In this document: positions 1-48,003 of the stretch, in pieces
Numbering within the stretch: the stretch's first letter is position 1
How the letters are laid out: each line of letters opens with the position of its first letter
Assembly: GCA_025362585.1 (NCBI GenBank)
Contig: JANYFR010000010.1
Span: 1-48,003, forward strand
DNA length: 48,003 bases
DNA from: Acidimicrobiales bacterium
GTDB taxonomy: Bacteria > Actinomycetota > Acidimicrobiia > Acidimicrobiales > RAAP-2
Direction: 5' to 3'
Program-made: the position numbers and the translations under genes
The notes under the pieces: model-generated
What the model saw: only the letters and a program-made list of their open reading frames with translations
What the model was told of the DNA's origin: nothing
Database searches by the model: none

Positions 1-85
1 CTCCCCTCCAGTCGCCCAACTCCTCAATTCGCTTCGTGATGTTCGCCGAAGGGCCGTCGTCATGTGGCTGACTGGTGGGCTTCAT
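1..85 (-). CDS. DUF1801 domain protein, N-terminal part (cut by window edge)
   Basis: Reading leftward from the ATG at 85 gives 28 codons running off the window. The peptide carries the segment ITKRIEELGDWRG, the characteristic opening of DUF1801 (YdhG-like) proteins, which usually continues with GETLARxR. A purine-rich GGGAGAG lies 3 nt before the ATG (89-95). The family has a small alpha/beta fold of unknown function. Only the start is visible, so integrity cannot be judged. Confidence 0.7.
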   Translation of the reverse strand, partial: MKPTSQPHDDGPSANITKRIEELGDWRG

Positions 86-114
86 GTGCTCTCCCAAAAA
101 TCCGTGTCGTCCGG

Positions 115-127
115 CGGTGCTGCACCG
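115..127. repeat. 13-bp palindrome upstream of the DUF1801 gene
   Basis: CGGTGC-T-GCACCG, perfect 6-bp arms, lies 30 nt upstream of the DUF1801 start in an otherwise featureless 290-bp gap. It could be an operator; chance occurrence in GC-rich DNA is equally possible. Confidence 0.25.
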
Positions 128-376
128 GCAGGCGGAGCCTACCTCTGGCCCGTAGCCGTCGACGAGTGATACCAACAGCACGGACTGACGATCGGCGAGG
201 AGCGTTGACCTCAATCCCGACGACCGGCGACGAGCAGATGCCACCAACGAACTGGCGGGGGAAGCTCAAGAACTTATTCTCTCCCAGGGGCGATGTGTCC
301 GGCCGGGCTGCGCGATGACCCGTCCGTCGAGCCTCCTGCGTTTGACAGTGCAACGTCGCTCCAGTAGACAGACTCC

Positions 377-766
377 ATGGCCCATCGAATCCGCCAAGTC
401 GTCGCTCTTCCCGGTACCCCTGAGCAGATTTACGAGAGCCTCCTTAACGCGCAGTCGTTCAGCGATATGACGGGTGCGCCCGCCGAGATTGACCGGCACG
501 CCGGGGGTGCCTTCTCCCTCTTCGGTGGTCAAATCCTTGGACGAAACGTTGAACTCGTTCCGTCGGCCCTTATCGTGCAGGCGTGGCGAGTCGCGGGTTG
601 GCAGCGGGGTGACTATTCCATTGCGCGCTTCGAATTGAGTGCAGACGTCGACGGGGCCAACCTGACATTTGATCAAGTCGGCTATCCAGAAGAGGCGCAC
701 GACGATTTGGACGCGGGTTGGCACGAAATGTACTGGGGTCCGCTGCGACGACATCTGGAGGAGTAG
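377..766 (+). CDS. SRPBCC (AHSA1/START-like) domain protein
   Basis: The 129-residue protein has the layout of the activator-of-Hsp90-ATPase-like branch of the SRPBCC superfamily: an N-terminal beta strand plus PEQIYESLLN helix, a GGAFSLFGG hairpin, the strand pair around IVQAWRVAGW, and a C-terminal helix with GWHEMYWGPLRRHLEE. These are single-domain hydrophobic-pocket proteins of the cytoplasm; ligand and function are unknown. The start has no Shine-Dalgarno. TAGACA (365-370) sits 6 nt upstream, a one-mismatch version of the leaderless -10 spacing common in this window. Fold assignment is confident, role is not. Confidence 0.8.
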   Translation: MAHRIRQVVALPGTPEQIYESLLNAQSFSDMTGAPAEIDRHAGGAFSLFGGQILGRNVELVPSALIVQAWRVAGWQRGDYSIARFELSADVDGANLTFDQVGYPEEAHDDLDAGWHEMYWGPLRRHLEE

Positions 767-1096
767 CGCTGTCGGCGCGTAGTGCTCAACTCTCCATCGT
801 CGTTGCTCCGCATCGGCTGGCGTCGCAACACCGGCTGTCGTCGCGCAGTGCATCGGTTCATCGACTCCGTCTAAGACGAAGAGTGCGCGACGTTGGTCGA
901 TCCGCGACTTGACGATTCGACCTCGTGGCGCCGCAGTGAGTATCGAATCGATGGGCGAGCTGGTGGCAACGAATGTCTGACACTGGTTGGCGCCCGCGAC
1001 GCCAGGTTGCCGACTCGCCTTTCACTCGAGTGGCTGCGAACCGCAAGTTGCTTTACTATGACTCGATAGGTCTCACGACTCAATGGAGGTAGCCCG
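767..1096 (+). other. 330-bp intergenic gap ahead of formate dehydrogenase
   Basis: No convincing coding frame on either strand. The only recognisable content is the probable promoter and ribosome-binding site of the formate dehydrogenase gene at its right end. Confidence 0.5.
1054..1059 (+). promoter_or_regulatory. Probable -10 box of formate dehydrogenase
   Basis: TACTAT lies 38 nt before the GTG start, predicting a leader of about 30 nt that carries the strong GGAGGT site at 1085-1090. No good -35 hexamer is visible. Confidence 0.4.
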
Positions 1097-2296
1097 GTGG
1101 CCAAGATTCTGTGCGTTCTCTACGACGATCCAATCGACGGGTATCCACACGACTACCCCCGCGACACGATTCCTACCATCTCGACCTACCCTGGCGGTCA
1201 GACTGCCCCCACTCCCTCCGGCATCGACTTCACGCCGGGCCAATTGCTCGGAAGTGTCTCGGGGGAGTTAGGTCTTCGAAAGTATCTCGAAGGTGCGGGC
1301 CACACCCTCGTCGTAACGTCGGACAAGGACGGCCCCGACTCGGAGTTTGAACGTGAGCTCGTGGACGCCGACGTGGTGATCTCCCAGCCGTTCTGGCCCG
1401 CCTACCTCACGGCTGAACGAATTGGAATGGCCCCCAAGTTGAAATTGGCCGTCACGGCCGGCATTGGGTCCGACCACGTCGACCTGGAGGCCGCGGCGGC
1501 GCACGGCATCACCGTCGCCGAGGTGACCTACTCCAACAGCATCAGCGTGTCCGAGCACGTACTCATGATGATCCTCGCCTTGGTACGCAACTACATCCCT
1601 TCGTACGGCTGGGTCGTCCGGGGCGGCTGGAACATCGCCGACTGCGCCCAGCGCTCGTACGATCTCGAGGGGATGGCCGTGGGGACGGTGGCCGCTGGTC
1701 GCATTGGTCTGGCCGTCCTTCGTCGTCTAAAGCCCTTCGGTGTCGACCTGCACTACACCGACCGACACCGACTGGCCGCGGACCTCGAGAGCGAGCTCGG
1801 ATTGACATTCCACGAGAGCACCGAATCCATGGTCCCCTTCTGTGACGTCGTGACCATCAACGCCCCGCTCTATCCGGGCACTGAAGGACTCTTTGACGAC
1901 AAGCTCATTGGGACCATGAAGCGCGGAGCATTCCTGGTCAACACCGCTCGAGGCAAAATCTGCAACACGGACGCCGTCGTTCGGGGTCTCGAGTCGGGCC
2001 AGCTCGCCGGCTACGCCGGCGACGTGTGGTTCCCGCAGCCGGCGCCCGGCGACCACCCGTGGCGAACGATGCCCCATCACGGCATGACCCCCCACATCTC
2101 GGGAACTTCCCTATCGGCACAGACCCGCTACGCGGCCGGAACGCGCGAGATTCTCGAATGCTTCTTCGAGGGACGCCCCATACGCGACGAGTACCTCATT
2201 GTCGACGGTGGACACCTTGCCGGTACCGGTGCCCACTCCTACAGCGAAGGCAACACCACGGCTGGGTCAGAGGAGGCTGCTCGATTCAATCGTTGA
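1097..2296 (+). CDS. fdh: NAD-dependent formate dehydrogenase
   Basis: Oxidises formate to CO2 with NAD+ in the cytoplasm (EC 1.17.1.9). The 399-residue protein matches the metal-free bacterial FDH family (Pseudomonas sp. 101 type, about 400 residues) along its whole length. Catalytic residues seen: Asn147, Arg285 (in VNTARGK), Gln314 (in WFPQPAP) and His333 (in TPHISGT). The nucleotide motif is VGTVAAGRIG, with Asp222-Arg223 in YTDRHR marking NAD rather than NADP preference. The GTG start has GGAGGT 6 nt upstream. Ser146 and Ala256 stand where the Pseudomonas enzyme has two oxidation-sensitive cysteines (Cys145, Cys255); Cys355 is kept. No other formate or C1 gene is adjacent, so it may serve detoxification or NADH supply. 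Confidence 0.95.
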   Translation: MAKILCVLYDDPIDGYPHDYPRDTIPTISTYPGGQTAPTPSGIDFTPGQLLGSVSGELGLRKYLEGAGHTLVVTSDKDGPDSEFERELVDADVVISQPFWPAYLTAERIGMAPKLKLAVTAGIGSDHVDLEAAAAHGITVAEVTYSNSISVSEHVLMMILALVRNYIPSYGWVVRGGWNIADCAQRSYDLEGMAVGTVAAGRIGLAVLRRLKPFGVDLHYTDRHRLAADLESELGLTFHESTESMVPFCDVVTINAPLYPGTEGLFDDKLIGTMKRGAFLVNTARGKICNTDAVVRGLESGQLAGYAGDVWFPQPAPGDHPWRTMPHHGMTPHISGTSLSAQTRYAAGTREILECFFEGRPIRDEYLIVDGGHLAGTGAHSYSEGNTTAGSEEAARFNR

Positions 2297-2442
2297 CGGA
2301 ATTGAGCTTTTTTCATTGAGAACGGACCAACGCTTGATCTCCCTGCGCCGACCTCACACGCGAGCGGTAATTTTAGCGTTCCGACCGTCGTGTTGCGGTC
2401 CGCTAGTCTCACTTTTCCACTGAGCGCCTAGATTGTTCTGGT

Positions 2443-3291
2443 ATGTCCGAATCCAAAATCCTGATTCTTGGCTTGATCGCCGGCAGCACAATACTCATTG
2501 GTTTGCCAATCGGTCGCATGAAGCGTTCGGCGCCGGGTCTTCGCCTTTTCTTGAGCGCCCTGGCGACGGGCATCCTCGTCTTTCTCCTTTGGGATGTTCT
2601 GTCCCACGCGTACGCGCCAATCGACGCCGCCCTCTCGAATCTGCGCCACCACGCCGCGGGCCTGTGGCCGGTCGTGGGCTACGGCACCCTGTTCTTCGTC
2701 GGAACGGGCGTCGGACTCCTCAGTCTGGTGTACTACGAGCGGTTCCTAAGCCGACAGAAGTCGCGTCGGATGGGGCCCGGCGCCATGACCGCCACGGAAC
2801 TGACCGCCCGGCGCTGGCGAGTGAGTACGTTCAGCCCCTCCCAGCGACTGGCGTTCTTAATCGCCGTCGGCATCGGACTTCATAACTTCGGCGAGGGCCT
2901 GGCCATCGGCGGCAGCGCGGTTCGCGGGGAGATTTCGCTCGCCACACTCTTAGTCATTGGCTTCGCCCTGCACAACGCCACCGAGGGTTTTGGAATCGTG
3001 GCCCCGATGAGCGCAGCGTCGGAGCGCCCATCGTGGCCCTTTCTTTTGAGCCTCGGCCTCATCGGGGGCGGTCCCACATTCTTCGGCACGCTGGTGGGCA
3101 GTCAATTCACCAGCAGTGCCATGAGCATCATCTTCCTGACACTCGCGGCGGGGTCGATTCTCTACGTCGTGATACAACTCTTGAACGTCGCCCAACGGGC
3201 CAACCGCCCCGTTCTCGTCATGTGGGGAATTTTCTCCGGTATCGCTGCCGGATTCGTCACCGACATGATCGTTACCGCCGCCGGGGGATAG
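2443..3291 (+). CDS. ZIP family divalent metal transporter
   Basis: A 282-residue membrane protein with about eight hydrophobic segments. The two ZIP signature helices are clear: LHNFGEG (His147, Asn148, Glu151) and LHNATEG (His177, Asn178, Glu181), the metal-binding H-N-x-x-E-G motifs of transmembrane segments 4 and 5. A basic cytoplasmic loop (about 100-130) has no histidine cluster. ZIP proteins bring Zn2+, Fe2+ or Mn2+ into the cytoplasm; the metal cannot be told here. There is no Shine-Dalgarno; TAGATT (2429-2434) ends 8 nt before the ATG, so the transcript may be leaderless. No Zur or Fur box was recognised. Confidence 0.88.
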   Translation: MSESKILILGLIAGSTILIGLPIGRMKRSAPGLRLFLSALATGILVFLLWDVLSHAYAPIDAALSNLRHHAAGLWPVVGYGTLFFVGTGVGLLSLVYYERFLSRQKSRRMGPGAMTATELTARRWRVSTFSPSQRLAFLIAVGIGLHNFGEGLAIGGSAVRGEISLATLLVIGFALHNATEGFGIVAPMSAASERPSWPFLLSLGLIGGGPTFFGTLVGSQFTSSAMSIIFLTLAAGSILYVVIQLLNVAQRANRPVLVMWGIFSGIAAGFVTDMIVTAAGG

Positions 3292-3518
3292 CGACGCGAG
3301 CCCGCGTGAACCTGGCCCGGCAGTTCACCGCAACGGCCCGTCCGAGCACGCTGTCGGGACCAGCGTTCGTGCCAACGGCGCCGAGGTGGCTCGGACGAGC
3401 GACTCCAGCGCGGAACCAATGGTGCTCGTCAATTAAGAGTTGTGTCCGGCGTGTGCGCGATGAGTCTCCCGAGATCTGGTTGGTCCGAATTGCGGCCATC
3501 GGGAACCTACACTTAGTC

Positions 3519-4058
3519 ATGATCCGAAAGCGGAGAGGTGCAGTCGACGGCACCGGACGTCGGAGCCGATTGGAACGCTCGATGGGCGCGTTGCTGAGGG
3601 GTCCACTTGCTGGCGTGACGGTGTTCGCCGCGATCTCCCTTGGTGCCGCGCTTCCGGCCGGTGCCGGTTCACGAGTTCCCGCGACGTGCCCCATCCGGTC
3701 GATCATCGCGTCACATCTCGGGGTGAAGGTGTCGAAGGTCCACTACGTGAAGGGACCTGGTTCACTCGATTGTTTCTACGAAACGAGTGCGGGGATCTAC
3801 CAGGGCAAGGAAGTCATCCCCACCGAGGTCCGTTACGCCAGCCCGATCTCAACCTCGACGTTTACGTTGATGAAGAGCAATAACGTGTCGCACGGCGTCG
3901 TCTTGGTGAACATCAGTCACCTCGGCAACGCCGCGTACGTGGCCATTGGATCGACGCCCTGGCTCTACGTGCACATCGGCACGCTGCAACTCATTCTTAT
4001 CGCTCCTAAGGCCTCCGTCGGCGCAATCGTTGGATTAGGTCACTCGCTCATCCCCTAG
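3519..4058 (+). CDS. Secreted protein of unknown function
   Basis: A 179-residue protein with a basic N-terminus, a hydrophobic stretch (about 25-47) and an AGA/GSR-type cleavage region, so an export signal is likely. The mature part has two cysteines (in ATCPIRS and LDCFYE) that could form a disulfide, and ends in a hydrophobic segment. The frame is open upstream, but TACACT (3508-3513) ends 5 nt before the ATG at 3519, supporting this start as leaderless. No family recognised. Confidence 0.6.
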   Translation: MIRKRRGAVDGTGRRSRLERSMGALLRGPLAGVTVFAAISLGAALPAGAGSRVPATCPIRSIIASHLGVKVSKVHYVKGPGSLDCFYETSAGIYQGKEVIPTEVRYASPISTSTFTLMKSNNVSHGVVLVNISHLGNAAYVAIGSTPWLYVHIGTLQLILIAPKASVGAIVGLGHSLIP

Positions 4059-4118
4059 CGAACACGGGGCCCGTTGCGTCGAGGCGACGCGGCGCTACCT
4101 GACGAGTTGACCCGCGCC

Positions 4119-4454
4119 TCAGCGCTTGGGCGCGAGTGACTGTGCGTACTTCGACCCCAGCGTCACCCACTTGGCGAGTTCGCGTTTGGTGCGAAGGTTG
4201 TCGCCGTCGACGCGCAGCCAACCCCTCATGGGACGTCCCCTCATCTCCATGGGACGAGCAACGCCAGCCGCCGCCAGGTCGTCGGACTGCTCGGGGTTGA
4301 CGCGCACCATCAGGCCACCCTGGCCGCTCGCCGCGACCATCATGTTGCCGTTCACCAGAAAGGCCAGACCGCCGAACATTTTCTTCTCACTCAGACCGGG
4401 TAGGTCGGCAATGAGGTCCCGAATGCGGTCGGCGAGTGCGAGGTCGTAGGTCAT
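4119..4454 (-). CDS. TfoX N-terminal domain protein
   Basis: A 111-residue protein matching the TfoX N-terminal domain: an N-terminal helix, then KKMFGGLAFLVNGNMM, a beta strand with LMVRVNPEQ, and the MEMRGRPMRGWLRV block. In gammaproteobacteria TfoX/Sxy regulates competence together with a C-terminal domain; stand-alone N-domain proteins like this are widespread and of unknown function. The frame is open further upstream, but TACTAT (4462-4467) lies 7 nt before the ATG at 4454. The longer frame would run back over the start of the divergent VOC gene. Confidence 0.8.
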   Translation of the reverse strand: MTYDLALADRIRDLIADLPGLSEKKMFGGLAFLVNGNMMVAASGQGGLMVRVNPEQSDDLAAAGVARPMEMRGRPMRGWLRVDGDNLRTKRELAKWVTLGSKYAQSLAPKR

Positions 4455-4578
4455 GACGCCAATAGTAGAGAGGTCGGCAGCGGGACGCTCGACGATCGGC
4501 CCTTCGAGGTCCGACGTCTCATTGCATGACTCAATGTCGTCGACGTCGCGTGACCGACGCCGTGACGATGACGCGCCA

Positions 4579-4953
4579 ATGGCGAAAGTCGTCGGCGTCG
4601 GCGGGGTCTTCTTGAGGGCGCGGGACCCTGGGGCGCTCGCCCACTGGTACGCCGAAGCGCTCGGCATTGCCTTCGAGGGCGACGATCACTTCGTCGCCCT
4701 GGTCAACGAGTCACCGAATTCGACTGCCGTATTCTCGTTCTGTGGTTCCGATGATCACTACATGGGCGATCCGAGCCGTCTGATGGCGATGGTGAACTTC
4801 CGCGTCGACGACCTCGACGGCGTTCTCAACCGACGGCGTGCGACTGGCGCGGACGTCGAGGCTGTACGTGAGGAGCCTTACGGGCAATTCTCGTGGTCAA
4901 CGGATCCCGAGGGCAATCGATGCGAACTCTGGGAGCCGGACCCGACTCCCTAG
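4579..4953 (+). CDS. VOC (glyoxalase/bleomycin resistance-like) protein
   Basis: A 124-residue single-module VOC protein: the ARDPGALAHWYAEALG helix, the strand with MAMVNFRVDDLD, and the closing STDPEGNRCELWEP where the terminal Glu is a typical metal ligand. Substrate unknown. The start at MAKVVG is chosen by alignment to the family opening; an in-frame ATG at 4534 is possible. It is divergent from the TfoX-N gene, with 124 bp between the starts. Confidence 0.8.
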   Translation: MAKVVGVGGVFLRARDPGALAHWYAEALGIAFEGDDHFVALVNESPNSTAVFSFCGSDDHYMGDPSRLMAMVNFRVDDLDGVLNRRRATGADVEAVREEPYGQFSWSTDPEGNRCELWEPDPTP

Positions 4954-5137
4954 GCCCACTCGTGGCGTGCCAGGCATCATCTCCGTTGACCGACTGAGCC
5001 TTTGAGCAAGCGGACCGGCGAGATCGGTCGACACCACTCGACGCCGTCAGTGCGGTTGCGTACACTCGCATCGCGACCAAGGTACCATTCGCCCACGACG
5101 CAACGGATTGCGCACCCACTCTCGCGGAGGTACCTCG

Positions 5138-5671
5138 ATGACCGAGACCCACGTCGCTCTCCTGCGGGGCATCAACGTTGGTGGTCACGCGAAGGTGACC
5201 ATGGAGTCGCTCCGGCACCTCTTCCACGAACTCGGCTACCGGGACGTCGCCACCTACATCCAGAGCGGCAACGTGGTGTTTGCCAGCAGTTCCGCGGTGA
5301 GTGCAACAAGGATCGAAGCCGCGATCATGTCTGAGCTCGAGCTGGCGGTGACCGTCGTCGTACGAAAAGGAACCGATTTTCAAGCGCTCGTCCAGTCGAA
5401 TCCCTTCAAAGCCTCCGACCACTCGCGAGTGCACGTTGGCTTCATGGCACGCTCGCCGTCACCCGACGCCCTCGCCGATCTCGACGTCGAGAAGTTCAGT
5501 CCCGACGTCGCGGTCGTCGTCCCGCCTGACCTGTACTTGCACTTGCCGGCCGGCATGGGCTCGACGAAGCTTCCCGACTACCTGACTCGCCACTTGAAAG
5601 TCCCAATCACCTACCGAAACTGGAACACCGTGACGAGGCTCCTTGCGATGACCCAGGCCGCAACGAAGTGA
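5138..5671 (+). CDS. DUF1697 family protein
   Basis: The 177-residue protein is a full-length DUF1697 member. It shows the opening ALLRGINVGGHAKVTM, the FHELGYRDVATYIQSGNVVF block and the closing TYRNWNTVTRLLAM, all diagnostic of the family. No biochemical function is established. A strong GGAGGT (5126-5131) six nt before the ATG fixes the start. Confidence 0.9.
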   Translation: MTETHVALLRGINVGGHAKVTMESLRHLFHELGYRDVATYIQSGNVVFASSSAVSATRIEAAIMSELELAVTVVVRKGTDFQALVQSNPFKASDHSRVHVGFMARSPSPDALADLDVEKFSPDVAVVVPPDLYLHLPAGMGSTKLPDYLTRHLKVPITYRNWNTVTRLLAMTQAATK

Positions 5672-5703
5672 AACTGACGTAAAATCACCGGCGCAGCGCC
5701 CGG

Positions 5704-5724
5704 GGCGGGTACCCTTCCCCCGCC
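5704..5724 (+). terminator. Possible hairpin terminator after the DUF1697 gene
   Basis: GGCGGG (5704-5709) can pair with CCCGCC (5719-5724) across a 9-nt loop, 30 nt after the stop codon. There is no T tract, so the assignment is weak. Confidence 0.35.
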
Positions 5725-5774
5725 GATTGCCCTACGCTTGACTCGGTCAACACAGTAAAACGTCAAGGGGGACC

Positions 5775-6272
5775 ATGCGAGTACGACTCTTCACTGCGAC
5801 ATGTTGCACGGTGGTGGCCCTGGTCGCCTCTGGCGTCGTGGCCTCAGCCCAGACCGCGTCGCCAATATCGATCCACGTCATCCTCTACCAGTCCTCCGTG
5901 ACCGCCGGCACAACGATTCGTGGCCTCGCGACCCTCACCAACTCGTCGCCGAGGCCGGTCATTGTGCAGGCGTGTGCCGCGGACGGTTGGCTCTACGTCG
6001 GCCTCATGAATAGTAGGATCACCTACAGCGTCTCTCGATCCACGACCAAGTGTGCGGCCACGGTCCGTCTCAAGCCAGGCGTCAATCGGTTTGCACTCAC
6101 CGTCAGCACGTCATACTCCGCCTGCGTGCGAACGAAAAACTCGTTCGTCCCGCGCTGCACCAAGAACGGTCCCCCGCCATTGCCCAAGGGTCATTACACG
6201 ACGTCGGTCATCACCATCGGGCTGCCCACCGGCACTCGCAATCCGCCGCCGATTGCAGTGACCGTTCGATAG
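5775..6272 (+). CDS. Secreted protein with immunoglobulin-like fold, function unknown
   Basis: A 165-residue protein with a clear signal peptide (hydrophobic to about residue 23, VASAQ cleavage site). The body alternates strands (SISIHVILYQSSVTAG, GLATLTNSSPRPVIVQAC, GVNRFALTVST), suggesting a beta sandwich of the kind seen in extracellular domains. Five cysteines in the mature part suggest disulfides. AAGGGGG at 5765-5771 is the ribosome-binding site, and TACGCT at 5733-5738 is a plausible -10 for a short leader. Confidence 0.65.
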   Translation: MRVRLFTATCCTVVALVASGVVASAQTASPISIHVILYQSSVTAGTTIRGLATLTNSSPRPVIVQACAADGWLYVGLMNSRITYSVSRSTTKCAATVRLKPGVNRFALTVSTSYSACVRTKNSFVPRCTKNGPPPLPKGHYTTSVITIGLPTGTRNPPPIAVTVR

Positions 6273-6428
6273 TTCCAATCGACGACGCGTGGATCGAGCG
6301 AAACGGTCGTTCCGTGGACCCTCCCGTCGAGAAGAGGCGCGCCGTTCGGCGACGCCTGGCGCGGTGCCACTCGGCGCGACCCCGGAGCGGCGCGCACTGG
6401 CGACTGGATGCTCGCTCGACGGAACCGC

Positions 6429-7340
6429 TCAGCGGCGCACTCGCGCGCGGATCCCTTGAATCCAGGCGGTGGCCAACTTTCGCGCTTCGGCGACCTCGTG
6501 GCGACGTTCCGTCGCGTCGTCACCGCTGACCGGGTAGGAGCCTAGGAACTTCACCCGCGCGAGGTGGGCTTGAAGGTCCGCGAGGCAGTCCGCCACGACG
6601 TCGTCAGCGACGTGTCCCTCAAATTCGATCACGAAACAGTAATCCCCTAGTCCGCGTTTCGTCGGGCGGCTCTCGAGTTTCGTGAGGTTAATGTCGCGAG
6701 CTGCGAAGCGGCCGAGAATTCCGTAGAGCGAACCGGGTCGGTCGGCATCTTGGAAACAGACGATGGTGGTTCGATCGTGACCGGTCGGTGCGGCGACCGC
6801 GTCGCGTCCAACGACGACGAAACGGGTCGCGTTGCCGGGATGGTCCTCGATGTCGGTGGCGAGCGACACCAGCCCAAAGAGCTCGCCCGCGAGCGAGGAC
6901 GCAACCGCGGCCAGTGGCGCATTGGAGCCAGCGACCTCGCGGGCGGCCTGGGACGTCGAGGTCGACTGTTCGACGGTGGCGCCGAGGGTGTGGAGGAAGC
7001 CCCGGCACTGCGCGAGGGCGTGCACGTAACTGCGCACCACCGTCACGTCGCCGAGGACGACGCCCGGTCGCGCGAGCAGGTGAAGTCGGATCGGAATGAC
7101 CACCTCGCGCTCAATCACCAGTTCGTGGTCGAATACGAGGCCGTCGATAGTTGCCGAGACCGTCCCCTCGATGGCGTTCTCGATGGGCACGAGACCCTGT
7201 TGGACGCTCCCGTCACTCACCGCATCAAGCAGGTCGGTGAGTGAATCACAGGCCACGGGGTCGACGTCGGCGAGGGTGGAGACGGCCTCGTGGGAGAAGG
7301 AGCCTTCGGGTCCCAGGTAGCCGACGCGGGTTGCTGTCAT
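6429..7340 (-). CDS. pheA: Prephenate dehydratase
   Basis: Converts prephenate to phenylpyruvate (EC 4.2.1.51) in phenylalanine synthesis. The 303-residue protein has the prephenate dehydratase domain from GYLGPEGSFSHEA through the catalytic TRF motif (172-174, in NATRFVVVG). A C-terminal ACT domain follows with GSLYGILGRF and ESRP (223-226), the motif that binds feedback phenylalanine. It is monofunctional, with no chorismate mutase domain. The frame is open to about 7559, but TATCAT (7347-7352) ends 6 nt before the ATG at 7340, which also matches the usual MTxxRVGYLGPEG start, so initiation is probably leaderless. No other aromatic amino acid gene is adjacent. Confidence 0.95.
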   Translation of the reverse strand: MTATRVGYLGPEGSFSHEAVSTLADVDPVACDSLTDLLDAVSDGSVQQGLVPIENAIEGTVSATIDGLVFDHELVIEREVVIPIRLHLLARPGVVLGDVTVVRSYVHALAQCRGFLHTLGATVEQSTSTSQAAREVAGSNAPLAAVASSLAGELFGLVSLATDIEDHPGNATRFVVVGRDAVAAPTGHDRTTIVCFQDADRPGSLYGILGRFAARDINLTKLESRPTKRGLGDYCFVIEFEGHVADDVVADCLADLQAHLARVKFLGSYPVSGDDATERRHEVAEARKLATAWIQGIRARVRR

Positions 7341-7444
7341 CACGCGATGATACTTCCGTTGATTTGACGACCTCCGCGCGCCCGTCGGTTGGGTGAGGCG
7401 CCAGTGCGTACGATGGTCAGGGACCAATTTCGAAAGGCCGTGCA

Positions 7445-8815
7445 ATGGGGCACCAGATGTTTGACTACAACGCCGAACTCGCGAACGAGGTCTTCGACTA
7501 CTGCCGGGACCGCCTTTCGATGGACCCGGTGCCCCTCGATTTCGGCAGTCTGCACCCAATCGCTCCCTCGAGCATGGAGGGCTTCATCCGACCTGAGGGT
7601 CATGATCCCGACCAGATCTTCGCGTTCTTTAAGGAGACGTTGGCTCCGGCGGTGGTCTCGATTGACTCACCGGGGTTCCTCGCCTTCATTCCGAACGCGC
7701 CCACGAAGAGCTCGCTGTTATTCGACATGGTCGTCGCCTGTTCGGGACTGAACGGGACCAGTTGGCTCGAATCGAGCGGAGTCGTGATGGCCGAGAATCA
7801 GGCTCTCGAGTATCTCGCCGGCCTGGCCGGCATGCCGGCCGGCTCGGGCGGCGCCTTCGTGTCGGGCGGATCACTGGGCAACCTGTCGAGCTTGACCGTC
7901 GGTCGTGACGTCGGCCGTTCCAAGCGCTCCCACCTGGCGCCCCACGAGGTGCGCTTCGCCATCTCGGGCGACGCCCATTCGAGCATCGCCAAGGCGCTGC
8001 ACGTGCTCGGCGTCGAACCGCTGGTGGTCGCGTCGAGCGACCATCGCTTCACGCGAGAAGGTCTCGAAGCGGCGTTGGCCAACGATTCGCATCCGGACAC
8101 CGTCGTCGGCGTCGTCGCGACCGCCGGAACCACCAACGCTGGCATCGTCGACGATCTCGAGGGCCTCGGCAGTTACGCGCGCGACCACGACCTCTGGTTT
8201 CACGTGGACGGCGCCTACGGGGGTGCGGCGCTGTTCTCGCCGAGCGAGCGTCACCTCTTCGAGGGACTTCGCCACGCCGACAGCTTCATCGTCGACCCCC
8301 ACAAATGGCTGTTCGCACCGCTCGACTGCTGTGCCCTGGTCTACCGCAACCCGACCATCGCGCGAAAGGTCCTCGCCCAACAGGCGAGCTATCTCGACAT
8401 TCTGCACGCGGGCGATGACGCCAACTACGAGTGGAACCCCTCAGACTTCGCGATTCACCTCTCGCGACGAGCGCGGGGCCTACCTTTCTGGTACTCACTC
8501 GTGACCAACGGGACCGCCGCCTACGAGAGTGCCGTGCAGGCCGCCGTCGATCTGGCGAAGCGCGCGGTCGAGATGATTGAATCAATGGACCACGTCGAGA
8601 TGGTGCGCGACTCGAGCCTCTCCATCGTGCTCTTTCGACGCAAGGGTTGGTCGGACGAGCGCTACACCGAGTGGAGTCACCAATTGCTACGCGACCAGGT
8701 CGCCTTCGTTACCCCGACCAAGTGGGAGGGCGAGACCGTTGCCCGACTGGCGTTCCTGCACCCCAACACGACGGAGGACCTCGTCCGGCGCATCCTCGAC
8801 TCGATGCGCGACTAG
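7445..8815 (+). CDS. PLP-dependent group II decarboxylase (aromatic L-amino acid decarboxylase family)
   Basis: A 456-residue fold-type I PLP enzyme. Seen: the PLP-stacking His178 in SGDAHSS, Asp255 in HVDGAYGG, and the Schiff-base Lys287 in DPHKWLF; SGGSLGNL (about 140-147) is the phosphate-binding loop. Members decarboxylate aromatic amino acids, glutamate or diaminobutanoate, so the substrate cannot be assigned. The gene is convergent with agmatinase, and their stop codons overlap within a CTAG. Arginine decarboxylase activity, which would feed agmatinase, is possible but unsupported: bacterial biosynthetic arginine decarboxylases usually belong to other families. GAAAGG precedes the start. 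Confidence 0.88.
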   Translation: MGHQMFDYNAELANEVFDYCRDRLSMDPVPLDFGSLHPIAPSSMEGFIRPEGHDPDQIFAFFKETLAPAVVSIDSPGFLAFIPNAPTKSSLLFDMVVACSGLNGTSWLESSGVVMAENQALEYLAGLAGMPAGSGGAFVSGGSLGNLSSLTVGRDVGRSKRSHLAPHEVRFAISGDAHSSIAKALHVLGVEPLVVASSDHRFTREGLEAALANDSHPDTVVGVVATAGTTNAGIVDDLEGLGSYARDHDLWFHVDGAYGGAALFSPSERHLFEGLRHADSFIVDPHKWLFAPLDCCALVYRNPTIARKVLAQQASYLDILHAGDDANYEWNPSDFAIHLSRRARGLPFWYSLVTNGTAAYESAVQAAVDLAKRAVEMIESMDHVEMVRDSSLSIVLFRRKGWSDERYTEWSHQLLRDQVAFVTPTKWEGETVARLAFLHPNTTEDLVRRILDSMRD

Positions 8816-9822
8816 CGGTCCTTCAGGAGAGGATCACTCGGCGCACGACCACGTTCGCCCCGCTGGCGCCTGGCACGCCAGGCGACGCCCCCGAGGGCCT
8901 CGAGCACGATCCGATTACCGAGGTAGGCCGTGATCTCGGCGTGGTCGTACGGGGGCGAGACCTCGACCACGTCCATGCCCCCGATCGGCACCTCCATGGC
9001 AATCCGTCGCACTGCGTCGAGCAGTTGCCGGCTCGTCAGTCCGCCGGGCTCGGGGGTGCCGGTGCCCGGTGCGGAGCCGGGGTCCACCACGTCGACGTCG
9101 ACTGAAAGAAAGACGGCGTCGCAGTCGTCCGTCGCAATGGCGATCGCCTCGGAGAGCACGTCATCGAGACCGCGCGCGACGATCTCTCCCATCTCGAAGG
9201 ACCGCATCCCCTGGGCGGCCATCCAGTCGAGCGTCTCGGGTTCGGGCCAGTATCCTCGCAGGCCCACCTGCAGGAAGCGGTCCCCTCGACAGGCACCGGA
9301 CTCGATGAGTCGGCGCATCGGCGTGCCGTGGCCGTAGAGCGATCCCATCTGGGTGTCGCCGGTGTCGGCGTGTGCGTCGAAGTGAATCACCGAGACCCTC
9401 CCCCAGCCAACGTGGCGCGCGACGCCGGTGACGTCCGGTAGGGCAATCGTGTGGTCACCACCGAGTATGACTGGCAACACGCCGGCCGCGGCGACGTGGG
9501 TCACCCGCGCTTCGAGTAAGGCGAGGGCCCGCTCCGTCTCGCCCGGGGCCATCGCCACGTCGCCGAGGTCGACGACGCGCAGATCCACGAGCGGGTCGAC
9601 TCCGAGAGCGAGACTGGGGCGCTTGCCGTCGTGAGCGAGGTAGTCCGAGGTGCGAATTGCCTGAGGACCGAATCGACAGCCCGCGCGGTGCGAGGTGCCA
9701 CCATCGAACGGAGCGCCGATGATGGCCGCACCGGCCGACGTCCACTCGTCGGGCCGATCGGGATCTGCTGCGGGCACACCGAGGAACGTGGCGTCGGGGC
9801 CGTACAGGTTGCCTATGCGCAT
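8812..9822 (-). CDS. speB: Agmatinase / arginase-family ureohydrolase
   Basis: Hydrolyses a guanidino compound, most likely agmatine to putrescine and urea (EC 3.5.3.11). The 336-residue protein has all binuclear Mn2+ ligands: His124 (GGDHT), Asp149, His151, Asp153 (HFDAHADT), and Asp242, Asp244 (SVDVDVVDP). Length and the N-terminal FDGGTSHRAGCRFGP loop fit agmatinase or guanidinobutyrase better than arginase; specificity is inferred. GAGGAGAGG precedes the ATG. It is the second gene of an operon, 25 bp after the alpha/beta hydrolase stop. Homospermidine synthase elsewhere in the window could consume its putrescine. Confidence 0.85.
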   Translation of the reverse strand: MRIGNLYGPDATFLGVPAADPDRPDEWTSAGAAIIGAPFDGGTSHRAGCRFGPQAIRTSDYLAHDGKRPSLALGVDPLVDLRVVDLGDVAMAPGETERALALLEARVTHVAAAGVLPVILGGDHTIALPDVTGVARHVGWGRVSVIHFDAHADTGDTQMGSLYGHGTPMRRLIESGACRGDRFLQVGLRGYWPEPETLDWMAAQGMRSFEMGEIVARGLDDVLSEAIAIATDDCDAVFLSVDVDVVDPGSAPGTGTPEPGGLTSRQLLDAVRRIAMEVPIGGMDVVEVSPPYDHAEITAYLGNRIVLEALGGVAWRARRQRGERGRAPSDPLLKDR

Positions 9823-9847
9823 CGAGTGCCTCTCCTCAGGCGGGCCA

Positions 9848-10741
9848 TCAGGTCGTCACTCCTTCGAAAGCCCGGGTCAACTCCGTGGCCAACTCGTCAA
9901 CGTGATTGAAAATGATTGATATGTGTCCCTCGCTCGGGTAGCGATGTTCCTGTGCCGAGCGAATCGCACCGACGAGCCATGACCCGTGCGTTGGCGGCAC
10001 CATGAGGTCCGCGTCGCCGTACCAGATCGACACGGGAACGTCGATCGACGCAACGTCGAAACCCCAGGGCTTCATGAACGCCTGGTCGTCGTCCAAAAGC
10101 CCCGAGGCGCCGTTCGCGAAGGCGAAGCTCATGGCCTCGGCGTGCTCGGCGCGCACCTCGTCGCTGGCGAAGATGCGCCGGTCGGGCTCGGACAGCAGTT
10201 CGCCGAAGAGCTCAACGATCGTGTCCTTGGTCGCACTCCCGAAGGCCGCACCGGCCTGGGCGATGTGGGCCTCGTAGACCGGCCCGCCGGCCTGCGCGAG
10301 CGCGAACTCTTCGAGGTTCTCGGGGCCCATTCCCTCGGTCCAGTTGATGTCCGCGTCAATTGGCGCGACCCCCGCAATCGACCACGCCCCCAGACACAGG
10401 GGATCGAGCGCCGCACAGGCCAGCGCGTGAGGCCCGCCCCCGGACCATCCCATCACGCCGTAACGGCCCCGATCCAGAGCGCGCATCACTGCGCGCACGT
10501 CCGCGACGACGTCGCCCACACTGCGACCCTCGTGGCGTGTCGAATTCCCGTACCCCGCGCGCGAGGTGGTGATGAAGAAGAGGTTCGTGCGCTCGATTAA
10601 CGCCGACAGGGTCTTGAGGAGCCGAGTCGAACCCGGGGTCCCGTGGTGGAAGTAGATCGACGCGCCCGACGGATTGCCCATGGTCGCGACCTCGAGCGTG
10701 CGCCCGTTCGGACCTTCGACCAACTGTTCGCTGTACGTCAC
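9848..10741 (-). CDS. Alpha/beta hydrolase
   Basis: A 297-residue alpha/beta hydrolase. The oxyanion loop is YFHHGTPGS, the nucleophile elbow GWSGGG, the acid lies in YGDADLMVP, and the catalytic histidine in SEGHIS. It resembles proline-iminopeptidase/haloperoxidase-like hydrolases; substrate unknown. The frame is open to 10783, but the GTG at 10741 has ACCTCC (10748-10753, reads GGAGGT on this strand) 6 nt upstream. That start also clears the divergent SRPBCC promoter. Agmatinase follows in the same direction. Confidence 0.88.
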   Translation of the reverse strand: MTYSEQLVEGPNGRTLEVATMGNPSGASIYFHHGTPGSTRLLKTLSALIERTNLFFITTSRAGYGNSTRHEGRSVGDVVADVRAVMRALDRGRYGVMGWSGGGPHALACAALDPLCLGAWSIAGVAPIDADINWTEGMGPENLEEFALAQAGGPVYEAHIAQAGAAFGSATKDTIVELFGELLSEPDRRIFASDEVRAEHAEAMSFAFANGASGLLDDDQAFMKPWGFDVASIDVPVSIWYGDADLMVPPTHGSWLVGAIRSAQEHRYPSEGHISIIFNHVDELATELTRAFEGVTT

Positions 10742-10782
10742 TGATGTACCTCCTCGACCTTTCCCAACCCTACGCTGGACCA

Positions 10783-11214
10783 ATGAAGCCCACTCGCACC
10801 ATCTCGGTCACTCGACTCATCCCCGCCCCCGCCTCAACAATCTTCGACCTCCTCGCTGACCCCCGTCGCCACGTGGCCCTCGACGGTTCGGGCAGTGTCG
10901 TAGGTGTGAAGAGCGCGCCCGAGCGCCTCTTTCTCGGCGCCAAATTCTCTATGAACATGAAGATGGGCGCGAAGTACTCCACCGCCAACAAGGTTGTCGC
11001 CTTCGACGAGAACCGTTGCATTGCGTGGCACCACGTCGCGCGCTTCGTGTGGCGCTACGACCTCGAAGAGGTTGAGGGCGGCACCCGCGTCACCGAGTCG
11101 TTCAACTACGACAAGCCGTGGGCCTTCGCGATCATCCGGACGGGCTTTCCCGAACGCAATCGCGTGGCGATGGAGCAGACCCTCGCTCGAATTGAGGAAC
11201 TCGTCACTTCGTGA
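10783..11214 (+). CDS. SRPBCC (polyketide cyclase-like) protein
   Basis: A 143-residue START/SRPBCC protein. It shows the opening SVTRLIPAPASTIFDLLADPRRH, the CIAWHHVARFVWRYDLEEVEGGTRVTE strand pair, and a C-terminal helix. Such proteins bind hydrophobic ligands; function unknown. TACGCT (10771-10776) ends 6 nt before the ATG and there is no Shine-Dalgarno, so the gene is a clear leaderless candidate. Its last 11 bp overlap the 3' end of the convergent DUF3048 gene. Confidence 0.85.
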   Translation: MKPTRTISVTRLIPAPASTIFDLLADPRRHVALDGSGSVVGVKSAPERLFLGAKFSMNMKMGAKYSTANKVVAFDENRCIAWHHVARFVWRYDLEEVEGGTRVTESFNYDKPWAFAIIRTGFPERNRVAMEQTLARIEELVTS

Positions 11215-12223
11215 CACTCACGGTCACCCCAGTGTCCAACAGCTCCACCCACGTCTGGCCGGGCGTCAGGGTGACTTTCTTACCGGCGACTGTCCGGTAG
11301 GCGATGACGTCGGACTTCGAGGGACCCCGGGACCAGGTCCCGACAATCTCTCTGGCCCCCGTAAAGATCATCGCCTGACCACTACCCTGCAGGTCGCCGT
11401 AGGAGGCCAGCGTGCCAATTCCATTCACGTAGTTCACGAGCATCACCACCACGTTCTTCGGTGATTCGCGAACGCCCGTACCGGTGATGTCGGCATGGCC
11501 GAACAGCGTCCGGTCCCACGAGGCGGTGCTCGCGTTCCACGTCCAAGTAACGGGGTAGATGCTCGGAAAGGGGACGACGAAGCTCTTGACGTGCGTGCCC
11601 GGTTGCACCGTGGTGCCGCTGCGATACGAGAAGAGGGCCGGTGGCGGCACGGGCGTGCCCCCCCGGGCGAAGAGGCCCGCCGCCACGGCGTAGAGGTTGT
11701 GTGGCGCGTAGCGGGTCGGATCGCGAAACATGGCCTTCCCGGCGTTGGACTCGTCGATCAACTTCACCGGGGCCGTCGAGATGCTCGCAACCGCGTACGC
11801 CGCTCCACCCGAGTAGGCGAAGATGCCACCAAGGGGCCAGACGATCTGGGTGTCGGTAGGGCGCACCGACCTCACCGGTCCGACCTTCGTGGGGGCGTGG
11901 GAGTTGAAAATCGCGGCCAGGCGCGTGATACCGCCGTTCACAATCTCCTCGTACACCACGTCGGCCTGATCGACACCCCACTGGGGCAGTGCGTCGGGAG
12001 TGTTCTCGATTTTCACAATCAACGCCGAACGCTTCACCGACAGGTCCGTTGGGTCGACCAGTCCGGTCAACGGAGCCGTGGGGTACTTCGGGGCCGGCAA
12101 TGTCGAGGTCGTCGTCGTGGTGGGCGTCGTCCGGCTCTTCGACTGGGTGAGGGCGATCGTCCCCACTCCGATAGCGATGACGATGACGGCGGCAGCGGCG
12201 GCGATACTCAGTTTTTTTCGCAT
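11204..12223 (-). CDS. DUF3048 (YerB-like) exported protein
   Basis: A 339-residue protein with one N-terminal membrane segment (about 5-26), a Thr/Ser-rich linker, and a DUF3048 body. Diagnostic blocks are LTGLVDP, ALIVKIENTPDALPQWGVDQADVVYEE, NGGITRLAAIF and KVGPVRSVRPTDTQI. The family is extracytoplasmic and anchored, with no proven role. The ATG at 12223 has TAGGTT (12230-12235) ending 6 nt upstream, a leaderless arrangement. An AGGAG touches the ATG and is too close to act as a ribosome-binding site. Confidence 0.88.
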   Translation of the reverse strand: MRKKLSIAAAAAVIVIAIGVGTIALTQSKSRTTPTTTTTSTLPAPKYPTAPLTGLVDPTDLSVKRSALIVKIENTPDALPQWGVDQADVVYEEIVNGGITRLAAIFNSHAPTKVGPVRSVRPTDTQIVWPLGGIFAYSGGAAYAVASISTAPVKLIDESNAGKAMFRDPTRYAPHNLYAVAAGLFARGGTPVPPPALFSYRSGTTVQPGTHVKSFVVPFPSIYPVTWTWNASTASWDRTLFGHADITGTGVRESPKNVVVMLVNYVNGIGTLASYGDLQGSGQAMIFTGAREIVGTWSRGPSKSDVIAYRTVAGKKVTLTPGQTWVELLDTGVTVSVTK

Positions 12224-12387
12224 CTCCTAAACCTACTGAATGCCGCCGCGATGAACGGTTCGCGATGCACGGTTTATCTCATCACTCGCCCTGGGGTTCA
12301 GCCGACAGCGCCATCGGATGCTGACGCGCTCGGAAAACTTGACGTCGTCGCTAAGAGTCGGTCGAATCTTGTTCCGCGTTTTCGTCG

Positions 12388-12885
12388 TCAGCCAAGATTG
12401 AGGACCATCATCTCCAGTGATATCGAAGGATCGCGTTCCATCACCACGACCTCACCGGCGGGACGAAAGCCGACCCTTTCGTAGAAGCGGCGGGCTCGCG
12501 GCACCGACGACGAGACGTTGAGATAGATCTCAGTCACTCCCTCGCTCCGGGCCCAACCTCCGACCTCCTTGACCAGGTCCGTGGCCGCGCCCGACCCTCG
12601 CGCCGACGGGGTGACGTACATTCCGTACAGCCACCGCGTTCCCGGGTACTGGTCGTGCCGACCACCCGACGCCATTCCGACGACCATCCCGTCACGCTCG
12701 GCGAGGAAATAGGCCCACTGCGAGGCCACCAACTGCCAGCGCTCGTCGGCCCACGTAATCGAATCGGCGAACGTTGACCCGTAAGCCTCGGGCGTCATTT
12801 CAAGGGCTTCAAGTCGAATCGCGCGCAGCGCGCGCCAGTCGGTTGCGCCCGCGCGGCGCACGGCGATTGAGGAACTACTGGTCAT
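12388..12885 (-). CDS. GNAT N-acetyltransferase, PaiA-like context
   Basis: A 165-residue GNAT. The acetyl-CoA loop is TPSARGSGAATDLV, the preceding strand WLYGMYVT, and the late helix PRARRFYERVGFRPAG. Starting at the ATG at 12885 it overlaps the end of the upstream PaiB-like gene by 11 bp, so the pair is probably translated together. In Bacillus, PaiA is a polyamine N-acetyltransferase encoded next to PaiB; a similar substrate is suggested only by context. Confidence 0.82.
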   Translation of the reverse strand: MTSSSSIAVRRAGATDWRALRAIRLEALEMTPEAYGSTFADSITWADERWQLVASQWAYFLAERDGMVVGMASGGRHDQYPGTRWLYGMYVTPSARGSGAATDLVKEVGGWARSEGVTEIYLNVSSSVPRARRFYERVGFRPAGEVVVMERDPSISLEMMVLNLG

Positions 12886-13492
12886 CGCCCATACGCGCCG
12901 CCACGTTGCGCTCGGCCAGACTGCCATGTTCGAACGCCGCCCGCACGGCTTCGTGGTCGGCACTAGGTCGATTCTGAGAGAGCTTCGCTTTGCCCACGAT
13001 TGAGGTCACCTCAATCTCGAGTCCGACGATCGCACGCAACTGTTTCGCCACGTACGCGTCGGGCGAATCCCCTACCCGCCAACGCGGCTGCCGCGTTGCT
13101 TCGAAGTGATCGGTCAAGGCACGGACCTGGTCGTCGAGCCAGTCGACGTCGTCACGGATAGTCAGTCGTCCGCGAACCTCGGTCGCCACGTAGTTCCACG
13201 TCGGCACCACGCCCGGGCTCTCAAGACGACTCGGGTAGTTCGACGGTGAAACGTACGCGCTCGCGGCGAGAAACAGCCCGAGGACGTCGATCGCGTCTTC
13301 GACGCCGCGCCACCAGGAGTTAGCTCGCGCGACGTGACTGCGGATGGTCCCACGATCCTCGCTGATGATGACCGGGACGAAAACACTCTCGAGGCCATCG
13401 GGTGTGGTTCGCACGAGCATTCCCGCGCCGGCGTCAACGACAACCTGCCAGGCAGTGGCATCGTCGAGGGCGAAATGTGGCGGGACGTACAC
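12875..13492 (-). CDS. PaiB family FMN-binding negative regulator
   Basis: A 205-residue protein matching PaiB end to end: MYVPPHFALDD, the SHVARANSWW block, AYVSPSNYPS, VVPTWNYVATEV, then LTDHFEATR and GLEIEVTSIVGKAKLSQNR. The fold is a flavin-reductase-like split barrel; in Bacillus PaiB represses sporulation and protease genes, but the molecular mechanism is unsettled. The GTG start is preceded closely by GGAGGA. It forms an operon with the GNAT gene at 12388-12885. Confidence 0.88.
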   Translation of the reverse strand: MYVPPHFALDDATAWQVVVDAGAGMLVRTTPDGLESVFVPVIISEDRGTIRSHVARANSWWRGVEDAIDVLGLFLAASAYVSPSNYPSRLESPGVVPTWNYVATEVRGRLTIRDDVDWLDDQVRALTDHFEATRQPRWRVGDSPDAYVAKQLRAIVGLEIEVTSIVGKAKLSQNRPSADHEAVRAAFEHGSLAERNVAARMGDDQ

Positions 13493-13577
13493 TCCTCCAT
13501 TGTTTCACGGTGACGCGGCCCCGGCGAGGGCCCGACTGCAACGCGTCCAGCTACTTTGAACAGGTCGCGCTGATTGC

Positions 13578-14975
13578 TCAGACCATCGGCGGTTCGTCGT
13601 CGCCGTCACGTCGCGGCAATCGAGCCGAGTAGATCGAGTAGCCGTCGATCTGTCGCACGAGAAACGTGGCAATCGCCGTGGCCGCCATCATCGGAATCAT
13701 TAGTGAGAAGCCGTGATGGGTCAGTTCCATCACCAACACCAGGCCAGCGAGGGGCGCCTGCATCGAGGCGCCGATCATCGCCGCCGCTCCAACCAGGGCG
13801 AACGCGCCAACGGGCGTGCCCGGCCAGAGGTGTGACCACGCCACGCCGAAGAAGGCGCCGAAGAGGGCGCCCGTCGCGAGGAACGGGGTGAAGACGCCTC
13901 CGGCGGCCCCGCTGCCGAGGGTCAGTGCCGTGAGCAGTGGCTTCAAGGTGAAGAGGACCAACAGCAGTCCGATCCCGCCGACGCCGAGGAAGGCATCGTG
14001 CGCCATGTCCTTGCCGTTGCCAAAGAGTTGTGGATACCAGATCCCGACGACACCGACGACGAGAAAGGTGAGCGGCATAGCCCAGAAGATGTTGAGGCCC
14101 CTCGCCCGGTAGTGCGACACCCAGCCGATGAGCCGCACGTACAAGAGGGCGAGCAGTCCAATGACGACACCCGCGACAATCGACCACACCATCAACGATG
14201 CGCTGAACCGGTACTCGGGGACGTTTACAAAGGTCGTGCTCCGTCCGAGGTAGAGCCAGGCCACCATCGTGGCAATCAGGGACGTGGTCAGCGCCGGCAT
14301 GACGACCGGCAACGCGAAACTCCCGAAAAGTACCTCGGCCGTGAAGATCGCTCCTCCGAGGGGCACGTTGTAGACCGCGGCGAGACCGGCACCGCCGCCG
14401 CACGCCACCAGGAGTCGTTTCTGGGCCGGAGTGAGACCGAACCACTTCGACACGACGCTGCCCGACGCGCCGCCCATGAGCTTGGGCGCCGCCTCGCGTC
14501 CGATTGAGGCACCCAGTCCAATGACAACTTCTGACACGACCGAAGTGAGCAGGCTTCGCCGTGGCGAGAGTTCGCCGTCGCCATGCCAGAGTGCGTCGTC
14601 AATCTCGGACTTCTCGTCTTTCAAGAACCGTCGAATGAGATACCACGCGACCGAACCGATAGCGCTCGCGGTGACGAGCGACGCCACCCGTCGAATCTTC
14701 CCCGTCGCGATGACCGACGCCTGGAAGGTGCCCGACGAGTAGTGAAACGCCAAATGCTCGGTCATCTTCAGGATCCACATGAGGAGGATGCCGAAGAGTC
14801 CGGCAGCGACACCGGTGACGACGACCGCGACCCAGAACTTCGGAGTCAGGCGGGCCTCACCGTCGTCCGTGACGTTGGGCTGTTCCATGGCACCGCGACC
14901 CGACGCGATCCGTCGCTTGATCAATGGTTGGGGAACGCGGAGGCGTTCGCTTTCACCGCCGCGCTTCCGTTCCAT
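13578..14975 (-). CDS. ClC family chloride channel/transporter
   Basis: A 465-residue (or 436 if it starts at the ATG at 14888) integral membrane protein of about ten or more helices. ClC signatures are GLGASIGREAAPKLMGGASG, a variant of GREGP keeping the gating glutamate, and SGAAGGVFTPFLATGA, the GxFxP motif. The cytoplasmic C-terminus is short and lacks CBS domains. A gating Glu is compatible with H+/Cl- exchange, but the proton glutamate was not identified. AGAGAGG lies 3 nt before the upstream ATG and nothing useful before 14888, so the start is uncertain. Confidence 0.9.
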   Translation of the reverse strand: MERKRGGESERLRVPQPLIKRRIASGRGAMEQPNVTDDGEARLTPKFWVAVVVTGVAAGLFGILLMWILKMTEHLAFHYSSGTFQASVIATGKIRRVASLVTASAIGSVAWYLIRRFLKDEKSEIDDALWHGDGELSPRRSLLTSVVSEVVIGLGASIGREAAPKLMGGASGSVVSKWFGLTPAQKRLLVACGGGAGLAAVYNVPLGGAIFTAEVLFGSFALPVVMPALTTSLIATMVAWLYLGRSTTFVNVPEYRFSASLMVWSIVAGVVIGLLALLYVRLIGWVSHYRARGLNIFWAMPLTFLVVGVVGIWYPQLFGNGKDMAHDAFLGVGGIGLLLVLFTLKPLLTALTLGSGAAGGVFTPFLATGALFGAFFGVAWSHLWPGTPVGAFALVGAAAMIGASMQAPLAGLVLVMELTHHGFSLMIPMMAATAIATFLVRQIDGYSIYSARLPRRDGDDEPPMV

Positions 14976-15079
14976 GGACCTCTCTGCTCGACGAAACTAT
15001 GGTAGCCCTACGTATTTTTCGGTCCCGTTCGTGGGAAATGATCGCGTCCGTCGGCGCGAGAGCCAGAGAGGTTATGAAC

Positions 15080-16009
15080 TCAGCGCAGGGGCAAGACCCA
15101 AGGCGGCGGACCGACTTCGATGCGCTTGAACTCCGATGCTACGACACCGAAGCGCCCGGCACCTTCCGCCCAGTCCATCCACGCATCAGTGATCTCTGCC
15201 TCGGTGCGAGCGACAAAGTTCCACCACATAAGGATTCGTTCCGAGAACGGGACGCCACCGATCAACAAGGCTTTGCCCGGCCCCTCGGTCGAGAGACGCA
15301 ACTCATCTCGACCGAGGCCGAGGTGGGCCAGATGGCCTGGGCTCACGCGCACGCCATCGACGATCGCCGCACCGCTGGCCACGACCAAGGCGTGCTCGAA
15401 GGCGGGGTTCAATCCGATTGTCGTGTCGCCACCGTGCAAGTCGAGTTCGAGGCCCACGAGGTCGCAGTCGCCACGAACTCCCGCGTCGATTTTGTCGACG
15501 GTGCCGACGAGAATTGTGACGGTGGCGTTCGCGGCGTCCAGGCGAGGGAGTTCGCGGTGATGCTCGAATGCCGCGGGGTCATTACGAGTCGACGAGGGCT
15601 GGGCCAGCCATAGCTGGATGCCGTGGAGTTGTCCGTAGGTCAGTCCGGGATTCTCCTCGGAATGCGCGACGCCGCGGCCCGCGCTCATCAAGTTGAGTTG
15701 ACCCGGGCGAATCAACTGTTCGGTGCCCAAGCTGTCGCGATGGAGCAATTCGCCACTGAACAACCACGTTACGGTCTGCAGTCCAACGTGAGGATGCGGC
15801 GCGATGTCGACCGAGCGCTCGACGCTGACCGTCTCGGGACCCATGTGGTCGACAAAGCACCACGCGCCCACCATGCGTCGTCCACGAGTCGGCAACGCAC
15901 GCCGCACGCTGAGCGGACCGATGTGGACCGTTCGGCTGTCGGTCACTTCGATGACGTGCCCGTTCGCACCGGGCACCCCGTTGACGGAATCGGACCTGTC
16001 GTCTGACAC
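15080..16009 (-). CDS. Pirin family protein
   Basis: A 309-residue bicupin. The N-terminal cupin has the pirin metal site APHPHVGLQTVTW and SAGRGVAHSEE, giving three His and one Glu. The C-terminal cupin carries HALVVASGAA and VPFSERILMWWNF. Bacterial pirins are iron-dependent cupins, some with quercetinase or redox-sensing roles; the role here is unknown. The frame is open to 16156, but that would cover the divergent NfeD promoter. The GTG at 16009, preceded by GGGAG, is the more likely start. Confidence 0.88.
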   Translation of the reverse strand: MSDDRSDSVNGVPGANGHVIEVTDSRTVHIGPLSVRRALPTRGRRMVGAWCFVDHMGPETVSVERSVDIAPHPHVGLQTVTWLFSGELLHRDSLGTEQLIRPGQLNLMSAGRGVAHSEENPGLTYGQLHGIQLWLAQPSSTRNDPAAFEHHRELPRLDAANATVTILVGTVDKIDAGVRGDCDLVGLELDLHGGDTTIGLNPAFEHALVVASGAAIVDGVRVSPGHLAHLGLGRDELRLSTEGPGKALLIGGVPFSERILMWWNFVARTEAEITDAWMDWAEGAGRFGVVASEFKRIEVGPPPWVLPLR

Positions 16010-16127
16010 AGGTCGAGTCTCCCAGTCCCCACACTGAATTGCCAGACCCCGAAGCGGCCGCGAAGCCCCAGTGGAGGATCGGTCGAGCGCCCGAACGACA
16101 ATTTGTACCAGCCTTATACTGCCATTC

Positions 16128-16571
16128 ATGCTGGCAATACTCTTTTGGGTCGCCATCGTCGGCTCTTGTTTAGCCGTCGAAATTCACACCAACGCGTTCA
16201 TCGCCGTTTTCATTGGCTTTGGCGCCGCCATCTCATTCGTCCTGTCATTGACGGGGCTGCCGTTTATCTTCCAAGCGTTCGCGTGGTTAGGCATATCCAC
16301 GCTGTCTCTTTTGTTCCTGCGACCGTTCGCAATCCGCAAATTCCATCGACGCCCCTACGAGATCAACATGTCACTCCCGACACACACCGCCATGTCCGAC
16401 ATGCGCGGCTACGTTGAACTATCGGTTGGCGACGCGAATCACCCAGGTCGGGTGAAGATCCAGGGAGAGTCGTGGAAGGCAGTCACCGACTGGCCAGCCG
16501 AGCTCCCCGACGGTACCGCCGTCATCGTTCGCAAGGCCTACGGCACGACCCTCTGGGTCGACCCGGTTTAA
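16128..16571 (+). CDS. NfeD-like membrane protein
   Basis: A 147-residue protein. The first 70 residues form two or three hydrophobic helices; the rest is an OB-fold-like soluble domain with GYVELSVGDANHPGRVKIQGESWKA and DGTAVIVRKAYGTTLWV, the NfeD signature. NfeD proteins partner with SPFH proteins, one of which lies immediately downstream on the opposite strand. TATACT (16115-16120) ends 7 nt before the ATG without a Shine-Dalgarno, supporting a leaderless start over the in-frame ATG at 16071. Confidence 0.85.
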   Translation: MLAILFWVAIVGSCLAVEIHTNAFIAVFIGFGAAISFVLSLTGLPFIFQAFAWLGISTLSLLFLRPFAIRKFHRRPYEINMSLPTHTAMSDMRGYVELSVGDANHPGRVKIQGESWKAVTDWPAELPDGTAVIVRKAYGTTLWVDPV

Positions 16572-16581
16572 TCAACGGCCA

Positions 16582-17508
16582 CTAGGTCGCCGGCATACTC
16601 GGTACGTCGGCCATCACGCTCTTAATAGCCTGGGCAGCGCCGAGCAGGGCAGCGCTCTCCGCAGGAATGATGAGCTTGGTGTTGGCGCTTTCGGCGAACT
16701 TGGCGAGCGTGTCCAACTGCAGGATCGCGACCAGCGTTGGATCGGGCGCTTGCAGTTTGATCGCCGCGTAGACCGACGCAATGGCCTGGGCCCGACCCTC
16801 AGCCTCGAGAATCAAGGCCTGTCGCCGGCCTTGGGCTCGCAGGATGTCCGACTGCTGGGCACCTTCGGCCTCTTTGATTGCGGCCTGGCGTTGTCCATCG
16901 GCCACGTTCACTGCCGACTGCTGCTGACCTTCCGATTCGAGAATCCGGGCCCGCTTCTCCTGGTCGGCCTGCTTCTGCAGGGCCATCGCTTGGAGGATCT
17001 GCTCGGGTGGAGTGATCTCCAGCACTTCCACGCGGTTGATTCGGACCCCCCACTTATCAGTCGCCTCTTCCATTTGGGTCTGTAGCAACGTGCCGATACG
17101 CTCGCGCTGGGAGAAGGCCTCGTCCAGCGTGATGCTGCCAAAGACGGCGCGCACGGAGGTCCGGGCGAGATTGTCCACGCTCACCAGGTAGTCGGAGTTG
17201 GTGAAGAGCGCGAGACGCACGTCCACGACCTGACTAAAGATGGTGGCGTTCACGATCACCGCCACATTGTCGCGGGTGATGACCTGTTGGCGATCGCCGG
17301 TGCGCGGCGTTTCGCGAACGTCGACAATCTTCATCACCTCGATGAAGGGCACAATGAACGCCAATCCCGGGTTCTTGATGTCCTTGAACTCGCCAAAACG
17401 CGTCACCACGCCGACGAAGCCCTGTTGCACGATGCGCACCGCCATCACGATCACCAAAATGACCATGAGGACGACCACGCCACCTATGACTGCCAGAACA
17501 AGTCCCAC
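16582..17508 (-). CDS. SPFH domain / stomatin-like protein (QmcA/HflK-like)
   Basis: A 308-residue membrane-anchored protein. It has an N-terminal transmembrane helix (about 3-25), an SPFH domain (about 25-190) with VVTRFGEFKDIKNPGLAFIVP and GVRINRVEVLEITPP, then a long Ala/Gln/Glu-rich coiled coil (about 190-260) with AEGAQQSDILRAQG repeats. SPFH proteins form membrane rings or scaffolds linked to lipid order and protease control. It faces the NfeD gene with 10 bp between stops. The GTG start has GGAGG about 9 nt upstream. Confidence 0.92.
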   Translation of the reverse strand: MGLVLAVIGGVVVLMVILVIVMAVRIVQQGFVGVVTRFGEFKDIKNPGLAFIVPFIEVMKIVDVRETPRTGDRQQVITRDNVAVIVNATIFSQVVDVRLALFTNSDYLVSVDNLARTSVRAVFGSITLDEAFSQRERIGTLLQTQMEEATDKWGVRINRVEVLEITPPEQILQAMALQKQADQEKRARILESEGQQQSAVNVADGQRQAAIKEAEGAQQSDILRAQGRRQALILEAEGRAQAIASVYAAIKLQAPDPTLVAILQLDTLAKFAESANTKLIIPAESAALLGAAQAIKSVMADVPSMPAT

Positions 17509-17971
17509 AGTTCAGTCCCTCCACTAGGAGAACAATCGGGCAAATTCACGTCGAATCGGCCGTTGTTCGGAGTGTAGTTGCCAAGTTTCTCACCGATACC
17601 GGGCATTGGCACCTCGCCACACTACGGAGGTACTGGCTCGAGAACTGCACGCGGCACGTGCGAACCGCATGGTCATCGCCATAGTTTGTCGTGCCATTCG
17701 TCGTTCGGATCGACGGCCGGCGCGCACTGTCGCACTCGCAACGACGATGACCGGCACGAGTGGACGCGAGATACCCACGATCAACCGAGCAGCCCCCTCG
17801 AGCCAAAGAACCCGCGGTCACTTCCTCCAATGAACGATAGCTGCGGTGAGGGTGCGACGCCCGTTCGCGCTACGTCAGTCGGTCCCCGACATCTCGCAAC
17901 CTCAACGGACGAGCTGCGATAGGAGATCTGACGGGTCGAGGTCAGTCAGAAGGTCGGAGGTACGATGCCGT
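17509..17971. other. 463-bp intergenic gap
   Basis: Several short open frames exist on both strands but none shows family motifs or protein-like composition. The right end carries the probable start signals of the ABM-domain gene. Confidence 0.45.
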
Positions 17972-18313
17972 ATGGACCGCGAACCCTCCGTCGTCTGCGT
18001 CTTTCGCTCGACATTGCGCCACCGCTCGGACGAGCAGTACGAGAAGTGGTCGGCCGAAATGGACACATTGGTGCGAGAGGTCCCCGGGTACTTGCGCCAC
18101 TTCAGCTTTCGCGGCTCAGCGGCTCGCGAAGGCGTCACTATCTCCTACTTCGACTCCATGCAGTCACTCGATGAATGGCGAACCGCCGCTCGTCACCGCC
18201 AAGCCCAGCAATACGGGCGCGACTCCTTCTACGACGAGTACGAAATTGAGGTCGCGACTATCGTGCGCGAGTATCGCTGGTCACGGACCAGTGCAGAGTC
18301 ACCGACGTCGTGA
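17972..18313 (+). CDS. ABM-like (antibiotic biosynthesis monooxygenase) protein
   Basis: A 113-residue protein with the dimeric ferredoxin-like layout of ABM proteins: an opening strand VVCVFRSTL, a helix with MDTLVREVPGYLRHFSF, then a strand YFDSMQSLDEWRTAARHRQAQQYG. Some relatives oxidise quinones or degrade heme; many are uncharacterised. Two start signals compete: TACGAT (17961-17966) ends 5 nt before the ATG, as in leaderless genes, and GGAGGT (17956-17961) lies 10 nt upstream. An out-of-frame ATG at 17965 gives an implausible product. Confidence 0.75.
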   Translation: MDREPSVVCVFRSTLRHRSDEQYEKWSAEMDTLVREVPGYLRHFSFRGSAAREGVTISYFDSMQSLDEWRTAARHRQAQQYGRDSFYDEYEIEVATIVREYRWSRTSAESPTS

Positions 18314-18408
18314 CGTAAAATTGACGGTCCCGGCAAGTTGTTCTTGACGAGCATCGGTTGCGATGAGACAGTGTTCCGACGGCGGTAGGCCGCACGGCGC
18401 GAGCGGGC

Positions 18409-18836
18409 ACGTATCTGAACTTCATGGGAAATACTGAGGAGGCGTTCGAATTTTATCGTTCGGTCTTCAAGACCGACTACGTCCATCCAATCAACCGACT
18501 CGGAGAGACGCCGAGCGACCCGAGCATGCCGGCACACTCCGCACGCGAAAAGAACATGGTGTTGCACTTTGAGTTGCCGATCGTGGGTAGTCATCTTTTG
18601 ATGGCCACGGACATGATCGAGTCGATGGGCCATGAACTGAAAAATGGCGACAACGGGACGATCAATCTGGAGCCGGATAGTCATGAGGAGACCGACCGGC
18701 TCCACGACGCCCACTCCGCCGGAGGCAGCGAGGGATCTGGGATGCAAGGGTTGTTCTGGGCTCGTGCTGGGGCTCCCGCCTTGATCGATTCGGCGTTCGC
18801 TGGATGTTCAACTTCCCCCTGACGCCCACGCCGTAG
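18409..18836 (+). pseudogene. Broken PhnB-like VOC gene
   Basis: The frame reads TYLNF directly before the ATG at 18424, then GNTEEAFEFYRSVF and LLMATDMIESMGH, a textbook PhnB-like VOC sequence. The family N-terminus before TYLNF has no start codon, since a TGA lies in frame at 18364. After LFW (about 18760) the frame is lost. The true C-terminus, DRFGVRWMFNFPL, is readable in another frame down to a TAG at 18834-18836. So both ends are damaged; this is a decayed gene, or the assembly has at least one indel. Confidence 0.8.
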
Positions 18837-18888
18837 TCGCCGGCGCCCTCATAATGGTGCGCGAAGCGGCGTAGTCCATCAGCGCTCG

Positions 18889-19365
18889 CTAGGAGTCTCG
18901 AGGATCGACGTCCTTGAACATTGAGGTGGCGAAGACTTGATAGTTCAGTGAGTCGTAGAGGGCTCGCGCCACCGTGTTGGGTCCGAACACGTTGAGGCCG
19001 AGGCGCCGGCCCCCGCGCTCTCGCGTCCAGCCCTCCGCGCTCTCCATGGCGGCGCGACCGTAACCCTGGCCCCGTAACGTCTTGTCAATCTCGATGTCGT
19101 AGACGAACCACATGTCGAGCGCCCCGTTGAACGGCCGACCCAGCCAAATCGTACCGACCTCATGGTCGCCCGCCACAATCGCCATGATGTGTTGACCCTC
19201 GGCCAAACGCCCTTCGGGAAAGAGCAGTTCCTGTTGTCGGGCAACTTCCAGACGAAGCGCTTCCACGTCCTCGCCGGCGTTTCGACGTTCGTCAATATAG
19301 GTCTTCCACATTGCCGGCAGCCACGCAGCAATCTCTTCGAGGGACATCTCCCTGAACTGCACCAT
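18889..19365 (-). CDS. GNAT N-acetyltransferase
   Basis: A 158-residue GNAT with the strand DMWFVYDIEIDKTLRGQGYGRAAM containing the acetyl-CoA pyrophosphate loop, then GLNVFGPNTVARALYDSLNY, the usual motif B. Substrate unknown. TAGTCT (19372-19377) ends exactly 6 nt before the ATG with no Shine-Dalgarno, so initiation is probably leaderless. Confidence 0.88.
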   Translation of the reverse strand: MVQFREMSLEEIAAWLPAMWKTYIDERRNAGEDVEALRLEVARQQELLFPEGRLAEGQHIMAIVAGDHEVGTIWLGRPFNGALDMWFVYDIEIDKTLRGQGYGRAAMESAEGWTRERGGRRLGLNVFGPNTVARALYDSLNYQVFATSMFKDVDPRDS

Positions 19366-19481
19366 GTCGGAAGACTATTGCAGACCACCACCCTGGCAGA
19401 GGCGTCGCCGTCGACGCGGAGATGACGACACGCTGATTCCGTGACTGCATCTCGCTAGGCCTTGACGGTGTAGAAGTGCCT

Positions 19482-20096
19482 CTAGATCGTGAAATCATCG
19501 TCGGCGGACACCTGGCGCTCGAGCTCTTCAACCCGCTCCATCAAGTTGACCACCTCCGCGGGGCCGGCGACGTGCCCCTCGGGCGCCAGTGAACGGCCGG
19601 GCACGCCCACCATCACGCTGCCCGCGGGTACGTCGTGCACGATGACCGCGTTCGCTCCAATCCGACTGTCGTCGCCGATTGCGACCGGACCAAGTACCTT
19701 GGCGCCGGCGCCCAGCATGACGCGGTCCCCCACGGTGGGGTGGCGCCGGCCCCTCTCGAGCGTGAGGCCCCCGAGGGTGACGCCGTGGTACATCGTTACG
19801 TCCGTGCCAATGACCGCCGTCTCGCCGATCACGACGCCGATGGCGTGGTCGATGAACAGTCCCTCACCGATAATGGCTCCCGGATGGATGTCGACGCTGG
19901 TGACGGCGCGAACGGCCGCCGAGAGAAGGCGGGCTGCGAATTTCAGATTCGCAGTCCACAGCGCGTGGGCCAGTCGGTATCCCCATAGCGCGTGCAACCC
20001 CGGATAGGTCAACACCACGTCGAGCGTGCTGCGGGCCGCTGGATCGCGCTGAAGGACCACCTCGACGTCGTGTCGAAGCGTGGTGAACAGACTCAA
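19482..20096 (-). CDS. cysE: Serine O-acetyltransferase
   Basis: Acetylates L-serine with acetyl-CoA (EC 2.3.1.30), the first step of cysteine synthesis. The 204-residue protein is the short CysE/EpsC type: a helical N-terminus, then left-handed beta-helix hexapeptides through [19 protein letters not shown] and YHGVTLGG. It ends in DDDFTI; a C-terminal Ile is the residue that in known cysteine synthase complexes enters the CysK active site. It overlaps cysK by 4 bp (ATGA), giving a tightly coupled cysK-cysE operon. Confidence 0.93.
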
Positions 20097-21022
20097 TCGC
20101 CGAGCCCCTCAAAAAGTGCGGTCGAGAGATAACGCTCGCCAAAGGAGGGAATGACCACCACGATCGTCTTACCCACGTTCTGGGGGCGAGCGGCGACCTG
20201 CAGGGCCGCCCACGTCGCTGCTCCGGAGCTGATGCCCACGAGGAGTCCTTCGCGAGTGGCCATGAGTCGAGCCATAGCGAACGCGTCCTCGCTCTGCACC
20301 TGAATGACCTCGTCGACGACGTCCATGTCCATAATGGCGGGAATGAACCCGGCCCCGATGCCCTGGATAGGGTGAGGACCCTTGGGCCCACCGGACAGGA
20401 CCGGTGACGCCGCCGGTTCGACCGCGATGATCTGGATGGCGGGATTACGTTGTTTCAGGACCTCGCCCACCCCCGTGATTGTCCCCCCCGTGCCGACGCC
20501 CGCAATGAAGATGTCGACCTTTCCGTCAGTGTCATTCCATACTTCTTCCGCGGTTGTCGTGCGATGGACCGCCGGATTGGCCGGATTCTCAAACTGCTGG
20601 GGCATGAAGTAGCCGCCCTCGTCGGCGATCTCCTTCGCCTTGGCGATGGCACCGCCCATCCCGTCGGGTCCCGGAGTGAGCACGAGCTCCGCCCCATAGC
20701 CTCGCAGGAGCATTCGACGCTCTTTGCTCATTGTCTCGGGCATCGTGAAGATTGCCCGGTAGCCGCGAGCGGCGCAGACCATCGCCAACGCAATACCGGT
20801 GTTGCCGCTCGTTGGCTCGACCACGGTGTCGCCGGGCGCGAGGAGACCGGCGGTCTCGGCGGCGTCGATCATCGACACGGCGATACGGTCCTTCACGCTC
20901 CCCCCGGGGTTGAAGAACTCCAGCTTCGCCAGCACCTCGGCACCGTTCGCCGGGATGACCTTGCGCAGGCGCACGAGGGGCGTGTTCCCCACCAGGTCCG
21001 TAATGTCGTCAGCGATTCGCAT
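20093..21022 (-). CDS. cysK: Cysteine synthase A (O-acetylserine sulfhydrylase)
   Basis: Makes L-cysteine from O-acetylserine and sulfide with PLP (EC 2.5.1.47). The 309-residue protein has Lys44 in NPGGSVKDR as the Schiff base, the substrate loop [10 protein letters not shown], the phosphate loop [10 protein letters not shown], and the IGAGFIP and GISSGAA blocks typical of CysK. AAGGAGAG precedes the ATG. A -10-like ACCATA (21053-21058, TATGGT on this strand) implies a leader of about 25-30 nt. Confidence 0.95.
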
Positions 21023-21112
21023 GAACTCTCCTTCTGGGCGGCGTCGGTCTCCACCATAGGACCCTCGTGGCGCGGACCCGCCGGGTGCGACCTAACCCCC
21101 AACACGGTCGTG

Positions 21113-21146
21113 TCGCGGGCGCCCCTCGCGGGCGCCCCTCGCGGGC
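21113..21146. repeat. 13-bp tandem repeat, 2.6 copies
   Basis: TCGCGGGCGCCCC occurs at 21113-21125 and 21126-21138, followed by a partial copy at 21139-21146. Each unit contains the palindrome GGGCGCCC. It lies between the methyltransferase stop codon and the cysK promoter. It could terminate the methyltransferase transcript or be a slippage array. Confidence 0.7.
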
Positions 21147-21151
21147 CGGCC

Positions 21152-21766
21152 TCAGCGCTTCGTCGCGCGCCCCACGGTGAAGTAGGACCAGGGCTTCGGA
21201 CCATTGGCGTAGCGCCGATCGAGCACTTCTACCTCGAAATCCCTCGCGCCAATCACCGCAACCGCGTCACGCGTCAGGTGGCATCCATCGGCCAGTCGCC
21301 CCTGCCACGGATCGAGACGCTGTTGCCATCGCGCTACCGATGCGTCGGGCGCAATCCCGTGTTCTAGAAAGTGGAGTGATGCGCCGCGTCGAAGCACACG
21401 ATGAATCTCACCGACGACCGCCCCTGGATCAGCCACCGAGCAAAGGGTGAAGGTGCAGATCGCGCCGTCGCAACTCTCGTCGTTGAGGGCTAGTGACTCG
21501 CCGCGTCGTCCGATCGACGTCACGATGGTCGTCGAACGATTGACGCGCCGCTCGGCAATCCTGAGGGCAGTCGCCGACGGCTCGACGGCGAAGACCTGGT
21601 GAACCTCGAGCGGGTAGAACGGCAGGTTGTGGCCCGACCCGAAGCCGATCTCCACGATGTCACCCTGGAGGCCCTCAGTCGTTCGACGACGCCAACTCTC
21701 AATTGAGCGCGATCCGCAGGCCCTGTCCATAATCCTCGGCGCGATCTGGTCAACGTAGAAGCCCAT
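21152..21766 (-). CDS. Class I SAM-dependent methyltransferase
   Basis: A 204-residue UbiE/phospholipid-methyltransferase-like protein. Motif I is VEIGFGSGHNLPFYP, the acidic residue follows in FAVEPS, motif II is CDGAICTFTLCSVADP and the LRRGASLHFLEHG block comes next. The family methylates lipids, quinones or small molecules; the substrate is unknown. TATCGT (21773-21778) ends 6 nt before the ATG at 21766, a leaderless signature, although the frame is open to 21802. Confidence 0.87.
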   Translation of the reverse strand: MGFYVDQIAPRIMDRACGSRSIESWRRRTTEGLQGDIVEIGFGSGHNLPFYPLEVHQVFAVEPSATALRIAERRVNRSTTIVTSIGRRGESLALNDESCDGAICTFTLCSVADPGAVVGEIHRVLRRGASLHFLEHGIAPDASVARWQQRLDPWQGRLADGCHLTRDAVAVIGARDFEVEVLDRRYANGPKPWSYFTVGRATKR

Positions 21767-21808
21767 GGGCCGACGATACAAGCGAGGGGGCGCGTCGAGC
21801 ATTGAACG

Positions 21809-22396
21809 TCAGGAGCGAGAGGGGACGATTGGTGCCGGGCCGCGCATTCGACGCCACTCGGTGTCGAGCACCGCGTACACCGCCTCGTCGGTCCATTCGC
21901 CCTTGACGAATTCGTTCTCCACAAAGAGCCCTTCACGGCGCAGGCCCAGACGCTCGAGGAGCCGCGACGAGGCTCGATTTCGCGCGTCCAGTCGGGCGGC
22001 GACCCGATGCGCCCCGAGGGCCGAAAAGGCCAGTTCGACCATCATCGCAGTGGCCTCGGTGGCATAGCCGTGTCCGGCGTACGCGGGGTCCATCAGATAG
22101 CCGACCTCGCATTGACGATGCACATCACTGACCAGTGCAACGCCCACCTCGCCAATGAGCACTCCCGCACCGTCGACCTCGACACCGAGATTGAGCCATT
22201 CGCCCTCAATCTTGGGCAGCTCCATCTTGCAGCGCCTCGCGAGGTGCTCTCGCGCGCCCTGAAGTTTGAACGGCTCCTCGTAGAGAAACCGCACGACGTC
22301 GGGATTCGAGAAGATCTCGTAGTGACGCGGGAGGTCTGACATGCTGAGCGGTCGCAAGATCAGACGTTCGGTCCGCAAGGGGTACGCGAGTGGCAC
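21809..22396 (-). CDS. GNAT acetyltransferase, RimJ/RimL type
   Basis: A 195-residue GNAT opening with the RimJ-like LRTERLILRPLSMSDLP, then VGYLMDPAYAGHGYATEATAMMV (acetyl-CoA loop) and HRVAARLDARNRASSRLLERLGLRREG. Such enzymes acetylate protein N-termini or small molecules. The GTG start is 7 bp after the TetR stop. Its ribosome-binding site (TAGGAG) overlaps that stop codon, so it is translationally coupled to the regulator. Confidence 0.88.
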   Translation of the reverse strand: MPLAYPLRTERLILRPLSMSDLPRHYEIFSNPDVVRFLYEEPFKLQGAREHLARRCKMELPKIEGEWLNLGVEVDGAGVLIGEVGVALVSDVHRQCEVGYLMDPAYAGHGYATEATAMMVELAFSALGAHRVAARLDARNRASSRLLERLGLRREGLFVENEFVKGEWTDEAVYAVLDTEWRRMRGPAPIVPSRS

Positions 22397-22403
22397 GACT
22401 CTC

Positions 22404-23111
22404 CTACGTCCCCATCGCGCTGCGGTTCAACACCAAGTCTGCCAATTCGTCCACGACGAACGAAAAGTACTGGGTGGCACTACGCACGGACCCTCGATAG
22501 TGACCGAAGAGCTCGAAGCTGACCGTACCGAAAATCGACGTCCACACCATGAGGGCTCGTCCCCGCACCGCGTCGGGCACCCCAGGCATCACCGCCCGCA
22601 GGCTGTCGCTTTCGAACATCGCGTCGAACGACGACGGAAGTGGTTCCATTGGTGCGAGGGGCTCCTGCGCCCACGCGTCGGTGACGATTCGCGACAGCAC
22701 CATGGTCACCCTCGTCGCGGGAGCCACGGTATTCTCGGGCGCCTCGTAACCGGGCACCGGTGACCCGTAAATGAGTGCGTACTCGTTGGGGTGTCGTTTC
22801 GCCCACCGGCGAATTGACGAGGCGGCGGCGTGGAGTCGACGACGAGGGTCGTTGGTGGCATGGCGCGCCACGGCGCGTTCGGCTGAGGCGCCGAGATCGT
22901 TGTAGGCGTCGACGATCAGCGCGGTGAGCAGGTCGTCACGGGTGGGGAAGTACCGATAGATGGCCGATGACACGAGTCCCATTTCCCGGGCCACTGCGCG
23001 CAGAGAGAGGGCCGGAGCGCCGCGCTCGGCCATCAGCCTTCTCGACGTCGCCTTGATGGTCTCCACCTGATGGGTCCGAGCCTCGACTCGTGTCGGCCGC
23101 CGTTCATCCAC
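22404..23111 (-). CDS. TetR family transcriptional regulator
   Basis: A 235-residue repressor. The N-terminal HTH spans about 15-60, with LSLRAVAREMGLVSSAIYRYF as the DNA-binding helix-turn-helix, followed by a helical ligand domain with the RRWAKRHPNEYALIYGSPVPGY motif of the WHG-type TetR C-terminal family. The GTG at 23111 has AATACT 6 nt upstream; the neighbouring GTG at 23114 is an alternative, and the open frame reaches 23258. Two palindromes upstream (23154-23166, 23200-23216) are likely its operators. It is in an operon with the RimJ-like GNAT. Confidence 0.9.
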   Translation of the reverse strand: MDERRPTRVEARTHQVETIKATSRRLMAERGAPALSLRAVAREMGLVSSAIYRYFPTRDDLLTALIVDAYNDLGASAERAVARHATNDPRRRLHAAASSIRRWAKRHPNEYALIYGSPVPGYEAPENTVAPATRVTMVLSRIVTDAWAQEPLAPMEPLPSSFDAMFESDSLRAVMPGVPDAVRGRALMVWTSIFGTVSFELFGHYRGSVRSATQYFSFVVDELADLVLNRSAMGT

Positions 23112-23153
23112 CACCCCAGTATTCCACGACGCCGGGCGTCGTGCACGAATACG

Positions 23154-23166
23154 AGAGCAGTGCTCT
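23154..23166. promoter_or_regulatory. TetR operator candidate 1
   Basis: AGAGCA-G-TGCTCT, 13-bp inverted repeat around 23160, about 43 nt upstream of the TetR start. It repeats the core of the site centred at 23208. Confidence 0.65.
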
Positions 23167-23199
23167 TGCAAATTCGCACTAGCCGTGTCATACTTAATT

Positions 23200-23216
23200 A
23201 GAGAGCAGTGCTCTCT
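23200..23216. promoter_or_regulatory. TetR operator candidate 2
   Basis: AGAGAGCA-G-TGCTCTCT, a perfect 17-bp inverted repeat centred on 23208. The 33 bp between the two sites are AT-rich (CATACTTAATTA) and hold -10-like sequence on both strands. The site ends 3 bp before the remnant SDR reading frame begins, so it probably once controlled that divergent gene too. Confidence 0.7.
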
Positions 23217-23219
23217 TAA

Positions 23220-23473
23220 GCCATCAATGACATCGCGGACGTCGGTGGCGTTGCACACGAAATATTGACGGTCCCGAAGGCGCTGTTGTGGACTCTCGGA
23301 CGGTTCAGCCCGCTGCTACGCGAACTGCCAAAAACGCTGTACCAGTTCGAGTTCCCCTTCGTCATCGACGACTCTGAGACTCCTTCGGCATCGCTCCGAC
23401 GCCGTGGCCCGACGTACTGGACGCGACGATCGCGGCATATCGCGGCGCGAACATCTCATCGAGGTCCGGGTGA
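23220..23473 (+). pseudogene. C-terminal remnant of an SDR epimerase/dehydratase-like gene
   Basis: Beginning just after operator 2, the frame encodes INDIADVGGVAHE, then VPKALLWTLGRFSPLLRELPKTLYQFEFPFVIDDS, the typical C-terminal region of NAD-dependent epimerase-like SDR proteins. A one-base frame change near 23381-23383 then moves the rest, FGIAPTPWPDVLDATIAAYR, into another frame that ends at a TGA (23471-23473). The whole Rossmann domain is missing. The best reading is a deletion that fused the regulator's control region to the 3' end of its former neighbour. Confidence 0.8.
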
Positions 23474-23644
23474 TTGCGGCACCCGACGGGCAGTTGCCGC
23501 GGTGAAGTTTGATCCCCCTCACCATTTGACGCAGCTCCGCGCAACGCGCCCGCGAATCTTTGACATCGCCACCACCTCCCTCACTTCGTTCTCAAAGTGT
23601 GTTGGAGTGCAGTGTTAGCCTCGAACTCAACGAAGGTGGTCTCG

Positions 23645-25126
23645 ATGACGTTGTCCAACGAATGGCTCTGCGACGCGTCCGCGGCCCAACTTGTAGAAGT
23701 TCTCGAGAGCGGTGAAACGACGTCGGTGGCCATCGTCAGCGCACTTCTGGCGCGCATCGCGCGCATCGACGCCGCAGGGACCGACGTGGCTCTGCGCAGC
23801 GTGCTCGCCGTCTCGCCCGGCGCTCTTGACGACGCCCGCCGCTGCGATGACGAGCGGAGTGCGGGGACGCTCCGCAGTCACCTCCATGGTGTTCCGGTCC
23901 TCGTGAAGGACAATATTGAGGCGGTGGGCCTGCCCGGGACCGCCGGCTCAACGGCGTTGCTCGGCCGCGACGTCCTTCACGACGCACCGCTGGTCGCGCG
24001 ACTTCGCGCCGCCGGACTCGTGCTGCTCGGATCGACCAATCTCTCGCAGTGGGCCAATATGCGCTCTCCCCAATCAACGAGTGGGTGGTCCGCGGTTGGT
24101 GGATTGACCGCGAATCCTTACCGACTGGACCGGTGCGCCGGCGGTTCGTCCGCGGGATCGGGCGCGGCCTTGGCGGCGCGGCTCGCTCCGCTGGCGGTCG
24201 GCACAGAGACCGACGGCTCGATCACCTGTCCGGCCTCGCTCAACGGTGTCGTAGGACTAAAGCCGGCCGTCGGAGTGGTACCGGGTGAAGGCGTAGTGCC
24301 GATCGCGGCGAGCCAGGACAGCCCCGGACCAATGGCTCGCACCGTCGCTGACGCCGCGGCGCTCTTCGAAGTGCTCGCGGGCATTGACGGGGTCGTGGCG
24401 CGAGTCGCCCTCGGCGCCACCGGCGTACGCGTCGGCGTCGCGACGAACCTCATGACCGGGCACGGTGCCACCGACGAGGTGTTCCGTTCCGCGGTGCGCC
24501 GAGCCAACGAGGCGGGCATCGAGACCGTCGAGGTGACCGTCGCCGAGGCCGACGACAAGGTGGGGGCCGACGAGTTGACGGTCCTGCTCTGTGAGATGGC
24601 CGACGACCTGAGCACCTATCTGGCGAGCCGAGGCGGTGAGGGTCCGTCCTCCCTCGCCGACGTGATCGGCTTCGAGGACCAGCACGCCGACGTGGAGTTG
24701 GCGTTCTTCGGTCACGAATTCTTCGTGCAGTCCCTCGCGACCGGTGGCCGTGGCGGCGCCTCCTACGACGAGGCGCGATCACGAAATGTCGCGTGGGCGG
24801 TCGACGTCTGTCTCGAACCGGCGCTCGCCAACGTCGACTGCTTCGTCGCTCCCTGCTACAGCCCGGCGTGGAAGAACGACCTGGTCCTTGGCGGCAGTGG
24901 CAGTGCCCGCTGGTCGCAGGTGACTCAGGCGCCGGCCATCGCTGGCTGGCCAATTGCCACGGTGCCAATGGGACTCGTTGACGGACTACCGGTCGGCCTC
25001 TCGATTGTCGGACGTCCCGGGGACGAAGCCGTGTTGTTAGCGGTCGCCCAGAGCATTGAAGAGGCGCTCGGACTGACCAGTGCCGGCTCGCTCGTGCCCG
25101 GCTTCATCGCGCCAAGCCGGGGGTGA
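23645..25126 (+). CDS. Amidase signature family hydrolase
   Basis: A 493-residue amidase-signature enzyme. Catalytic Lys88 lies in HGVPVLVKDN, the Gly/Ser loop GGSSAGSGAA at about 166-175, and the nucleophile Ser192 in TDGSITCPAS. The usual Arg after GSI is Thr here. The family includes GatA, but the C-terminal half and the absence of gatB/gatC suggest a free amidase (cytoplasmic, no signal peptide). Substrate unknown. AAGGTGG precedes the ATG at 23645; the frame is open to 23597. Confidence 0.88.
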   Translation: MTLSNEWLCDASAAQLVEVLESGETTSVAIVSALLARIARIDAAGTDVALRSVLAVSPGALDDARRCDDERSAGTLRSHLHGVPVLVKDNIEAVGLPGTAGSTALLGRDVLHDAPLVARLRAAGLVLLGSTNLSQWANMRSPQSTSGWSAVGGLTANPYRLDRCAGGSSAGSGAALAARLAPLAVGTETDGSITCPASLNGVVGLKPAVGVVPGEGVVPIAASQDSPGPMARTVADAAALFEVLAGIDGVVARVALGATGVRVGVATNLMTGHGATDEVFRSAVRRANEAGIETVEVTVAEADDKVGADELTVLLCEMADDLSTYLASRGGEGPSSLADVIGFEDQHADVELAFFGHEFFVQSLATGGRGGASYDEARSRNVAWAVDVCLEPALANVDCFVAPCYSPAWKNDLVLGGSGSARWSQVTQAPAIAGWPIATVPMGLVDGLPVGLSIVGRPGDEAVLLAVAQSIEEALGLTSAGSLVPGFIAPSRG

Positions 25127-25171
25127 GGTGGCACGGGCCACGTCTGCTGCAGGTCCCTGAGGAGACGTCGG

Positions 25172-25489
25172 ATGTTCAATGAGATTCCAACACGGATCGC
25201 CCAGCGGATGCACGACCTGGAAGAGCGGGACTCGAAGGACCGCGTCGACGGGACATCGACTGCGGCGCCTGCGCCAAGTCCCCCCGAAACTGGGCGCTTC
25301 ATTGCCCTTTGGGCGGCGTCGGCACCGTCGGGCGCAGTGGTCGAGGTCGGGACAAGTGCCGGATACTCCACACTCTGGCTGGCTCTACCGTGTCGTGCCA
25401 CCGGTCGCACGCTCACCACCTACGAGATCCTCGCGGACAAGGCGCAACTCGCCCGTCGAGTTCGTCAAGCGCAACGTCCCTCGACCTAG
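25172..25489 (+). pseudogene. Truncated O-methyltransferase
   Basis: The 105-residue product matches only the first half of a class I O-methyltransferase of about 210 residues. It has the opening PPETGRFIALWAASAPSG, SAM motif I VVEVGTSAGYSTLWL, then TGRTLTTYEILADKA. It stops shortly after the second strand, without the acidic metal-binding motifs. Its TAG shares a CTAG with the stop codon of the convergent Cdd1-like gene. It is probably non-functional. Confidence 0.75.
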
Positions 25490-25749
25490 TCCTTCCAGTG
25501 CCACCACTTCAACAGTTCGGGGTCGATGGCGCCGTCGTCACTCACGACAAAGTAGCGTGCGCCGCGAAAGGTGTACAGCACGCAGCGGTCGGTCGGACCA
25601 TCGAGGTGCTGGAGCCGGTCGTAGAGTTCCTCGGGCGTCACGTCCAGCAAGTCCGACGGCACCTCAATCCCGAGACGACGGAGGTCACGAGCGATCGCCG
25701 GTCCGACGCCCGGGAGGTCTTCCAACCGCTCACGAGAGTGCGTCTTCAC
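25486..25749 (-). CDS. Cdd1-like helix-hairpin-helix protein
   Basis: An 87-residue protein with a helix-hairpin-helix at LEDLPGVGPAIARDLRRLGI, then PSDLLDVTPEELYDRLQHLDG and CVLYTFRGARYFV. This matches the Cdd1 (pathogenicity locus) family, small proteins of unknown role with a nucleic-acid-binding motif. The GTG start has no Shine-Dalgarno. A -10-like ACTCTA (25771-25776, TAGAGT on this strand) lies 21 nt upstream. It is divergent from the VOC gene. Confidence 0.78.
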   Translation of the reverse strand: MKTHSRERLEDLPGVGPAIARDLRRLGIEVPSDLLDVTPEELYDRLQHLDGPTDRCVLYTFRGARYFVVSDDGAIDPELLKWWHWKD

Positions 25750-25808
25750 ACCGATGCCTTCACGGTGGAGACTCTACAGAGGCGAGGCGGTCCTGCTACG
25801 TTGAGCAA

Positions 25809-26174
25809 ATGTCCAACCACCTCCAGGGGCTGCGCACTGTCATCTACCCCACCCCCGACATCGAGGCCGCCAAGGAGTGGTGGGTCGATTTCCTCGGGTT
25901 TCCGCCGTACTTCGACGAGTCGTTCTACGTCGGATTCGACGTCGGTGGTTACGAGTTGGGCCTCCTGCCCGACGGCGATCCGTCGGTTGGTGCCCTTACT
26001 TACTGGGGGGTCGAGGACGTCGCCGGCGCCATCGAGGCGTCGACCCTGCGGCACGCAACTTTGCGAGAACCACCCCACGACATCGGCGACGGGATTATCG
26101 TTGGCGCGGTCATGACGCCCCAGGGCAATTTCTTGGGCTTCATCTTCAACCCTCACTTCGTTGCTCGCAACTGA
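25809..26174 (+). CDS. VOC family protein
   Basis: A 121-residue VOC module: TVIYPTPDIEAAKEWWVDFLGFPPYF opens the first beta-alpha unit, YWGVEDVAGAIEA the second, and the protein closes with GNFLGFIFNPHF, where a metal-ligand Glu would usually follow GNxx. That Glu is absent (Phe), so metal binding is doubtful. TACGTT (25797-25802) ends 6 nt before the ATG, a leaderless signature; the upstream open frame is not coding. Confidence 0.85.
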   Translation: MSNHLQGLRTVIYPTPDIEAAKEWWVDFLGFPPYFDESFYVGFDVGGYELGLLPDGDPSVGALTYWGVEDVAGAIEASTLRHATLREPPHDIGDGIIVGAVMTPQGNFLGFIFNPHFVARN

Positions 26175-26410
26175 CCCCGTGAGCTAAGTTGACCTGCGAC
26201 GTCGCGTCGGACCGATCGAGTCCCGCTGGTTGTCGGCGGCGTGGACGAAGACGGCAACCGGGTGAATCCGTAGTGGGCCAAGCGACTATGGGCCGCAAGC
26301 GCTTGGTGAAACAGTCATTCACTTGAGCGTCGTCATGCCACATCAGCGTCACTAGATCGATGGTAATCAGCGAATCCTGCTGAGTTCGTATTTCGTTGAG
26401 AACGACGCGG

Positions 26411-28183
26411 TCAGTGAACCGTGAACGATTTGCTCGACGCCACGGGGAGAAACGCGTCGTCACCCGAGTACTGACCACTCGCCACGTGAGCACCCTTGCT
26501 CAACCTTTGCTTCGACGTGCATGAGGCCGAGCCGTTGGTGACGGCGACACTGCAGTAACGCACTCTCCCTAAGGAGAATGACACCGTGCCGGTGGCCGAC
26601 GCAGCGAGGCCGGTGGCGACGAAACGCAGTGACGATGATGTCACACTTCCACGCACGCGGGTCGTGACGACCACGGACACGTGCATGGTCGACGTGACCT
26701 TGGTGTACGTCTCGTTGACGACGAATGGCTGGAAGGCGCCCGACGCGTCGCGGTAGACCCCACCAGCGCCGCAGTTGCCCGGCGACGTGCACCACACCGC
26801 TAACGTCGATCCGTTGGCACCGACATTCAGCCCCGCCGTGCCCGGGGTCTCGATCGCGGAGGCCCAGTGGCCCCCAGCGAATTGGGTGACGAAGGCCTGC
26901 GAACTCTTGGTCGTATCCAAATAGATACCTCCGGCGATGCAGTTGCCGCCCGACGAGCAGGAGACGTCGGTGACGTCGGCTCCCCCACCCGCGTTCAACA
27001 CCGCGCTGCCCGGAATTTCGAGCGCTGAACCCCAGGAACCGTGCGCTTCATTCAGCACAAAGGCCTGGACGTGACCCAATGCGTCGGTGTAGTGTCCCCC
27101 AGCGCTGCAGTTGCCGTTTGACCAGCACGAGAGACCGTTGAGCGTCGCGTCACCGCCAATGTTCAAGCTCAAGGTGCCCGACGCTGGCACGGCGCTTTTC
27201 CACGTGCCCACGACCTCATTCGCGACGAACGCCTGCAGGTGGCTCGAGCCGTCCGTGTACTCGCCAACGGCACTGCAGTTTCCCGCCGACCAGCACCTCA
27301 GGTTGTTGACCGTGGAGTTGCCGCCCAGGTTGAGCGTCGAGATGCCCGGAACTTCGATCGCGTTGCTCCAGGTACCGTTCACCTCGTTGACGACCAGGGA
27401 CTGCTGGTGGTTCGACGCGTCGACGTAGTTCCCCCCAGCACTGCAGTTCCCCGTCGATCGGCACGAGATCTCGAAGACGGTCGCGGACCCTCCGACGTTC
27501 AACAGCGCCGATCCCGGCATCTGGATCGCCGTCGACCAGATGCCCGCGACCTCGTCGGCGACAAAAGCCTGGTATTTGCCCGCCGGGTCGGCGTAGTACC
27601 CGCCGGCCCGACAGTTCCCCCTTGAGGGACACGAGACCGAGAATGTGGTCGCCGCACCCATCGCGTTTAAGAGTGCGGTGCCCGGAACTTCGATGGCGTT
27701 GCTCCAGGTACCGTTCACCTCGTTGACGACGAAGGCCTGAGTGTTGCTCGCTCCGTCGGTGTAGTAGCCCCCCGCGGCGCAGTTGCCGCCGGTACCACAC
27801 GACACCTCATTGACGAGCGCGGTGCCGCCAGCGTTGAGGGCGCCCAACCCAGGTATCTCCATGGCGGTGCCCCACGTGCCGTTGACGGCGTTCACGACAA
27901 AGGCCTGCTGATGATTGAACTGGTCCTTGTAGATGCCCGCGGCGCTACAGTTGCCGTTCGACCAGCACGACACGCTGGCGACCGCACCCTGGCCGGCGGT
28001 ATTCAATTGCGATATCCCCGGCACCTCGATCGTCGGGCCCCACGTGCCGTTGACGGCGAGGGTGCGCAGTGCGAAGGGCGCGCGACGTGACAGGTCGCTC
28101 GCGCCGCCGACGTCGCCGAACGTCGTCATAATAAGTTGCGACATTGAGAGGAGAGCCAGCACGGTAACGGTCCTGCGGAACAT
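26411..28183 (-). CDS. Exported protein with eight 56-residue repeats and an Ig-like C-terminus
   Basis: A 590-residue protein. A signal peptide covers about 1-25. Residues 48-495 are eight consecutive repeats of exactly 56 residues, each starting at a Trp (48, 104, 160, 216, 272, 328, 384, 440). The consensus is W-x2-AIE-x-PG-x3-LN, then a cysteine pair (VSCxSxGNC), AGGxYxD and QAFVVNE. The tail (about 505-590) resembles a bacterial Ig-like domain with GTVSFS and YSGDDAFLPV. The Cys pair in every repeat suggests one disulfide each. A beta-propeller or cell-surface adhesive role is possible but unproven. GAGGA precedes the ATG; a GTG at 28195 is an alternative. Confidence 0.85.
   Translation of the reverse strand: MFRRTVTVLALLSMSQLIMTTFGDVGGASDLSRRAPFALRTLAVNGTWGPTIEVPGISQLNTAGQGAVASVSCWSNGNCSAAGIYKDQFNHQQAFVVNAVNGTWGTAMEIPGLGALNAGGTALVNEVSCGTGGNCAAGGYYTDGASNTQAFVVNEVNGTWSNAIEVPGTALLNAMGAATTFSVSCPSRGNCRAGGYYADPAGKYQAFVADEVAGIWSTAIQMPGSALLNVGGSATVFEISCRSTGNCSAGGNYVDASNHQQSLVVNEVNGTWSNAIEVPGISTLNLGGNSTVNNLRCWSAGNCSAVGEYTDGSSHLQAFVANEVVGTWKSAVPASGTLSLNIGGDATLNGLSCWSNGNCSAGGHYTDALGHVQAFVLNEAHGSWGSALEIPGSAVLNAGGGADVTDVSCSSGGNCIAGGIYLDTTKSSQAFVTQFAGGHWASAIETPGTAGLNVGANGSTLAVWCTSPGNCGAGGVYRDASGAFQPFVVNETYTKVTSTMHVSVVVTTRVRGSVTSSSLRFVATGLAASATGTVSFSLGRVRYCSVAVTNGSASCTSKQRLSKGAHVASGQYSGDDAFLPVASSKSFTVH
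26699..28042 (-). repeat. Eight tandem 168-bp coding repeats
   Basis: DNA counterpart of the 56-residue protein repeats. The period is constant, without a single codon of length variation, while the nucleotide sequence has diverged between copies. Confidence 0.85.
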
Positions 28184-28334
28184 TGTCTTCCTCACTAGGC
28201 GATCACCACTTCGACAGCTGCCGCTCCACCGGGGAATCTACACGGTGACCGCACCTTTGACGTAGTCGCTTCGACCGCAATGCGACATGCCTACGGTGAT
28301 CGGTCCGAACGGTCGCGGCGTCGTCGTCTAGAAA

Positions 28335-29594
28335 GTGATGGTGACGGACGGACGCGGCGACGAGGCAAGAAGGCGTACCTTCTCAAGTCGACGACAGAAG
28401 AGCCCGCTCTCGGACACGACCAGGATCTACGTCGCCCAGGGGCTTCGTGCCTCCGCCTACGGATTCGGAGCAGTGGTTCTTTCGACGTCGCTCTCCGACC
28501 GCGGACTCGCGAAGTGGCAGGTCGGGCTGGTCCTCGGCGCCATCCTCGCCGGCACGGCGTTCATGTCCCTGCTCGTCGGTCGCCTGGGCGATCGCCTGGG
28601 TCGTCGACGTTGCTACGCCGGCCTCTTTGTTCTCCTCGCGGTGTCAGGTGTCGTCTTCGCGTTCGCTCGAACGCCATGGATGCTGGTCGTCGCGGCCCTC
28701 ACGGGTTCACTGTCGACTGAGGTCATTGAATCGGGCCCCTTCACGACACTGGAGCAGGCAATGCTGTCGTCCGATGCACGCGGCGCGACGCGAACGCGTC
28801 GATTCGGTCGCTACAACGCGGTGGCAGCGATCAGCGGCTCGTTGGGTGCCCTCGCCGCGAGCGCGGTCCAGACGCTCCACCCCAGCGCACAGCACGACCT
28901 TTCGTCGAGGTACTTCCTCGTGTTCGTGCCGGTGTCAATTGCGGGATCACTCGTCGCGATGTCGCTCAGTGACCGTGCCGAAGCCGAACCGCACGCAGGT
29001 CCGACTGCCCGATTGCGATCCTCACGCGGCGTGGTGCGGCGCCTGTCGGGCCTCTTCGCACTCGACTCCTTCGCCGGTGGTCTGACTGTCTCAGTCTTCG
29101 TCGGCGTTTGGCTCCACGCCCGATTTCACGCCACCACCGGCGCCATCGGCCTCCTGTTCTTCTTCCTTGGGCTCTTTCAAGCGGTGTCGTTCCTCGTCGC
29201 CCCCGAACTCGCACGCCGCTTCGGGCTGCTCGCGACCATGGTGTTCACGCATCTACCGTCGAACGTGCTGGTGATTGCGGTCGCCTTCGCGCCGAACCTC
29301 TCGAGCGCCGTGGCGCTCCTCGTGGCCCGGGCCTTCCTCTCCCAAATGGACGTCCCGACCCGTCAGGCCTACGTCATGACGATGGTGTCGCCCATCGAAC
29401 GGGTCCCCGCGGCCGCGTACACCAACACCGCTCGTTACGTGACGCGACCCTTCGGACCGCCCTGCGCGGCGGCGATGACGCAGGTCGCCCTCGGGTTGCC
29501 ATTCGTCGTGGCCGGTTCCATCAAGATCGTCTACGACCTGACCCTGTGGGTCTGGTTCCGGCACGTTCCCATTCCCGACGAAACAACTCATTGA
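28335..29594 (+). CDS. MFS transporter
   Basis: A 419-residue protein with about twelve hydrophobic segments in two halves and a charged central loop (about 205-235). The major facilitator motif A is GRLGDRLGRRR between helices 2 and 3. It resembles drug/sugar-type MFS exporters; the substrate is unknown. Start codons GTG, ATG and GTG follow one another at 28335-28343 without a clear ribosome-binding site, so the exact start is uncertain. Confidence 0.88.
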   Translation: MMVTDGRGDEARRRTFSSRRQKSPLSDTTRIYVAQGLRASAYGFGAVVLSTSLSDRGLAKWQVGLVLGAILAGTAFMSLLVGRLGDRLGRRRCYAGLFVLLAVSGVVFAFARTPWMLVVAALTGSLSTEVIESGPFTTLEQAMLSSDARGATRTRRFGRYNAVAAISGSLGALAASAVQTLHPSAQHDLSSRYFLVFVPVSIAGSLVAMSLSDRAEAEPHAGPTARLRSSRGVVRRLSGLFALDSFAGGLTVSVFVGVWLHARFHATTGAIGLLFFFLGLFQAVSFLVAPELARRFGLLATMVFTHLPSNVLVIAVAFAPNLSSAVALLVARAFLSQMDVPTRQAYVMTMVSPIERVPAAAYTNTARYVTRPFGPPCAAAMTQVALGLPFVVAGSIKIVYDLTLWVWFRHVPIPDETTH

Positions 29595-29621
29595 ACGGTC
29601 CTCGGTCAGGCCGTCCGACGA

Positions 29622-30113
29622 TCAGTCCGGGAAACGTTGATCTCGGATGGTCGTGATCGCCGTCGGTCCGCCGAGCGGCACCGTTGCCACCTGGCTCTCG
29701 ATGAGGGTTCGGTCCTCGTCGTCCACAATCAGCGATGTCAGCCGCGCGGCCTCGGCGAGCCATCGGTCGCGCTCACCGACGTCGCCGACCACCGCGTACG
29801 CGCGCGCGAGGCCCTCAACGCACGAGGCGACGAGCCAGTCCGGACCACCCTCCCCAAGCACCGCGACGTGAGCTCGCCACGCAAATCGAATCGCCAACTC
29901 GCCCATTCCCACGGCGCCGGCGGCCCGTGCGACCATCCAGTCGCTCACCGCCCACTGCTCAGGCCCCCCGACGGGGAGCCAGTGGTGGCGAGAGGCGAAG
30001 GCGCTCGTGAGTAGTTCGGCGTCCTCGTCGGCACTTCGCTCCGGCGACTCGAGTAACTCCCAGCACCGCCCGTAGAGTTGGGCGGCGACGGTGCGCTCTT
30101 CGAGGACGTCCAT
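29622..30113 (-). CDS. Hypothetical helical protein
   Basis: A 163-residue soluble protein, not recognised. It is predicted mostly helical; the stretch DWLVASCVEGLARAYAVVGDVGERDRWLAEA looks like a TPR-type helix pair. TACGCT (30120-30125 region) ends exactly 6 nt before the ATG at 30113, which argues for this start over the open frame to 30170 and supports the gene being real. Confidence 0.65.
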   Translation of the reverse strand: MDVLEERTVAAQLYGRCWELLESPERSADEDAELLTSAFASRHHWLPVGGPEQWAVSDWMVARAAGAVGMGELAIRFAWRAHVAVLGEGGPDWLVASCVEGLARAYAVVGDVGERDRWLAEAARLTSLIVDDEDRTLIESQVATVPLGGPTAITTIRDQRFPD

Positions 30114-30394
30114 CTTACGAGCGTACTGATGGCACCTTTCGAGACACAATTTCACGGCAATCACGGGCATTGCTCGTCAACGTTTCTCGCCGTCCTGGGA
30201 TATAGATGAGTCGACGAACTTTCAAAGTGCGGGCGACCAGACGCAGCGTTGAGTCGCCGACGAGTGCCCCTCGGCGCGCCGTCCTGGGTGAGCGAGACAG
30301 AGGTTCTCCGAGCGTGGCGGTCCGCTAAGTGGCTACTCGGACCGCGACGACGTTGACGGAGCCCGCGAACCCGAGTGAGCTGCATCCACCTCCA

Positions 30395-31450
30395 CTAAGT
30401 TGGCACCTTGAGCCAGAGCCAGTGGCCGTGGGGATGACACCATCCCCACGTCGACGGTGCTGCGCCAGGCAGCGTGGCCAGAATCTGCGAACCACCCTTC
30501 CGCGGCGGCGCGCCCTCGCCCGAGGGCGCCGGCCACGCGACCGTGAACGGCGACTCGATCGAGACCCAGGCCACCGCCCCGCTCGCGCATCGGCGGACCA
30601 TCTCGTCGAAGTACGTTCGCTGGGCCGTCTTCGAAAAGTAGGCCACGGCCCACGTATTGACTACCACCGTCGTAATCCCCGGCCGTCCGAGCGAAAGTGC
30701 GTCGGACAGGCAATCGAGCGCGTCACCCGTCAGCACCGTCGCGACGGGCCACGAGTGACGGGCCTCGATCACTGCGTCGAGGCGGACGTGGCGACGATTC
30801 TCTTCGGGCCAGAGGCAGGCCCTGAGCCAGAGACGGTCGTCGTCGTCGTGGAGGTCCAAGGGTGACAGATCGATGCCGACGCGCGACACGATGTCGGGCA
30901 GTGCCTGACGTCGATCGACCGTGGTGAGGTCCTCGCACACGAGAGTGAGGGGCTCTCCGTCGTCGACCGATCGAACGGGGAAGTAATCGAGGTAGAGGTT
31001 GATACCGGCGGAGGTGCCCACATCGATGAGGTTGATCTGTTCTCCCGAGCGACGTGCCACCTCAACAATCACGGCCTGGAGGACCGCGGCGCGACCCGGT
31101 TCGTTGGTCTGGGTACGACGATGTAATTCAACGCGGACGAGGCCCGGGTCATCGTGGAACACTCCAAGAACGGTTCGAGCGGCGCTAACGGGATCTGGCA
31201 GGTCGCCGTGACGCGCGCCCGAGTAGATCGGCGCGAGGACCGAATGGCCGCGCAGCGCGGCGAGGTGCAGCGCCGCCAGCACCAGCATTGGGTTGCGCTG
31301 CTCCTCCGGCACCGCCGCGAGGACCTCGAGGGCGAGGTCGTCGCTTTCGAGGGCGAGCAGGAGTGCCGAATAGAACGGCAGGCGGTCATGGTCGTCGGGC
31401 GAGAACGAGTAGTGGTAGCGACGACGGGCATCGTCGAGATCGATCGCCAT
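30395..31450 (-). CDS. DUF2332 family protein
   Basis: A 351-residue member of DUF2332, common in actinobacteria. It has the opening SALLLALESDD region, then EQINLIDVGTSAGINLYLDYF, which resembles a SAM-methyltransferase motif I, and the closing WCHPHGHWLWLKVP. Whether the family binds SAM is not established. TAGCGT (31457-31462) ends 6 nt before the ATG, with no Shine-Dalgarno. Confidence 0.87.
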   Translation of the reverse strand: MAIDLDDARRRYHYSFSPDDHDRLPFYSALLLALESDDLALEVLAAVPEEQRNPMLVLAALHLAALRGHSVLAPIYSGARHGDLPDPVSAARTVLGVFHDDPGLVRVELHRRTQTNEPGRAAVLQAVIVEVARRSGEQINLIDVGTSAGINLYLDYFPVRSVDDGEPLTLVCEDLTTVDRRQALPDIVSRVGIDLSPLDLHDDDDRLWLRACLWPEENRRHVRLDAVIEARHSWPVATVLTGDALDCLSDALSLGRPGITTVVVNTWAVAYFSKTAQRTYFDEMVRRCASGAVAWVSIESPFTVAWPAPSGEGAPPRKGGSQILATLPGAAPSTWGWCHPHGHWLWLKVPT

Positions 31451-31520
31451 CTCCGCACGCTAGCGAGCGCGGTGCCCTCGACCGAACAACGGGCGCCGAC
31501 ATTGTTGTCGGTCCGTCGCA

Positions 31521-32972
31521 TTATGTGAGGAAGTTGGTGAACTGCCAGGGGTCGTTGGTGTCGAGCACACGCCCCGACCACTGGTCGAACCAGTCTGCCT
31601 TCGTCGTGACTGGATCCCAGTCGATCGGACCCGACCAAGTCGTGCCGACGTAGGGGGTGGCAACCGCGACGACGTCGCGCCATGGCAGTTCGTCGGGAAC
31701 CCGCACGCCCTCACGGGGAGCCCGCAGGAGCCAGTCGACGGCGCCGAGAATGGATGCGGCGACCTGCACGGTGGTGGCACTCTGGTGGGGCGCGACTGCA
31801 CGGGCCTCGTCGATTGACGTGAGCATGCCCGTCCACCACGACTTGTAGGGGTGGCCCATCACCAAGACGCCCAGCTCGTCGCGACCGTCGACGATCTCAT
31901 CGTTCATGATGCGCTGTTCAGTTGGATAGGCGTACTGAGTTCCTTCGAGTTCAACGAAACTCGCCCACGCCACATCGCTCGGACAGTAGGCGTAGTGCAC
32001 GGTGGGCCGGTAGACCGCCTCGTCGCCCTCCCAGACCGTGAGGTGATCACAGATGGTGAAGGCCTCACCGTGGCGAATGACCATTCCGACAATCGGCCCC
32101 GAAGGAACGCACGAACGAACGAGTGTCTTGTGGGCCATCTGGGCGAGACAGATCTGATTGCGCGGACCGCTCTCGTGGGCGCACGCGAGAGCGGGCATCG
32201 TCTTCTCGTGAGTCCCCCAACCCATCTCCGCCGGCGCGACACCCTCTTCGTAGAATCCGTCGACACTCCAGGTGTTGACGAACTCGCCTGGCCGTTTCGG
32301 TCGGTCGGTCACCTGGCTGTCGCGCTCGGCGATGTGGATGGCCTTGACATCGAGCAGGCGAGCGAGGGTGTTGAAGTGGCCCGCGTCAACCGCCGCCCTA
32401 ATGGCGTCGTGGCGGCTGGCGAGGAGGCCATCACGCAACACCGCGTCGGCGACATCACTGAGGGCCTGCTTCGTAAAGTGACTGACGAGGCCCGGGTTCG
32501 CGCCGTGCTCAACAACCGCGGAAGGGCCATCGTTGCGACCCCATCGGGCCAACTGACGGCGCAACGCCATGTGGCGGTGGTACAGCGTCCGCTCCTGGGG
32601 TGAGGTGGTCGCGGGGTCCATGTAGGGGTCCCACACTTCTACCGAGGTGTTGAGGTAGCGAACGTCGTGATCACGACACCACTCGAGCAACTCGGTGAGA
32701 TCGATGTTCCAGGCGAGGTCAATCAACAGATCGCCGGCGCTCAGGTTCTCGTCCAGCGTCGTGCGAAGGTTCTCTGGGGTGATCTCGAACTGAACGTACT
32801 GGACGCCCTTCGCGATCGATGATTCAATGCGCCCGGCATTCTCGCGACTCTCGATCACCTTCACCCTCGAGGGTTTGAATCCAAAGTGATCGAGTAACAA
32901 GGGCAACAGGCACTGGGTCACTGATCCGCATCCGAGGATTACCACGCGTTGGGGCATCGAGAGTTCTGACAA
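31521..32972 (-). CDS. hss: Homospermidine synthase
   Basis: Makes homospermidine from putrescine with NAD+ (EC 2.5.1.44). The 483-residue protein opens with the Rossmann motif VVILGCGSVTQCLLPLL and carries family blocks such as LIDLAWNIDLTELLEWC, NTSVEVWDPY, AVVEHGANPGLVSHF and GWGTHEKTMPA, with the family's usual length of about 470-480. It belongs to the saccharopine dehydrogenase-like bacterial Hss type. A TTG at 32972 is reached from GAAGG upstream; the ATG at 32957 is the alternative. Together with agmatinase at 8812-9822 it could complete arginine-derived polyamine synthesis. Confidence 0.92.
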   Translation of the reverse strand: MSELSMPQRVVILGCGSVTQCLLPLLLDHFGFKPSRVKVIESRENAGRIESSIAKGVQYVQFEITPENLRTTLDENLSAGDLLIDLAWNIDLTELLEWCRDHDVRYLNTSVEVWDPYMDPATTSPQERTLYHRHMALRRQLARWGRNDGPSAVVEHGANPGLVSHFTKQALSDVADAVLRDGLLASRHDAIRAAVDAGHFNTLARLLDVKAIHIAERDSQVTDRPKRPGEFVNTWSVDGFYEEGVAPAEMGWGTHEKTMPALACAHESGPRNQICLAQMAHKTLVRSCVPSGPIVGMVIRHGEAFTICDHLTVWEGDEAVYRPTVHYAYCPSDVAWASFVELEGTQYAYPTEQRIMNDEIVDGRDELGVLVMGHPYKSWWTGMLTSIDEARAVAPHQSATTVQVAASILGAVDWLLRAPREGVRVPDELPWRDVVAVATPYVGTTWSGPIDWDPVTTKADWFDQWSGRVLDTNDPWQFTNFLT

Positions 32973-33185
32973 TTAGGACCTTCTTCTCCTTACAGTGGCG
33001 ACGTGCCATTGAGAACCTTAGTTCTGTCGCCGTAGTGGGCCATCTCCCGTCTGGGGAGGTCGCCGCCGTCATTGACCGGGGGGTGACGCCGGCCAGGAGG
33101 ACAATTGCGTGAGCGGTGTCGTCGCAATCGGGTGGTCGCGCGAAGCTGGCCTCACGAGCCAAACGCTCGCAGATCCAGCATCATT

Positions 33186-33408
33186 TCACTGGCGATAGAG
33201 GCAGTTGACGAGCCCGTGCGTCGAGTCTGCTTCGCCGAAACGCTCGAAGTAGATCTCGACTCGACGAATATGATCGAGGACCAACCGTTCTCTCTGGGTC
33301 GGGCACCAACACCCAGTCCTTCGTGCGACTGTTGCCTCGGTGCCTGCACCACGCCTCTACCGAATTCACCAGGACGTAGGGACCGTCAGTGGCCGACGGA
33401 CCCGTCAA
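33186..33408 (-). pseudogene. Frameshifted small gene of unknown function
   Basis: From a TTG at 33408 the frame encodes YVLVNSVEAWCRHRG and KDWVLVPDPE. One extra base in a GAGAGAA run (about 33291) breaks it. The continuation in the new frame, ERLVLDHIRRVEIYFERFG then THGLVNCLYRQ, ends cleanly at a TGA (33186-33188). Rejoined, the product is about 73 residues. It overlaps the end of the DinB gene by 23 bp. No family recognised. A single indel could be a sequencing error. Confidence 0.6.
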
Positions 33409-33904
33409 TCACCTCTCGGAGGAGGTCGGCGTGGCCACAGTGCCGGGCATACTCGTCGACCAGGTGGACCGCGACGAAGCGCAGAGACAGGTCACTTTGA
33501 AAGACGTCGCTATAGGCAACATCGTCAAAGGAGTGAGCGGCGGCGATGACCCGCGAGCGATCGCACTGTTCGAGGAATCGGTGCACGACCTGAGCGGCCG
33601 AGAGTGAGTCGAGATCATTGAAGTCACCATCGGGATTGGCGATGGTCGAGTAGAGGGGGGCGAGCGTACCTCCCTCCAGGCACTCCTCGAAGAAGTAGCG
33701 CTCCGTTGCGGTGCAGTGTCGCAAGAGTCCTAGCAGCGACAGAGACGAGGGGTTGACTGCCCGACGCTTGAGCTGTTCCTCATCCAGGCCGGAACATTTC
33801 GAGAGCAGTGTCGCCCGGTAGAAGTCGACCATCGACCATAGGACGCTCTCTTCACTACCGATCTTGAGCATTCGCGATCGCTCCACCGGTTCAATGACCA
33901 CCAT
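33386..33904 (-). CDS. DinB/DUF664 family protein
   Basis: A 172-residue four-helix-bundle protein. The first metal histidine lies in LGLLRHCTATERYFF and the others in VHLVDEYARHCGHADLLRE, the DinB-superfamily metal-binding pattern. Actinobacterial relatives include mycothiol-dependent enzymes, but most members have no known reaction. TAGATT (33911-33916) ends 6 nt before the ATG, a leaderless signature. Confidence 0.87.
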   Translation of the reverse strand: MVVIEPVERSRMLKIGSEESVLWSMVDFYRATLLSKCSGLDEEQLKRRAVNPSSLSLLGLLRHCTATERYFFEECLEGGTLAPLYSTIANPDGDFNDLDSLSAAQVVHRFLEQCDRSRVIAAAHSFDDVAYSDVFQSDLSLRFVAVHLVDEYARHCGHADLLREVIDGSVGH

Positions 33905-33965
33905 TGGACCAATCTAAGTGGAGTTGGCTGCACTAACAACTCCTCCGGTAGTGTCCGACTGGTGG

Positions 33966-34377
33966 ATGACGGATCCGCGCCGCGAACTCCGGTGACCCCC
34001 ACGCCATTCTGGTGCTCGCCCACGAACTCGCCGTGGCGTTCGAACCCGACGACGACGCCTTCGCGAAGGCCCTGATCGTCATCGTCGATGATGGCAGCGC
34101 TGCGCTGTTCGTTGCTGAAGTCGACGGTCGAGTAGTCGGCTACGTCCTCGGCAATCCACGACACCTTTTATGCCAACGGACCGGTCGCCTGGATGGAAGA
34201 GATCTCGGTCGCCCGCCCGTTCCAGCGCCGTGGTGTTGGTCGCTCGCGCGGTGCAGCGTTCGAGGGGCCCGACATCGCGGTGCCACCCTGGTAGCGCTCG
34301 CCACACGACGAGCGACCGATTTCTACGATGCGCTCGGCTACGCGAGTTCGGGCACGTACTGGCGCAAGATCCTCTAA
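33966..34377 (+). pseudogene. GNAT acetyltransferase gene with three frame changes
   Basis: The protein is readable only by switching frame. An ATG-ACG at 33966, then one extra base, gives IRAANSGDPHAILVLAHELAVAFE and VGYVLG. A shift at about 34151-34157 gives HDTFYANGPVAWMEEI and VARPFQRRGVGRS, the acetyl-CoA loop. A shift back at about 34240-34262 gives ATLVALATRRATDFYDALGY and TYWRKIL. All parts are typical GNAT sequence in the correct order, so the gene was intact recently or the assembly carries errors. Confidence 0.78.
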
Positions 34378-34412
34378 CACCGTCAACGGGCGGCGAATCG
34401 GCGCCGAACAGG

Positions 34413-34883
34413 CTACGTGCCGTCGAAGGCGGCCCGCAGCTTCGCGCTGTCGAGCCTGGTCATTTTCATCATCGCTTCGAAGAGCCGACCGGTCTTCTCC
34501 TGGTCGGGATCGCGCATGAGTTCAGTAAAGAGCCTGGGGACAATCTGCCAGGAAACACCGAAGGGGTCAGTGAGCCATCCGCACTGTCCCGGCGCGCCGT
34601 TCTCACTCAGCCCGTACCAGTAACGATCGACTTCCACCTGGTCGTCACAGACCACGAACAGCGAGAACGACGGATTGAAGGCAAATTGGGCGTACGGTCC
34701 ACCGTTGAAGATGATGATCTCCGTGCCACCGATTCGAATCGTACCCGCCATGAACTGTTCGTGGCCCTCAGTCGGCGCTCGCTCGACGTTCAAAACTTCT
34801 GAGTCGGCAAAGACTTTCGTGTACAGTTCGAGCGCCTCGTCGGCCTTCTCGCTAAACCACAGGAACGGAGAAACGGAGGGCAT
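34413..34883 (-). CDS. VOC family protein, PhnB/3-demethylubiquinone methyltransferase-like domain
   Basis: A 156-residue protein of the PF06983 type: SPFLWFSEKADEALELYTKVF, GTIRIGGTEIIIFNGGP, FNPSFSLFVVCDDQVEVDRYW, and CGWLTDPFGVSWQIVPRLF. Despite the family name these are not known to be methyltransferases. TAGAAT (34890-34895) ends 6 nt before the ATG. It is an intact relative of the broken gene at 18409-18836. Confidence 0.88.
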   Translation of the reverse strand: MPSVSPFLWFSEKADEALELYTKVFADSEVLNVERAPTEGHEQFMAGTIRIGGTEIIIFNGGPYAQFAFNPSFSLFVVCDDQVEVDRYWYGLSENGAPGQCGWLTDPFGVSWQIVPRLFTELMRDPDQEKTGRLFEAMMKMTRLDSAKLRAAFDGT

Positions 34884-34946
34884 CGACGAATTCTAACGTC
34901 GACGAACGAGCGACGCCAAGCCCTATGGGCGACCTCGCGCCGAGCG

Positions 34947-35510
34947 TCAGAGGATGAAGGGGACAATGGCCTTCACCCGGCGCCGATACTCCGGGTACTG
35001 CGATGGAAAGGCCTCGCCCATCAACTTTTCCTCTTCGGGCACTTTGATGAAGACGTAGACCACGCCGACCGCGAGCGTGACCACCGATTCGACGATGCCA
35101 GTCAACACCATGGTGCCGACACACATCGTCAGCAGTCCCGTGTAGATCGGGTGTCGCGTGAGGCCGTACGGTCCTCGTTGGACCAGTTCATGGTCCTGCT
35201 TTAGGGTGACCGTTCCACTCCAGTTGCGCCCGATCGTGAGACGCGCCCAGATCGCGAAGCCCGCGCCCGCGCCGACGACAAGTAGCGCGACGAGACACGT
35301 CGCGCTCGACGCGACCCAGAGTTGATGGTGCAGCCACGTTCGCTTGAGTGACGAGGGAGCGAAGATGAGGGCGAGAACCGCGATCACCGGTATGACCCCG
35401 CTGACGCCGCGTCGGGCGACGGTCCTCTTATTGCCGAACACCAGAACGGTCCAGACGAGAGCGGTCGCGATCCAGAGCACCGCGACGAGGAATCCAGCGG
35501 TATGTCTCAC
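34947..35510 (-). CDS. Isoprenylcysteine carboxyl methyltransferase-like membrane protein
   Basis: A 187-residue protein with about five membrane helices. The ICMT/PEMT-type SAM motif is GPYGLTRHPIYTG, and the closing helix has VPEEEKLMGEAFPSQYPEYRRRV. Bacterial members methylate unknown, often lipid, substrates. The frame is open to 35705, but the GTG at 35510 has TAGGCT (35518-35523) ending 7 nt upstream and coincides with the first membrane helix. Confidence 0.85.
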   Translation of the reverse strand: MRHTAGFLVAVLWIATALVWTVLVFGNKRTVARRGVSGVIPVIAVLALIFAPSSLKRTWLHHQLWVASSATCLVALLVVGAGAGFAIWARLTIGRNWSGTVTLKQDHELVQRGPYGLTRHPIYTGLLTMCVGTMVLTGIVESVVTLAVGVVYVFIKVPEEEKLMGEAFPSQYPEYRRRVKAIVPFIL

Positions 35511-35596
35511 GGGCGCGAGCCTACGTCGGTAGCCCGAGTGACGCGCCACGAGGTAAACGCTTGGTGCGAAGGTCCGCTCACTGCGACCGCACGTCG

Positions 35597-36502
35597 CTAC
35601 GTGGCCAATTTCAGGTACTGTCGGGCGACCAATCGCGCGATCAACGAGTATCCCAGCGCAGTTGGATGTATATCGCCCCTCGTGCAGATCCAGGTCAACG
35701 TGCACACGTTGGCTACGGCCACCGGAATCACTCCATAGGGAGCAAGGGACGTTGTCTGGGTGAGTGCAATGTACGCACCCGTTGCCGAAGTGACGTCAAT
35801 GAAGTCAACTCCCTGGGTCGCGTACGCCGCACTCAGATTTGGATTGATGATCTGAGAGAAGGCGGTGACCGAGAGCTGGGCGAGGACCGGGTTCGCGGGT
35901 TTGACGAGGACCGCGCCCAACAGAACATCGGGATACGACGTGGCGATCATCGGCACCTGGGGGCCGGCGACCGTGCGCAGTTCCGCCACCAATGTCACAA
36001 TGTTGGCCCTCATTGAGGGCATGACACTGAGCAGACACGACGCGGCATCGGTCGCCCCGGCGCAACTGACGAAATCGTTGCCCCCAATCGAAAGTGTGAT
36101 GAGGCCGATTTTGCCGCGATGGGTTGCGATGAAGGCCAGCGCGGCAGCGGCCTGCGTGGTCGTCGGATAGGGAACGCCGTTCTTGGCGAGCGCGCCCGCA
36201 GGACACCCAATACTCAAGAGAATGGACGAACTCGTCGCACCACCGCATCCGAAGTTCCGCAGCATCAAGGTGTGACGTCGCACGACCAACGGGCCCACCT
36301 GATTGGTATAGCCGTGCAGTGTCTCAGCGCCGTTCACGAAGCCGGGTTGGTATCCCTGCGCGTACGAATCGCCCAGTGCCACGTAGAAAAGGGGACTCGA
36401 ATGATGCGCGAGCACTCGGGTGCTGGCGGTGGCCAAGGCGCCTGGTACTACCCCAATAGACAACGCGACAATCGCTAGCGTGAGCTTTACCGTGTGTCGC
36501 AC
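35597..36502 (-). CDS. Secreted SGNH/GDSL hydrolase
   Basis: A 301-residue exported hydrolase. A signal peptide covers about 1-27. The four SGNH blocks are present: nucleophile Ser46 in VALGDSYAQG, Gly in NFGCGGATSSS, Asn in SIGGNDF, and the Asp-His pair in GDIHPTALGYS near the C-terminus. Six to eight cysteines suggest disulfides. Relatives are esterases or lipases acting outside the cell. The GTG start has GGAAGAAGG upstream and lies 16 bp inside the end of the preceding small gene, suggesting coupled expression. Confidence 0.92.
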   Translation of the reverse strand: MRHTVKLTLAIVALSIGVVPGALATASTRVLAHHSSPLFYVALGDSYAQGYQPGFVNGAETLHGYTNQVGPLVVRRHTLMLRNFGCGGATSSSILLSIGCPAGALAKNGVPYPTTTQAAAALAFIATHRGKIGLITLSIGGNDFVSCAGATDAASCLLSVMPSMRANIVTLVAELRTVAGPQVPMIATSYPDVLLGAVLVKPANPVLAQLSVTAFSQIINPNLSAAYATQGVDFIDVTSATGAYIALTQTTSLAPYGVIPVAVANVCTLTWICTRGDIHPTALGYSLIARLVARQYLKLAT

Positions 36503-36723
36503 GACGCCTTCTTCCAGGTCGATCTCAACTCTTTTCCGCTAGGAAGGTGAAGGGAGGCAATCTCGGCCGCGCCGGGACCGACGTGTCCGATTGCGCGACC
36601 GTCACGTTTGAGGACGACCACTGAATGCCCGAGGGACTTCGCGTTGACCCTCACACGTCGCATACTGTCGATCTCGGTCCACCGTCGCCCGATAGGCCAA
36701 TTCGATGTGCTGATGTCGGCCAC
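36487..36723 (-). CDS. Small protein of unknown function upstream of the GDSL hydrolase
   Basis: A 78-residue basic protein with a central strand-rich segment, GHSVVVLKRDGRAIGHVGPG. No family is recognised; a distant similarity to Phd-type antitoxin strands is only an impression, and no toxin gene is adjacent. TACCAT (36730-36735) ends exactly 6 nt before the GTG. This placement and the 16-bp overlap with the hydrolase gene are the main reasons to believe in it. An internal ATG at about residue 21 is a possible later start. Confidence 0.5.
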   Translation of the reverse strand: MADISTSNWPIGRRWTEIDSMRRVRVNAKSLGHSVVVLKRDGRAIGHVGPGAAEIASLHLPSGKELRSTWKKASCDTR

Positions 36724-36729
36724 GAAGAA

Positions 36730-36735
36730 ATGGTA
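36730..36735 (-). promoter_or_regulatory. Probable leaderless -10 box for the 78-residue gene and the GDSL hydrolase
   Basis: TACCAT on the minus strand, 6 nt before a GTG, with no Shine-Dalgarno between. It would transcribe the small gene and the overlapping hydrolase gene together. Confidence 0.45.
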
Positions 36736-36784
36736 TCGACTCGAGACCTAACAGGTATCCGCGCAGATCCCGTACGCGGTCGTC

Positions 36785-36806
36785 GGGCGCGTCGGGGATG
36801 GCGCCC
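36785..36806 (-). terminator. Possible hairpin after the glycosyltransferase
   Basis: GGGCGC (36785-36790) and GCGCCC (36801-36806) can pair across 10 nt, about 60 nt after the glycosyltransferase stop. No T tract follows, so support is weak. Confidence 0.3.
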
Positions 36807-36867
36807 TCGGGCGACTCGCGCCACTTTTAAACGGCACTCGACGGCGACGCGAGACGAGTACCAGGAG

Positions 36868-38031
36868 TCAGACGAGCAGAGCGAGCCGGTGCGCAATCGC
36901 CTCGGGGGTCGCCATCTCGCCAAAGCCACGAGCGAGCGCTGCGCTACGTTCGCCCAATTCACCGTTTTCCAGTATCCACCTCAGACGATTGGCGAGTGTG
37001 GCCTGGTCTCGCTCACCATCTCCGAGCGCCACCGCTACCCCGGCGGCGACGAAGGCGTCAGCGTTGTCGAACTGATCCGCGGCCACGGGCATGACGATCT
37101 GGGGTACACCAGCGACTCCGGCGGCCAACATGGTGCCGGCGCCGCCGTGGGAGATCACGACGGCTGCCCGCTCCATCAGAATCGGCTGTGGTACGTACTG
37201 CTCAATCCGGAGGCGTCCCGGAGGCAGATTCGCGACCATCGCCCGCAAGGGGTCCAGTTCGACACCGCGACCGACTGTGACGATCGCGTCGACGTCAACT
37301 GCCGCGAGTGCGCCGACGATGGCCGCCCAGGGTGCTCGGGGACTATCCTCCGTGCCGTACGTCGCGTAGACGAAGGGGCGCTCGGTACCAACGGACTCCA
37401 GCCAGTCCGGACAATCACTCGAGGGGCCCTCTACCGTGCGTGGCTGCAGGTCGTGAACGGTCGCGCCCGGTGGTCGTTGGCCGAGTGCGGCAGCGAACGG
37501 ATGAAGGTAGGCGTGCACGTACAGACCCAGGTCACCTGGAACTTCAAGTCCGAAGCGTGTCCACAGAGGCGCGGCCGCTACCCGACCCGCCGCAAGAACC
37601 GGTCCCGGCAATCCACCGCTGAAAGCGACGTTCACGCTCGGAACGTCCTTCGACGTCGCAAGAGGCGTCGAGGCTAGTTCGGAGGTCTCGTGGACCACCA
37701 GGTCGGGCCTGAACGTTTCGAACAGGGGTATGAGGGCGTCCATCATGACGGGAGCGGCCGTCGCGGCGAACAACCCGGCGAAGGCCACCGGGCGACGCTC
37801 GCGCGGTGGGACGTCGAAGGCGTTCGGTTGGCCCTGGAAGAATCGTTGCGAACGTTCGACTGGCGTCAGGCCCGCCGGACTGGTGGCAATCCCGACGCCT
37901 TCGACAATCGAACATGATCCCGACGCCGTGGCCCACACGACGTCGTGACCTTGACGCTGCAGTTCGAGTGCGAGAGGAATCACGGGCAAGATATGACCCA
38001 CTCCGCCGGTGGTGCTGACCAGTACACGCAC
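36868..38031 (-). CDS. Glycosyltransferase, UGT/MGT-like (GT1, GT-B fold)
   Basis: A 387-residue GT-B enzyme. The N-terminal domain opens with VLVSTTGGVGHILPVIPLALEL. The nucleotide-sugar site is seen in ISHGGAGTMLAAGVAGVPQIVMP and ADQFDNADAFVAAG, the signature of macrolide/glycopeptide-type and UDP-glucuronosyl-like transferases. The acceptor is unknown; no polyketide or other scaffold genes lie nearby. The GTG start has a G-rich GGGGGG a few nt upstream. Confidence 0.9.
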   Translation of the reverse strand: MRVLVSTTGGVGHILPVIPLALELQRQGHDVVWATASGSCSIVEGVGIATSPAGLTPVERSQRFFQGQPNAFDVPPRERRPVAFAGLFAATAAPVMMDALIPLFETFRPDLVVHETSELASTPLATSKDVPSVNVAFSGGLPGPVLAAGRVAAAPLWTRFGLEVPGDLGLYVHAYLHPFAAALGQRPPGATVHDLQPRTVEGPSSDCPDWLESVGTERPFVYATYGTEDSPRAPWAAIVGALAAVDVDAIVTVGRGVELDPLRAMVANLPPGRLRIEQYVPQPILMERAAVVISHGGAGTMLAAGVAGVPQIVMPVAADQFDNADAFVAAGVAVALGDGERDQATLANRLRWILENGELGERSAALARGFGEMATPEAIAHRLALLV

Positions 38032-38210
38032 GCCGCCCCCCGGTTCCTCGTCAATCGACAGTCTCCGCCACGAGATCTGCTGCTCGCTCCAGGCTTGAGG
38101 GTATCAGCAGGACTGATGGACACGTCCATCCAGTCGCAATCCCGGACAACCACCATCGCTGTGTCGCGCCGTGGGTGGCCGAGCAGTCGTGAACGCTCTG
38201 CGCACGCGGT

Positions 38211-38231
38211 GTTCAGATGAGCATTCTGAAC
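38211..38231. promoter_or_regulatory. Perfect 7-7-7 inverted repeat
   Basis: GTTCAGA, 7-nt spacer, TCTGAAC. The 21-bp dyad has the size of a typical dimeric repressor site and lies 180 bp upstream of the glycosyltransferase start. Confidence 0.4.
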
Positions 38232-38237
38232 ATCGTC

Positions 38238-38252
38238 ACTCGTCGAACGAGT
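38238..38252. promoter_or_regulatory. Perfect 15-bp palindrome
   Basis: ACTCGT-CGA-ACGAGT, 6 bp beyond the neighbouring dyad at 38211-38231. The close pairing of two dyads makes chance less likely than for either alone. Confidence 0.35.
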
Positions 38253-38445
38253 ACCGGCATACGTTCGTCTCCGGACGTCTGGCGAAGTGAATTCGTCCTA
38301 CGACGCAAATGCACATTGAGTCATTGCGTGAGCACGGAGATCCAGTCCCGCCTCCCGTAGCGTAAGTGACCGTCGTTCACGAAAACCGATACACATTTGT
38401 GTGCCACTGGGTGATAAAAGCGAATTCTCGACTAGGTGAGGAAAA

Positions 38446-39069
38446 CTATCCCGGTGTTCCGAAGTAATAGCTGAGAGGCATCGAGGGATCAGATCCCGAT
38501 TTGCCCGGGAGAATCGGATGTGCCGCGAAGCCGCCGCACCAGAAAAAGCCGTTTGCGCGAAGTGGCTGGACAACAATCGAAGTCGACGAACCTGGGAGCG
38601 AGACCAACATCTCACGGGAGTCGATGCAGCGACCCGGGGGATTCCCCACTGGTTCATCTGTTCCCGCAAGCCAGAACGATGCCACACCGCCGTCTGGTTG
38701 AACAGTCACTCTTGGAATTGGAAGCCCCCTTTTGAGACCACCGATGTCATTACCGTCGCGCCCGTACGAGTGCACCTCAAGAACCGCAAGCCTTTGGGGA
38801 TCTTTATAAGGGGTCCCAATACCGTAGACGCCCACGTACGAAACTCGGACGTACCCGCGCAGTGAGCAAACGTGGGAACTCACGTTACGTATCCAGAAAA
38901 GGTCGTTCACGCTTCCCGCGCCAACAAGAGTGTTGTAGTCAGTGATCCGCACCGAGCTCGCCGCACACCCTGGAGCGACCGCAGCAGCCGTGGACGAACT
39001 ACTCATCACGGTCGGGAAACCCACGGAGAGGAGGACGAACATTGTGACAACGACTGAAGCACGGCGCAT
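38446..39069 (-). CDS. Secreted protein, DUF4232-like
   Basis: A 207-residue exported protein with a signal peptide (hydrophobic 5-30, SSTAAA region). The mature part has the pattern of DUF4232: CAASSVRI near the start, NDLFWIRNVSSHVCSLRGYVRV, a disulfide-forming cysteine set, and a C-terminal FFWCGGF. DUF4232 domains are surface or lipoprotein modules of unknown role in actinobacteria. The ATG at 39069 begins at the signal peptide; CAGACT, one mismatch from TANNNT, ends 6 nt upstream. Confidence 0.7.
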   Translation of the reverse strand: MRRASVVVTMFVLLSVGFPTVMSSSSTAAAVAPGCAASSVRITDYNTLVGAGSVNDLFWIRNVSSHVCSLRGYVRVSYVGVYGIGTPYKDPQRLAVLEVHSYGRDGNDIGGLKRGLPIPRVTVQPDGGVASFWLAGTDEPVGNPPGRCIDSREMLVSLPGSSTSIVVQPLRANGFFWCGGFAAHPILPGKSGSDPSMPLSYYFGTPG

Positions 39070-39098
39070 GGTGTCAGTCTGACACCCAAACCGAACAA

Positions 39099-39533
39099 CT
39101 ACTCGATCACGTACCGATACACATTCGTCGACCGCAGTTCGAAGCCCAGCTTCTGGTAGAGCGAGTTCGCCGCAATTCGCGCCGGACGACTCGTCAAGTC
39201 GACCGAGCGCACCCCGCGTCTCTTCGCCTCCTCGAGGGCCGCGCGCGTTAGGGCCTCGCCCACGCCCGTCCCCCGCGTCGATTCGTCGACGACCACGTCT
39301 TCGATCCACGCACGAAGTCCGCTCGGAATCGCGAAGACCACGAGCGTCAGGACGCCGACGATCCGATTGTCGTCCCTCCCGACAAAGAGGCGCGACGAGG
39401 GCGAGGCCACTAATACCTCGACGTCAGACCAGGTCAACGCTGACGCCGAACTCGACAGCTGAGGCAAGAGGTGATTAAGTCCTTCGACCAGATCGTTCGT
39501 GGCAGTGAGCGCAATCTCGACAGTAACGGTCAC
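39099..39533 (-). CDS. GNAT N-acetyltransferase
   Basis: A 144-residue GNAT: AWIEDVVVDESTRGTGVGEALTRAALEEA holds the strand and acetyl-CoA loop, and RPARIAANSLYQKLGFELRSTNVYRY the C-terminal motif. The GTG at 39533 overlaps the TGA of the Nudix gene by 4 bp, and GAGGAGAG precedes it, so the two are translationally coupled. The frame is open to 40019 but that extension lies inside the Nudix gene in another frame. Confidence 0.88.
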   Translation of the reverse strand: MTVTVEIALTATNDLVEGLNHLLPQLSSSASALTWSDVEVLVASPSSRLFVGRDDNRIVGVLTLVVFAIPSGLRAWIEDVVVDESTRGTGVGEALTRAALEEAKRRGVRSVDLTSRPARIAANSLYQKLGFELRSTNVYRYVIE

Positions 39534-40216
39534 GGCTCTCCTCGCCACACCGGACGACGCAGGTCGTCGTAGAAAACGTCGGCTCGCGTACCGTCGATTG
39601 CGCCGAAGATCGGCCCGGCCCAGCGCTCGGCCCCGATCGTCGGTGAGGGAAGGCGGTCGCGAGCGAACCAGCCGGCGTCGCTGCACTCGAGGGGGTGGAT
39701 ATTCATCGCCCCGCCCACTACCCGGCAGAAGAACAGCAGCGAATAGAGCGGGATCCGCGACGCGCCAAGGCGCATGCCGTCGAGTACCCCAATAAGGCGC
39801 ACCGGCTCTACCTCGTAGCCAGTCTCTTCCAGGACCTCCTTCACGACGACCTCGGGCGCGGAGTAGCCCACGTCGCACCACCCCGTTGGGTAGAGCCACA
39901 TACCGGAATCGGCCCGTTGGATAAGGAGCAGCTCGCCGCGTTCGTTGGTGACCGCCGCCCCCACGGCCACCTTGGGCGTCTGGTAGCCCGACACGCCCCG
40001 TCCGACCTCCCTCATCCATTCGACGACCACGCCGTCAGCGTCGTTCACGCCGTCAAGACCCTCTTCGGCGGCAACCTTGATGTCGCCCGCGATCTTCAAG
40101 ATCTCTTCGAAGCGTTCGCGCTCGTACTGACTCTCCGTGAATCCAATCCCGGTGCGAGCGACCCCGGCGAGCGACTCGGCCCAACGGCGCAATGTCTTCT
40201 CAGGGACCGACTCCAC
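39530..40216 (-). CDS. NUDIX hydrolase with N-terminal Nudix_hydro_N domain
   Basis: A 228-residue protein. Residues 1-65 are a helical domain with GFTESQYERERFEEILKIAGD, typical of the YjhB/ADP-ribose pyrophosphatase-like group. The Nudix box is GYSAPEVVVKEVLEETGYEV, with Lys for the usual Arg. It probably hydrolyses a nucleoside diphosphate derivative such as ADP-ribose. The GTG start has TAGCGT (40223-40228) ending 6 nt upstream, just past the hemQ stop. A GNAT gene follows with a 4-bp overlap. Confidence 0.9.
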   Translation of the reverse strand: MESVPEKTLRRWAESLAGVARTGIGFTESQYERERFEEILKIAGDIKVAAEEGLDGVNDADGVVVEWMREVGRGVSGYQTPKVAVGAAVTNERGELLLIQRADSGMWLYPTGWCDVGYSAPEVVVKEVLEETGYEVEPVRLIGVLDGMRLGASRIPLYSLLFFCRVVGGAMNIHPLECSDAGWFARDRLPSPTIGAERWAGPIFGAIDGTRADVFYDDLRRPVWRGEP

Positions 40217-40238
40217 GACTCGACGCTACCAACGTCGG

Positions 40239-40925
40239 CTAGGCGAGCGTCGCGTCGAGGACCTCGTCCACAGTTCCAACGAGGCCGGTGTAGAACTTCC
40301 CGAACTCGGCGTAGAGCGTCGAGGCCTCGTCGAAGCGCATGGTGTACACGCAGTCCTTCAGGTCGTCAACGTGCACGGCGAAGAGCGTGACGCCCCACTC
40401 CCAGTCGTCGAGGCCCGTCGAACCGGTGACGACCTGGAGTACCCGGCCCTTGAACTCGCGGCCCGACGTGCCGTGCTGGCGCATCAACTCCAGGCGCTTC
40501 TCGTAGTTCAGCGCGTACCAGTTGTGCTCGTCGCCGCGACGCTTCGACATCGGGTAAAAGCAGAACGCCTTCATGCCCTCGGGAGGCAACGTGGGAAACA
40601 AACGGTCATTGATCATCTTTTCGGGCATGCCCGCGGCGTACTCACTGACCTCGGTCACCGACACGTAACTTTCAGCGACCTTGAAACCGGCCGCCTGGAT
40701 ACGACTTTGGAACTTACGTAGGTCCCAGAGGTTCTCTCCGAGCACCATGAAGCACGTGTCGGCCTTGGCGCCCATAATTGCGGCGGTCACGACCTGCAGG
40801 CCCGTCGCCCCGGCGTCGTCGACGGCCTTGCGAACCGCGCCGGCGTCGACCGAGACTGCGGGGTGGCAGAAGAGGTGGACGACGTTGAGGCCGCGAGCGG
40901 GGCCGAGCGGGGCGGGAGCAGTCAT
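40239..40925 (-). CDS. hemQ: Coproheme decarboxylase (HemQ, chlorite dismutase-like family)
   Basis: Converts coproheme III to heme b (EC 1.3.98.5), the last step of the coproporphyrin-dependent heme pathway of Gram-positive bacteria. The 228-residue protein has the catalytic Tyr124 in FYPMSKRR, the likely proximal heme ligand His151 in RQHGTSGREFKG, Gln164, and the GSTGLDDWEWGVTLFA block. The chlorite dismutase distal Arg is not expected in this branch. TAACAT (40932-40937) ends exactly 6 nt before the ATG, so the transcript is probably leaderless. The other heme genes are not in the window. Confidence 0.92.
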   Translation of the reverse strand: MTAPAPLGPARGLNVVHLFCHPAVSVDAGAVRKAVDDAGATGLQVVTAAIMGAKADTCFMVLGENLWDLRKFQSRIQAAGFKVAESYVSVTEVSEYAAGMPEKMINDRLFPTLPPEGMKAFCFYPMSKRRGDEHNWYALNYEKRLELMRQHGTSGREFKGRVLQVVTGSTGLDDWEWGVTLFAVHVDDLKDCVYTMRFDEASTLYAEFGKFYTGLVGTVDEVLDATLA

Positions 40926-40977
40926 GACTCAATGTTACGGGTGCGACGCGACGGCGTTTCGAACGTCCCGCAACGCA

Positions 40978-41006
40978 GAACCGCGGGGCCCAGGGCCCCG
41001 CGGTTC
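40978..41006 (-). terminator. groEL terminator hairpin
   Basis: A perfect 13-bp GC-rich stem (GAACCGCGGGGCC against GGCCCCGCGGTTC) with loop CAG, 24 bp after the groEL stop and 41 bp before the hemQ -10 box. It lacks a T tract but is by far the strongest hairpin in the window. Confidence 0.8.
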
Positions 41007-41030
41007 ATTTGACTCTGCGTGGTGATCGAC

Positions 41031-42726
<1,696 letters not shown>

Positions 42727-42732
42727 TTGTCC

Positions 42733-43008
42733 TCAGCCACCGGCGACGGCCGGCACGAGCGACACGGTCTGGCCCGTTTCGAGGATCGTGTCGAGGCCGT
42801 TGAGGAACCGAACGTCCTCGTCAGCCACGAAGATGTTGACGAACCGTCGAAGCGCCCCGCGCTCGTCGAGTACCCGAATGGCGATGCCGGGGTAGGCCTT
42901 GTCGACCGCGACGATCGCCTCGCGCACGGTGAGGGCCTCGACCGGCACCTCGCCGGCACCCCCCACGAGCGAGCGCAGCTGGCTGGGCAGGCGCACGATG
43001 ACGCTCAC
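42733..43008 (-). CDS. CysO-like sulfur-carrier protein (MoaD/ThiS family)
   Basis: A 91-residue ubiquitin-like protein ending in Gly-Gly. The second half, RFVNIFVADEDVRFLNGL and SLVPAVAGG, closely follows mycobacterial CysO (FVNIYVNDEDVRF...LPAVAGG). In CysO the C-terminal glycine is turned into a thiocarboxylate that donates sulfur to CysM for cysteine synthesis. Here the partner gene is threonine synthase-like, overlapping by 4 bp (GTGA), so it may supply sulfur to that enzyme. No CysM or Mec+ peptidase gene is visible. The GTG start is coupled to the upstream stop. Confidence 0.88.
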   Translation of the reverse strand: MSVIVRLPSQLRSLVGGAGEVPVEALTVREAIVAVDKAYPGIAIRVLDERGALRRFVNIFVADEDVRFLNGLDTILETGQTVSLVPAVAGG

Positions 43009-44252
43009 GACGCCGCCACCAGCTGGTGAAAGCGCAGCGCGTCCTCGGCCGCGCTGAGCGACGGTTCGATCGTCGAACTGACCGTGGCGGTCTCGACCAC
43101 GGCGTCGAGCGTCTTGAGACCGTGACCGGAGATAATGGCGACGATGGACTTGTTGGGGTCAATCGTCCCGCGCTCAATCATCTGGCGTAGCGAGGCAATG
43201 GTGACGCCGCCGGCCGTCTCGGCGAAGACCCCTTCAGTACGGGCCAATAGGCCAATACACTCGAGGATCTCGTCGTCGCTCACCGATCCGCAGTCGCCGC
43301 CGCGTCGGCGCAGCTCGTCCAGGACGTACGGACCGTCGGCCGGATTCCCGATCGCGAGCGAGCGGGCGATCGTGTTCGGACGCTGGGGCGTGATGACGTC
43401 GGCTCCCGAGGCGAAGGCCGTCGCGATCGGAGAGCAGCCGAGCGCCTGGGCGCCAAAGAGCACGGGGGCCGGGCCGTCGATGAGGCCCAGTTCGATGAAC
43501 TGGTTGAATCCCTTGGCGACCTTGGTCAGCTGGCTGCCCGAGGCCACGGGCACGATTACCTGGTCGGGGGCGCGCCAGCCGAGCTGCTCGGCGATCTCGA
43601 AGGCCAGGGTCTTCGAGCCTTCGGCGTAGTAGGGCCGAAGATTGACGTTGACGAAGGCCCAGTCGTCGTGCTCGGCCACCAACTCGACGCAGAGACGGTT
43701 GACGTCGTCGTAGTTACCCTCAACGCCGAGCACCGTACCGCCGAAAATCGCGGTCATAGCGATTTTGGACTTCTCCAGGTCCGAGGGGATGATCGTCACG
43801 CTCGGCCACCCAATGAAGGCCGCGTGGGCCGCGACCGAGGTGGCGAGGTTGCCCGTCGACGCGCACGCCGCCGTCGTGAAACCGAGACGACGAGCGCTCG
43901 ACAGCGCCACCGAGACAACCCGGTCCTTGAACGACCCGGTGGGGTTGCGGGTGTCGTCCTTTAGCCAAAGTTCGCGAACGCCGAGCACTTCGGCGAGGCG
44001 AGTGGCGCGTCGAAGTGGCGTCCAACCAACTCCGAGGTCGACGGGCTCGATTCCGGGGTCGGGCAGTAGCGCGCCGTAGCGCCAGATCGAGTTCGGACCC
44101 TCGGCAATAGTTTCGCGGGTCACGACGCCCCGCGCAGCCTCGAGGTCGTAGGCGACCTCGAGGGGACCGAAACAGAACTCGCACGAGTACCGCGCCTCAC
44201 TGGGGTAGGCGGTACCACACTCTCGACAGAGAAGACCAGTAGCGAAACTCAT
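43005..44252 (-). CDS. thrC: Threonine synthase-like PLP enzyme
   Basis: A fold-type II PLP enzyme of 415 residues. An N-terminal zinc ribbon has Cys9, Cys12, Cys24 and Cys27; the Schiff-base Lys109 is in NPTGSFKDR; ACASTGNLATSVAAHA and the ASGSQLTK loop follow. Threonine synthases convert O-phosphohomoserine to threonine (EC 4.2.3.1). The overlapping CysO-like gene raises the alternative that it replaces the phosphate with sulfur from the carrier protein. No homoserine kinase or dehydrogenase gene is nearby. AAGGGAG precedes the ATG. Confidence 0.88.
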   Translation of the reverse strand: MSFATGLLCRECGTAYPSEARYSCEFCFGPLEVAYDLEAARGVVTRETIAEGPNSIWRYGALLPDPGIEPVDLGVGWTPLRRATRLAEVLGVRELWLKDDTRNPTGSFKDRVVSVALSSARRLGFTTAACASTGNLATSVAAHAAFIGWPSVTIIPSDLEKSKIAMTAIFGGTVLGVEGNYDDVNRLCVELVAEHDDWAFVNVNLRPYYAEGSKTLAFEIAEQLGWRAPDQVIVPVASGSQLTKVAKGFNQFIELGLIDGPAPVLFGAQALGCSPIATAFASGADVITPQRPNTIARSLAIGNPADGPYVLDELRRRGGDCGSVSDDEILECIGLLARTEGVFAETAGGVTIASLRQMIERGTIDPNKSIVAIISGHGLKTLDAVVETATVSSTIEPSLSAAEDALRFHQLVAAS

Positions 44253-44436
44253 AACTCCCTTTTCATCGTTCGGCCTTTGGCACCTGGTGTGAAGAGCGGG
44301 GGCTCGTGTTTCACACTGGTTGTCGCGACTTCAACGGGGCCGTCCCTCAGTCGCTCTGGATGACTCGACAATTCTGGTCGCTGGCGCCGCTCGTGTCAAG
44401 TGCGAGTACGTCCGCCAACCCTCTAACCTGCTACGG

Positions 44437-45213
44437 GTGAGCAGCTCCGACGTCCCGTGGACCCTCAGCCGCGAGGACTTCGACCTACAGCGCGTCACTC
44501 GAATGAAGTCGAACACGACGGTGGCGGTCGTGGTACCGGCGAAGAATGAATCGGCGACCGTGGGGACGGTCCTCGACGCCGTGCAGGTCCATCGGGTACT
44601 CGTCGACGAACTGGTGGTGGTGGACGACAACTCGGTCGACGACACCACCACGGTGGCCGATCACCACGGGGCCCGCGTTGTCACCATGGACGGACCGAGC
44701 GGCAAGGGCGAGGCGATGCGGGCCGGCCTCGCCGCCACCACCTCCGATCTTGTGGTCTTCCTCGACGCCGACGTCATCAACACCACGTCAGAGTTCGTGG
44801 CCAGACTGATCCATCCCCTCCTCGAGCGCAGTGACATCCAACTGGTGAAGGGGTACTACGAACGGCCCCTGCACAACATGCCCACGGGCGGCGGACGGGT
44901 CAATGAACTGGCCGCCCGCCCGATTCTCTCCCTGCTCTACCCCGGGCTCGGCGAAATCCGCCAACCGCTCGCCGGCGAGACCGCCGGTCGGCGCAGTGCC
45001 TTTGACGCCATCACGCTGGAGAAGGCCTACGGCGTGGAGATTGCCCTCTTGATTGACATCGCGCGACAGTTTGGGGTGCACAGCCTCGCCCAGGTCGATC
45101 TCGGTGTTCGGCGTCATCGCAACCGTCCCCTTGAGGAACTGCGACCGATGTCAATGGACGTGTTGCGAGCGGCGCTCAAGCGCTACTCGGTGCATCTTCC
45201 TCCGCAGGTCTGA
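44437..45213 (+). CDS. gpgS: Glucosyl-3-phosphoglycerate synthase-like GT2/GT81 glycosyltransferase
   Basis: Likely transfers glucose from an NDP-glucose to 3-phosphoglycerate (EC 2.4.1.266), the first step towards glucosylglycerate or methylglucose polysaccharides. The 258-residue protein has a GT-A fold: VVVPAKNESATVGTVLDA, the GPSGKGEAMRAGL loop, metal-binding Asp110-Ala-Asp112, then TGGGRVNELAARPIL, GEIRQPLAGETAGRR, YGVEIALLIDIARQFG and VDLGVRRHRNRPLEEL. All align with mycobacterial GpgS, which is somewhat longer (about 300-324). The GTG start has TAACCT (44424-44429) ending 7 nt upstream, probably leaderless. Confidence 0.9.
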   Translation: MSSSDVPWTLSREDFDLQRVTRMKSNTTVAVVVPAKNESATVGTVLDAVQVHRVLVDELVVVDDNSVDDTTTVADHHGARVVTMDGPSGKGEAMRAGLAATTSDLVVFLDADVINTTSEFVARLIHPLLERSDIQLVKGYYERPLHNMPTGGGRVNELAARPILSLLYPGLGEIRQPLAGETAGRRSAFDAITLEKAYGVEIALLIDIARQFGVHSLAQVDLGVRRHRNRPLEELRPMSMDVLRAALKRYSVHLPPQV

Positions 45214-45720
45214 TCAGCCCGCGATGGCGAGATCGGGGCCGAGGATCACGATCACGTCATCGGTCGACGCGCCGGCGACCAGGTTCTGACCGTTGTAGGG
45301 CTGTACGGCGTGGGCTCCAGCGTGAAGCTCGGTCGCGATTTGCAGCGCCGCCCATTTGAAACCCGGGTTGAAGTAGATGGCGGTGGCGCTGACCTTGGAC
45401 GCGTTGGCCTGGGGCAGGGTGTCCCAACCGAGAGTCAGTAGGCGCTGGGTGTACTGGCGCGCTAGTCCGGTCGTCGACGTGCCATTCGCTACCTGCACGC
45501 GAACCTTCGCCTTCGGGACGCGGGTGGAATGCTCGTGCGTCGTCGTGGTCGTTGGCGACGAGGATGTGGTGACCGAGGTTGACGCGAAGCTCGTCGATCG
45601 AAGCATCAAGAACGCGGCCGCGACGAATAGGACGACGATGATCATCACAATGCTCAGCGCAGGTTGGTAGTGGGAGCCGGGACCGCTGGAGCTGTGGTGG
45701 GGCTGGGACGATTCACTCAT
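45214..45720 (-). CDS. LytR C-terminal domain membrane protein
   Basis: A 168-residue protein: a short cytoplasmic His/Ser-rich tail, one membrane helix (about 20-42), a Thr/Ser linker, and an extracellular LytR_C domain with VRVQVANGTSTTGLARQYTQRLLTLGW and AGASTDDVIVILGPD. LytR_C domains occur in cell-wall assembly proteins, but the catalytic LytR-CpsA-Psr domain is absent here. TAGGCT (45729-45734) ends 8 nt before the ATG. Its stop abuts that of gpgS (TGATCA). Confidence 0.87.
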   Translation of the reverse strand: MSESSQPHHSSSGPGSHYQPALSIVMIIVVLFVAAAFLMLRSTSFASTSVTTSSSPTTTTTHEHSTRVPKAKVRVQVANGTSTTGLARQYTQRLLTLGWDTLPQANASKVSATAIYFNPGFKWAALQIATELHAGAHAVQPYNGQNLVAGASTDDVIVILGPDLAIAG

Positions 45721-45773
45721 TGGCCGCCAGCCTAGAGCGAACAGTCGCTTTTCACTAACCTTGGTACTTCCAA

Positions 45774-45847
45774 GCCGGTGTGGCGCAGTCTGGCAGCGCA
45801 GGCGATTTGTAATCGTCAGGTCGGGGGTTCAAATCCCTCCACCGGCT
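45774..45847 (+). tRNA. tRNA-Thr (anticodon UGU)
   Basis: A complete cloverleaf: acceptor stem GCCGGTG/CACCGGC (45774-45780 with 45840-45846), D stem GCGC/GCGC, anticodon stem GGCGA/TCGTC with loop TTTGTAA (anticodon TGT at 45808-45810), T arm GGGGG-TTCAAAT-CCCTC, discriminator T. The 3' CCA is not encoded. mscL starts 15 bp later. Confidence 0.95.
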
Positions 45848-45861
45848 CCGGGGAGGTGCAC

Positions 45862-46308
45862 ATGAAAGTTGTCGGCCGATTCGCGTCGATCTTGAAGGAG
45901 TTCCGGGCCTTCGCCCTAAGGGCTAACGCCGTGGACCTGGCCATCGGCGTCGCTCTCGGGGCGGCGTTCACCGCGGTCGTGCAAGCAATCGTCGCTGGAC
46001 TCTTCACGCCGCTCATCGCCGCCCTTTTCGGTAAGCAGGACTTCTCACAACTGTTTTTCACCGTTCACGGCAGCCGATTTCAATACGGGCTGGTGGTGAA
46101 CACATTCGTGACCCTGATGATTGTCGCCATCGTGCTGTTCTTCGTCGTGGTGAAACCGCTCAACGCACTACGGCGTCGGCTCGGACTTGACACCAATGCT
46201 TCACTGCCGAAGGCATCATGTCCGGCCTGCTTCACGGAGATTGACCTTCGAGCACGGCGCTGCCCCTCGTGCACGGAGAGTCTCAACGAAAGTTGGAGTG
46301 ACGTCTAG
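45862..46308 (+). CDS. mscL: Large-conductance mechanosensitive channel MscL with a C-terminal zinc-ribbon tail
   Basis: Osmotic safety valve of the cytoplasmic membrane. The 148-residue protein has the N-terminal amphipathic segment LKEFRAFALRANAVDLAIGVALGAAF, first helix, periplasmic loop with FTVHGSRFQYG, and second helix (about 75-97) followed by VKPLNALRRR. The usual bundle-forming C-terminus is replaced by two CxxC pairs, CPACFTEIDLRARRCPSC (about 118-135), which look like a small zinc ribbon. GGGAGGTG sets the start. Confidence 0.92.
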   Translation: MKVVGRFASILKEFRAFALRANAVDLAIGVALGAAFTAVVQAIVAGLFTPLIAALFGKQDFSQLFFTVHGSRFQYGLVVNTFVTLMIVAIVLFFVVVKPLNALRRRLGLDTNASLPKASCPACFTEIDLRARRCPSCTESLNESWSDV

Positions 46309-47931
46309 TTACAGTACGAAGACCTCGACCCGAGAGTAGGAAGGATTGGTGGCCCCGCCGATGGATCCTTCACCGGCCGACCTGATCGTCACCCCCGTCA
46401 CCTTCAGGACCCGGAGTTGTGTGCGCAGATAGTTCGCCACGACCGTCGCACGCTTCCGACTCAGGGAGAAGTTCAATGAGACGAGTCCAGTCCAAGCCGT
46501 GTAGCCGTAGAGATTCACCACGTGGTACTTCCTTGATTTGATGATTGACGCGAGTCGTCGCACCTGACCCTTCAACCCATTGGAGAGTGCGGCAGAGGTT
46601 TTGGCGAAGCTGCCCACGGCGCCTACGAGTGACGCCGGAGCGTGTCCGCTCCATTGGGCGTAGAGGGTGACCGAACTCATGAGCGCCATCGTTTGACCTG
46701 CGCTATACGAGGTGCCCGTTCCTTGAGCAGTGGAGTTCCAATGGACCAACTTGAATCCAGCGTGGAGAATACCAGTCTGACCAGGTAAAGTAATCATGGA
46801 ACCATGAGGGACCGTCATTGACGCTACGACACCGCTTCCGCCATTGGCGTCGAACTTGAGGGTCTCTTTCAAGACCGGAGTCCACTGAGCGAAGAGGGTC
46901 GCCGCCACTGCCGGTATCAAGGGCGCACCAACGAGACCGATAAGCGTGCCCCCGATTGCGCTCGTGAACCAGCCATTAAAAACCCAGTCGACCCTGACGG
47001 GAGTGGGAAGCAGCAGCGCAGGAGCGCCAACCGAGTAGTTCATGATTACTGGACTCATAGTGCCGCCATCTGGATTGAAGGTCACTACGATCCCATCCGT
47101 CGACCATTGTCCGAACAGCGTCATCGATCCAATTGGGACGAACGCGGAGCCACCTAAACCAACGAGTGTTCCACCAATAGCCGCGGTGAACCATCCTTTA
47201 AAAATTGAGCCAGAGGTGGTCGGAGTGGGCAACGTCAGTCCCGGCGATCCGTACGTGTAAGACACTTCAGCTTGAGTCATGTCGCCACTATTCGGCGTCA
47301 AGATCACTGCATAGATATCCGCTGTCCACTGCGCGTAAAGGGATACGTCGGCACCGAATCCATACGTGGCGCCATCTACAAATGAGATTGACCCGCCAAC
47401 AGGAGAGTTGCTCCAACCGACAAATGTGTGGCCCAAATTGACGAACTTTGGATTCAGGTCTGAGAATGTTGTTAATTTCAAATTCGATGCTGACGATTGG
47501 AATTGACTAACAACGTCGCTACTTGAGTTGTTCTCAAAAAACGTGACTGAGTGAACGACAGGCAACGGCACCCATTGGGCATAGAGTGACAAGTCTCCAG
47601 CAAATGAATACATGGAGCCGTCTGAGTAGGTGATGCCAGTCCCATTGGCTGAAGTATTCCAATTGAGAAATCTGTGTCCGGAGTCTGAAAATGATGGCGA
47701 AAGACTTGAGAAAAGTGTCAATGCACTCGGAGAATTCGCAGTTTCGTAGGTACTTACGCTGTCAAGAGCGTTGGCTTGTTCGAAGAAGGTAACAGTCTGA
47801 AGTGGAGTCAACGCATTGGCGGAAAGTGGAAACGCGAATGCGGACAGCACGATTGCCCCCACAAGCAATCGCTTGATCACTGCTCCAAAGTCAGAGAGGA
47901 CGGTACTTAAGTTGACGGACCTGCGACGCAT
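46309..47931 (-). CDS. Surface protein with InlB B-repeats (Flg_new) and OmpA-like C-terminus
   Basis: A 540-residue exported protein. A signal peptide covers about 1-42 (ends SANA). Five repeats of the Listeria-Bacteroides/InlB B type follow, each with a Gly-Trp or Asn-Trp turn (FLNWNTSANGTG, FVGWSNSPVGG, FKGWFTAAIGG, FNGWFTSAIGG, LVHWNSTAQGTG) and closing LYAQW or similar. The last 100 residues are OmpA-like, with VVNLYGYTAW, LSRKRATVVANYLR and SRVEVFVL, a domain that binds peptidoglycan. The 5' half of the gene is distinctly AT-rich against the window, suggesting acquisition. AAGGGAAG precedes the ATG at 47931. Confidence 0.85.
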   Translation of the reverse strand: MRRRSVNLSTVLSDFGAVIKRLLVGAIVLSAFAFPLSANALTPLQTVTFFEQANALDSVSTYETANSPSALTLFSSLSPSFSDSGHRFLNWNTSANGTGITYSDGSMYSFAGDLSLYAQWVPLPVVHSVTFFENNSSSDVVSQFQSSASNLKLTTFSDLNPKFVNLGHTFVGWSNSPVGGSISFVDGATYGFGADVSLYAQWTADIYAVILTPNSGDMTQAEVSYTYGSPGLTLPTPTTSGSIFKGWFTAAIGGTLVGLGGSAFVPIGSMTLFGQWSTDGIVVTFNPDGGTMSPVIMNYSVGAPALLLPTPVRVDWVFNGWFTSAIGGTLIGLVGAPLIPAVAATLFAQWTPVLKETLKFDANGGSGVVASMTVPHGSMITLPGQTGILHAGFKLVHWNSTAQGTGTSYSAGQTMALMSSVTLYAQWSGHAPASLVGAVGSFAKTSAALSNGLKGQVRRLASIIKSRKYHVVNLYGYTAWTGLVSLNFSLSRKRATVVANYLRTQLRVLKVTGVTIRSAGEGSIGGATNPSYSRVEVFVL

Positions 47932-48003
47932 TGGACTTCCCTTATCTAGAGGATCGTGCGTTTGGGCAAACAAACGTACTTACTGCACCTAGGTCTCCGA
48001 TGG

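What the first reader, a model, noticed from the sequence alone, without database searches (positions are those of the whole stretch)
26411..28183. Exported protein built of eight exact 56-residue repeats, each with its own cysteine pair
Eight conserved tryptophans sit exactly 56 residues apart and every repeat carries SCxxxGNC-like cysteines. The DNA copies have diverged but the length never varies, so the period is structurally fixed, as in beta-propellers or solenoids. An Ig-like domain ends the protein. I do not recognise the repeat as a named family.
Basis: partly seen in the sequence, partly recalled or inferred. Interest (0 to 1): 0.55.

Follow-up and report, generated by a model that had tools for sequence, protein, structure and literature searches.

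The report
Disulfide-stapled eight-bladed exported propeller protein
An uncultured actinobacterium appears to export a ring-shaped protein made of eight similar blades, each probably stapled by its own disulfide bond; the shape is a common one, but the repeat family is not named in the catalogues searched, and it most likely binds something outside the cell.

Summary
The gene at 26411-28183 (minus strand) encodes a 590-residue, probably exported protein with eight repeats of exactly 56 residues, each with one conserved Trp and one C-x5-C pair, then an Ig-like domain. AlphaFold2 with a 57-row alignment folds the repeats into a beta-propeller (pLDDT 92-98). The best structural matches are WD40 rings, several of them eight-bladed (blade numbers recalled).

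Relatives show what is fixed: not the 56-residue length, which varies, but the number eight. Of 64 complete reading frames, 57 have eight repeats and two have sixteen. Of 576 repeat hits, 572 hold the cysteine pair; the other four are partial hits.

The window protein's repeat reaches no Pfam or NCBIfam cut-off. Local profile links through a sister repeat lead towards Asp-box/BNR propellers, but the Asp-box motif itself is absent (0 of 8 blades).

No charged or histidine residue is invariant over the 57 rows, so an enzyme is less likely. Best reading: an extracellular binding scaffold, perhaps glycan-binding; the ligand is unknown. The fold is ordinary. The unnamed family, the Cys pair in every blade, and the nearly interchangeable blades are of moderate interest.

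The parts
26411..28183 (-). Gene for the whole protein (590 aa, ATG start; GTG at 28195 is the alternative)
   Evidence: ORF list; ribosome-binding-like GAGGAAG at 28193-28187
28094..28183 (-). Probable export signal, Sec-like: Arg pair then hydrophobic stretch (residues about 1-30; cleavage site not predicted)
   Evidence: Sequence and hydropathy; low-confidence in the model, pLDDT 28-35; no signal-peptide predictor was available
27881..28048 (-). Repeat 1 (56 aa), C-x5-C; its W strand precedes the first long strand
27713..27880 (-). Repeat 2 (56 aa), C-x5-C
27545..27712 (-). Repeat 3 (56 aa), C-x5-C
27377..27544 (-). Repeat 4 (56 aa), C-x5-C
27209..27376 (-). Repeat 5 (56 aa), C-x5-C
27041..27208 (-). 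Repeat 6 (56 aa), C-x5-C
26873..27040 (-). Repeat 7 (56 aa), C-x5-C
26705..26872 (-). Repeat 8 (56 aa), C-x5-C; its last long strand is not followed by a W strand
26417..26683 (-). Ig-like C-terminal domain (Big_3_5-like), residues 501-589, seven predicted strands, own Cys pair
   Evidence: Pfam PF16640 E 3e-7, 31.3 bits versus cut-off 35.5; DSSP of the model

Best explanation
The protein is exported and folds outside the cytoplasm into an eight-bladed beta-propeller with an Ig-like domain behind it. Each 56-residue repeat supplies three long strands plus a short Trp-bearing strand. The N-terminal W strand probably completes the last blade and closes the ring (velcro closure, inferred). In each blade the C-x5-C pair sits at the turn between the first and second long strands, where a disulfide would staple the hairpin (inferred). 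The ring most likely works as a non-enzymatic, multivalent binding scaffold, possibly for glycans, at or near the cell surface (inferred, ligand unknown). Shown here: the repeats, the number eight, the conserved Cys pairs, a predicted propeller, no curated family over cut-off. Inferred: export, disulfides, velcro closure, binding role.
For: Model: mean pLDDT 89.5, pTM 0.82, block means 92-98 over residues 51-490, with nearly the same strand pattern in all eight repeats. VIA-align 2 ranks TBLR1 first (Z 30.3, 319 residues, 2.9 A) and Fbw7 next (Z 28.1-28.8); both are eight-bladed WD40 rings (recalled). Foldseek's two best are the lectins PLL5 and PHL, with integrin, BT4663 and sialidases below. 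Repeat number: 57 of 64 complete ORFs in loci L022-L091 have eight and 2 of 64 have sixteen. All 16 Cys are invariant in the 57-row alignment, whose rows were chosen for having eight hits. Of 576 repeat hits 572 hold a Cys pair and the other 4 are partial; by column, 569 of 569 blades with letters at both places are Cys-Cys. The genome has a VKOR, which can drive disulfide formation (89.3 bits, over cut-off). No charged residue or His is invariant or nearly invariant over the 57 rows. Partner domains seen in relatives fit an extracellular place: Big_3_5 in 6 of 57 rows, fn3 in 4, TIG in 2, Ricin_B_lectin in 1 (rows cut at most 85 residues after the last repeat); 1 of 5 window-family ORFs scanned at full length has an OmpA domain.
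Against: The fold rests on prediction, and no coordinates were handed out to measure Cys-Cys distances, closure or pockets. Foldseek's TM-score over the query is only 0.39 for the best row, which has another ring size. Thioredoxin_4 (DsbA-like) gave no match in this genome, so the disulfide pathway is only half seen. The model of a sixteen-repeat relative was poor (mean pLDDT 58.0; 12 rows, of which only 2 cover the second half). With the first profile those two relatives counted 13 and 15, and some others 7 or 9; they became 16 and 8 only after the profile was rebuilt. Five of 64 complete ORFs have neither 8 nor 16 repeats. In the six closest sequences several Glu and one Asp are invariant, so a function limited to close relatives could use them. 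Nothing identifies a ligand: lectin similarity is of fold only (10-14% identity), and the window gene has no conserved neighbours in the loci searched. Export rests on sequence inspection.
Confidence: 0.7

Rival explanations
1. An enzyme on a propeller scaffold, such as a sialidase-like, arabinanase-like or lyase-like protein acting on glycans.
For: Sialidases and GH43/GH62 enzymes are among the Foldseek rows. One relative carries a second propeller that matches the Vgb lyase family. Several Glu and one Asp are invariant among the six closest sequences.
Against: No Asp, Glu, His, Arg or Lys is invariant or nearly invariant over 57 rows. The window-type blades are nearly interchangeable, whereas propeller enzymes need differentiated catalytic residues (general knowledge). 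No catalytic family reached its cut-off on the window protein.
Confidence: 0.12
2. An open beta-solenoid or rod-like adhesin in which the repeats stack without closing.
For: Regular repeats and fixed period in the window protein.
Against: The repeat number is eight in 57 of 64 complete relatives and sixteen in 2, whereas an open stack would be expected to vary freely. The model and fold matches are propellers.
Confidence: 0.03
3. The cysteine pairs bind a metal or serve as redox centres rather than forming structural disulfides.
For: Sixteen invariant cysteines; one pair per repeat would give eight equivalent sites. No Thioredoxin_4 match in the genome.
Against: A probably exported protein and a VKOR in the genome favour disulfides. 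PfCyRPA, a six-bladed propeller, has sequential disulfides within five blades (PMC5349852, passages read).
Confidence: 0.07

Closest known systems
Asp-box (BNR) beta-propellers: sialidases, sortilin/Vps10, YCF48-like (PF02012, PF13088, PF14870, PF15902)
   Same: W-bearing hairpin after the third long strand of each blade. A protein in locus L071 (9104-11179) combines C-x4-5-C pairs with Asp-box-like motifs and is over the cut-offs of PSII_BNR, Sortilin-Vps10, BNR_2 and BNR.
   Different: At the Asp place (W minus 5) the window has Glu in 5 of 8 blades, Ala in 2, Phe in 1, and Gly at W minus 3 in 1 of 8 (read). Known Asp-box rings are listed as 6-, 7- or 10-bladed (PMC2716378, passages read). 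No BNR row for the window protein at E up to 10.
Sister 'C-x5-C-x-AVG ... EHWNGTKW' repeat (L049 5456-6793), unnamed
   Same: hhalign local probability 93.2 to the window repeat over 28 columns around the Cys hairpin, against at most 8.3 for ten column-shuffled controls. No Pfam match at E up to 0.01. In the two phylum searches both queries hit some of the same places, such as G228:C188 and G141:C10.
   Different: The link is partial: forced to global alignment the probability is 49.7. Spacing 50-53 and seven pairs in the one example.
PLL/PHL lectins of Photorhabdus
   Same: Best Foldseek rows; symmetric propellers with repeated sites between blades (PMC6943638, passages read).
   Different: Seven blades, 10-12% identity, TM-score over the query at most 0.39; no Cys pair per blade is described in the passages read.
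PfCyRPA of Plasmodium
   Same: Non-enzymatic propeller with sequential disulfides within blades and one Asp-box (PMC5349852, passages read).
   Different: Six blades, one of them without a disulfide; a eukaryotic protein.
WD40 rings TBLR1, Fbw7, Rsa4, Sqt1
   Same: Among the best VIA-align 2 matches, Z 24.6-30.3; eight-bladed (recalled).
   Different: 7-12% identity; intracellular protein binders (recalled); shared fold only.

Membership tests
Beta-propeller fold | Sequential four-stranded blades arranged as a ring | tested here: met
   AlphaFold2 model, three long strands plus a short W strand per repeat; the VIA-align 2 rows are propellers by their names. Prediction, not experiment; closure is inferred.
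Beta-propeller fold | Eight blades per ring | tested here: met
   Eight repeats in the window protein, in 57 of 64 complete relatives, and sixteen in 2. The direct 2 x 8 model test was inconclusive.
Asp-box (BNR) propellers | Motif S/T-x-D/N-x-G-x-T/S-W/F/Y (or the short form S/T-x-D/N-x-x-x-W/F/Y) | tested here: not met
   No Asp or Asn at W minus 5 in 8 of 8 window blades, nor at W minus 4 (read). Glu is 85% of letters in the matching column of 570 blades. The review says only Asp or Asn occurs there in known structures.
Asp-box (BNR) propellers | Motif lies between third and fourth strand of the blade | tested here: met
   The W hairpin follows the third long strand in each repeat of the model.
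Asp-box (BNR) propellers | Sequence-profile relationship | tested here: inconclusive
   Local hhalign: direct 49.8 over 21 columns; through the sister type 93.2 (28 columns) and 92.8 (44 columns). Global: 5.3, 49.7, 60.1. Controls at most 8.3 local and 1.1 global. BNR was not among the families listed for the 57 rows.
DUF5980 (PF19410) | Score over the gathering cut-off of 27.1 bits | tested here: not met
   25.5 bits for the window protein; matched at E up to 0.01 by 3 of 57 rows.
PQQ, NHL, Kelch, WD40 and RCC1 propeller families | Pfam match | tested here: not met
   None among the window protein's three rows up to E 10. Of 57 rows, 1 each matched NHL, Reg_prop, Kelch_3 and Vgb_lyase at E up to 0.01; in L063 the NHL, Reg_prop and Vgb_lyase matches lie after the eight repeats.
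PLL-type lectins | Sugar binding | not testable with these tools
   Only fold similarity.
Bacterial Ig-like group 3 (Big_3_5) | Score over the gathering cut-off of 35.5 bits | tested here: not met
   31.3 bits, E 3e-7; 6 of 57 rows match, best E 2.1e-13. Probably a divergent member.

The most novel reading that the evidence does not exclude
The protein represents an unnamed, actinobacterial, disulfide-stapled branch of the Asp-box propellers in which the Asp-box was lost and one disulfide per blade took over its stapling role, the ring size was fixed at eight, and one subfamily kept its blades interchangeable so that the ring offers up to eight near-equivalent binding sites: a secreted, multivalent lectin-like or adhesin-like ring, while a sister subfamily in the same genomes froze its blades position by position for a different, constant role.
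Probability: 0.28. Interest if true: 0.5.

Novelty: new variant of a known kind. Interest (0 to 1): 0.36.

Why it matters
It puts a predicted fold and a simple rule (eight blades, one Cys pair each) on a repeat that reaches no Pfam or NCBIfam cut-off in the window protein and that recurs in uncultured actinobacteria, many of them from bog, palsa and fen samples by their record names. The contrast between two subfamilies, one with nearly interchangeable blades and one with position-specific blades, is a natural test bed for how propellers are amplified from single blades and then differentiate. A disulfide-stapled, near-symmetric secreted ring would also be a robust binding scaffold.

Tried and rejected
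A search with the single window protein in genome contigs found no relatives; an alignment of six sequences found 70 loci. No relative was found in viral contigs. The PDB sequence searches found nothing for the single protein and one chance-level row for the profile (E 0.15).

DUF5980 was considered as the family name and rejected: below its cut-off and matched by only 3 of 57 rows. Weak rows such as Maf-like, Coleoptericin, CDGP, DM9 and YadA_anchor and the single-member rows were not pursued.

A conserved gene neighbourhood was sought as a clue to function. ORFs of window 15000-42000 outside the gene have relatives in at most 3 of 70 loci. The paralogue subfamily lies near 2-oxoacid dehydrogenase genes, but on the opposite strand in the three representatives looked at, so this was not used as evidence of function.

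The sixteen-repeat relative L077 was folded to test for two rings of eight; the test is inconclusive. Lectin identity was kept only as a possibility, since WD40 rings score higher (Z 30.3) than the lectin row CV39L (Z 20.3) in VIA-align 2. Recent homogenisation of the window's own blades was considered and rejected: third codon positions between blades are only 0.47 identical at a GC3 of 0.82.

Literature: in the listings of searches I saw no paper that by its title concerns this repeat family; two returned none. Only passages of four papers were read. PHROGs and PADLOC were not scanned.

Full report
What is there. The ATG at 28183 is the better start, because a GAGGAAG lies at 28193-28187 just before it. 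The protein has 590 residues: a probable export signal, eight repeats of exactly 56 residues (window 28048 down to 26705) and an Ig-like end domain. The eight G-x-W motifs and eight C-x5-C pairs keep the period exactly. Identity at lag 56 over residues 46-493 is 0.515, against at most 0.133 in 2000 shuffles. Blades are 43-57% identical in protein and 50-65% in DNA; codon position 3 is 0.47 identical against 0.62 and 0.68 at positions 1 and 2, so the copies are old and selection has kept the protein.

Known families. For the window protein Pfam gives the end domain (Big_3_5, 31.3 bits, cut-off 35.5), DUF5980 below its cut-off and a chance row. NCBIfam gives one weak irrelevant row. Over the 57 alignment rows the Pfam model matched most often is Big_3_5, in 6; the most frequent NCBIfam model is matched by 2. 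The single protein matches no PDB chain by sequence and the profile one chance-level chain. The repeat is therefore unnamed in these libraries; PHROGs and PADLOC were not scanned.

Relatives. The window's genome (2.09 Mb, 64 contigs) holds one further copy on contig C58, 37% identical over query residues 68-492; its 484-residue frame has eight repeats and no Ig-like match. Of 41 genomes searched, 25 have a match: 23 of 25 in the same genus, counting the window's own, and 2 of 16 elsewhere in the order. Across the phylum 13 of 396 have a match. A scan of named genomes gave 70 loci. By my count 29 of the 70 titles say Acidimicrobiaceae (many named bog, palsa or fen) and 9 Streptosporangiaceae; the rest include Solirubrobacterales, Nocardiopsaceae and unclassified actinobacteria. 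Loci L003 and L022 lie on contigs of the same length, 39281, so that genome of the window's genus is probably an Acidimicrobiaceae MAG, and so, by inference, is the window's.

Eight is the constant. I scanned ORFs in the loci with a profile of the window's repeats, then rebuilt it twice from the hits. One search counted, in L022-L091, 67 ORFs that do not touch a locus end and 10 that do. I removed three of the 67 on reading them, because they carry other repeat types (L036_11, L049_32, L071_47). Of the remaining 64, 57 have eight repeats and two have sixteen. The other five have 7 (L038), 6 (L046), 5 (L055), and 3 and 5 full repeats in two overlapping frames of one locus (L081), which add to eight and look like a frameshift. 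The sixteen-repeat ORFs are two genes of one genome (L077, L085); with the first profile they counted 13 and 15, and several others counted 7 or 9 before the rebuild. L029/L030, L047/L048 and L051/L052 gave the same repeat positions and look like near-copies, so there are fewer than 57 independent cases. Spacing between successive Cys pairs ran from about 43 to 75 in the rows shown. Pereira and colleagues report that WD40 blade counts peak at 7 and 14 (PMC9218822, passages read); 8 and 16 here would have the same meaning.

Structure. AlphaFold2 on 57 rows (the window plus 56 relatives, all chosen for eight hits) gave mean pLDDT 89.5 and pTM 0.82, with block means of 92-98 over residues 51-490. 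Each repeat has three long strands, a short W-bearing strand pair and a helical turn. The first W strand (residues 47-48) precedes the first long strand, and the last three long strands (459-492) are followed directly by the Ig-like domain, so the N-terminal strand probably completes the last blade. VIA-align 2 ranks TBLR1 first (Z 30.3, 319 residues, 2.9 A), then Fbw7, Rsa4, CylK and Sqt1. Foldseek ranks PLL/PHL lectins first, with TM-score over the query of at most 0.39, then integrin, BT4663 and sialidases among others; in the viral library it lists phage and giant-virus proteins. A sixteen-repeat relative gave a poor model (mean pLDDT 58.0), so whether it makes two rings was not shown.

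Cysteines. All 16 are invariant in the 57 rows. Of 576 repeat hits in the selected ORFs (the window's plus those of L022-L091, four ORFs dropped, one of them, L071_18, needlessly), 572 hold a Cys pair and the four others are partial hits. By column, 569 of 569 blades with letters at both places are Cys-Cys. The profile was built from Cys-bearing repeats, so blades that lost both could have been missed. In repeat 2 the first Cys (129) lies near the end of one long strand (121-131) and the second (135) at the start of the next (134-142), so a disulfide would staple that hairpin (inference). The genome has VKOR but no Thioredoxin_4 match. PfCyRPA shows that a propeller can carry a disulfide in nearly every blade.

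Kinship. Two other repeat types turned up in the same loci. L049 5456-6793, beside a window-type gene, has 'C-x5-C-x-AVG ... EHWNGTKW' repeats. L071 9104-11179 has C-x4-5-C with Asp-box-like motifs and is over the cut-offs of PSII_BNR, Sortilin-Vps10, BNR_2 and BNR. Local hhalign gives 93.2 between the window type and the first (28 columns), 92.8 between the first and the second (44 columns), and 49.8 directly (21 columns); forced to global alignment the values are 49.7, 60.1 and 5.3. Ten column-shuffled controls reach at most 8.3 locally and 1.1 globally. By the published consensus the window repeat is not an Asp-box repeat: no Asp or Asn at the key place in 8 of 8 blades. So it resembles Asp-box propellers and is indirectly linked to them, but fails their defining motif. 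A search with the first sister protein matched 26 of 296 genomes of the phylum, but not all of these are the sister type: the window genome's own match is its C58 paralogue.

Blade exchange. In the paralogue subfamily (20 proteins picked by me, 190 pairs) same-position blades are 0.527 identical against 0.331 for others, and the best partner is at the same position in 1373 of 1520 cases (chance 190). In the window's subfamily (9 proteins picked by me, 36 pairs, including the near-copies L029 and L030) the values are 0.552 against 0.514, and 84 of 288 (chance 36). For the window itself against nine relatives the best partner is at the same position in 14 of 72 cases (chance 9). Window-type blades are therefore nearly interchangeable: either their rings were built or evened out about when the lineages split, or a strong common consensus hides their order. 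Two relatives cut by contig ends have median blade identity of 0.86 and 0.84, signs of recent amplification.

How it works. Over 57 rows only Cys, Gly, Trp, Ala and Pro are invariant or nearly so; among the six closest sequences some Glu, Gln and one Asp are too. Partner domains include Big_3_5, fn3, TIG and Ricin_B_lectin and OmpA. The window gene stands among unrelated genes (amidase, Cdd1-like, glyoxalase, MFS) without conserved neighbours. The best reading is a secreted, rigid, disulfide-stapled binding ring. Glycan binding is plausible but unproven. After checking against the calls I lowered the main confidence from 0.72 to 0.70, raised the enzyme rival from 0.10 to 0.12 and lowered the novel case from 0.30 to 0.28, because the Asp-box link is local only and close relatives do share invariant Glu.

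Noticed in passing
L002 (own genome C58) and loci such as L056, L057, L060, L061, L064-L070, L073, L074, L076, L078, L080, L086-L088: A paralogue subfamily with eight position-specific blades. In 17 to 21 of the 70 loci the flanks hold gene clusters whose representatives are 2-oxoacid dehydrogenase E1 and E2 genes. Not checked in the window's own genome.
   Followed up: partly
L049:5456-6793: Sister repeat protein (C-x5-C-x-AVG ... EHWNGTKW) without a Pfam match at E up to 0.01, convergent with a window-type gene; its query matches 26 of 296 genomes of the phylum, some through window-type genes. Deserves a family model.
   Followed up: partly
L071:9104-11179: Protein that combines Cys pairs with Asp-box-like motifs, a possible evolutionary bridge.
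   Followed up: partly
L053 and L058: Window-type genes cut by contig ends, with median blade identity of 0.86 and 0.84, signs of recent amplification.
   Followed up: no
L047 (CAJCJA record): Record titled Candidatus Saccharibacteria, but L047 gives the same repeat positions as an Acidimicrobiaceae bog MAG (L048); the title may be wrong.
   Followed up: no
L081:5881-7427: A window-type gene split over two overlapping frames (3 and 5 full repeats), an apparent frameshift.
   Followed up: no
L038:3970-7689: Two window-type genes in tandem, the first with 7 repeats and the second with 8.
   Followed up: no
window 25486-25749 (-): Small Cdd1-like protein (77.9 bits) near the gene.
   Followed up: no
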